Positions 1-35,484 of a stretch of DNA of 35,484 bases are shown here, in pieces (positions within the stretch are counted from its first letter, which is position 1; the number at the start of each line of letters is the position of its first letter). This DNA comes from Pontiellaceae bacterium B12219. Its GTDB lineage: Bacteria; Verrucomicrobiota; Kiritimatiellia; Kiritimatiellales; Pontiellaceae. Under the pieces are notes generated by a model. That model did not search any database and was not told where the DNA came from. It saw only the letters and a program-made list of their open reading frames with translations. A program made the position numbers and the translations under genes. Location of the stretch: NCBI GenBank assembly GCA_029432795.1, contig JARNMJ010000046.1, positions 1 through 35,484 on the forward strand, in the 5' to 3' direction.

Positions 1-92
1 TATCGCTGGGTTGCCAAAGGCAAAGACATCTTGGAAAAAATCAATCGGGCCAGAACGAAGTTAAATAAACCTATTTATGAATCAGGACACTA
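1..92 (+). mobile_element. 3' end of an IS630-like insertion element (transposase C-terminus)
   Basis: An open frame enters from the left edge and ends at a TAG at 91-93, giving 30 residues. The pattern RWVAKGKDILEKINRAR, followed by a short tail, resembles the C-terminus of IS630-family DDE transposases, where an aromatic-W-T motif is followed by an ILEK-x-x-RxR helix. From about position 90 onward the downstream sequence reads as symporter, so the element appears to end at 90. IS630/Tc1-mariner elements insert at TA and duplicate it; a TA lies at 91-92, so the transposase stop codon would be made from the target TA plus the first symporter base. The family call rests on a short peptide and the other end lies outside the window. 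Confidence 0.5.
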
Positions 93-1205
93 GACTGGAC
101 GCAGTTTGCGCGGCCGAGCGTGATTGCCACCTTCTTTGTGATGCTGATGATCAACCAGATTATCCAGGGCAACAGCATGCAGACCGGCGCCGCGCGTTAT
201 CTGTTTGTGAAGGATGGCAGGGACGCGCGTAAATCAGCCATTGTTTCTGTGGCCGGCTTTATTCTGCTGCCGATTGTGTGGATTATTCCGGCCATCGGTG
301 CGGCAATCATTTTTCCGGATTTGAGCCAGAGCTATCCGCAACTGAGCAATCCCAACGAAGCGGCTTATGTGGCCATTGCGGAGGAACTGCTCCCTCCGGG
401 CCTGCTCGGTCTGCTGGTCTGCGGCATCTTTGCCGCCAGCCTGACCTCGATGAACAGCACGTTGAATTCCTTCTCCGCCAGCTTTGTGCGAAATTTTTAT
501 ATCCGGGTCGTTGAAAAAGATGCCCGTGAAGAAAAGCAGATTCTGCTGGGCCGCATCTTCATCTTTGTCTACGGGATTTCGTGGATCATTGTGGCGCTGC
601 TCTTTTCACAAATCAAAGAACTGCAACTGTTCGATCTGATTCTGATTGTGGCGGCGTCGATCGGGCTGCCGGCATCGCTTCCGCTGATGTACGGCATGTT
701 TGTGAAAAAGACACCGGCGTGGACCGGTTGGAGCACGATGATTATCGGTTTCATCGTTTCAGTTATCGACCGTTTTGCGCTGACGGATGAGTTCATGCAA
801 CGCATCTGGGGCCAGGTGGAGCCGCTCACAAAGCGCGAACTGGGCGATCTGAATATTGCGCTTACCACCGGAACCATTTTCTTTGCTTGCACGGTATGGT
901 TCTTCTTTACGATGCTGTTCCATAAATACAGTCACCAGGAATACAAGGAAGAGGTGGATCATTTCTTCAAGGAAATGAATACGCCGATTGATCGTTCCGT
1001 TGAACATGAACCCGATTATGAAAATGACCAGCGTCAGTACGGCGTTCTCGCCAATCTCTGTCTGGCCTACGGCGTATTAACGCTGCTGCTGTTGGCGGTG
1101 CCGAATGAGATGAAGGCACGAATGCTGATTCTGCTTTGCGGCGGAATTGTGGTTGTTGTGGGCGTCGTGCTCCGGCAGATCGGCAAGCGGATCGCCGCCA
1201 AATAA
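93..1205 (+). pseudogene. 5'-truncated sodium:solute symporter (SSS family)
   Basis: This is the C-terminal part of a Na+/solute symporter, a multi-pass inner-membrane transporter that normally has about 500-600 residues and 13 or so helices. The open frame continues upstream of the GTG at 120 to about 90 (LDWTQFARPS then VIATFFVMLM), where it meets the transposon end. The family's sodium-site helix is visible as GIFAASLTSMNSTLNSFSAS near positions 420-485, and several hydrophobic helices follow up to the end. The N-terminal helices are missing, so transport is unlikely even if translation restarts at GTG 120. It lies 45 bases upstream of the heparinase-like gene and was probably the importer of that operon. 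The substrate cannot be told; the products of the downstream lyase are the natural guess. Confidence 0.75.
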
Positions 1206-1250
1206 CAGCCCGGAATACATTATAAATAGTTGAAAACAGGAGCTCCCCAG

Positions 1251-4200
1251 ATGAAAACCTTATCGATTGTATTTGCCCTAACGATTCCTTTGATTGCGCT
1301 GAGTGATCTGCGCATGGAAATCGGAAGCATCGACTTTTCGGATTGGTCCGGCATTTCCAGGGTTCGGAAAAACGAGGCGTCGTTTAAAAGCGGCGATACC
1401 ATCTCTTATACCTATCCGGACGGTGAACACCACTTCCATGGATTTAAGGAATACTTCGGCCACGCCTGCGACTGGAGTAAGCATGCCGGTGTCGCGTTTG
1501 AAATTTACCTGAAGAAAGAAGGCTCCGCGGAAATCACGCTTTCGTTTGCGGTGGATGAACGCGATGCCGATCTGCTGCGTCCGATCAGCGTAGCCATGGT
1601 GCAGGTGACCGGCGAGGGATGGATCCCGGTTTATATTCCGTGGGAGCTCTTTGATATCTATGAAGGTCAGAAGTGGGGGGCGTTGCAGGCCGTCAAGACC
1701 GTCTCGCTGACCGCTTCCTCCAACAGAAATAAAACGCTTAAGATCCGGAACCTGAACGTAACCAAGGGCGAGTTGATTTCACTGAAAGCCCCGGTGCAGG
1801 GCCGTTCCGTTGAAGGCGGGGGCACCGTTGAGTATTCGGTGGAGATCGGTAATACCACGGATCGGAAACAGAATATGCAGCTGCTGTTTTCAAAGTATGG
1901 GTGGGAATCGATGGTTGCGTCCGTTGTCCCCTCCAGCCTGGCGCTGGATCCGAACGAAGTGAAAACCTGCACGGTTACCGTCGCGGTCCCGGCGCGCTTG
2001 CCGCAGGGCGTTCGGGAAAAGCAGGTGCTGAAAGCGGTGCCGAATGGCCAGGGTTCAGCCGTCCAGACCCTGGAATTCACCACCGCTGTTGCTGTGCCGT
2101 TTCCAAACATTGTATTCACGCAGGACAAGTGGGACGAAGTCCGTGCCAAGGTTGAAAAATACGACTGGGCGAAAAAAGGTGCGGCGGACTATGAAGCCAT
2201 AGCCAAAAAGTGGGCGCCGTCGGATGTCGCCACGGAAATGGGCGCGCGCGAAGCGTACCGCGGGCAGCACCTGTATCACGAGCGCGAAGCGGATGCGGCC
2301 TACAGCACGGCGGTGGCCTATCAGCTGACCGGCAACAACGAATATGCCGAAAAGGTCGTTCGGTTTTTCCGCTATTTCACCAACGAGGAAAAGGGTTATC
2401 CGGCCACCTGGCGCGCCAATGCCGCCAATTTCGTGAAAGAGGGTGGTTTCTTTCAGGATATCGCCCGCGCCTACGACATGGTGAAACCTTCCGGCCTCTT
2501 TACAGAAGCAGACGAAGTCGCCGTTGAAAAATCGTTCCGCTTGTACATCAGCATTGCGCTGGAAGGAAACTGCAGCGGCGCGATTGGTAACTGGGACTTA
2601 AGCGAATATACCGGAGCCTTCTATTGTGCACTGGCCATTCAGGATCTGCACCTTGCCGAACGGATTCTGAATGAACCGACCGGAATCTATCAGCAGCTGG
2701 CACAGGGTGTGATGAGCGACGGATGGTGGCACGAGTGCGCTGTGGGTTATAACCTCTGGTGCGCACGGATGTTCTCGCAGGTCGGGATTGCGCTGGAGCC
2801 GTGGGGTATTGATTTCGTGAACCTGCGGCTGCCACTAGGCACCACAAAGAATCATTCACTGACGCCGCGCCGGATGAGCCCGGGCCTGTGGGGCATGAAA
2901 TTCGAAAAGTGGGGCGCGCTGGAGCAGAACGATATCTGCATCAAAGATATGTGGGATGCGCCGCTCGATTTTCTCGACTACCGCGGGGTGCTGCCGGCGG
3001 TCAACGATGCCACCGAAGCGCGCGTGACCGGCCAGGATTATGAGCTGGCCTACTATCTGTATCGCGACCCGGAATATGTGGCAGTGATTCAGCGCGGCGA
3101 TTCGCGCGATCTGCTTTACGGCGTGCCGGATCTGCCGGAGGTTGAATCGGTGAAGATTACCGAGTCGGCCTATGCCGACAACATGGGCATTGTGCAGCTG
3201 CGCTCGCAGACGGAAAACCGTCCGCAGCGCGAGCAGATTCAGGCGATGCTGCGCTACGGCACACACGGCGGCGGCCACGGTCATCTGGACCGGGCCAGCC
3301 TGATCCATCTGAGCCGCTACGGCCGCAGTTTTTATAATCCGGAAATGTTCTGGTACGGCTACGGATGCTATCTCTACAAATTCCTGGTCCAGACCTCGAT
3401 GACCAAAAATATGGTAGTCGTCGACCAGAAGATGCAGGAAGCGGAGGAGAGTTTCCGGCGTATGTACTACACCGGCGATATGATGTCGGCAACGGTTGTT
3501 GAAACCGAGGCGCGCTGGAGCCATCCGCCGTACGGCGGCATGGAATATGACGGCCTCAATATGACGGTGGCCGAAAAGGTGTGGGACGAAGGCCGCAGTA
3601 TGCCGATTCCCGACGATGCACCGGCCTACGGCGAGTTGACCGGTTTTACCGACGATAAAATCCTGCAGCGCCGCATGATGATTATGATGGACGATTATGT
3701 GGTACTGGTCGACTACCTGAAGGGCGATTCGGAGCATACGTTCGACAATCTCTTTCAGATTAAAGGGTTCCAGGGGTTGGAAGGGACCGGCGTTGAAAAA
3801 ATCCGGCATGAGGATCAGATGAACGCCGATCCGCTGGGAGCGGGGCAGTTTATCACCGATTGCCAGTGGTATAAAACCGACGGCACTTCGCGCGCAAAAT
3901 TTGTGATGGGCTTCGGCAAGGGCTACGACAACGACGGGGCACGCATGCGCGAAAGCGAAGACGGCCCACTGAATATGGATGTCTTCAATGCCTGGCCGCG
4001 CGGCGCCGAAGTGATGATCGGCACGGCGGCGGAAGCATTCCCGGTCGAGAAAAAGACGTGGTTTACGATCGAGGCCGACGGTGAGACGCTGCTGGAAGAT
4101 CAGACCGGTGCGTGGATTCTCGGGGCAAAGGATATCGAGCTCGACGTTGCCGGCAAAAAACAGCTGGTGCTTTCGGTGAAGGCCGAGAATAACAAGAAAG

Positions 4201-4739
4201 ACACGCTGTTCTGGGGCGATGCAAAAATTGTGCTGAACGACGGCTCTGAAGTATGTGTTGCCGATCTGCCGGTTATGTATGAAAACACGAAAAAACCGGA
4301 AGCGGCGGGAACGGACTATTACGGCGGTCCCGTAAAAATTCAGGGCGCTCCGATGCCGAAGTCGGTGCCGGCCATGCCGGAAGATCTGGAGAATCAAAGC
4401 GTCGTAACGGTTGATCTGTCCGGTGTTGAGGCGGTTTCCTTTAAAGCGCGTTTCGGCGGTGACTTCCCGCTGGGCGATGAAGCGCAGCGCCGCAAAACCA
4501 TGGCGATCCGCAGCGTGGGACCGGAAGCGCGGTTCCTGTCGGTGCTTGAGCCCTATGAAACGGAATCCGTCATCAAGTCGGTCGTGGCAAACAGCGCCAA
4601 TGAATTGACTGTCGAGCTCATCGATGGCCGTGTGCAGGAAATCACGATTGCGGAACTCGACAGCGAAACCGGCGAAGCCAATGTATTTGTTCGGGAACTC
4701 AGGAATGGTACGATCATTCGCGAAGAAAAAAACTTTTAG
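1251..4739 (+). CDS. Exported heparinase II/III-family polysaccharide lyase-like protein
   Basis: Large exported protein of 1162 residues. ATG 1251 is preferred over TTG 1230 because AGGAG sits 8 bases upstream at 1238-1242 and a signal peptide follows at once (MKTLSIVFALTIPLIALS). Residues ~25-290 look like beta-sandwich modules, ~295-590 form a helical region expected to be the alpha/alpha toroid, and ~620-930 carry the heparinase II/III-type beta-sandwich. Visible family motifs are GNWDLSEY near residue 446 and the His/Gly-rich HGGGHGHLDRASL at 672-684, matching the HGHxDxxS signature. The family cleaves uronic-acid polysaccharides (heparin, alginate, chondroitin and others) by beta-elimination. 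The substrate here is unknown. It is longer than most members because of extra N- and C-terminal domains. It sits between a broken symporter and a sugar dehydrogenase. Confidence 0.8.
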   Translation: MKTLSIVFALTIPLIALSDLRMEIGSIDFSDWSGISRVRKNEASFKSGDTISYTYPDGEHHFHGFKEYFGHACDWSKHAGVAFEIYLKKEGSAEITLSFAVDERDADLLRPISVAMVQVTGEGWIPVYIPWELFDIYEGQKWGALQAVKTVSLTASSNRNKTLKIRNLNVTKGELISLKAPVQGRSVEGGGTVEYSVEIGNTTDRKQNMQLLFSKYGWESMVASVVPSSLALDPNEVKTCTVTVAVPARLPQGVREKQVLKAVPNGQGSAVQTLEFTTAVAVPFPNIVFTQDKWDEVRAKVEKYDWAKKGAADYEAIAKKWAPSDVATEMGAREAYRGQHLYHEREADAAYSTAVAYQLTGNNEYAEKVVRFFRYFTNEEKGYPATWRANAANFVKEGGFFQDIARAYDMVKPSGLFTEADEVAVEKSFRLYISIALEGNCSGAIGNWDLSEYTGAFYCALAIQDLHLAERILNEPTGIYQQLAQGVMSDGWWHECAVGYNLWCARMFSQVGIALEPWGIDFVNLRLPLGTTKNHSLTPRRMSPGLWGMKFEKWGALEQNDICIKDMWDAPLDFLDYRGVLPAVNDATEARVTGQDYELAYYLYRDPEYVAVIQRGDSRDLLYGVPDLPEVESVKITESAYADNMGIVQLRSQTENRPQREQIQAMLRYGTHGGGHGHLDRASLIHLSRYGRSFYNPEMFWYGYGCYLYKFLVQTSMTKNMVVVDQKMQEAEESFRRMYYTGDMMSATVVETEARWSHPPYGGMEYDGLNMTVAEKVWDEGRSMPIPDDAPAYGELTGFTDDKILQRRMMIMMDDYVVLVDYLKGDSEHTFDNLFQIKGFQGLEGTGVEKIRHEDQMNADPLGAGQFITDCQWYKTDGTSRAKFVMGFGKGYDNDGARMRESEDGPLNMDVFNAWPRGAEVMIGTAAEAFPVEKKTWFTIEADGETLLEDQTGAWILGAKDIELDVAGKKQLVLSVKAENNKKDTLFWGDAKIVLNDGSEVCVADLPVMYENTKKPEAAGTDYYGGPVKIQGAPMPKSVPAMPEDLENQSVVTVDLSGVEAVSFKARFGGDFPLGDEAQRRKTMAIRSVGPEARFLSVLEPYETESVIKSVVANSANELTVELIDGRVQEITIAELDSETGEANVFVRELRNGTIIREEKNF
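3768..3782. repeat. TTCCA-N5-TGGAA palindrome, copy 1
   Basis: Core GGGGT (ACCCC on the minus strand); inside the heparinase-like gene, coding GFQGLEG in frame TTC-CAG-GGG-TTG-GAA. Confidence 0.6.
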
Positions 4740-4753
4740 AACAGGAGCATCAC

Positions 4754-5737
4754 ATGGACGTTAAGTGGGGAATTATCGGTTGCGGCGGAATCGCCCGGAA
4801 GTTTGTAAGCAGTCTGAAAGCATTGCCGACCGGGACGTTGGTCGCGGTGGCTTCATCGAGCGCGGAACGTGCCGAAACCTTTGCGAAAGAAACCGGTCTC
4901 GATCCGGTGGCAACGGACTATGCAGGCCTGTTGGCAAATCCCGATGTGGATGCGGTCTATATTGCCACCACGCATAATTTTCATGCCGCAAATCTGCGCC
5001 AGTGCCTTGAGAGCGGCAAGCATGTGCTTTGCGAAAAACCGATGACCATTAATGCGGCGCAGGCGGAGGAGATGATTGCGTTGGCACGTGCAAAAAATCT
5101 CTTTTTGATGGAAGGCATGTGGGCCCGGTTTCTGCCGGCGATCCGGAAGGCCCGTGAACTGGTGAATGAAGGAGCGATCGGTGAGGTGATCACGGTTAAG
5201 GCGGATCTCTCCTTTCGGGCTCCGCAGGATGCGGATAATCGGTTGAGGAATCGCAAGCTTGCGGGCGGCGCACTGCTGGATGTCGGTATCTATCCGATTT
5301 CGTTTGCTTCGATGGTTTTCGGCGGAACACCGGCGGAGATCAGGAGTCATGCGGTGATGGGCGATACCGGGGTGGACGAACGTTCGTTCTATGTGCTGGA
5401 ATATGATCAGGGCAGAACGGCTTTTCTCAGCAGCAGTATTTCCGGAAGCCTGCCGGTCGAGGCCGTTATCGGCGGGACGGAAGGCTATATCCGTGTGCTC
5501 CGGTTTCTGGGTGCAAAGGAGATCGAGGTGTGCCGGAACAATCAACCGGTCGAAAAACTCAGTTTTCCGTTTCCCGAAGAGGAAGGCTTCAAGTTTGAGA
5601 TCGAGCATGTGATGGAGTGCATTGCTGCGGGAAAAACAGAGAGTCCGGTCATGCCGCTGGATGAAACCTTGGCCATTCAGCAAACCATGGAAACGATGCG
5701 GAAGCAGTGGGGATTAACCTATCCTGAAGATGTCTGA
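4754..5737 (+). CDS. Gfo/Idh/MocA oxidoreductase, dihydrodiol/D-xylose dehydrogenase-like
   Basis: Cytosolic NAD(P)-dependent oxidoreductase of 327 residues, the usual family length. The N-terminal Rossmann motif is GIIGCGGIARKFV (residues ~5-17), the family EKP lysine lies in HVLCEKPM (~94-101), and the stretch MEGMWARFLP together with LAGGALLDVGIYPI is typical of the dihydrodiol dehydrogenase / xylose dehydrogenase branch. It has no signal peptide. It starts 14 bases after the lyase stop, with AGGAG at 4743-4747, so it is very likely cotranscribed. An operon role in oxidising or reducing a sugar released by the lyase is inference; the substrate cannot be read from sequence. Confidence 0.88.
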   Translation: MDVKWGIIGCGGIARKFVSSLKALPTGTLVAVASSSAERAETFAKETGLDPVATDYAGLLANPDVDAVYIATTHNFHAANLRQCLESGKHVLCEKPMTINAAQAEEMIALARAKNLFLMEGMWARFLPAIRKARELVNEGAIGEVITVKADLSFRAPQDADNRLRNRKLAGGALLDVGIYPISFASMVFGGTPAEIRSHAVMGDTGVDERSFYVLEYDQGRTAFLSSSISGSLPVEAVIGGTEGYIRVLRFLGAKEIEVCRNNQPVEKLSFPFPEEEGFKFEIEHVMECIAAGKTESPVMPLDETLAIQQTMETMRKQWGLTYPEDV

Positions 5738-5959
5738 CAATCAGAATATGGATTGAAGGCGAGGGAGGCCGGGGCCATGCACGCGCTATTCATGTTTTGA
5801 GGGTAGGGCAACGATTGGAAATAGGGTGGTAATATAAAACTGCATGGATTGGGCTATTGTCTGTTATGGGTGACCGCAACATATTATGACGGAGAAAACG
5901 TTGATACATGAGTGGTTTAGATTTCCGGCTTTGGAAATGCGGGGCAGTGCGGAGGGAAG

Positions 5960-6036
5960 TGGTGCCCCGGGCGAGACTCGAACTCACTACCTACAGATTA
6001 GGAATCTGTCGCTCTGTCCAGGTGAGCTACCGGGGC
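5960..6036 (-). tRNA. tRNA-Arg (anticodon CCT)
   Basis: The minus strand folds as a full cloverleaf: acceptor GCCCCGG pairs with CCGGGGC, the anticodon loop TTCCTAA gives anticodon CCT, and the T arm is GTGAG-TTCGAGT-CTCGC. The discriminator is A and the 3' CCA is encoded (TGG at 5960-5962 on the plus strand). Confidence 0.95.
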
Positions 6037-6091
6037 TCCAAAAGAGCTGATAGAATTCAGAATCGGATTCGAAAATGCAATCCTGAAGCCC

Positions 6092-6129
6092 AAAAGAAAA
6101 CCCGCCCCGAAAGTATCGTGGGCGGGTTT
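6092..6129 (-). terminator. Rho-independent terminator after tRNA-Gly
   Basis: On the minus strand AAACCCGCCC (6129-6120) pairs with GGGCGGGTTT (6107-6098), followed by TTCTTTT. It lies a few bases past the 3' end of tRNA-Gly and upstream of tRNA-Arg, so the two tRNAs are probably not one transcript unless there is read-through. Confidence 0.8.
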
Positions 6130-6133
6130 AAAA

Positions 6134-6208
6134 TGGAGCGAGCGAAGAGATTCGAACTCTCGACAGCCACCTTGGCAAGGTGAAGCTCTACCACTGAGCT
6201 ACGCTCGC
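6134..6208 (-). tRNA. tRNA-Gly (anticodon GCC)
   Basis: The minus strand gives a complete cloverleaf: acceptor GCGAGCG pairs with CGCTCGC, the D arm contains AGCTCAGTGGTAGAGC, the anticodon loop TTGCCAA gives GCC, and the T arm is GAGAG-TTCGAAT-CTCTT. The discriminator is T and CCA is encoded. Confidence 0.95.
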
Positions 6209-6230
6209 TTTTTCCTCGAAAGGAGCCGCT

Positions 6231-6258
6231 ATAGTAGGCATCGGTGTTTCGTTTGCAA
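6231..6258 (-). promoter_or_regulatory. Likely sigma-70-type promoter for tRNA-Gly
   Basis: Reading the minus strand, a -35-like TTGCAA (6258-6253) is separated by 16 bases from a -10-like TACTAT (6236-6231), placed about 22 bases upstream of the tRNA 5' end. The match is by eye only. Confidence 0.45.
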
Positions 6259-6393
6259 GTCGATTATGTAGAAAAAATGTACGCGAAGGCGTGTGATCTA
6301 ATCCAACTGCAGATCTGCCATAAGGTTGCGTAAAAACCGGATGGATGTTCTGAATAACTATTAGTAGGGGATGTGAGCTTTTTGGATGCGTTC

Positions 6394-6422
6394 TTGAGTT
6401 TCGCTTCCTGTTCTGTCATAAA
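6394..6422 (+). promoter_or_regulatory. Possible promoter of the exosortase-EpsI operon
   Basis: TTGAGT at 6394-6399 is followed after 17 bases by CATAAA at 6417-6422, some 40 bases before the exosortase start. The -10 match is moderate. Confidence 0.35.
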
Positions 6423-6460
6423 ATGGGCATTTACAACGTAACTCTCGGATTGAATCGATT

Positions 6461-7435
6461 ATGGAAGAAACTAAAACCAATCAAACCTTAATATGGAGCG
6501 ATCGCTGGCGTCTTGGCGCGCTATCCAAAAGTGAACTGATGAATATCGGTTTTGCCTCCGTGATTATCGGGTTCCTTTTTATTCTGTTTCATCTCTTCGG
6601 GAACACGGTTGATAACGTGGGAAGCGCATCGGTGTTTAAATGGATGATTTCCCGCTGGGGGGATAAAGTTTCCTTTGGTGCGGACTATTCGCATGGTTAT
6701 CTGATTCCGTTCGTCAGTCTTTGGGTGGTCTGGTATCGGCGGGAAGAGATTCTGGCCGCACCGAAAAAGGTGTGTCAGTGGGGGCTGGCGGTCATCATTA
6801 TGGCGTTGGCGATGCACTGGTTGGGCGCCAAAATGCAGCAAACCCGTATTTCGCTGATGGCGTTGATTTTTCTCATCTGGGGAATTCCGTTCTATTTCTA
6901 CGGCTGGAAAGTGGCTAAATTGCTGATCTTTCCCTGTGCTTATCTTATTTTCTGTGTGCCGTTGAACTTTCTGGATGCGCTTTCGGGGCCGTTACAGCGT
7001 CTTGCAACCACTATGGCGCATAGCATGTTGGAAGGTATCGGTATTGAGTGTCAGCGCGTGGGAACGCAGCTGATTTCCCCTTATTTCCAGCTCAACGTGG
7101 AAGCGCCCTGTTCGGGGTTGCGGTCGTTGCTGGCCATGACGGCGTTGACGGCTGTGTATGCATATTACACACAGAAAACGTTTGTTAAAAAATGGTTGCT
7201 GTTTCTTTTCTCGATTCCAATCGCCGTGGCTGGAAATATCGGCCGTATTATTTCGATCGCGCTGGTTTCAATTACGGCTGGACAGCAGTTCGGTACCGGA
7301 TTGCACCATGACTGGTCGGGATACGTTCTGTTCACCGTGGCGATCAGTTTGATGGTCGGTTTCGGAAAACTGCTTAATGTCAATTACCGGGAGCTTTTCA
7401 AGACATGGAAAAAAGCCTATTTAAACCATTCATAA
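6461..7435 (+). CDS. Exosortase (membrane transpeptidase-like protease)
   Basis: Polytopic membrane protein of 324 residues. Exosortases are cysteine proteases that recognise a C-terminal PEP-CTERM-type signal on exported proteins, cleave it and probably join the protein to a cell-surface carrier. The three conserved catalytic positions are visible: Cys217 in APCSGLRSL, Arg262 in GNIGRI and His282/283 in LHHDWSGY. The N-terminal motif YSHGYLIPFVSLWVVWYRR is also typical. About eight hydrophobic segments occur. The start ATG has only a weak ribosome-binding site. Its last 31 bases overlap the EpsI-like gene, so the two are translationally linked. The exosortase subtype cannot be assigned by eye, and no PEP-CTERM substrate is seen in this window. 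Confidence 0.9.
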   Translation: MEETKTNQTLIWSDRWRLGALSKSELMNIGFASVIIGFLFILFHLFGNTVDNVGSASVFKWMISRWGDKVSFGADYSHGYLIPFVSLWVVWYRREEILAAPKKVCQWGLAVIIMALAMHWLGAKMQQTRISLMALIFLIWGIPFYFYGWKVAKLLIFPCAYLIFCVPLNFLDALSGPLQRLATTMAHSMLEGIGIECQRVGTQLISPYFQLNVEAPCSGLRSLLAMTALTAVYAYYTQKTFVKKWLLFLFSIPIAVAGNIGRIISIALVSITAGQQFGTGLHHDWSGYVLFTVAISLMVGFGKLLNVNYRELFKTWKKAYLNHS

Positions 7436-8199
7436 CCATCATCATTCTGATGATGCTGTCCATTGTTGCGCTCGCGTTTACCACCGATGTGAAATTTGAT
7501 TTTGTTCCGGGGGTAAAAATGGAGCTGCCGGAAGATGTTGAGGGCTGGCATGGCAATCAGCTCAAGTTCTGTCATAACCCGGATCTCTGTGCCAAGGACT
7601 ATCGCGATGCCTCGTTTTATGTCAGTGATCTGGTCATTCCGGACATTTGCCCGGATTGCGGAAGTGTGCTCTTTAATATGGCGCGTGCCGAAAAAGAGCA
7701 GTTGCCGGACGATACCGAATTTGTGAAATCGGCTTTCACCAATGATGCGGGAACCCGCCTTTTTACTTCGATTGTGTTGTCAGGAACGGCCCGTGACTCC
7801 ATTCACCGTCCACAGCGTTGTCTGAAAGGGCAGGGTAATAATATGGATGGCGAGTATGATCTGGAAGTGCCGCTGGAAGGGCGGGATCCTTTGACGGTTC
7901 GCGTCATTAAAACATCCCGTACGTTCCGCACGGCGGATGGTCCCGTCCCGTATTATTCGTTCTATGCCTATTGGTTTGTCGGGCAGGACCGTGAAACGTC
8001 CTCGCACTATTCCCGTATGTTCTGGCTGGCCTGGGACCGCGTGGTACGCAGTAAAGCCAATCGCTGGGCCTACATTGCAGTGCAGGGCGAGCGGGAGCCG
8101 GAAGGAAATGAATACGAAGCCCTGATTATTGATTTTATTCAGCAGGTTTATCCGTATGTGCTGACGGACACGATGCGTGAGAAGGCCTACGGAGAATAA
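7405..8199 (+). CDS. Exosortase-associated EpsI-like protein
   Basis: Protein of 264 residues with one N-terminal membrane anchor or signal segment (FITIIILMMLSIVALAF, ~9-25) followed by a soluble extracytoplasmic domain. The motif DSIHRPQRCLKGQG (~131-144) matches the conserved HRPExCLPGxG signature of EpsI domains, which are found fused to or directly downstream of exosortases. Cysteine pairs (CHNPDLC, CPDC) lie in the N-terminal half and may form disulfides. The 31-base overlap with the exosortase gene supports a joint function in surface-protein or exopolysaccharide processing; the exact biochemical role of EpsI is not established. Confidence 0.85.
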   Translation: MEKSLFKPFITIIILMMLSIVALAFTTDVKFDFVPGVKMELPEDVEGWHGNQLKFCHNPDLCAKDYRDASFYVSDLVIPDICPDCGSVLFNMARAEKEQLPDDTEFVKSAFTNDAGTRLFTSIVLSGTARDSIHRPQRCLKGQGNNMDGEYDLEVPLEGRDPLTVRVIKTSRTFRTADGPVPYYSFYAYWFVGQDRETSSHYSRMFWLAWDRVVRSKANRWAYIAVQGEREPEGNEYEALIIDFIQQVYPYVLTDTMREKAYGE

Positions 8200-8202
8200 A
8201 TC

Positions 8203-8217
8203 TTCCAGACCTTGGAA
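8203..8217. repeat. TTCCA-N5-TGGAA palindrome, copy 2
   Basis: Core GACCT; intergenic, 3 bases after the EpsI-like stop and just ahead of the terminator. The palindrome extends one base further on each side (C...G). Confidence 0.65.
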
Positions 8218-8225
8218 GTTGCGCG

Positions 8226-8260
8226 AGCCCGCAGTTTATTTATACTGCGGGCTTTATTTT
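8226..8260 (+). terminator. Rho-independent terminator of the exosortase operon
   Basis: AGCCCGCAGT (8226-8235) and ACTGCGGGCT (8244-8253) form a 10-bp stem with an 8-base loop, followed by TTATTTT. It lies between the EpsI-like gene and gatC, separating the two operons. Confidence 0.85.
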
Positions 8261-8279
8261 TGGAAATTGAGGAAAAGAA

Positions 8280-8576
8280 ATGCCCGAAAAACATGATGGT
8301 ATGGATGTCGGCTATGTCGCGAAGCTCGCGTGCATTGATCTGACAGACGAAGAAAAGACGCTCTTTCAGGGGCAGCTTGATCAGGTGTTGAATTATGTGG
8401 AACAGCTGAACGAACTGGATGTCTCTAATGTCGAGCCGACGGCCCACGCAATCCCGATTTATAATGTGCTTCGCAAGGACGAAGTCGGCAGCAGTCTGAA
8501 TCACGCCGATGTCATTGCCAATGCCCCGTCTGCCGCAGATGGCCACATTCGCGTCCCCAAAATCATCGACCAGTAG
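8280..8576 (+). CDS. gatC: Asp-tRNA(Asn)/Glu-tRNA(Gln) amidotransferase subunit C
   Basis: GatC, 98 residues, is the small subunit that wraps around and stabilises GatA-GatB in the enzyme that turns misacylated Glu-tRNA(Gln) and/or Asp-tRNA(Asn) into Gln-tRNA(Gln)/Asn-tRNA(Asn). Family features visible are the start region VGYVAKLACIDLTDEEK, the helix QLDQVLNYVEQLNELD, and the extended tail VEPTAHAIPIYNVLRKDEV. Length is normal. GGAA-type ribosome-binding bases precede ATG 8280. It heads the canonical gatC-gatA-gatB order. Confidence 0.95.
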   Translation: MPEKHDGMDVGYVAKLACIDLTDEEKTLFQGQLDQVLNYVEQLNELDVSNVEPTAHAIPIYNVLRKDEVGSSLNHADVIANAPSAADGHIRVPKIIDQ

Positions 8577-8583
8577 GAATCCC

Positions 8584-10047
8584 ATGGCTGATTTAAATAA
8601 ATGTACTATTGCTGAACTCTCCGAGAAGCTTGCTTCCGGTGAATGCACCTCGGTGGACATCGTTAACGACGTGCTCGCCTCCATTGATGCCAACGACGGT
8701 AAGGTCGGGGCCTATCTCACGCTTGATCGCGAAGACGCATTGGCTCAGGCCGAAGCGGCCGATGAAAAGCGGGTTGCCGGCTCCACACTTCCAATGCTTG
8801 GAATTCCGGTGGCTATTAAGGATCTGCTGAATGTGAAAGGGCAGCCCTGCACCTGTTCGTCAAAAATTCTCGAAGGTTACATTGCTCCTTACGACGCGAC
8901 CGTAATTTCAAAATTACGTGAAGCCGGGGCGATTATGTTGGGCCGTGTGAACATGGATGAATTTGCCATGGGCTCCAGTACCGAGAGTTCTGCCCTCGGA
9001 AAAACGTCCAATCCCTGGAATTTTGATCATGTTCCGGGCGGTTCTTCCGGCGGTTCGGCAGCATGTGTTTCGGCGGATGAAGCGATTGCTTCGCTCGGTT
9101 CCGATACTGGCGGTTCCATTCGCCAGCCAGCCGCATTCTGTGGATGTGTTGGTGTGAAACCGACCTATGGCCGCGTTTCCCGCTACGGCTTGACCGCTTT
9201 TGCTTCGTCGCTCGATCAGATCGGGCCGATTACCAAAAGCGTAAAAGACTCCGCCATTCTGCTCGAAACCCTCTGCGGTTACGATCCCATGGACTCCTCA
9301 TCCATCGATATGGATGTTCCGGCTTTTGGAAAAAATCTGACGGATGATGCGTCGCTCGCCGGAATGAAGCTGGGCCTGCCGAAAGAGTTTTTTGTGGAAG
9401 GAATGGATCCGGAAGTTGAAAAATCCGTTCGCGATGCGGTTGAGCATTGCAAGAGTCTTGGCGCTGAAATTGTGGATGTCAGCCTGCCGAATGCCAAGTA
9501 CGCGATTGCGGTTTACTATATTATCGCCACCGCAGAGGCATCTGCCAATCTGGCCCGTTTCGATGGCATTCGCTACGGTATGCGGATTGACGGAAAAGAT
9601 CCGGCGGATCTTTATGCAAAAACCCGTTCGGCCGGATTCGGTCAGGAAGTCAAGCGCCGCATTATTCTCGGGACGTATGTGCTGAGCAGCGGCTACTACG
9701 ATGCGTACTATAAAAAAGCGCAGAAGGTTCGGACTTTGGTCCGCAATGATTTCACGGAAGCTTTTAAGCAATGCGATGCCATCCTGGCTCCGGTCACGCC
9801 GACTCCAGCCTATAAAAAGGGCGAAAAGACGGATGATCCGTTGAAAATGTATCTCGACGATATTCTCACCACGCCGACGAATCTCGCTGGTAACTGTGCG
9901 TTGTCTTTGCCTTGCGGTTTTGCATCGAACGGCATGCCGATCGGTCTGCAGATTATCGGCGACGACTTCCAGGAAGAAACCATTCTTAAAGTCGGCCATG
10001 CTTACGAGCAGTCCACAGAATGGCATAAAGCGCGCCCGTCCCTTTAA
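8584..10047 (+). CDS. gatA: Asp-tRNA(Asn)/Glu-tRNA(Gln) amidotransferase subunit A
   Basis: GatA, 487 residues, is the amidase-signature subunit that releases ammonia from glutamine and sends it to GatB. The Ser-cisSer-Lys triad is visible: Lys79 in VAIKD, cis-Ser154 in PGGSSGGSAA and nucleophile Ser178 in GSDTGGSIRQPA. The start is placed at ATG 8584 rather than an upstream in-frame ATG because it follows the gatC stop by 7 bases, has AGGAA just upstream, and gives the family's N-terminus (ADLNKCTIAELSEKL). Two copies (one exact, one near) of the window's 15-bp palindrome lie in its coding sequence at 8789 and 9006. Confidence 0.97.
   Translation: MADLNKCTIAELSEKLASGECTSVDIVNDVLASIDANDGKVGAYLTLDREDALAQAEAADEKRVAGSTLPMLGIPVAIKDLLNVKGQPCTCSSKILEGYIAPYDATVISKLREAGAIMLGRVNMDEFAMGSSTESSALGKTSNPWNFDHVPGGSSGGSAACVSADEAIASLGSDTGGSIRQPAAFCGCVGVKPTYGRVSRYGLTAFASSLDQIGPITKSVKDSAILLETLCGYDPMDSSSIDMDVPAFGKNLTDDASLAGMKLGLPKEFFVEGMDPEVEKSVRDAVEHCKSLGAEIVDVSLPNAKYAIAVYYIIATAEASANLARFDGIRYGMRIDGKDPADLYAKTRSAGFGQEVKRRIILGTYVLSSGYYDAYYKKAQKVRTLVRNDFTEAFKQCDAILAPVTPTPAYKKGEKTDDPLKMYLDDILTTPTNLAGNCALSLPCGFASNGMPIGLQIIGDDFQEETILKVGHAYEQSTEWHKARPSL
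8789..8803. repeat. TTCCA-N5-TGGAA palindrome, copy 3
   Basis: Core ATGCT; within gatA, coding LPMLGI. A near copy (GTCCA-ATCCC-TGGAA) lies in the same gene at 9006-9020. Confidence 0.65.
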
Positions 10048-10073
10048 TCTTTTACGAATCACGGATTACGATC

Positions 10074-11498
10074 ATGAAATATGAAGCAACTATCGGTCTT
10101 GAAACACATGTGATGCAGAAGACGAACACAAAGATGTTCTGCTCCTGCAAGTATGAATATGGGGCGGAGCCGAATACGCACGTTTGTCCGACCTGTCTGG
10201 GATATCCCGGTGCTTTGCCGGTGATGAATGAAAAGGCGATTGAACTGATCTGTAAGGCGGGCCTGCTGCTGGGATGTGAAATTAATCCGTACAGCAAATG
10301 GGACCGTAAAAACTATTTCTATCCGGATATGTCCAAAAACTATCAGATCACGCAGGCCGATGAACCGCTCTGTCTGGGAGGTCAAATCACGGTTGAAGTT
10401 GAGGGCGAGCTGAAAACGTTCACACTTGAACGAATTCATCAGGAGGAAAATGCCGCGAAAAATACCCATGTGGCCGGTGCCAGTCTGGTGGATTACAACC
10501 GGGCGGGAACTGCGCTCATGGAAATTGTTTCCAATCCCTGTATGAGTTCTGCCGCCGATGCGTTGGCCTATATGACTGCCATTAAGCAGATCATGCAGTA
10601 TGGCGGAATTTCCAATTGCGATCAGGAAAAAGGCCAGATGCGTTCTGATGTGAATGTTTCGGTGAGACCGGTGGGCCAGAAGGAGCTTGGTGCAAAGGTT
10701 GAGATTAAGAATATGAACTCCTTTGCCTTTATTCAGGATGCCATCGAATATGAAATCGATCGTCAGATTTCCGTATTGGAATCGGGCGGGACAGTGGTTC
10801 AGGAAACGCGCGGCTATAATCCGGACCGCGGCGAAACCTTCACGCAGCGCACCAAAGAAAATGCCCACGACTACCGCTATTTCCCGGAGCCCGATCTTAT
10901 GCCGGTCAAGGTGTCCAAAGAGCAGATTGAGCAATGGCGCTCCGAGCTGCCGGAGATGCCTGCTCAGCGGCGTGTGCGTTATGTTGAAGAGCTCGGCCTT
11001 CCCGAATACGATGCCGGCGTGCTGACGGCCTCCATGGATGTTTCGGACTGGTTTGAAGAAACCATGAAGCACACTCAGAATGCCAAAGCGGTATCGAACT
11101 TCATTATGGGCGAAATGCTTCGCCTGCTTTCCGAACAGGGATTGACGATTTCCGAATCCAGGGTCACACCTGAAAAACTGGCCCGGATTATTGAATTGAT
11201 CGATGCCAAGACCATTAATACCGGCGGCGGAAAACAGATTTTTGAAACCATCTTTAATGAAGGCGGCGACCCGAAGGAAATTATGGAAGCCAAAGGGTTG
11301 GCTCAGGTTTCCGACGATTCTGCGCTTGAAGGCTGGGCGGATGAAGCCATTGCCAATAATCCGAAACCGGTTGAAGAATACAAAGCCGGAAACCCGGCCT
11401 CGATTAACTTCCTGATGGGGCAGGTTATGAAAGCAAGCCGAGGGAAGGCCAATCCGGGGGCTGTCATGCAGATGCTGAAGCAGAAGCTTGATGGATAA
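10074..11498 (+). CDS. gatB: Asp-tRNA(Asn)/Glu-tRNA(Gln) amidotransferase subunit B
   Basis: GatB, 474 residues, binds the misacylated tRNA, activates the side-chain carboxylate with ATP and completes transamidation. Signatures include GLETHVMQKTNTKMFCSC at the N-terminus (the CxC is part of a zinc site with the CPTCLGYPG motif just after), the catalytic-domain stretch RKNYFYPDMSKNYQITQ, and a C-terminal YqeY-like domain ending in FLMGQVMKASRGKANP. Length is normal. It follows gatA by 26 bases and completes the operon. No clear terminator follows, only a 15-bp palindrome copy and the rplS promoter. Confidence 0.97.
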   Translation: MKYEATIGLETHVMQKTNTKMFCSCKYEYGAEPNTHVCPTCLGYPGALPVMNEKAIELICKAGLLLGCEINPYSKWDRKNYFYPDMSKNYQITQADEPLCLGGQITVEVEGELKTFTLERIHQEENAAKNTHVAGASLVDYNRAGTALMEIVSNPCMSSAADALAYMTAIKQIMQYGGISNCDQEKGQMRSDVNVSVRPVGQKELGAKVEIKNMNSFAFIQDAIEYEIDRQISVLESGGTVVQETRGYNPDRGETFTQRTKENAHDYRYFPEPDLMPVKVSKEQIEQWRSELPEMPAQRRVRYVEELGLPEYDAGVLTASMDVSDWFEETMKHTQNAKAVSNFIMGEMLRLLSEQGLTISESRVTPEKLARIIELIDAKTINTGGGKQIFETIFNEGGDPKEIMEAKGLAQVSDDSALEGWADEAIANNPKPVEEYKAGNPASINFLMGQVMKASRGKANPGAVMQMLKQKLDG

Positions 11499-11505
11499 AC
11501 AGATT

Positions 11506-11520
11506 TTCCAGCCTCTGGAA
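11506..11520. repeat. TTCCA-N5-TGGAA palindrome, copy 4
   Basis: Core GCCTC; intergenic, 7 bases after the gatB stop and followed by GTTTTT, so it might also act as a very weak terminator here. Confidence 0.65.
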
Positions 11521-11622
11521 GTTTTTACGTTCCGGGGATGGGAATTCCGGTTCTTTTCAGCATCCTTCTTGTACAGTTTGGGAAGTGATTTGGAATTGCA
11601 GGAAAATTGGCGAAAACAACTC

Positions 11623-11650
11623 TTGACCGGGAAACGCGGTTCGCTATTAT
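11623..11650 (+). promoter_or_regulatory. Strong sigma-70-type promoter of rplS
   Basis: TTGACC at 11623-11628, a 16-base spacer, and TATTAT at 11645-11650. Transcription would begin near 11657, about 33 bases before the rplS start codon. Confidence 0.7.
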
Positions 11651-11689
11651 CTAGCGCTCTTTGAATAAATCCAGAAGTGAGATACTTTT

Positions 11690-12037
11690 ATGAATACTGT
11701 AGAAAAAATCAGCCAGGAACAGGCCACACAGGATCGTCACCCGAATTTCGTAGTCGGCGATACCATTCGCGTTCATTACAAGATTAAAGAAGGCGGCAAA
11801 GAACGTATTCAGGTGTATACCGGTACTGTTATTGGCCGTAAGGGTGGTGGCGTGATGGAATCCATCACCGTTCGCCGTGTTTCTTATGGTGAAGGTGTTG
11901 AGCGTGTTTTCCCGCTGAACAGCCCGAACATTGATAAGATTGAGATCGAACGTCATGGTAAGGTTCGCCGCGCGAAGCTCTACTACCTGCGTGATCTCGC
12001 CGGTAAGAAAGCCCGTATTAAAGAACGTCGCGTTTAA
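11690..12037 (+). CDS. rplS: 50S ribosomal protein L19
   Basis: L19, 115 residues, sits at the 30S-50S interface of the large subunit. The family is clear from [20 protein letters not shown], the stretch VQVYTG-type [15 protein letters not shown], and the C-terminal [20 protein letters not shown]. Length is the family norm. The gene has its own promoter and is followed after about 100 bases by rnhB in the same direction, a common order (rplS-rnhB) in many bacteria. Confidence 0.98.
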
Positions 12038-12067
12038 GGCGTTTTCGCCGCAGTCCTGCGGTCGAAA

Positions 12068-12085
12068 GTCTGAAAGTCGAAGGTC
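12068..12085 (+). repeat. Copy A of an intergenic GTCGAAAGT/GTCGAAGGT repeat
   Basis: GTCTGAAAGTCGAAGGTC at 12068-12085 is the exact reverse complement of 26964-26981. It lies in the rplS-rnhB gap and is preceded by GTCGAAAGTC at 12061. With CCTTCGGC...TTCAGAC at 12098-12120 it can form an imperfect hairpin (GTCTGAA/TTCAGAC plus CGAAGG/CCTTCG). Confidence 0.6.
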
Positions 12086-12141
12086 GTATTTCTGCCTCCT
12101 TCGGCTTTTGGCATTCAGACCCTGGAACCGGAGCGAATGAA

Positions 12142-12792
12142 ATGAACGATCATCCCGATGTCCTGCTTTATGAAAAAGAAGCATGGTCGTCGGGTTTTTC
12201 GCGTCTGGCCGGAATTGATGAGGCAGGCCGCGGGCCGCTGGCCGGTCCGGTGGTGGCCGGGGCGGTTGTCTTTGATCCGGATTATATCAGAGCCGAATTG
12301 GTTCCAACCTTTGGAAAACTCACCGACTCCAAAGCCATGAGCGAAAAATGGCGCGAGCACTTTTTTAAGACGCTGGAAGAATCTGAGTTTGTTCAAATCG
12401 GGGTGGGGATCGTCGGTCCCGAAGAGATCGATCGAATTAACATTCTGAAAGCGACCCACAAAGCCATGGCCCTTGCGGCAGCGCAGGTTCAAGCTGATTT
12501 TGCCTTGGTAGATGGGCTGCGGGTTAAGGGATTACCCTGTGAACACAAGGCCATTGTAAAGGGCGATGCGTTGTCTGTTTCGATCTCGGCCGCCAGCATC
12601 ATTGCCAAAGTGACGCGCGATCGTCTGATGGTTGCGTTGGATGCCGAGTTCCCTATGTATGGATTTGCGCAACACAAAGGCTATGGAACCAAAAAGCATT
12701 TGGAGGCCCTGCAAAAGCACGGAGCTCTTTCCGCGCACCGCCAATCGTTCCGCCCGGTTGCTGAATTGAATCAGAGTGAATTATTTGAATAA
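12142..12792 (+). CDS. rnhB: Ribonuclease HII
   Basis: RNase HII, 216 residues, cuts the RNA strand of RNA-DNA hybrids and removes single ribonucleotides from DNA. Catalytic acidic residues are visible as Asp26-Glu27 in GIDEAGRGPLAGP and Asp124 in ALVDG; the later motif SAASIIAKVTRDR and YGFAQHKGYGTKKH also match. Length is typical. ATG 12142 is preceded by GGAGCG. The 3' end overlaps the convergent ybeY by 12 bases. A 15-bp palindrome copy falls at 12302-12316, coding VPTFGK. Confidence 0.96.
   Translation: MNDHPDVLLYEKEAWSSGFSRLAGIDEAGRGPLAGPVVAGAVVFDPDYIRAELVPTFGKLTDSKAMSEKWREHFFKTLEESEFVQIGVGIVGPEEIDRINILKATHKAMALAAAQVQADFALVDGLRVKGLPCEHKAIVKGDALSVSISAASIIAKVTRDRLMVALDAEFPMYGFAQHKGYGTKKHLEALQKHGALSAHRQSFRPVAELNQSELFE
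12302..12316. repeat. TTCCA-N5-TGGAA palindrome, copy 5
   Basis: Core ACCTT; within rnhB, coding VPTFGK. Identical over 15 bases to copy 8 and to the minus strand of copy 9. Confidence 0.65.
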
Positions 12793-13242
12793 TTTGCTGA
12801 TTGCGTCCGTTCCAATTTCTTTAAGCCATGCCGTTTCTGTATCGAGCATGGCTTTTTTCTTTTCAGGGGTGTCATCTTCGGCGCCGGAGAGGTGATCGAA
12901 GCCGTGAGCAATATAGAGCGCGAGCTCGTAGTCGGCTCCGTTCTGTTCGGGGCCGACCTGCAGTGCGCGGTCGACATTAATAATCAGATCTCCGCTGAAT
13001 CCCTCTTCTTCGCCTGGAACGGGATCATAGCGAAAGCTGATGACGTCGGTTGGGCGGTTTTTGCCGAAGTATTCCTGATTGGCTGGCACAATGCCTTCGT
13101 CGTCGGTGAGGACGACGCAGATTTCGTTCCAGGGTTCGGAAGTTCGGGGCGCAAGCCGCTCGCCCAGCCACTCAGCCAGCTTTTGAATTTTCTTCAGCTG
13201 GAGCTGATGTTTCTTTTGGTGATTTAGCAGATTTATTATCAT
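12781..13242 (-). CDS. ybeY: Endoribonuclease YbeY (rRNA maturation factor)
   Basis: YbeY-family metal-dependent endoribonuclease, 153 residues, involved in 16S rRNA 3'-end maturation and ribosome quality control. Matching regions are the beta-strand ICVVLTDDEGIVPANQEYFG, the motif KNRPTDVISF and GDLIINV. The zinc motif, usually HGxLHLxGxDH, reads HGFDHLSGAED (113-123): the third ligand His is replaced by Asp123, and Leu by Asp116. Its start overlaps the pgpH end by 71 bases in another frame; the overlapping N-terminus ([11 protein letters not shown]) still looks like YbeY, so the overlap seems real. It is the last gene of the phoH-pgpH-ybeY operon. Confidence 0.9.
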   Translation of the reverse strand: MIINLLNHQKKHQLQLKKIQKLAEWLGERLAPRTSEPWNEICVVLTDDEGIVPANQEYFGKNRPTDVISFRYDPVPGEEEGFSGDLIINVDRALQVGPEQNGADYELALYIAHGFDHLSGAEDDTPEKKKAMLDTETAWLKEIGTDAISKLFK

Positions 13243-15478
13243 CGTCTTTAGGGTACGGGATGCGTCCGTGCAGCATGTTTGAAAGTGAGAAAATGAAGGA
13301 CTGTTTGACCACGTTAATCTGGGCCATCGTCAGATTGGCATAGTCCATCTGACCATCGCGGATTTTCATGGCAAAGATGTCATTCATGAGGTTGGATATT
13401 TTCTGAGGTGTCGGCTTCTCAATAGACCGGGCGGCGGCCTCGGAGGCATCGGCCAAAGAGAGAATAGCCATTTCCGGAGATACGGCCGGGGCACCGCCAT
13501 AGCGGAAGTCGGAATCATTAATAAGGTCATTCATGGAGTTGCCGGCCCCTTCTTTGGCGGCTTGTTTGGCCTTGTGATAGAAGAAGGAGATCAGCCCGTT
13601 TCCGTGGTGCTGTTCAATGGCATCAAGGATCGGCTGGGGCAGCTTGTGGCGTTTGGCGAGCGTTAGGCCTTCTTTCACGTGTGAGGAAATGACAAGCGCG
13701 CTCATGTGGGGCGAAAGTTCGTCGTGCGGATTTTCTTTATGCTGGATGTTTTCGGTGAAGAACTCGGGTTTCGCCATTTTTCCGATGTCGTGATAGTAGG
13801 CGCAAACGCGAATGAGCAGGGAGTTGGCTCCGATGGCTTCCGCGGCATTCTGGGCGAGCGTGGCCACCATCAAGGAATGGTGATAGGTGCCGGGAGCCTG
13901 AATGGCCATTTTCTGAAGCAGGGGGTGTCCCATGTCGGAAAGTTCAAGCAGGGTAATGTCGGTTGTGATTTTGAAAAGTTTTTCAAATATCGGAATAAGC
14001 AGGAGCGTGAGAACCGTCGATAGCAAACCGGATAAGATGGAGGCTAAAATCTGGCCGACGAGTACCGAGGCAATCGGTCGATTGAGAATGGCGGAGACCA
14101 ATACAAAGAGCACTTTGACTGCGCAGATCCAGATGCCGGCCCGAAAGAGACTGGAGCGTCGGTGAATATTGCGGACAGAACTTGCAGCCGTGATGGTGAC
14201 GAGCATGCCGAGGGCAAAAACATTGAAGGACTGTGTGAACAGGACGCCGAGGGCAAAGCTGCACCAGAACCCGAGTGTGATGGCCGCCATGCCGCCGAGC
14301 AGAATTCCGGCGAGCAGTACGGCGAGTGCTGAGGGAACGAGATACATCAGCAGGGAGGGTGAAATGAGAGCGTACTGCACAGAGAGATAGGTCAAAAGCC
14401 GCGCCAGACCGAGGGTGAAGAGCGAGAGTATCGCAAGCAGCAATAATTTATCCGGCTGTCGAATCAGCGGGGCGCTGCCCACCTTCAGGAAGACAGCGGT
14501 TGCAATGAGTCCGGCAAGCAGAAGGATTCCGTTTCCGACAATTTCCAGGGCCTGTTCCCAGACATCCTGATCGGCTTGGCGTTGTATTTCATGTTTTTTC
14601 AGCAACAGCAGGGTCTGCTGGGTGACGGAGTCGCCGGCCCGGGCGAGTGTGGTTCCGGAGGGGTATTTCTGAATGAAGGGTTCTACCATGCTGGCCGCGA
14701 TCTTTCGTTCGGCAAGCGTGGAAGCTTCGTCGTAGGTCATGTTGTCGACAACAAAGATGGGCAGGAGTCGGTTCAGTAAATCCTTTTGCTGTTCATTTTT
14801 AAATCTCTCACTGATGGCCCAGACTGCTGTGCGGGTTGAGAATACATTGTTTTGCGAAACGACATTCGGCGTCGGATCATCATTTTTTCGAATGGTCAGT
14901 AATCGGTCCGATGTGTCTTCGAAGAGTGTTACCCGCGATTCATCGGATAGAATACCTTTTTCCATCGTATCCAAAATCGCCTTGGTCAGGGTGATTTTGG
15001 AACTTTTCAGAATGTTGGTCGGGAAGGTGGTGATCATTTCTTCCGGGGTCACTTTGGAACCGAGAATCAGCCCTTCCATCGAGTTGATGATGGTTTGCTG
15101 CTGATTGGAGGATGCAACTGCGTACTGCCCGATCTGGTCGAAAAGCATATCCACCATTTTGGCCGCGCGCTCGGCGGGAAGGGGATTGATGGTGAAAACC
15201 GGTGGAACGGCGCTCGCCGCTCTGTTTTTACTCAATGACGTTTCGTAGAGATTTTCGCATTCGAAATCCACGGAGGCGACGACGGTGGACGGAATTGTAT
15301 TTCCTTCGGATAAAGCGGGGGTGCGTACGATACCGTGGCCGAAAAACATCCAGGTGACCAACAGCCAGAGAATCAGGCCGAGGCCGACCGATTTATAGGG
15401 AACATCCTGTTTGCGCTGGACTTCTGTTTTGCGCTCGGCGATTCCCTTCTTTTTCTTATCTTTAAAACGTTTTTTCAC
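13172..15478 (-). CDS. 7TM-HD phosphohydrolase, PgpH-like (c-di-AMP phosphodiesterase family)
   Basis: Membrane-bound HD-domain protein of 768 residues. Order: short basic N-terminus ([11 protein letters not shown]), one membrane segment (~40-60), a large extracytoplasmic 7TMR-HDED-type domain (~70-315), seven hydrophobic helices (~320-520), then a cytoplasmic HD domain with [18 protein letters not shown] and [14 protein letters not shown] carrying the metal-binding His and His-Asp. Characterised PgpH proteins hydrolyse cyclic di-AMP. The GTG start at 15478 is chosen because AAGGAG lies 7 bases upstream (15491-15486); the longer ATG at 15532 would overlap phoH by 71 bases without such a site. 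With GTG the overlap with phoH is 17 bases. Confidence 0.88.
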
Positions 15479-16451
15479 GGTACTTCTCCTTGAAGTCGGA
15501 AGCATTGTTTCGCTTGGTCTGGTAGGCTTCAATAACCTTTTGAACCAGCGGATGACGGACCACGTCGCGTTCGGTAAGGTTGCACATTTCCAATCCCTGG
15601 ATATTTCCGAGGATTGAACGGGCTTCGCGCAGTCCGGATATTTTATTATGCGGCAGATCGGTTTGGGTGAGATCGCCGGTGATGGCGCATTTTGAATCGA
15701 AGCCCAGACGGGTCAGGAACATCAGCATCTGCGGCGGGGTGGTATTTTGTGCTTCATCAAGAATGACAAATGCCTGATTGAGTGTGCGTCCGCGCATATA
15801 GGCCAGTGGCGCCACTTCAATAATACCGCGTTCAATATAGGTTTCAATGGCTTCAGCCGGAAGCATATCGTGCAACGCATCGTAGAGCGGTCTTAAATAA
15901 GGGGCGACTTTCTGCTGAAAATCGCCGGGAAGGAAGCCCAGATTTTCTCCGGCTTCGATGGCGGGGCGCGTTAAGATGATTCGGCTGACATCGTCCTTCA
16001 AGAGGGCGGATACCGCCATGGCCATGGCCAGATAGGTTTTTCCGGTGCCGGCCGGGCCGATGCCGAAGGTGATCGTATTCTGGAGCATGGCATTCAGATA
16101 GATCTGCTGGCCAAGTGTTTTCGGGAATACGGCCGGTTTTCGCGGGCTTACATCGATTCGGATGCTGGCGAGTTTTTCAAAAACCCGCTCCTCTCCTTGT
16201 ACAAATGCGTCGTATGCATAGTGAACGGCATGCGGATCCAGCGGAGCCCGATTGCGGGCTTCACGAAGATCCTGAAAAAACAGTTCAACCTTTTCTGCGG
16301 CATCCTGGGGGCCGTGCAGCATAACGCCCAGATCCCGGAGAACGAGTTCCAGATTAAAATCCTGTTCGATCCGTTCGATAAGACGCTCGGTCAGCGTCCC
16401 GATCTCGCTGGCTTCGCTGGCATTATCAAAATGTATAGTGCTTGTGCTCAT
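15462..16451 (-). CDS. phoH: PhoH-family ATPase
   Basis: PhoH-like (YbeZ-type) P-loop ATPase, cytosolic, thought to act in RNA metabolism together with YbeY. The Walker A is [16 protein letters not shown], the Walker B region is [16 protein letters not shown], and [23 protein letters not shown] is the family hallmark. The frame stays open up to 16643, but ATG 16451 ([10 protein letters not shown]) gives 329 residues, close to the family norm; no strong ribosome-binding site decides the start. It heads the phoH-pgpH-ybeY operon, a conserved bacterial order. The 270 bases between it and the divergent PEGA gene show no other gene. Confidence 0.92.
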
Positions 16452-16721
16452 AGTAAAGGGAGAGGGGAAAGGCATTCGCCAGGGCTTTGGTTTTGAGGCC
16501 CGTGAAGAAAGGCGCATTTTGCCTGAATCCGGATGGGCGACTATTTCTTCTGTGTAGTCATTGGCGGGAGTTAAGGCGATTTTGCAGACCGCGTCAATCC
16601 GTATTTCCCGCTGCGCGCCTTTGAAAATAAATGAAATATTCAAGGGGTTGGAACAGATCCTGCTTTCTTGGTCTCAGTTATTTTGACCGAATTATAAATG
16701 TAATTAATGGGGTATGATAAA

Positions 16722-18068
16722 ATGAAGAAATCATCAGTAATACATCTGAGTTTGATTGCGGGATTTTTCCTGTCGCTGAGTCTGACCGGTTGCGCACCTG
16801 TAACCTTGTCGAGTGAGCCGGCGGGCGCCTCAGTCTATATTAAGGATAATGACCATCTTCTTGGAAAAACACCGCTTCGCGTAAATCTGGTGGCGAATGC
16901 CAAGGAGCTGGTTGTTCGTAAAAGCGGCTATTTTTCAAAAACGGTTGTGGTTTCGCCGATTGATCCGGAGAGCATCAACGTGCAGTTAGTAAAACGGGAA
17001 AAGGTGCTGCTTTTGAGTAATCCTGAAGGGGCGGAGCTTGCTGTGGAAGGGGTCGGCCGTGTTGGGCGTACTCCATACCGCATTGATTATGACAAGCCCT
17101 GGCGGACCTTTGAAGTTTCGGCACCGGGCTATGCAAGCCGTTCTTTCACGCTTCCGGAAGATCCGGAAGGGGATATTATGGTTGATCTGAATCGCGAAGA
17201 CACCGTGCTGGTGACCAGCAATCCGCATAATGCCGAGGTGTTTACCGCAAGCGGACAGCCGCTGGGAACAACCCCGCTGGCCGTTCCTGCTGAAGAGACC
17301 CGTCAGCTGGAGCTTCGCAAGGAGGGCTACTATTCGAAATCCTTTGAGATTGATAAAGATACATCAAGCCCGTTTATGGTTGAGATGGAGCGTGAGCCGA
17401 TTGTCATTGTATACAGTGAGCCGGCTGGGGCAGAAGTGGTTCATCGCGGGGTTTCATTAGGCCGTACACCTTTCCGCCAGCTGGTGAAGGACGATATGGA
17501 TATCGAACTGAAGTTGAATCGGTATGAAACAAAAAACATCACCATTGCTCCGGATTCACCCCGTGAAGTGAATGTGGAATTGAACCCAATGCCCTACGTT
17601 ACCATTCGCAGCAAACCTGCGGGTGCTGAACTGTACCGTTCCGGCGGAATTGAGTTTCTCGGAACCACACCGGTTGAAGTGTTGGTTGATAGAGACACTG
17701 CATTTGAAATGCATAAGGACGGGTACGACATTAAGCCCTTCACTCTTTCGTCTCAGTCGAAAAAAGAAGTCGTTGTGCCGCTGAAAGAAGCCGTGGGTAT
17801 ATTGGAAAAAGTTGTACTGATTGACAGTACGCCCAGCGGTGCAAAGGTCTATCGTCCGGGCGGCGCTGAATTTATAGGAAAAACTCCGTTGGAGCAGCAT
17901 GTGCGTGGGGAACGCACCTTCGAATTGCAGCTCGATGGGTTTAAAACCAAGATTGTCACCGTGGCACCCGACTCGGCAGACAGCGTAGTCTTTGCATTGG
18001 CGAAGGATGAATCGGCGAGGAATGTCACGGTCAGCGACCCCTTGTTGAATACCCCTTCATCCTTTTAG
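16722..18068 (+). CDS. Lipoprotein with six PEGA repeats
   Basis: Exported lipoprotein of 448 residues: signal peptide MKKSSVIHLSLIAGFFLSLS then lipobox LTGC with lipidated Cys24. Almost the whole mature protein consists of six PEGA-type repeats of ~65-70 residues, recognised by the recurring pattern S-x-P-x-G-A-x-V/L-x...G-x-TP (SEPAGASV, SNPEGAEL, SNPHNAEV, SEPAGAEV, SKPAGAEL, STPSGAKV), each followed by an aromatic-rich strand such as KSGYFSKT. PEGA domains are beta-structured extracytoplasmic modules often linked to the cell envelope or S-layer; no enzymatic motif is present. ATG 16722 is preferred over ATG 16707 because GGGGT lies upstream and a compact signal peptide follows. A strong terminator ends the unit. 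Confidence 0.85.
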   Translation: MKKSSVIHLSLIAGFFLSLSLTGCAPVTLSSEPAGASVYIKDNDHLLGKTPLRVNLVANAKELVVRKSGYFSKTVVVSPIDPESINVQLVKREKVLLLSNPEGAELAVEGVGRVGRTPYRIDYDKPWRTFEVSAPGYASRSFTLPEDPEGDIMVDLNREDTVLVTSNPHNAEVFTASGQPLGTTPLAVPAEETRQLELRKEGYYSKSFEIDKDTSSPFMVEMEREPIVIVYSEPAGAEVVHRGVSLGRTPFRQLVKDDMDIELKLNRYETKNITIAPDSPREVNVELNPMPYVTIRSKPAGAELYRSGGIEFLGTTPVEVLVDRDTAFEMHKDGYDIKPFTLSSQSKKEVVVPLKEAVGILEKVVLIDSTPSGAKVYRPGGAEFIGKTPLEQHVRGERTFELQLDGFKTKIVTVAPDSADSVVFALAKDESARNVTVSDPLLNTPSSF

Positions 18069-18088
18069 CCAATGCACTTATATTAATG

Positions 18089-18114
18089 AAAAGCCCCGTT
18101 TAGGGGCTTTTTTT
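18089..18114 (+). terminator. Rho-independent terminator after the PEGA lipoprotein
   Basis: AAGCCCC (18091-18097), loop GTTTA, GGGGCTT (18103-18109), then a run of T to 18114. It also has A's on its left, so it may work in both directions. Confidence 0.88.
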
Positions 18115-18155
18115 GTATAAACTCATATTTGAACTCAGTATAAATAGGCGATATA

Positions 18156-18180
18156 GCGCTTAAAATGCTAACTTTAGCGC
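18156..18180. promoter_or_regulatory. Imperfect inverted repeat upstream of nifJ
   Basis: GCGCTtAAA and TTTAGCGC flank an 8-base spacer, about 140 bases before the nifJ start. It could be an operator or weak hairpin. The gap 18115-18318 is AT-rich and probably holds the nifJ promoter, but no convincing -35/-10 pair is visible. Confidence 0.3.
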
Positions 18181-18318
18181 CAAATAAACTTTCAATTTTG
18201 GCAAGTTGTGTGATTATTTGAAACTTTTACGGGGAAACCCGAGGGGTGAGGTGCGATATAGGTATAAATTTCGTACTTTTTCAAAATCAAGGGATACATA
18301 ACTTAGGAGTGGACTCAC

Positions 18319-21300
18319 ATGAGTAAAAAAATGGTTACCATCGATGGTAATACTGCGGCTGCACATATTGCATACGCCTTTTCTGATGTTGCCGCCATCT
18401 ATCCAATTACACCGTCTTCAAACATGGGCGAATATTCGGAGGAATGGGCAAGTCAGGGCAAAAAAAACCTTTTCGGAAAAGAAGTTGATGTGGTTGAGAT
18501 GCAGTCTGAAGCCGGAGCGGCCGGGGCGGTTCACGGCGCACTCAGCGCCGGTGCGTTAACCACCACCTTCACCGCTTCGCAGGGACTTCTCCTGATGATC
18601 CCTAACATGTACAAGATCGCCGGCGAAATGCTGCCGACGGTTTTCCACGTTTCCGCCCGTTCGTTGGCGGCCCAGTCGCTCTCCATTTTCGGCGACCATT
18701 CGGATGTGATGGCTGTTCGTAACACCGGTTGGGCCATGACCGCGGCAAGCTCCATTCAGGAAACGATGGATATGGCCACGATCGCGCATCTGTCGACACT
18801 GAAAGCTGAAGTTCCGTTTTTGAACTTCTTCGACGGCTTCCGTACTTCGCACGAACTGCAGAAAGTGGAGCAGATCGACTACGAAGACCTGAAGGATTTG
18901 ATCGAGCCGGAATATATCGAGCGTTTCCGTGCCCGTGCTCTCAAGCCGGAAAATCCCTATATCAAAGTGGCTGCTCAGAATCCCGATGTTTACTTCCAGG
19001 GACGGGAAACGAGCAATAAGTATTATGACGCCATTCCGGAAATTGTTCAGGAATACATGGATAAATTTGCCGCGAAGTTCGGTCGGCAGTACAACCTGTT
19101 CGATTATGTCGGTGCGGCCGATGCGGAAAAAGTCATTGTTGCCATGGGTTCTGCCTGCGATACGATCGAGCAGACCATTGAAAAGCTCAATGAAAAGGGC
19201 GAAAAACTCGGTCTCGTTAAAATTCGTCTCTATCGTCCGTTCTCCGCAAAAGCATTCATCGACTGCATCCCGGAAACGGCGAAAAAGATTATTGTTCTCG
19301 ATCGCACCAAAGAACCCGGTTCACTGGGTGAGCCGCTTTATCTCGATGTGGTTACGGCACTTGAAGGCAAAGGATGCAAAATTATCGGCGGCCGCTATGG
19401 CCTTTCCTCCAAGGAATTTTCACCGAGCATGGTGAAAGCTGTATACGATCACATTGATAATGGTGCATGGCATAACTTCACGGTGGGTATTAACGACGAT
19501 GTAACCAACCTCTCCATTCCGATGGGACCGGAGTTCAATATCGAACCGGAAGATGTGAAAAGCTCTATTTTCTGGGGCTTCGGTTCTGACGGTACCGTTG
19601 GTGCGTGTAAGAACACCATCAAGATTATCGGCGACAACACCGACATGACGGCACAGGCTTATTTTGTGTACGACTCCAAGAAGTCCGGTGGTGTGACCGT
19701 TTCGCATCTTCGTTTCGGTGAAAGCGGCGTGAACTATCCGTACCTCGTTCAGCATGCCGGCTACGTCGCATGTCACAACGTGTCCTACATTGGTCGCTAC
19801 GACATGCTTAGTGCCCTTGCGGAAGGCGGAACATTTGTGCTGAACTCTGAAATTCCGACCTCTGAAGTGTTTAATCACCTCACGAAAAAAGAGCAGCAGA
19901 TCATCATTGATCGCAAAATTAACTTCTACAACGTGAACGCACTGCAGATCGCGATCGACGTTGGTCTAGGCGGACGTATTAATACTGTCATGCAGACTGT
20001 CTACTTCAAGCTCTCCGGCGTTCTTCCGGAAGCCGAGTCGATTCAGCTGATTAAAGATTACGCGAAGAAGACCTTCGAACGTAAAGGTATGGATATCGTC
20101 GAAATGAACTGGAAAGCCATTGATGCGTCCGCAGCGGCCATCGAAAAAGTGGATGTTCCTTCAGCGATCACCGAATCGTATGTATTGCCGGATTTACTTC
20201 CTAAGGATTCTTCCGAATTTGCGAAAGATGTAATTCTGCCGGTGATGCAGATGCAGGGCGACAGTGTTCCGGTTTCGAAGATGACCTTCGACGGTTCGTT
20301 GCCGGTCGGCACATCCAAGCTCGAAAAGCGGGGCATCGGCCCGCGCGTTCCGAAATGGATTAAAGACAACTGCATTCAGTGCAACCAGTGCATCATGGCG
20401 TGTCCGCACGCAGTAATCCGCGCGAAACAGCTGAAACCTTCCGAACTTGAAAATGCACCGGAAACCTTCACAACCATCAAGTCCAAGACCAAGAATGAAA
20501 ACGAGCTGGAATATAAAATTCAGGTCTATATCGAAGACTGCACCGGTTGTGGCGTCTGTGTGGAAACCTGCCCTGCCAAAACCAAGGCGCTGGAATTCAC
20601 CACGCTGGATCTGGAGCGTGCCGCAGGCGAAGTTGAAAACACATACTTCTTTGAAAACCTGCCGGACAACAATCTGGAAGGGGTGAAAGTTGACACCGTT
20701 AAAGGCATTCAGATGAAGAAGCCTTTGTTCGAATTCTCCGGTGCTTGTGCCGGCTGTGGTGAAACGCCCTATATCAAACTGGTCTCTCTTGTTTGCGGTG
20801 AGCATATGATTACGGCTAACGCCACGGGCTGCTCCTCCATTTATGGCGGCACTTTCCCGACGGTTCCGTACTGCACCAACAAGGAAGGTCGCGGTCCGGC
20901 CTGGGGGAACTCCCTGTTCGAAGACAACGCAGAATACGGTCTGGGCTTCCGCATGGCGGTGGATAACAACCGTGCGCTGTTGCGTAATGCAGTTGCCTTG
21001 CTGCTCGAAATCGGAACAAACGCTGATCTGACTGCCGCGCTTAAAAAAGCGGTTGAAGTCTGTGTTGATAACAATCTGAGCGACGAAGCCTTGGCTGCTC
21101 AGAATGCCGTCAAGATTCTGTTGCCGACTGCGCTGGCTGAAGCTTCTGTTGAAGCAGCTCCGGTTGTTCGCAAGATTATTGAACTGCAGGATTACTTCAT
21201 CGATAAAGCCGTATGGATCTTCGGTGGTGACGGCTGGGCCTACGATATCGGTTACGGCGGACTCGATCACGTGGTGGCTTCCGGTAAAAACGTAAATATT

Positions 21301-21843
21301 CTCGTCGTTGATACCGAAGTGTACTCCAACACCGGCGGTCAGGCTTCCAAGTCAACCCCGATTGGCGCGGTGGCTAAGTTCGCCACGCAGGGCAAACGTG
21401 CCGGCAAGAAGAACCTCGGCTTCATGTGCATGAGCTACGGTACAGTTTATGTGGCCTACATTTCCATGGGTGCAAACCGCGTGCAGACGCAGAAAGCAAT
21501 TCAGGAAGCCGTGGCTTACAACGGTCCGTCCATCATCATCGCCTACGCTCCGTGTATTGCGCATGGCATCGATATGATGAAGACGCAGACGATTGCCAAG
21601 GATGCAGTGGAATGTGGCTACTGGCCGCTCTACCGCTACAACCCGGCAGCCGAAGAAGGCAAGAAGTTTACATGGGATGCACGTCCGCCGAAGGGCGACT
21701 TCCAGGCTTTCATCCGCAACGAACGCCGTTATTCGAGTCTGCTGAAAACAGCTCCGAACGAAGCGGAAGAGTTGTTTGCACTGGCAGAAGAATCTGCCAA
21801 GAAGCGTTGGGAATTCATGCAGGCTGTTGGCCCGCTGATGTAA
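18319..21843 (+). CDS. nifJ: Pyruvate:ferredoxin (flavodoxin) oxidoreductase
   Basis: Single-chain PFOR of 1174 residues, the family norm. It oxidises pyruvate with CoA to acetyl-CoA and CO2 and passes electrons to ferredoxin or flavodoxin, in the cytosol of anaerobes. The N-terminal domain shows the YPITPSS motif; two ferredoxin-type clusters read CIQCNQCIMACPHA (~690) and CTGCGVCVETCPA (~747); the proximal-cluster/TPP domain begins CAGCGETPY (~811), and the TPP-magnesium motif is GDGWAYDIGYGGLDHV (~971). TAGGAG stands 9 bases before ATG 18319. The gene is monocistronic, with terminators on both sides. It would be the sink for pyruvate from the KDG kinase/KDPG aldolase pair further on. Confidence 0.97.
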   Translation: MSKKMVTIDGNTAAAHIAYAFSDVAAIYPITPSSNMGEYSEEWASQGKKNLFGKEVDVVEMQSEAGAAGAVHGALSAGALTTTFTASQGLLLMIPNMYKIAGEMLPTVFHVSARSLAAQSLSIFGDHSDVMAVRNTGWAMTAASSIQETMDMATIAHLSTLKAEVPFLNFFDGFRTSHELQKVEQIDYEDLKDLIEPEYIERFRARALKPENPYIKVAAQNPDVYFQGRETSNKYYDAIPEIVQEYMDKFAAKFGRQYNLFDYVGAADAEKVIVAMGSACDTIEQTIEKLNEKGEKLGLVKIRLYRPFSAKAFIDCIPETAKKIIVLDRTKEPGSLGEPLYLDVVTALEGKGCKIIGGRYGLSSKEFSPSMVKAVYDHIDNGAWHNFTVGINDDVTNLSIPMGPEFNIEPEDVKSSIFWGFGSDGTVGACKNTIKIIGDNTDMTAQAYFVYDSKKSGGVTVSHLRFGESGVNYPYLVQHAGYVACHNVSYIGRYDMLSALAEGGTFVLNSEIPTSEVFNHLTKKEQQIIIDRKINFYNVNALQIAIDVGLGGRINTVMQTVYFKLSGVLPEAESIQLIKDYAKKTFERKGMDIVEMNWKAIDASAAAIEKVDVPSAITESYVLPDLLPKDSSEFAKDVILPVMQMQGDSVPVSKMTFDGSLPVGTSKLEKRGIGPRVPKWIKDNCIQCNQCIMACPHAVIRAKQLKPSELENAPETFTTIKSKTKNENELEYKIQVYIEDCTGCGVCVETCPAKTKALEFTTLDLERAAGEVENTYFFENLPDNNLEGVKVDTVKGIQMKKPLFEFSGACAGCGETPYIKLVSLVCGEHMITANATGCSSIYGGTFPTVPYCTNKEGRGPAWGNSLFEDNAEYGLGFRMAVDNNRALLRNAVALLLEIGTNADLTAALKKAVEVCVDNNLSDEALAAQNAVKILLPTALAEASVEAAPVVRKIIELQDYFIDKAVWIFGGDGWAYDIGYGGLDHVVASGKNVNILVVDTEVYSNTGGQASKSTPIGAVAKFATQGKRAGKKNLGFMCMSYGTVYVAYISMGANRVQTQKAIQEAVAYNGPSIIIAYAPCIAHGIDMMKTQTIAKDAVECGYWPLYRYNPAAEEGKKFTWDARPPKGDFQAFIRNERRYSSLLKTAPNEAEELFALAEESAKKRWEFMQAVGPLM

Positions 21844-21862
21844 TCCGAACTCTTCGGAGTCT

Positions 21863-21894
21863 AAAAAAGCCCGCTTTAATCGGCGGGCTTTTTT
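21863..21894. terminator. Bidirectional terminator between nifJ and the Gfo/Idh/MocA lipoprotein gene
   Basis: AAAAAAGCCCGC and GCGGGCTTTTTT flank an 8-base loop. The A-run on one side and the T-run on the other suit termination of both convergent genes. Confidence 0.9.
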
Positions 21895-21896
21895 GT

Positions 21897-21911
21897 TTCC
21901 AACCTGTGGAA
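21897..21911. repeat. TTCCA-N5-TGGAA palindrome, copy 6
   Basis: Core ACCTG; intergenic, directly beside the nifJ bidirectional terminator and 2 bases from the convergent gene's stop codon. Confidence 0.65.
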
Positions 21912-21913
21912 TT

Positions 21914-23335
21914 TTATTTCCAGAGATCCTCACCGTAGTTCCATCCTTTGCGGACCGGGGCTTTGAGATATTGATTCAGCTCGGGGCGGTTGGTAATTCG
22001 CATTGCATCTGAATCCCATTCGATTTTTCCGCCGTGATTGGCCGCGATGATTCCAAGCAGCATGACTTCGGTGAACGGGGAGGCGTAGTCGAAGTTGGCT
22101 CCGCATTCCGGGCCGCCCTTGATGGCATTCACCAGTTCAAGAATGGGGCCGCCTTTAATGCGTGGATACTTTTCTTCGGGATAACCGGCTTTTTTAAATT
22201 CGATGGCGGCTTCTTTGTTGGCCAGGCGCGGATTGTTCGAGCGGTTGTCGGTGAAGCCGTTGTTTTTAGTACCGTGATAAAAGGTTCCGGCATTCGGAAT
22301 CTTTCCCGGCCAGGTCCAGTCTTTCGGGGCACTCGGGCGGAAGAGTTCGGGGTTGCCGTTATACCAATAGAATGTGCAGGGGGCTTTATTGCCGCGATGT
22401 TCAAAATCGAAACGAACCCGGCAGCCATCGACTACCATCCATTCGTTCCCGCCTTCAACCTTTTCGGCTTCAACAGAGACCGGTTTATAAAGGTCCAGCA
22501 GCCAGACCGGTGCGTCGGCCACATGGCAGAACCAATCGCCGAAGGTGCCGGTTCCGTAGCGATTGAAACCGCGCCATTTTTTCGGGTGATAAAGGTGGTT
22601 GAAGGTGGTCGGGCCGGTCGGGCCCTGCCACAGATCCCAATTAAGGGTTGCTGGAATTGGATCTTTTGCCGGGGGGAGTGCGTCTGGGCGTTCGAAATAG
22701 GGGCCGTTCCAATCCGGCCCGCTAATGTAACTGTGGGCTTCGGTAATCTGTCCGAAAATTCCGGCATCATACCATTCTTTCAGTTGGCGTATGCCGTTAT
22801 AGGTGTGGCCCTGATTGCCCATGTTGGTGAGCACTTTATATTTGTCTTTTGCCTTTTTCAGCGTGCGGGCCTGCCAGATATCATGCACCAGCGGTTTTTG
22901 AGTGAATACGTTAATTCCGTGTTCCATGGTCGCCATGGTGGCGGCGAAGTGGGTGTGGTCGGGTGTGTTGACGCAGACCATGTCGATTTCTTTGCCCATT
23001 TTATCCAGCATGACGCGGAAGTCGGTGAAGCGTTTTGCGGTGGCATTGTCGGGATGTTTGTTTAGATTTTTATCAATCATGCTCGAGTCAACATCACACA
23101 GGGCAACAATGTTTTCGTCCCGGGTTCCGCCATACGCCTGACTGGCAATATTGCCTGCGCCGATCATGGCAACGTTCAGCTTGCTGTTTGCCGAGGGGCC
23201 CGGTTTGCCGATGTTGAAAGCATAGATTTCTTCGGTTTTTGTTTTCGTGGTTTTGCAGCCCGTAAGGCCGGCCGTTGCGGCACTTGCCGCCAGAGCGCTT
23301 ATTTTCTGAAAAGATCGTCTGCTTATTCTGCCCAT
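21914..23335 (-). CDS. Tat-exported Gfo/Idh/MocA-family lipoprotein
   Basis: Oxidoreductase of 473 residues in the exported Gfo/Idh/MocA group common in PVC bacteria and Bacteroidota. The N-terminus carries a twin-arginine signal (SRRSFQK, Arg6-Arg7) and then a lipobox-like LTGC with Cys27, so it may be folded with bound NAD(P) in the cytoplasm, exported by Tat and lipid-anchored. The Rossmann motif is [14 protein letters not shown] (~58-71); the usual EKP is QKP in [10 protein letters not shown], a known variant in this group. The start ATG has GGAG 7 bases upstream (23346-23343). Some exported members open glycosidic bonds through redox chemistry, but the substrate here is unknown. It lies 153 bases downstream of the cytochrome gene, same strand. 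Confidence 0.87.
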
Positions 23336-23488
23336 TATTAAACTCCAGTCTGGAAAGGTTTTTTTAGAAAAATGCCCCTTAAATCTGCTTAAACAATTAT
23401 GTTTCGGGGAATCAGTTACTGTGCGTTCATTCTTCTAGATGACGGAGGGTAGCGGCCAATATGGACAGAGAAAGACTGATATATGCAA

Positions 23489-24415
23489 TCATTGCAGAGT
23501 AGCTCTGATGAGTTCCGCTACAGGGTCTGAAGGATTGCTTTGCAGTGCTTCCTGGAGAGTGGGCGATTGCGATGCGCCCGATGCAATCCAGAACGCAATC
23601 AGGTCAATATCATTCGTGGATAAGGGCAGGTGGGGGGAGGGCGGCATCAACCCTTTTGAGGTGGGTTTAAGGGTGATTCGATAATACACTTCGCTGTCTT
23701 CCGGATCACCGGGAACAATGCCGGACATCCCGCTTTCTCCGCCGGCCAGCAGCAACGTGAAATCATCCATTCGGAAATCGCCCTTGAATTTATCCGAGCT
23801 GTGGCATTCATAGCAATGGTTTCGGAAGATCGGCTGAACCAGCGCGGTATAAATGGATGAATCCAGGGAGATCTCGGATGGGGTTCTTTTCAGTTTTTCC
23901 GTCAGGAATGTTTTGCCGTGTACCAGAGCAGCGCCGTGATCGCTCGCAAGAACCAGCGAAACCAAACTGAGACCAAGTAGACAGAAATAGAGCAGGGGAG
24001 TTCGCGCAGACAACTGCTTCGTCAGCCGCGTCGCAATCAGTAGAACCGACGTAACAATACCGCCCCACATGTGCAGCCGAACCCCTTCGCCCGAAAAGCC
24101 GTCGCCATAGGCCAGCAGAACTCCCAGAACCGTTGCGGCCATCGCGGAGAGGGTGGCCAGGGTGAGTAATGGAAGAATGGCCGGCCGAACGGACCCCATG
24201 GAACGTGTACGGGCCAGGAGCTCAAAAACGGGCACGATGAACAGCAGTGCAATCGGAAAGTGCAGCACCAGAATATGAAAACGGCCCAGGGCGGCAATCA
24301 GATTAGGCCCCGGTTTTCCGGACATTGGAAAGAGTGCGGGCAGCAGGAGCAAGAAGAGAGCGGCGGCCCCTCCAATCCCGATTAATCGAAGCTGTTTTTT
24401 CTTTAACGGATTCAT
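23489..24415 (-). CDS. Membrane protein with DUF2231-like helices and Planctomycete-type cytochrome c domain
   Basis: Protein of 308 residues from ATG 24415 (a GTG four codons upstream at 24427 is also possible; neither has a clear ribosome-binding site). Residues ~1-165 contain about five hydrophobic helices with the pattern ALGRFHILVLHFPIALLF, as in DUF2231-type membrane domains. The C-terminal ~190-300 region is a PSCyt1-like c-type cytochrome with one haem motif CYECH (Cys201, Cys204, His205), followed by KFKGDFRMDD and PGDPEDSEVYYRI; a Met in LMPPSP could be the distal ligand. It probably handles electrons in the periplasm. It is divergent from the regulator at 24504, sharing an 88-base gap. 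Confidence 0.82.
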   Translation of the reverse strand: MNPLKKKQLRLIGIGGAAALFLLLLPALFPMSGKPGPNLIAALGRFHILVLHFPIALLFIVPVFELLARTRSMGSVRPAILPLLTLATLSAMAATVLGVLLAYGDGFSGEGVRLHMWGGIVTSVLLIATRLTKQLSARTPLLYFCLLGLSLVSLVLASDHGAALVHGKTFLTEKLKRTPSEISLDSSIYTALVQPIFRNHCYECHSSDKFKGDFRMDDFTLLLAGGESGMSGIVPGDPEDSEVYYRITLKPTSKGLMPPSPHLPLSTNDIDLIAFWIASGASQSPTLQEALQSNPSDPVAELIRATLQ

Positions 24416-24503
24416 AGTGCGGTTCACGGTATAGATCTGTTAATCGCTGAACCAGAGTAAAATTTTGTGTTAATTGGTGAGAACGATCAGATCGGAGAAT
24501 ACG

Positions 24504-25631
24504 TTGGACTCAATTGAAATTGCATTGGCTATGGATTACGCAAATCCGTTTGTGCGGGATGTCGCCGAAGGTGTTGCACAGTACGGGTTCCAGCAGGGGA
24601 ATTGGCGATTCTATGCGCCGCATGGAGCACCGGAAGTTTCTTTTTCCGACTTGAAAAAATGGTCGGGCAACGGCGTAATCGGAATGCTTGACCGCACGGC
24701 GGTATCCAATCTTTGGAAACGCGGTATTCCGGCTGTGAATATTTTCGGTCGGTTCGCCGAACTCCCGAATACATCCGTAGTGGTTGATAATCATGAAATC
24801 GGGCGAATGGCCGCGAATTATTTTATTGGGAAAGGAATCCGCCGCTTTGCCATCACCGGGCGCAAGGTGTTCGGCGATGCCACCCTCAAATATCAGGGTT
24901 ATCTTTCCACGCTGTCGGATCAGGGGTTCCAATGTCTGGAACTCAAGTCACGCCAGTCGATTAAAAATATCGCGTCTGAGATCGCCCGGTTTCCGGGCGA
25001 TGGTCCGATCGGCGTGCTGGCCACCGAAGATCCGGTGGGGCGTGTTGTGATTGATGCCTGTATCGATGGCGGGCTTCGTGTGCCGGAGGATGTCTGTGTG
25101 CTGGGCGTGAATAACGGTCGGTTTGCCTGCGAAATGCTGCACCCGCAGATGTCGAGTATTGAGCTGGGTGCGGCGCGAGTGGGCTGGCGGGCCGCACAGA
25201 TGCTTGATCAATTAATGAAGGGAGAGACAGCACCTGCGGAGCCCATACGTATTTTGCCCGAACAAATTGTAGAACGGCATTCTTCCGATTTGACCGCCGT
25301 TTCAGATCAGGCCGTCGCTGAAGCGTTGCGGTTTATTCGCGAGAGTGCGCATCGCCCGATTCTGGTGGATGATGTGGCGAGGGCGGCACACGTCGGCCGG
25401 CGCACGCTTGAAAATCGATTCCGGGCCTTATTGCAGATTTCGGTGCACGATTCCATCCGCCGCGAACGCATCCAGCGTGCCTGTCGTTTGCTGAAGGAAA
25501 CCGATATGCTGATTGAATATCTGGCTGAATCCTGTGGTTATACCACCCGGGAACGATTCAATCAGGCCTTCAAGCGGGAAACCGGAATCACGCCTTCCGG
25601 CTACCGGAAAAAATTCAGGTTCCGGGCTTAG
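24504..25631 (+). CDS. XylR-type transcriptional regulator (LacI-like ligand domain + AraC HTH)
   Basis: Cytosolic sugar-responsive regulator of 375 residues. Residues ~3-260 are a periplasmic-binding-protein/LacI-like effector domain (IEIALAMDYANPFVRDVAEG; IGVLATEDPVGRVVIDAC; VLGVNNGRFACEML), and ~275-375 an AraC-type double helix-turn-helix (ILVDDVARAAHVGRRTLENR; ESCGYTTRERFNQAFKRETG). This architecture is that of XylR proteins, which lack the N-terminal LacI HTH. The frame opens at 24474 with TTG and GTG codons, but TTG 24504 has GGAG 6 bases upstream and begins at the family's first strand, so it is preferred. It precedes kdgK and is its likely regulator; the effector is unknown. Confidence 0.87.
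   Translation: MDSIEIALAMDYANPFVRDVAEGVAQYGFQQGNWRFYAPHGAPEVSFSDLKKWSGNGVIGMLDRTAVSNLWKRGIPAVNIFGRFAELPNTSVVVDNHEIGRMAANYFIGKGIRRFAITGRKVFGDATLKYQGYLSTLSDQGFQCLELKSRQSIKNIASEIARFPGDGPIGVLATEDPVGRVVIDACIDGGLRVPEDVCVLGVNNGRFACEMLHPQMSSIELGAARVGWRAAQMLDQLMKGETAPAEPIRILPEQIVERHSSDLTAVSDQAVAEALRFIRESAHRPILVDDVARAAHVGRRTLENRFRALLQISVHDSIRRERIQRACRLLKETDMLIEYLAESCGYTTRERFNQAFKRETGITPSGYRKKFRFRA
24927..24941. repeat. TTCCA-N5-TGGAA palindrome, copy 7
   Basis: Core ATGTC; within the XylR-type regulator gene, coding GFQCLEL. A near copy (ATCCA-ATCTT-TGGAA) lies in the same gene near 24704-24718. Confidence 0.6.
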
Positions 25632-25639
25632 GACATATT

Positions 25640-25673
25640 GGATGGATCTGCCATCCGTTTGCACGATCGTGCA
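25640..25673. promoter_or_regulatory. Tandem palindromes between the XylR-type regulator and kdgK; candidate operator
   Basis: Two palindromes follow each other: GGATGG-ATCTG-CCATCC (25640-25656) and a perfect 14-bp TGCACGATCGTGCA (25660-25673). The second has the look of a dimeric repressor or activator site and lies about 75-80 bases upstream of a candidate kdgK -35. The first could be a weak hairpin at the end of the regulator gene; it lacks a T-run. Confidence 0.45.
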
Positions 25674-25749
25674 GTTGGATGATAATAAGCGGGTCGGGTG
25701 AAATAGTTGGTGTTTCGCAAATGAGCCGAAATATTGCGTGATATACGTA

Positions 25750-25777
25750 TTCACATTTTAAGCCGTTCATCTATGCT
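25750..25777 (+). promoter_or_regulatory. Possible promoter of kdgK-eda
   Basis: TTCACA (25750-25755), a 16-base spacer and TATGCT (25772-25777), 31 bases before the kdgK start codon. Moderate match by eye. Confidence 0.35.
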
Positions 25778-25807
25778 GTTTGGTCTATTTTAATTAGGAG
25801 AGCGCAT

Positions 25808-26908
25808 ATGAGTAAAATTGAACTGAGACCGGCAGCTGACTGCCAATACGATATTCTTTCATTGGGCGAAGTGATGCTGCGGCTCGATCCCGGCGAAGGG
25901 CGCATCCGCACAGCGCGCCAATTCAAGGCCTGGGAAGGCGGCGGCGAATATAATGTGGCTCGCGGCCTGCGCCGCTGTTTCGGCCAGCGCGCTGCGGTGG
26001 TCACCGCATTTGCCAAAAACGATGTCGGCCTGCTGATGGAAGACTTCATTCTGCAGGGCGGGGTGGATACGTCGTTGATCAAATGGATGGATTACGACGG
26101 CATCGGGCGTACCGTCCGCAACGGATTGAATTTTACGGAACGCGGTTTCGGTATTCGTGGCGCAGTCGGTTGTTCAGACCGCGGCAACACGGCGGCCTCG
26201 CAATTGAAAGTCGGCGATATTGACTGGGATCATATTTTCGGCACGCTCGGCGTTCGCTGGTTCCATACCGGCGGAATTTTTGCTGCGCTTTCTGAAACCA
26301 CCGGCGATGTTGTAATCGAAGCTGCGAAGACCGCGAAAAAATATGGAACGATTGTTTCCTACGATCTGAACTATCGTCCTTCGCTGTGGAAGGGATTCGG
26401 CGGGTTGGAAAAATGCCGTGAGATCAACCGCGAAATTGCAAAATACGTGGATGTCATGATTGGTAACGAAGAGGACTTCACCGCCTGTCTCGGTTTCGAA
26501 ATTGAAGGTGCGGATGAAAACCTGACCGATCTCGAAGTCGGTGCTTTTCAGCAGATGATCAAAAAAGCGGTTGCAGCATTTCCGAACTTTAAAGCAACCG
26601 CCACCACGATGCGCGGCGTGAAAACCGCCACGGTGAATGATTGGGGGGCGATGTGCTGGGTTGATGGAACATTCTACACCTCAACCCATCGTCCGGAACT
26701 CGAAATCATGGACCGTGTGGGCGGAGGCGACAGTTTTGCTTCCGGCTTTATCTACGGATTGATGATTCTGCAGGATGCGGAAAAAGCCATCGAATACGGT
26801 GCTGCGCACGGTGCGCTTGCCATGACCACGCCGGGCGATACCACGATGGCCTCGCTGAACGAAGTTGAAAAAATCGTTGCCGGTGCCGGTGCACGGGTGG
26901 ATCGATAA
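25808..26908 (+). CDS. kdgK: 2-keto-3-deoxygluconate (KDG) kinase, PfkB family
   Basis: PfkB/ribokinase-family sugar kinase of 366 residues. It would phosphorylate 2-keto-3-deoxygluconate to KDPG with ATP in uronate or alginate catabolism. The N-terminal signature is LSLGEVMLRLDPGEGR and GGGEYNVARGLRR, and the C-terminal PfkB motif is DRVGGGDSFASG with catalytic Asp308. SYDLNYRPSLW and IGNEEDF also fit KDG kinases. AGGAG lies ahead of ATG 25808. The gene is followed 96 bases later by KDPG aldolase, which makes KDG the best substrate guess over fructose or other sugars. Confidence 0.88.
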   Translation: MSKIELRPAADCQYDILSLGEVMLRLDPGEGRIRTARQFKAWEGGGEYNVARGLRRCFGQRAAVVTAFAKNDVGLLMEDFILQGGVDTSLIKWMDYDGIGRTVRNGLNFTERGFGIRGAVGCSDRGNTAASQLKVGDIDWDHIFGTLGVRWFHTGGIFAALSETTGDVVIEAAKTAKKYGTIVSYDLNYRPSLWKGFGGLEKCREINREIAKYVDVMIGNEEDFTACLGFEIEGADENLTDLEVGAFQQMIKKAVAAFPNFKATATTMRGVKTATVNDWGAMCWVDGTFYTSTHRPELEIMDRVGGGDSFASGFIYGLMILQDAEKAIEYGAAHGALAMTTPGDTTMASLNEVEKIVAGAGARVDR

Positions 26909-26963
26909 ATTAGGTCCTGCGTCGGAAAGCCGAATGCCCACGGTCTGGAAAAAGTGGACTCAT

Positions 26964-26981
26964 GACCTTCGACTTTCAGAC
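26964..26981 (-). repeat. Copy B of the intergenic GTCGAAAGT/GTCGAAGGT repeat
   Basis: Its minus strand is GTCTGAAAGTCGAAGGTC, identical over 18 bases to copy A at 12068-12085, nearly 15 kb away. It lies between kdgK and eda, just before the eda ribosome-binding site. Confidence 0.6.
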
Positions 26982-27004
26982 GTTGACCTCCAAAGGAGAT
27001 AATA

Positions 27005-27634
27005 ATGTTAAACGAACTTTTGAAACGCCCGGTGATTCCGGTGATTGTGATTGAAGATGCGAATGATGCCGTACCGCTGGGAGAAGCGCTGCTGGCCGGT
27101 GGAATGGATGTGATTGAAGTGACCTGCCGTACGGCGGCCGCTCCGCAGGCATTGGCGAATATTAAAAAAGAACTGCCGGAAATGCTGCTCGGAGCCGGAA
27201 CAGTTGTGACAGCCGATCAGGCAAAAATGTGCATCGACACCGGAGTGAGTTTCGGTCTGGCTCCGGGATTGAATCCGGACACGGTGAAATATTTTCAGGA
27301 CAACGATACGCTCTTTATTCCAGGTGTTATGACGCCTTCCGAAATTGAACAGGGGTTATCGCTCGGCTGCAAAATGCTCAAGTTTTTCCCTGCCGGTGCG
27401 GCGGGCGGTGTGAACATGCTCAAAAACTTTGCGGCACCGTACGCTCCGTTTGGCGTTCAGTTTTGTCCGACCGGCGGCGTGAATCTCGGGAATATGAACG
27501 ACTGGCTTTCGTTGCCGGTTGTCAGTGCCATCGGCGGATCGTGGTTGGCAACAAAACAGCAGATTGCCGACAAGCAGTGGGGGGTGATTACCCAACAGGT
27601 GAAGGATGCCCTTGCAAAGGCGAGCGAAGTGTAA
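27005..27634 (+). CDS. eda: 2-keto-3-deoxy-6-phosphogluconate (KDPG) aldolase
   Basis: Class I aldolase of 209 residues, the family norm, splitting KDPG into pyruvate and glyceraldehyde 3-phosphate. The catalytic Glu38 is in MDVIEVTCRTA, the Schiff-base Lys126 in CKMLKFFPAG, and the phosphate-binding loop is near CPTGGVNLGN and IGGSWLA. AAAGGAGAT sits 6-8 bases before ATG 27005, one of the best ribosome-binding sites in the window. It forms an operon with kdgK and links uronate breakdown to pyruvate and thus to NifJ. Confidence 0.93.
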   Translation: MLNELLKRPVIPVIVIEDANDAVPLGEALLAGGMDVIEVTCRTAAAPQALANIKKELPEMLLGAGTVVTADQAKMCIDTGVSFGLAPGLNPDTVKYFQDNDTLFIPGVMTPSEIEQGLSLGCKMLKFFPAGAAGGVNMLKNFAAPYAPFGVQFCPTGGVNLGNMNDWLSLPVVSAIGGSWLATKQQIADKQWGVITQQVKDALAKASEV

Positions 27635-27662
27635 GCTTCTTCTAACGAGTCAGCAAAAGAAG

Positions 27663-27707
27663 GAAGGTCGAAAGTCAGAAGTCCATGAGGACTGACTTTC
27701 GACCTTC
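27663..27707. terminator. Long hairpin between convergent eda and the YceH-family gene (copy C of the GTCGAAAGT repeat)
   Basis: GAAGGTCGAAAGTCAG (27663-27678) is perfectly complementary to CTGACTTTCGACCTTC (27692-27707); the inner GTCC-ATGA-GGAC extends the stem after a small bulge. It lies between two convergent genes. A U-rich tract (TTCTTTT) follows on the minus strand only, so it may end the YceH-family transcript. The arm sequence is related to copies A and B. Confidence 0.6.
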
Positions 27708-27727
27708 GGCGTTAAGGCGTTTGAGCT

Positions 27728-28393
27728 TTACTCAAAGGCGGTTTTAAATTTTTCGAAAGCCGCTTTGAGTTCGCTGACTTCCTGTTTGAGATCGGCGACT
27801 TCGTATTCCAGCGTCTGGATGCGTTCAAGGCGGGTGGGGCCGGTTTGAAGTTCAACGGTGCCGACTTCATCGGCTTCCTCTTCTATTTCGGGTTCGCCTC
27901 CGAAGAGGTGTGCCCAGCGGCGCTCGCGCTTTCCGGGCTGCCGCGGGAGTTGCACCACAAAGGATCCTTCATCATTCGATTTTAGCTGTTCGAGGATCAA
28001 TTCAACCTCGCTGGAATCGGCCAATGTATGCAGGCGGGAGCAATGTGCCCGCAGATCGCCGGGGGTTTGCGGGCCGCGCACAAGCAGCTCACAAAGGATG
28101 GCCATTTGGGAAAGTGAAAAGCTCCAATGGTCGGACATATTGTGCCGGTATTTCAGGGTGCGGCTTCCGGAAGACGATACTTCCGTCACCAGTTTGTGTT
28201 CCGTTCGGAGTTCGTAGAGCGTCTGTTCAACGGTGGTGCTTTCAAGTTCCATGACCGGGTGCCGGTTGGACTTCTGGTTGCAGGCGTTCACGAGTGCATT
28301 CAAGGTGAGGGGATAATATTCCGGGGTTGCCATTTCTTTCTCAATCAGGCAGCCGAGTACGCGCTCTTCAATCGGGTTCAGTTCAACGTCCAT
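27728..28393 (-). CDS. YceH/DUF480-family protein (UPF0502)
   Basis: Cytosolic protein of 221 residues in the YceH (DUF480) family, built of two winged-helix domains and of unproven function. Recognisable stretches are LNPIEERVLGCLIEKEMATPE at the start (shown in part), YYPLTLNALVNACNQKSNR, and RHNMSDHW. The last ~35 residues form a heptad-like coiled coil (ERIQTLEYEVADLKQEV then SELKAAFEKFK). ATG 28393 is chosen because GGAG lies 7 bases upstream (28404-28401); the ATG five codons earlier lacks this. Confidence 0.9.
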   Translation of the reverse strand: MDVELNPIEERVLGCLIEKEMATPEYYPLTLNALVNACNQKSNRHPVMELESTTVEQTLYELRTEHKLVTEVSSSGSRTLKYRHNMSDHWSFSLSQMAILCELLVRGPQTPGDLRAHCSRLHTLADSSEVELILEQLKSNDEGSFVVQLPRQPGKRERRWAHLFGGEPEIEEEADEVGTVELQTGPTRLERIQTLEYEVADLKQEVSELKAAFEKFKTAFE

Positions 28394-28593
28394 CTGGGAT
28401 CTCCACAAGCAATTTAATTCGAATCAAAAATAACGATGCGCCGGAATTTTAGCAATACATGGTTTCCTGCCACGGGAAGGTTTTTGCATTTTCGAAATAC
28501 GGGTGAGGTATAAATATTTCGGTTGAACCCATGCCGTAAAAGGGTTTGAATCCAGCCATTCAATAGCTCACCCTTTAATTATTTTGGAGAACA

Positions 28594-28932
28594 ATGGAAT
28601 TACAACGGATTGCCCACGCCCTCGATGCCGATTTTATCTGCGGACCGGACGACTGGGAAAAAATCTCGATCGAGTCAGTGGTTGCATCGGATCTGATGAG
28701 CGATGTGCTGATGAGTGATCGCGATGACCTGCTTTTGATTACCTCACTTTCCACGGAGCAGTCGATTCGCTCGGCGGGCATCGTCGGTTCGGAAGTGGTG
28801 GTGATTGCCAATAACAAAACGGTCACCGAAGGAATGGTTGAGCTGGCAGGAGATCAGGGAATTGCTCTGTTCTGCACGCGTTACCCGAAATATGAAGCCT
28901 GTGTGCGGCTGGGTCGAATAATGGAGCCTTAA
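28594..28932 (+). CDS. DRTGG-domain protein (first copy)
   Basis: Small cytosolic protein of 112 residues that consists of a single DRTGG domain, a fold also seen between the CBS and DHH parts of some pyrophosphatases and in phosphotransacetylase N-terminal regions. Key stretches are VVASDLMSDVLMSDRDDLLLITSL and SAGIVGSEVVVIANNKTV. No catalytic motif is visible; a regulatory, ligand-binding role is likely. TTGGAG stands before ATG 28594. Its stop overlaps the next start (TAATG), and it is paralogous to the gene at 29851, which shares the SDLLSDVMGNAEEGSVLIT pattern. It opens a four-gene cassette. Confidence 0.8.
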   Translation: MELQRIAHALDADFICGPDDWEKISIESVVASDLMSDVLMSDRDDLLLITSLSTEQSIRSAGIVGSEVVVIANNKTVTEGMVELAGDQGIALFCTRYPKYEACVRLGRIMEP

Positions 28933-29864
28933 TGAACAAGGAGCACAAACAACCGCTCCAATCTTCACTGCGTGTCCAGGAGCTGCTCTATGGACTCCGC
29001 ATTATTGAAGTGATGACCAAAAAAGTTTTCGCTGTAACGCGGAACTGCAACATGCGGGATGTGCAGGCTATCATGAAAAACAATTCCATTTCCGGCATGC
29101 CGGTGGTGGATAATAAACGTGTGGTCGGTATTGTGACCATGAATGACCTCATGAATGCTTTGGAACAGGGCGGCATGGAGGATAGTGTCATCAAATGGAT
29201 GGCCGGCGAGGTACAGACGCTGGCCGAGGATATGCCGCTTTCGTTCGCCATTTCAGCCTTTGGAAAATTTCCGTTTCGGCAGTTTCCGGTGGTGAATAAA
29301 AAAAATGAGCTCACGGGCATTCTGACATTCCGGAACATCAACCATGCGTTAATTCGTGAATTATCGCGGCAGCTTCGCGAAATGGAGCAACAAAGCGAAC
29401 AACCGGTGGACCGTGCTTCGCTGAACTTTTCCAAGGTCTATCAACTCAATCGCTATGATTTTGAAAATGGAGGAAAAGCCTCCAGCAGAATTAAGAGTTT
29501 TCTCAAAGAGCGCGGGGTCCCGCCGAAAACCGTGCGGCGAGTGGCCGTGGCGAGTTATGAACTGGAGATTAATCTTGTGGCCCATTCCATTGGGGGCATG
29601 CTTGGTTTTGACATCAACGAGAACCGCGTTAAAATTTCATCACACGATCGTGGTCCAGGCATTGGAAATGTTGAAAATGCAATGACCGAAGGGTTTTCGA
29701 CCGCGAATGAATGGATCCGCTCGCAGGGGTTCGGTGCGGGGATGGGACTGCCGAATGTGAAGCGCGTATCCGACGAATTTGCCATCGAATCCGCCGTGGG
29801 GATGGGTACGATGGTTCAGGCCATCATTTATTTGAAACCGGAGAAGCAAAATGAAAGTCAGTGA
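28932..29864 (+). CDS. CBS-CBS-HATPase regulator (RsbW/anti-sigma kinase-like)
   Basis: Cytosolic protein of 310 residues with two CBS domains (~25-80, EVMTKKVFAVTRNCNMRDV; ~90-145, QFPVVNKKNELTGILTF) that usually bind adenine nucleotides, then a GHKL ATPase domain (~195-305) with N-box ASYELEINLVAHS, G1 box SHDRGPGIGN and G2 box GFGAGMGLPNVKR, as in RsbW/SpoIIAB-type serine kinases. There is no histidine-kinase DHp domain, so it is more likely a switch kinase or anti-sigma-like factor than a two-component sensor. It is joined by start-stop overlap to both neighbouring DRTGG genes. Such proteins accompany hydrogenase gene sets in Thermotoga and Clostridia. Confidence 0.85.
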   Translation: MNKEHKQPLQSSLRVQELLYGLRIIEVMTKKVFAVTRNCNMRDVQAIMKNNSISGMPVVDNKRVVGIVTMNDLMNALEQGGMEDSVIKWMAGEVQTLAEDMPLSFAISAFGKFPFRQFPVVNKKNELTGILTFRNINHALIRELSRQLREMEQQSEQPVDRASLNFSKVYQLNRYDFENGGKASSRIKSFLKERGVPPKTVRRVAVASYELEINLVAHSIGGMLGFDINENRVKISSHDRGPGIGNVENAMTEGFSTANEWIRSQGFGAGMGLPNVKRVSDEFAIESAVGMGTMVQAIIYLKPEKQNESQ

Positions 29865-30195
29865 CCTTGCATCCATGGATCAATTCATCTGTATGCAGAA
29901 CGAATATGAAGACAGGGAAATTACCGCGGGCTACACTTCTGATCTGCTGAGTGATGTGATGGGAAATGCCGAAGAGGGCTCCGTATTGATTACCATTCAG
30001 GCGCATAAAAATACGGTGGCGGTTTCTTCGCTCGCGGGGATTGCAGCGATTATCATCTGTAACAACCGCCCGCTACCCGAAGACATGCTGGCGGCTTCCG
30101 CCGATGAAGGCATTGCGGTTTTCCAAACTTCGGAAAATCAGTTTAATACGTCGGCACTGATTGCTCAGCATCTTGGTGGCTGTTCTGCAGTTTAG
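29851..30195 (+). CDS. DRTGG-domain protein (second copy)
   Basis: Single-domain DRTGG protein of 114 residues. It resembles the first copy through AGYTSDLLSDVMGNAEEG and VSSLAGIAAIIICNNRPLP, but the two differ clearly, so the duplication is old. The start overlaps the end of the CBS-HATPase gene by 14 bases, and the stop is immediately followed by the PHP gene. A regulatory partner role for the kinase-like neighbour is inference. Confidence 0.8.
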   Translation: MKVSDLASMDQFICMQNEYEDREITAGYTSDLLSDVMGNAEEGSVLITIQAHKNTVAVSSLAGIAAIIICNNRPLPEDMLAASADEGIAVFQTSENQFNTSALIAQHLGGCSAV

Positions 30196-30204
30196 GTGAA
30201 TGCG

Positions 30205-30894
30205 ATGAACTTCCGGGCGGACTTTCATATCCACAGTTGCCTGTCGCCCTGCGCGTCGTTGGAAATGTCGCCCTCTGCGATTGTTCAGCAGGCGAAAACG
30301 GTCGGATTGACAGCAGTTTCGCTTTCGGATCATAACAGCACCTTCAATCTTCCTGCCTTTGGAAAAATCTGCGAGCAGGAAGGAATGGCCTGTCTGTACG
30401 GCATAGAAGTGACTTCGCTGGAGGAAGCGCACATCCTGTGTCTGTTTGATCAGCTGGACGCGGCGATGGAACTGGGCGGGCTGATTTATGACAGCCTTCC
30501 GGATATTCCAAATATTCCTGAAAAATTCGGTGATCAGCCGATCATTAATGAGCGCGAAGAGATCCTGGGTTTTGCCGAAAAATTCTTAATCAGTGCATCC
30601 CGCTTTGATGTCAGTTCACTGGTTCAGGAGGTGCATGCGCTGGGCGGGCTGATTGTTCCCGCGCATATTGACCGTTCGATGTTCGGGCTGATTGCCCAGC
30701 TCGGTTTTTTGCCGGACGAAGATTTTGACGCGGTTGAACTGACCGCTTATGGCGATCCCGCGCTGGCTTTGCACTATCCGATTATGCGCAACTCCGATTC
30801 GCATCACCTCAACACGCTCGGGAAGGCCTATACCGATTTTGAGGTTGAAACGCTGAACGTGAAAAACCTGCGTTCCAACCTTTGGAAAAAATAG
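30205..30894 (+). CDS. PHP-domain phosphoesterase
   Basis: PHP-family metal-dependent phosphoesterase of 229 residues. Motif I is FRADFHIHSCLSPC, motif II LSDHNST, a following acidic motif GIEVTSLEEAH, then PAHIDRS, and the last motif is RNSDSHHLNTLG; together they supply the His/Asp/Glu ligands of the trinuclear metal site. The substrate is unknown. ATG 30205 is preferred to GTG 30196 because AGGTGA lies 7 bases upstream. It is the last gene of the DRTGG/CBS-HATPase/DRTGG/PHP cassette. A 15-bp palindrome copy overlaps its last codons. Confidence 0.87.
   Translation: MNFRADFHIHSCLSPCASLEMSPSAIVQQAKTVGLTAVSLSDHNSTFNLPAFGKICEQEGMACLYGIEVTSLEEAHILCLFDQLDAAMELGGLIYDSLPDIPNIPEKFGDQPIINEREEILGFAEKFLISASRFDVSSLVQEVHALGGLIVPAHIDRSMFGLIAQLGFLPDEDFDAVELTAYGDPALALHYPIMRNSDSHHLNTLGKAYTDFEVETLNVKNLRSNLWKK
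30873..30887. repeat. TTCCA-N5-TGGAA palindrome, copy 8
   Basis: Core ACCTT; overlaps the last codons of the PHP gene (RSNLWKK) in frame T-TCC-AAC-CTT-TGG-AA. Confidence 0.65.
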
Positions 30895-30897
30895 GGT

Positions 30898-31662
30898 CTA
30901 CTTTTTCTTATCCTTCACAAACATCGTATTTCCGCTTCCGGTCTTGCGTTGTTCCACATCAAAAAGCCCAATGCCTTCAAAGAGCAGGGGGAAACTTTTA
31001 AAGCCATGGTTTCGCGGATCAAAATCGGAATACTGACGTTTGATCAGGCTGCCGCAGGAGGAGGCCCGTGCCCATCCATCGTCATCCGCATATTCGCTCA
31101 CCGCATCCCGCAGAATATTCACCAGTTTGGTGTCCTGTTTAAGTGTCTGCTGGTTGCCGGCCTTTTTGGAACTCGTTTTCTTTGCGACTTTTTTGGTCGG
31201 AGCCTTTTCCTCTTCAGGGCTTTCGAGCACTTCGGTCAGGATGAAATCATCGCAGGCATTACGAAAGGCCGGGGGTGTTTTGCTTTCGCCGACACCGAAG
31301 ACGTAAATCTGGGACTCTTTGAGTCGCGAAGCCAGTTTGGTGAAGTCGCTGTCTGACGTAACAAGGGCGAAGGCATCGAACTGATTGGTATAGAGCAGAT
31401 CCATGGCATCGATAATCATGGCGGCGTCCGATGAGTTTTTTCCCTGCGTGTAGGAAAACTGTTGAACCGGATTAATGGCCAGTTCATTCAGTGGTGTCTT
31501 CCAGTTAATCAAGTGTTTGCTGCTCCAATCGCCATACGCTTTTTTGACGATGATATGGCCATGTTTAGAAAGTTCGTTAAGAACCGGACCGAGCATTTTG
31601 TGAGAGGCGTTTTCCGCATCAATCAGAACCGCGATTTTTTTTGCAGTATCAATATCTATCAT
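30898..31662 (-). CDS. NYN-domain (LabA/DUF88) protein with C-terminal OST-HTH domain
   Basis: Protein of 254 residues. The N-terminal ~145 residues are a NYN/PIN-like nuclease domain with the acidic residues expected: Asp15 in AVLIDAENASH, the motif KNSSDAAMIIDAMD, and VTSDSDFTKLA. A Lys/Ser/Thr-rich linker (~165-185) leads to a C-terminal OST-HTH/LOTUS-type winged helix (DDDGWARASSCGSLIKRQYSDF and FDPRNHGFKS), known to bind RNA. The likely role is RNA cleavage or binding. ATG 31662 is chosen because AAGGAAATCTT precedes it; an upstream in-frame ATG at 31719 lacks such a site. It converges on the PHP gene with 3 bases between stops. Confidence 0.87.
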   Translation of the reverse strand: MIDIDTAKKIAVLIDAENASHKMLGPVLNELSKHGHIIVKKAYGDWSSKHLINWKTPLNELAINPVQQFSYTQGKNSSDAAMIIDAMDLLYTNQFDAFALVTSDSDFTKLASRLKESQIYVFGVGESKTPPAFRNACDDFILTEVLESPEEEKAPTKKVAKKTSSKKAGNQQTLKQDTKLVNILRDAVSEYADDDGWARASSCGSLIKRQYSDFDPRNHGFKSFPLLFEGIGLFDVEQRKTGSGNTMFVKDKKK

Positions 31663-31782
31663 AAGATTTCCTTTCGTTATGAAGAGATTAACTATACGTC
31701 GTAATTTTAATTTCGGCAAGTGCGGCGGGTTGCGTCTTACTGGAAAACATGAAACGATGTTATCTCAAATAACGAGGTTAAT

Positions 31783-32862
31783 ATGGGCAAGGAAAAGATG
31801 GCGGGATGGGGATTTTCAGACTCCGGAATTTTTTTGGCGGGGGGGCCCTGCAGCGCGGAAAGTGAAGAGCAGGTGCTGACCACGGCAAGCGCGCTGGCCG
31901 GGAACGGGGTCGATTTTCTGCGTGCGGGAATCTGGAAGCCGCGTACCCGGCCCGGCAGTTTTGAAGGGGTGGGGCTGAAAGGGCTTGCTTGGTTGCAAAC
32001 CGCCCGAGCTGAAACCGGTTTGAAAATAGGAACTGAAGTGGCTGAGCCTTCACATGTGGAAGCCTGTCTTGAGGCCGGTCTCGATATCCTGTGGGTTGGG
32101 GCGCGGACCACCACCAATCCATTTTCGGTGCAGGCAATTGCTGATGCGTTGAAGGGGACCGAGATTCCTGTGCTGGTAAAAAACCCGATGAATGCTGATG
32201 TGGGTTTGTGGATTGGAGCCATTGAACGACTGGCGAATGCCGGGCTCACCAAATTGGGTGCCATTCACCGGGGCGTCAGTTCATCGCTGGAAATGCGCTA
32301 TCGAAATGCGCCGACGTGGAAAATGCCGATTGAACTGATGCGGCTTATGCCGGAAATTCCGATTCTTTGCGATCCCAGCCATATTTGCGGGAAGGCCGAG
32401 CTGATTTCCACGATTGCACAGGAGGCCATGGACTTGCTTTTTGATGGACTGATGGTGGAGGTTCATCCCGATCCGCCACATGCCCTGTCGGATGCCGCGC
32501 AGCAATTGACTCCGGCCGTCTTTCTTTCAATGATCGAGGAACTTAAGATTTCGCAGGAGCAGAGCGATAGTCTGCCTTTCGGGAAACAGATGAGTGCTTT
32601 GCGCGACGGGGTTGATGAAATCGACAGTCAGCTGCTGGAACTGATCAGCGGCCGAATGAAGCTGGTTCGGAAAATGGGTCACTTGAAATCCAGGCAGAAG
32701 GTATCAACGCTGCAGCCGCACCGTTGGCAGGCCATTCTGGAAGACCGGGTGCGCAAGGGCACAGGATTGAATTTGTCGGAAGATTTTGTGCTGCAGTTGA
32801 TGCAATCGGTTCATGAAGAAGCGATACGTCAGCAGGAATCCGATCGTTTGAACGAGATGTAG
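31783..32862 (+). CDS. Bifunctional DAHP synthase / chorismate mutase
   Basis: Fusion enzyme of 359 residues for aromatic amino-acid synthesis. The first ~260 residues are a type I-beta DAHP synthase (condensing phosphoenolpyruvate and erythrose 4-phosphate), with FLAGGPCSAESEEQV, the RAGIWKPRTRPGSFEGVG motif, LVKNPM, GAIHRG, and DPSHICGKAE. The last ~85 residues are an AroQ-type chorismate mutase (LRDGVDEIDSQLLELISGRM then KLVRKMGHLKSR). This order matches the bifunctional enzymes of Bacteroidota, where the mutase domain mediates feedback control. ATG 31783 has GAGG 5 bases upstream; an ATG at 31798 is also possible. Confidence 0.92.
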   Translation: MGKEKMAGWGFSDSGIFLAGGPCSAESEEQVLTTASALAGNGVDFLRAGIWKPRTRPGSFEGVGLKGLAWLQTARAETGLKIGTEVAEPSHVEACLEAGLDILWVGARTTTNPFSVQAIADALKGTEIPVLVKNPMNADVGLWIGAIERLANAGLTKLGAIHRGVSSSLEMRYRNAPTWKMPIELMRLMPEIPILCDPSHICGKAELISTIAQEAMDLLFDGLMVEVHPDPPHALSDAAQQLTPAVFLSMIEELKISQEQSDSLPFGKQMSALRDGVDEIDSQLLELISGRMKLVRKMGHLKSRQKVSTLQPHRWQAILEDRVRKGTGLNLSEDFVLQLMQSVHEEAIRQQESDRLNEM

Positions 32863-32866
32863 AAGG

Positions 32867-35272
32867 TTACTTCTGATTGCGGTAATCCATAAACTCTTTT
32901 TCGCTGATTTCATCGTCCCGGTTTAGGTCAATGTACTGAAACTCCGCCTGAAGTTTTCCAATGGCTTCGTCCTTCGTCAGCTTCCGGTTCCGATCAAGAT
33001 CATAGCGGCGCAGTATGGCTCGGAATGCACTGTTATTTGCGGAGCCCTTTTTGGAGTCGGTCTCTGTTTTCGGAAGCGGTATCTGCCTGCCGAAAGCCTG
33101 CCCGCCAAAGGTATCTTTGGTTAAATAGATGGCATATTGCTGGGTCACCTCAACCGTGCGCTTGGCGGTGGTGTAGACTGAATATGTGATTTCCATGTTC
33201 ATGGGCTGGTTGAGGTCGAGCTGGCGAGCCTGAAGGATGAAGCCGCGCGGTTCAGAGTCGGTGGCGGTTGAGGTAACGCGCGGGGCGGTATTGATGGACG
33301 GGGCAACCACGCCTTTCGAACATGTAATCGTATATTTCAGCGGGTCGGCAAGGTTGTTCCATTCCACGTTGTAAAGCGGGTCAATATAGAACCCCAGATA
33401 GAGTTTTCCATTGCCGCTTTCGAGCAATTCCTGATTTCCTTCAACTCGGGCTTTAACGTAATAGGGCATGCGTGAGTCGCCCGGCGTTGTTTGCAGCGGA
33501 ATGAACTTATCACTGCGCGGATTCGTTTGGGGAAGACTGGTGACTGTGCTGAGCGGGATATTGATTGGTTTGAGGCCCGGTTCCGGCAGGCTGTCGATGT
33601 TGAAGGGTTGCGCAATATCTCCGGCGAGATTTTTCAGTACGCCGCGAAATGTTTCTGTGTCCGACAATGCTCCGGCATAAAATTCTTCTCCCTCTTTTGA
33701 AAAAATGAACACCGCGGCATCTTTATTCCGGACCAGTGCTTTGGCCGTCTGGTTGTCCATTTCATCATAAAGCCAGGGCACAGCCGTGTTCAGCAACTCT
33801 TTTGCCAGCTGCGACTGCCGTGCTCGTTCACGAATGTCAAACGCTTTGATATATCCATTATTTTCGGGGTGCTTCAAATTGCGGTAGATGTAATAAAAGC
33901 GAATACCCTTCGGATAGTAATCGCGGGCAGCGGCTTCGATGGTGCGGTATTGTTCAATGAAGCTGTTGTCGGTCAAATCGCCGAAAACAAATACCGTATA
34001 GTCGGCTCTCGCAACCGTGCTGCGGAGCTTCAGTTTGGTATGGTCGGCGCTGTTGTAAACAAAGACGTCCGCCAGTTTGCGTTTTTTCTGTACGGGGGCC
34101 GCTTCGGGCACTTTGACGGGTTCCAAAGGTTGGAAGGCCTCTTGAGCTGCCTGCGCCAATTGATCGGCTTCCTCCTGGGTTTTCACAACGCGGGACATTG
34201 CATCGAATCCGATATTTTCGCTGCCTTTTCTGCCGCGGTTTTTTGCGAAGGTGGCGTTCAGGATGGCAGCTGTTGTTCCGGAGGTGTTGGCAATGGCGCC
34301 GGCGCCGCCGGTCGAGAAATTACTCTCAAAAGAGGAGTTTTCAACCACGGGGAAAAAGGGGCCGATAAAAGCCAGTGCCCCTCCGTCTGCCCCGGCGGAA
34401 TTTCCATTAAAAGTGCAGTCCGAAATTTTCAATCCAACCGGTCTGTTTTTTCCGGCTTCCGCCCGCAGACCGCCGCCCAGTCCATCGGTTGAGTTGTATA
34501 GAAAGGAGGTTCCGGAAATTCGGCTGCGGCTCTCTTCTGTAATGCTGATGGCACCGCCTCCTTTCGGGGCGAAATTGGAACTGAAAATAGATTCCAGTAT
34601 TTGGACGTTGGCTGCTCCCTGAATGGCTAATGCTCCTCCGGAATCGCCTGAGTTTGAATAGAAGGTTGTATTGGTGATCGTGAGTTCACCGCCCGACAGG
34701 TGAATGGCACCGCCCATTTCAGCACTGTTTTTTTCAAAGGTGCAATTGGCCACAACCACGCCCTTGCTTTCCGGCAGGATCAGTAAACCGCCGCCAAATC
34801 GGTTTTCAGCGATGGAGTCGGCATTGCCGCGGGAAATGATGAAACTGTCAATTCGACAGTTTTCTGCAGCCGTAATCACATGATAGCTGTTGTCGGCAAT
34901 GGAACCGATTCGTCCGATATCGCCCGTCAGAACCGTACGGTTTGCTTTGGCATTCCGTTCTTCCACCTTCGTTTCATTACCGCGAAAACCGCCGTAGATT
35001 TCGACATTCGGCGGAAGACTGAAGGTGGCGCTTTTGCTGATGCCCTCGGGTTTATAGACTCCGGCCTTAACCCAGATCTGCCCCGGGCCGTTTGTGGAAG
35101 CGGCTTCAATGGCCATTTGCAGGGAGGGGAAGGCACTGAGCCACGATTCGCCGGTCGGCGATTCGCCCTGAAATTTTGAGTCCACATAATACGTTGCAGC
35201 AAGCGTGGAGGCGGTAAGAGCCGTTGCCAGCATCATCCCTGAAAGTTGTCTGAATTTGATGGATAAATACAT
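32867..35272 (-). CDS. Secreted beta-helix / thioredoxin-like (deiodinase-like) / EF-hand protein
   Basis: Exported protein of about 801 residues. The order is signal peptide (~1-26), right-handed beta-helix with POMP-like repeats (~30-360; GGAIHLSGG, GGALAIQG, GGAISITEE, GGGLRAEAG, GGALAFIG), a charged linker, a thioredoxin-fold domain resembling iodothyronine deiodinase/redoxin proteins (~405-560; KGIRFYYIYRNLKHPENNGY, DEMDNQTAKAL, AVFIFSKEGEEFYAG), a beta-rich region, and two C-terminal EF-hand loops (DLDRNRKLTKDE, DLNRDDEISEKE). The thioredoxin-like part has no cysteine, so it is unlikely to be redox-active. The start is uncertain: ATG 35272 or GTG 35290, neither with a good ribosome-binding site. 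Function is unknown; a calcium-binding envelope or extracellular protein is likely. Confidence 0.75.
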   Translation of the reverse strand: MYLSIKFRQLSGMMLATALTASTLAATYYVDSKFQGESPTGESWLSAFPSLQMAIEAASTNGPGQIWVKAGVYKPEGISKSATFSLPPNVEIYGGFRGNETKVEERNAKANRTVLTGDIGRIGSIADNSYHVITAAENCRIDSFIISRGNADSIAENRFGGGLLILPESKGVVVANCTFEKNSAEMGGAIHLSGGELTITNTTFYSNSGDSGGALAIQGAANVQILESIFSSNFAPKGGGAISITEESRSRISGTSFLYNSTDGLGGGLRAEAGKNRPVGLKISDCTFNGNSAGADGGALAFIGPFFPVVENSSFESNFSTGGAGAIANTSGTTAAILNATFAKNRGRKGSENIGFDAMSRVVKTQEEADQLAQAAQEAFQPLEPVKVPEAAPVQKKRKLADVFVYNSADHTKLKLRSTVARADYTVFVFGDLTDNSFIEQYRTIEAAARDYYPKGIRFYYIYRNLKHPENNGYIKAFDIRERARQSQLAKELLNTAVPWLYDEMDNQTAKALVRNKDAAVFIFSKEGEEFYAGALSDTETFRGVLKNLAGDIAQPFNIDSLPEPGLKPINIPLSTVTSLPQTNPRSDKFIPLQTTPGDSRMPYYVKARVEGNQELLESGNGKLYLGFYIDPLYNVEWNNLADPLKYTITCSKGVVAPSINTAPRVTSTATDSEPRGFILQARQLDLNQPMNMEITYSVYTTAKRTVEVTQQYAIYLTKDTFGGQAFGRQIPLPKTETDSKKGSANNSAFRAILRRYDLDRNRKLTKDEAIGKLQAEFQYIDLNRDDEISEKEFMDYRNQK
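34121..34135. repeat. TTCCA-N5-TGGAA palindrome, copy 9
   Basis: Core AAGGT (ACCTT on the minus strand); within the linker of the beta-helix/EF-hand gene, coding AFQPLEP. Confidence 0.6.
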
Positions 35273-35337
35273 AGGTTGAATAAATAACACGGACCCGAGA
35301 GTGGTCTCAATCCAAAAGGTTTGGCTCTTCCATTCGT

Positions 35338-35352
35338 TTCCAATGCCTGGAA
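35338..35352. repeat. TTCCA-N5-TGGAA palindrome, copy 10
   Basis: Core ATGCC; intergenic, upstream of the beta-helix/EF-hand gene. The rest of the gap 35291-35406 shows no gene. Confidence 0.65.
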
Positions 35353-35406
35353 CGCTGCCGGAGAAATGGCGGTTGCGGTTAGTTAATTCTCACTAGCGTC
35401 CCAATA

Positions 35407-35484
35407 TTAATCGAACAACTGCAACTGGTTGCAGAAGTCGCTTTCCTTGTTTGTGTATTCGCTTTCCTGAAAGGCCTGTAAAAT
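35407..35484 (-). CDS. C-terminus of an unknown protein running off the right edge
   Basis: A minus-strand frame enters from the right edge and ends at TAA (35409-35407), leaving 25 residues. The last residues are NQLQLFD, which resembles the QLxLF beta-sliding-clamp-binding motif found at the ends of several DNA-repair and replication proteins. The family cannot be identified from so little. Confidence 0.3.
   Translation of the reverse strand: MLQAFQESEYTNKESDFCNQLQLFD

Follow-up and report, generated by a model that had tools for sequence, protein, structure and literature searches.

Gene content and organization of the cassette

The window, that is, the whole stretch of DNA analyzed here, is one entire contig (G000:C214) of 35,484 bases from a marine anaerobe related to Pontiella. 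It carries a cassette of four genes, all on the forward strand, preceded by a short conserved element:

28523-28552, + strand: upstream element of 30 nt, a candidate promoter/operator, conserved in Pontiellaceae
28594-28932, + strand: DRTGG1, a stand-alone DRTGG-fold protein of 112 aa
28932-29864, + strand: CBS-CBS-HATPase, 310 aa, with a CBS pair at residues ~23-140 and a SpoIIAB/RsbW-type ATPase at ~170-300
29851-30195, + strand: DRTGG2, a stand-alone DRTGG-fold protein of 114 aa
30205-30894, + strand: PHP-family metallo-phosphoesterase, 229 aa from the probable ATG (232 aa if translated from the GTG at 30196)

The ORF coordinates and Pfam matches bore out the initial annotation with regard to the place of the four genes, the TAATG junction and 14-base overlap between cassette genes, and the flanks, which are a YceH (DUF480) gene and an NYN/LOTUS gene. 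Its description of the genes as abutting was right for the overlaps but not for an immediate start of the PHP gene: because the PHP homologues begin with M(L/K)xRxDFHIH, translation probably starts at the ATG at 30205 and not at the GTG at 30196, which leaves a 9-base gap. The arrangement is not a product of chance, given that the gene order was identical in all 23 near-relative loci that were read.

The upstream element exactly matches the pattern TTGAAC-N9-AAAA-N3-YTT-NN-ATC, which recurred at fixed spacing and with no more than one mismatch in each of the 14 Pontiellaceae loci scanned. Its motif positions were 94% identical between species, versus 30-34% in the flanks, and there was no second copy with <2 mismatches in a scan of the 4.75-Mb genome. 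As judged from this sequence conservation, the element is likely the promoter or operator of the cassette. Rex was rejected as a regulator of the window cassette, there being no site upstream; likewise, ten Pontiellaceae were scanned for a TTGTKAN6TMACAA-like Rex operator ahead of the cassette, and none was identified at ≤3 mismatches.

Properties of the cassette proteins

Both small proteins fell short of the gathering cut-off of the Pfam DRTGG family (PF07085, 25.2 bits), DRTGG1 at 17.8 and DRTGG2 at 24.8 bits, and they are classed here as DRTGG-like, or of DRTGG fold, rather than as strict Pfam members, the fold evidence being the DRTGG2 model. The family call made for both in the initial annotation nevertheless holds, because most homologues match DRTGG (10 of 13 for DRTGG1 and 14 of 18 for DRTGG2, E<0.01) and because the AlphaFold model of DRTGG2 (pLDDT 94.6, pTM 0.88) superposes on DRTGG proteins. 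These included AF1212 (Pfam DRTGG; Z 13.9 over 110 residues, rmsd 2.4) and the DRTGG region of CBS-pyrophosphatase (3l2b; Z 12.0), with the N-domain of HPr kinase also matched (Z 11.2), so that DRTGG2 is predicted to have the DRTGG fold. Among PDB sequences, the profiles of both proteins matched only the CBS-DRTGG region of family II pyrophosphatase, and these matches were weak; the top one for DRTGG1 was the C. perfringens enzyme (E 0.018). The match of the DRTGG folds to this nucleotide-regulated region was counted in favor of the regulatory explanation given below. Residues S36, L39, L52, Q56, R59, A61 and A85 were invariant in DRTGG1, as were Y28, D31-L-L-S-D-V36 and T48-x-Q-x-H52 in DRTGG2.

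The CBS-CBS-HATPase passed the Pfam cut-offs for both of its parts (two CBS domains, 80 bits; HATPase_c_2, 29.0 bits with a cut-off of 27.4). It resembles the SpoIIAB/RsbW anti-sigma factor kinases in its HATPase_c_2 fold and in its N, G1 and G2 boxes, which were invariant among 17 sequences (N-box E210/N214; G1 D239-x-G-P-G, with P242 and G243; G2 G268-x-G270; also T293). Structural matches to the predicted model were AMP-, ADP- and ATP-binding CBS proteins and SpoIIAB (1til; Foldseek TM 0.75), most of them falling on the CBS domains, and at a pTM of 0.48 the relative placement of the domains in the model is untrustworthy. The protein differs from those kinases in being fused to CBS domains, in scoring 38.8 bits where the NCBIfam SpoIIAB equivalog cut-off is 135, and in its gene context, since neither a STAS anti-anti-sigma protein nor a sigma factor was found among the four cassette genes and the two flanking genes. 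By sequence it is a SpoIIAB relative, not the anti-sigma F factor. Both CBS domains carry the GhxhT/SxxD ribose-phosphate motif, of which G66/D72 in CBS1 were invariant in the 17-sequence alignment and position 135 in CBS2 is N rather than D in Pontiellaceae, versus D in spirochaetes. The presumed ligand of the CBS pair is an adenine nucleotide, for which AMP, ADP, ATP and dinucleotides such as Ap4A would be the candidates. The absence from the cassette of the usual SpoIIAB/RsbW partners, and N135 of CBS2, were counted against the regulatory explanation.

The PHP protein passed the Pfam cut-offs for PHP (38 bits, cut-off 26.4) and PHP_C (23.5 bits, cut-off 21.3). All ten ligand positions of a PHP metallo-phosphoesterase (HxH, DH, E, H, H, DxH) were present, with no variation among 17 homologues drawn from several phyla, namely D9, H11, H13, D45, H46, E71, H79, H157, D201 and H203 when counted from the GTG at 30196. 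A nucleoside bisphosphate phosphatase model was matched weakly, at 29 bits, below its cut-off.

Hydrogenase genes in the same genome and linkage in relatives

The initial annotation had stated that no hydrogenase lies beside the cassette. This is correct for the contig, which bounds the view at its ends and has no hydrogenase ORF in its 35 kb, but it is misleading for the genome: the recommended check for hydABC elsewhere located a hydC-HATPase-2Fe2S-hydB-hydA operon with a divergent rex on a different contig (G000:C273), which provides both a HydBC-type bifurcating enzyme and a HydE-like HATPase. There were three matches to Fe_hyd_lg_C (PF02906) in the genome, one being HydA and the other two belonging to an hfs-like cluster, and none of the three was a group-D-like hydrogenase. 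The hfs-like cluster, on contig C209, consists of an Fe_hyd protein (FeS, weak PAS match), a SpoIIE phosphatase, a TIGR04105 hydrogenase and Rex. Its SpoIIE-type phosphatase was considered as a partner-switch phosphatase and dropped, as several cassette carriers have no hfs-like matches.

The cassette lay within 10 kb of a hyd operon in 23 of 80 named loci belonging to Kiritimatiellota, Spirochaetota and Omnitrophota, typically with hydA-B-2Fe2S-HATPase-C divergent from rex-DRTGG1-CBS-HATPase-DRTGG2-PHP. The four families therefore adjoin bifurcating hydABC in relatives from other families and phyla. The cassette stands behind rex in several members of these three phyla and has moved away in most Pontiellaceae; in the single-contig relative G024, ~165 kb separate it from hydA. 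The absence of an adjoining hydrogenase is thus a lineage-specific relocation and not a hydrogenase-free use. Across lineages, the only named families to recur as neighbors were those of the hyd genes, rex and the cassette, the other clusters being lineage-bound or antisense ORFs. The loci came from a profile search of genome contigs with no Thermotoga among them. Of the control genomes, that of T. maritima has a DRTGG match and a PF02906 match, and its TM1420-TM1422, beside the bifurcating TM1424-TM1426, are listed as a dimeric sensory hydrogenase (PMC3561251).

Given the physical separation and the private upstream element, the detached cassette of Pontiellaceae could have taken on a function unrelated to hydrogenase. 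We regard this as highly improbable, since every cassette carrier among the Pontiellaceae searched also has a group-A HydA and the cassette sequence is tightly constrained in the family (79-88% identity). The frequent position of rex at the head of the cassette raises another explanation, in which the cassette affects hyd transcription only, by modulating Rex or a different regulator. In keeping with this, a Rex-like operator (≤2 mismatches) was present in 19 of the 27 intergenic regions between hydC and rex (about 23 of them distinct) versus 1.9 expected, a result that rests on the pattern TTGTKAN6TMACAA (a stricter 7-4-7 pattern was also scanned and was uninformative). However, in Pontiellaceae the departed cassette has no Rex-like site and rex has remained beside hyd, the cassette encodes no DNA-binding protein, and in Parabacteroides (L176) the cassette is complete with no Rex match in the 18 kb read, all of which makes a purely transcriptional role very unlikely.

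Co-occurrence across genomes

Among 193 genomes of the phylum, group-A HydA was present in 29 of the 31 cassette carriers versus 80 of the 162 others (Fisher p 1.9e-6), and the hyd-operon HATPase in 30 of 31 versus 2 of 162 (p 1e-31), counts that are phylogenetically non-independent; presence calls for this HATPase (HATP2) rest on the clean alignment A6. The cassette tracked this small, A. woodii HydE-like HATPase more tightly than the hydrogenase itself. A lack of co-occurrence with hydrogenases had been named in the initial annotation as grounds for rejecting the link, and the correlation found was strong. The cassette is present in only 29 of the 109 genomes with HydA and so serves one hydrogenase subset. 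The apparent exceptions G157, G062 and G059 arise from hydA being cut off by the end of a contig, and in four draft genomes (G058, G065, G079 and G037) the cassette was present with group-A HydA undetected. In G184, cassette and HATPase occur without HydA, and the same contig has HydBC-like genes adjoining those of a probable heterodisulfide reductase.

The designation of the cassette as hydrogenase-type follows from hydABC being in the genome, from the correlation of presence and from the same families adjoining hydABC in relatives. The link between cassette and hydrogenase is well supported, and the genome comparisons identify the hyd-operon HATPase as the putative missing partner of the cassette.

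Near-perfect co-occurrence with this HATPase would be expected of an assembly factor no less than of a regulator. One alternative is therefore a maturation machine, in which the ATPases, the DRTGG proteins and PHP would help to assemble, or insert cofactors into, a HydABC that has the additional HATPase and 2Fe2S subunit; the CBS pair would tie assembly to nucleotide supply, with no signalling as such. Assembly is also one of the two options given for HydE (PMC3315566). We consider this explanation unlikely in view of the 80 cassette-negative genomes that have HydA, the description of the T. maritima HydABC as a three-subunit enzyme (PMC6288185) and the exchange of the CBS pair for a sensory-type hydrogenase, described next, which looks like an exchange of sensors.

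Sensory-hydrogenase variants and spirochaetes with two ATPases

The precedent from Clostridia cited in the initial annotation was found once (L175, Subdoligranulum), in another form, with an ATPase that lacks CBS domains and a sensory-type hydrogenase in the operon. A Bacteroidota locus (L176, Parabacteroides) likewise has an ATPase without CBS domains and a group-D-like sensory [FeFe] hydrogenase. Both comprise a core of DRTGG1-HATPase-HydS-DRTGG2-PHP plus a HydE-like HATPase, and in their HydS proteins SSxCP replaces TSCCP and the tail is Cx2Cx4Cx16C. Against the SpoIIAB model the solo HATPase of L176 scored 58.5 bits, and against RsbW 30.7. The window has the same DRTGG1, HATPase, DRTGG2 and PHP neighbors as these group D HydS-type cassettes; in contrast, its operon is without HydS and its HATPase has an N-terminal CBS pair. 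This suggests that the sensor of the module is exchangeable, being either a hydrogenase or a CBS pair, and the nucleotide-sensing domain of the window cassette looks to stand where relatives carry a hydrogen-sensing protein.

Twenty-one spirochaetes combine a CBS-HATPase cassette with a HATPase-HydS locus that is separate from it. DRTGG1 was in the cassette only in 6 of them, in the HydS locus only in 13, in both in 0 and in neither in 2, such that 19 of the 21 have a single DRTGG1 gene, in one or the other locus. By its distribution, DRTGG1 behaves like a component common to two sensor-ATPases. One DRTGG1 for two ATPases, the HATPase itself and the two separate DRTGG proteins are all left unexplained by a nucleotide turnover system, in which PHP would hydrolyze the nucleotide sensed by CBS and DRTGG (e.g., Ap4A, AMP derivatives or pAp), the HATPase would be a nucleotide-responsive scaffold and the hydrogenase output would be indirect. 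Such a system, to which the weak phosphatase match of PHP and the closest structural analogue, the C. perfringens pyrophosphatase CBS-DRTGG region, could be taken to point, seems to us quite improbable.

Comparison with known systems

We found no published description of the cassette in the literature joining DRTGG, CBS or PHP with hydrogenase, an absence that is not proof. Loci of group D (M2e) sensory [FeFe] hydrogenases, e.g., TamHydS of Thermoanaerobacter mathranii (PMC8163306), are similar in having a HATPase gene alongside and in their position upstream of bifurcating hydABC. In Acetobacterium woodii (hydC-hydE-hydD-hydB-hydA), HydE is a histidine kinase-like ATPase encoded inside the bifurcating hydrogenase operon, of the same kind as the hyd-operon HATPase described here (L072 13607-14167); it is outside the active enzyme, with a possible assembly or signalling role (PMC3315566). 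Family II pyrophosphatases (PDB 3l2b, 3l31) also use CBS and DRTGG modules together, but inside one enzyme, whereas in the window CBS is fused to the ATPase, the DRTGG proteins are separate and there is no pyrophosphatase. The hfs/HydS (group C, PAS) sensory hydrogenase operons of Thermoanaerobacterium and Ruminococcus albus (PMC5707799) share hydrogenase-linked regulation, and such a cluster is present here on C209; however, they consist of other genes, with no DRTGG, CBS or PHP, and the cluster is absent from some cassette carriers.

Proposed mechanism and significance

The explanation we favor, with somewhat better than even confidence, is that the cassette regulates the electron-bifurcating HydABC, as an adenine-nucleotide-gated SpoIIAB/RsbW-like switch that would set HydABC activity or assembly via the HydE-like HATPase, with a presumed ligand, phosphorylation and target. 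Its observed basis is the constant gene order, the linkage to and co-occurrence with hydABC, the almost one-to-one pairing with the HydE-like HATPase and the invariance of the residues for ATP, nucleotide and metal binding. The CBS pair would bind an adenine nucleotide and gate the fused ATPase, and the CBS-HATPase would bind, and probably phosphorylate, DRTGG1 as the switch component in common, with DRTGG2 and the PHP phosphoesterase as the return branch. The DRTGG protein, in its free or its phosphorylated form, would then target the HydE-like HATPase located at the hydrogenase, so that HydABC activity or assembly would be adjusted, in either direction, to the energy charge of the cell. The relatives in Clostridia and Bacteroidota would use the same core with a signal from the group-D-like sensory hydrogenase instead of CBS domains. 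The wiring proposed in the initial annotation (CBS sensing, phosphorylation by the ATPase, a DRTGG target and reversal by PHP) remains plausible. More tentatively, and with considerable doubt, DRTGG1 may be common to an energy-charge input (CBS-HATPase) and an H2/redox input (HydS-HATPase) and set HydABC/HydBC-type enzymes via the HydE HATPase and PHP, the window lineage having lost the H2 input and kept the adenylate one in a relocated, separately controlled operon.

HydABC is a central H2 and NADH/ferredoxin valve of anaerobes. No more definite role than assembly or signalling has been given to HydE since 2012 (PMC3315566), nor has the signal output of group D hydrogenases been pinned down (PMC8163306). 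Co-occurrence joins the HydE-like HATPase, the DRTGG proteins, the sensor-ATPase and PHP into one module, and if the favored explanation is true, energy charge and H2 would be linked to the gating of electron bifurcation.

Cassette genes and predicted activities

The four-gene cassette of the initial annotation was recovered as four open reading frames, all on the plus strand, and its TAATG junction and 14-base overlap were confirmed. The immediate start proposed for the PHP gene after DRTGG2 was not upheld, because homologues point to the ATG at 30205 and not the GTG at 30196. The window spans one whole contig (35,484 bases) from a draft genome of 4.75 Mb; among named relatives, Pontiellaceae bacteria B1224 and B12227 are the closest, with a CBS-HATPase 87-88% identical.

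28523-28552, ahead of the cassette: 30-nt element, TTGAAC-N9-AAAA-N3-YTT-NN-ATC
28594-28932, +: DRTGG1
28932-29864, +: CBS-HATPase (two CBS domains and an ATPase)
29851-30195, +: DRTGG2
30205-30894, +: PHP

Pfam matches to two CBS domains, HATPase_c_2, PHP and PHP_C were all above cut-off. DRTGG1 and DRTGG2 scored 17.8 and 24.8 bits, both below the DRTGG cut-off of 25.2, but the family call stands, as the majority of homologues match DRTGG and superposition of the DRTGG2 AlphaFold model (pLDDT 94.6) gives Z 13.9 with AF1212 (Pfam DRTGG), Z 12.0 with the regulated pyrophosphatase's DRTGG domain and Z 11.2 with the N domain of HPr kinase. In the CBS-HATPase model, the CBS half matches AcuB structures complexed with AMP/ADP/ATP and Ap4A, as well as other CBS pairs, and the ATPase half matches SpoIIAB. 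Among 17 sequences from several phyla, the N box (E210, N214), G1 (D239-x-GPG), G2 (G268-x-G270) and T293 vary little or not at all, and the CBS1 ribose-phosphate motif (G66...D72) is kept; CBS2 position 135 is N in Pontiellaceae versus D in spirochaetes. Also invariant are PHP residues D9, H11, H13, D45, H46, E71, H79, H157, D201 and H203 and the DRTGG2 motifs Y-T/A-S/G-DLLSDV and T-x-Q-x-H, and DRTGG1 has conserved S36, L39, Q56 and R59. Given this conservation, the predicted catalytic parts are evidently under selection.

Elsewhere in the window, two adjacent ORFs (6461-8199) read like an exosortase and an EpsI-like partner, and a similar pair precedes the cassette by ~4 kb in the relative G028 (L074 717-2437). 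An ORF at 31783-32862 resembles a DAHP synthase carrying a chorismate-mutase region at its C terminus, and a similar ORF is near the cassette in the relative G024 (L079 10505-11581).

Hydrogenases of the window genome

That no hydrogenase stands beside the cassette holds for the window contig. The idea of a hydrogenase-free cassette was rejected in favour of a relocated form of a hydrogenase control module, since a full hyd operon with HydA is on contig C273 of the same genome. Its order is hydC (2Fe-2S thioredoxin-like), a HydE-like HATPase, a 131-aa protein, hydB (Nuo51-type flavoprotein) and hydA, which matches published five-gene hyd operons of A. woodii; rex lies upstream in divergent orientation.

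C273 (L072) 13607-14167: HydE-like HATPase, 186 aa
C273 (L072) 13205-13600: 131-aa protein; no Pfam match, weak 2Fe-2S ferredoxin match (NCBIfam)
C209 (L073) 7606-12960: hfs-like sensory cluster, the second hydrogenase cluster of the genome

HydA is one of three PF02906 proteins; the other two are in the C209 cluster, which encodes an Fe-hydrogenase protein (FeS, weak PAS match), a SpoIIE phosphatase, an 89-aa protein, a TIGR04105 monomeric [FeFe] hydrogenase (513.7 bits, cut-off 450) and Rex. In the relative G024, whose genome is one contig, the cassette (605,660) and hydA (440,869) are ~165 kb apart, so their separation is real and no contig-end effect.

Co-occurrence and linkage with hyd genes

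Cassette presence correlates across genomes with hydrogenase genes. The cassette is present in 24 of the 40 nearest genomes, and an Fe-hydrogenase was found in 23/24 carriers versus 7/16 non-carriers. In a phylum sample of 193 genomes, each at least 90% complete, the cassette tracks both group-A HydA (29/31 carriers versus 80/162 others; Fisher p 1.9e-6, kinship ignored) and the hyd-operon HATPase, profiled by alignment A6 (present in 32 genomes, the cassette in 31, both in 30; p ~1e-31, kinship ignored), the HATPase being the tighter partner. In three exceptions (G157, G062, G059) the hyd genes reach a contig end where hydA is due next; G058, G065, G079 and G037, further exceptions, are all draft genomes. 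In G184, contig C104 carries the cassette and a HydE-like HATPase with HydC- and HydB-like genes (L205/L188), which adjoin genes judged by sequence to be probable heterodisulfide reductase subunits, and no HydA was found in the genome. This suggests that the true client of the cassette may be the HydBC bifurcating module, a candidate client other than a hydrogenase.

In G014 and the sister family (G025, G027, G029, G034, G038) a few kb separate the cassette from the hyd operon, and the cassette usually follows rex directly, divergent from hydC. A single scan of 84,980 species genomes gave 80 named loci, read to at most 10 kb on each side, of which 23 have hydABC genes within the read stretch (Kiritimatiellota, Spirochaetota, Omnitrophota), mostly in the rex-led divergent arrangement; many of the remainder end early at contig ends. 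Besides the cassette's own genes, rex and the hyd genes, no named family recurs across lineages in these neighbourhoods. Where the cassette is away or only distantly from hyd (40 genomes, including a few Pontiellaceae), a PF02906 protein is encoded elsewhere in 38/40 and a group-A enzyme in 36/40. The cassette is thus very probably linked to HydABC.

Control of expression

Rex-like operators were present in 19 of 27 hydC-rex intergenic regions (~23 distinct) versus 1.9 expected from shuffles, and the window genome's own hyd operon has one (ACGTTACAATCGTAACAA). The upstream regions of ten Pontiellaceae cassettes, scanned with up to 3 mismatches allowed, contained none. The 30-nt element occurs in every Pontiellaceae cassette scanned, with 0-1 mismatch and fixed spacing; across species its specified positions share 94% identity, versus 30-34% in the flanks, and the window genome has no second copy with <2 mismatches. 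It is not recognisable as a Rex site. With Rex-like sites missing and a private element in place, the Pontiellaceae cassette appears to have escaped Rex control and gained its own control region.

A second form of the cassette

Searches of plasmid records (tblastn) identified two genomic regions with a HATPase 42-43% identical and without CBS domains. In Parabacteroides distasonis (L176) the operon comprises DRTGG1, HATPase (141 aa), [FeFe] hydrogenase (459 aa), DRTGG2, PHP and a HATPase like the hyd-operon one; in Subdoligranulum, of the Clostridia (L175), it comprises DRTGG1, HATPase, hydrogenase (424 aa), DRTGG2 and PHP, divergent from a hydC-HATPase-2Fe2S-hydB-hydA operon. Both hydrogenases have SSxCP in place of the TSCCP of catalytic enzymes and a CxxC-x4-C-x16-C tail. 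These features fit group D (M2e) 'putative sensory' hydrogenases, which are described as having lost the proton-transfer cysteine and as adjoining a HATPase gene (PMC8163306). Assigned by features and not by tree, the L175/L176 enzyme is group-D-like and likely the sensor of that cassette form. The window cassette is one form of a hydrogenase control module, moved away from the hyd operon and with CBS domains fused to its ATPase; another form occurs in Clostridia and Bacteroidota.

Many spirochaetes hold both a CBS-HATPase cassette and a separate locus for a HATPase and a group-D-like hydrogenase (HydS), including DRTGG1-HATPase-HydS mini-operons apart from the cassette (L180-L187, L213-L223). 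Among 21 such genomes, 6 have DRTGG1 in the cassette alone, 13 in the HydS locus alone, 0 in both and two in neither (L183/L123, L221/L105; Fisher p 5e-4, kinship not corrected), and DRTGG2 and PHP remain beside CBS-HATPase. As DRTGG1 is never in both loci, the simplest reading is one DRTGG1 protein common to both ATPases. HydS of the spirochaete/group-D-like type is absent from the window organism, which leaves CBS as the only input.

Proposed mechanism

The cassette supplies a SpoIIAB/RsbW-type ATPase with a fused adenine-nucleotide-type sensor, two small DRTGG-fold proteins and a PHP phosphoesterase, and the hydrogenase operon adds a second small HATPase. The main rival to a signalling function is an assembly role for the cassette; for the corresponding HATPase of A. 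woodii, HydE, which is absent from the purified enzyme, a part in either assembly or signalling has been suggested (PMC3315566). We infer that a partner switch is the most economical scheme. In such a switch, nucleotide state would set CBS-HATPase, which would bind or phosphorylate DRTGG1; PHP and DRTGG2 would reset DRTGG1, and the signal would pass to HydABC via the HydE-like HATPase. Sensing of an adenine nucleotide is marginally favoured, action through the HydE-like HATPase has an even chance, and phospho-transfer to a DRTGG protein is a more tentative proposal. A hydrogenase control module of this kind is already known but poorly understood, and its CBS-fused form appears to be new; through the cassette, the questions of HydE and of the group D enzymes become directly testable.
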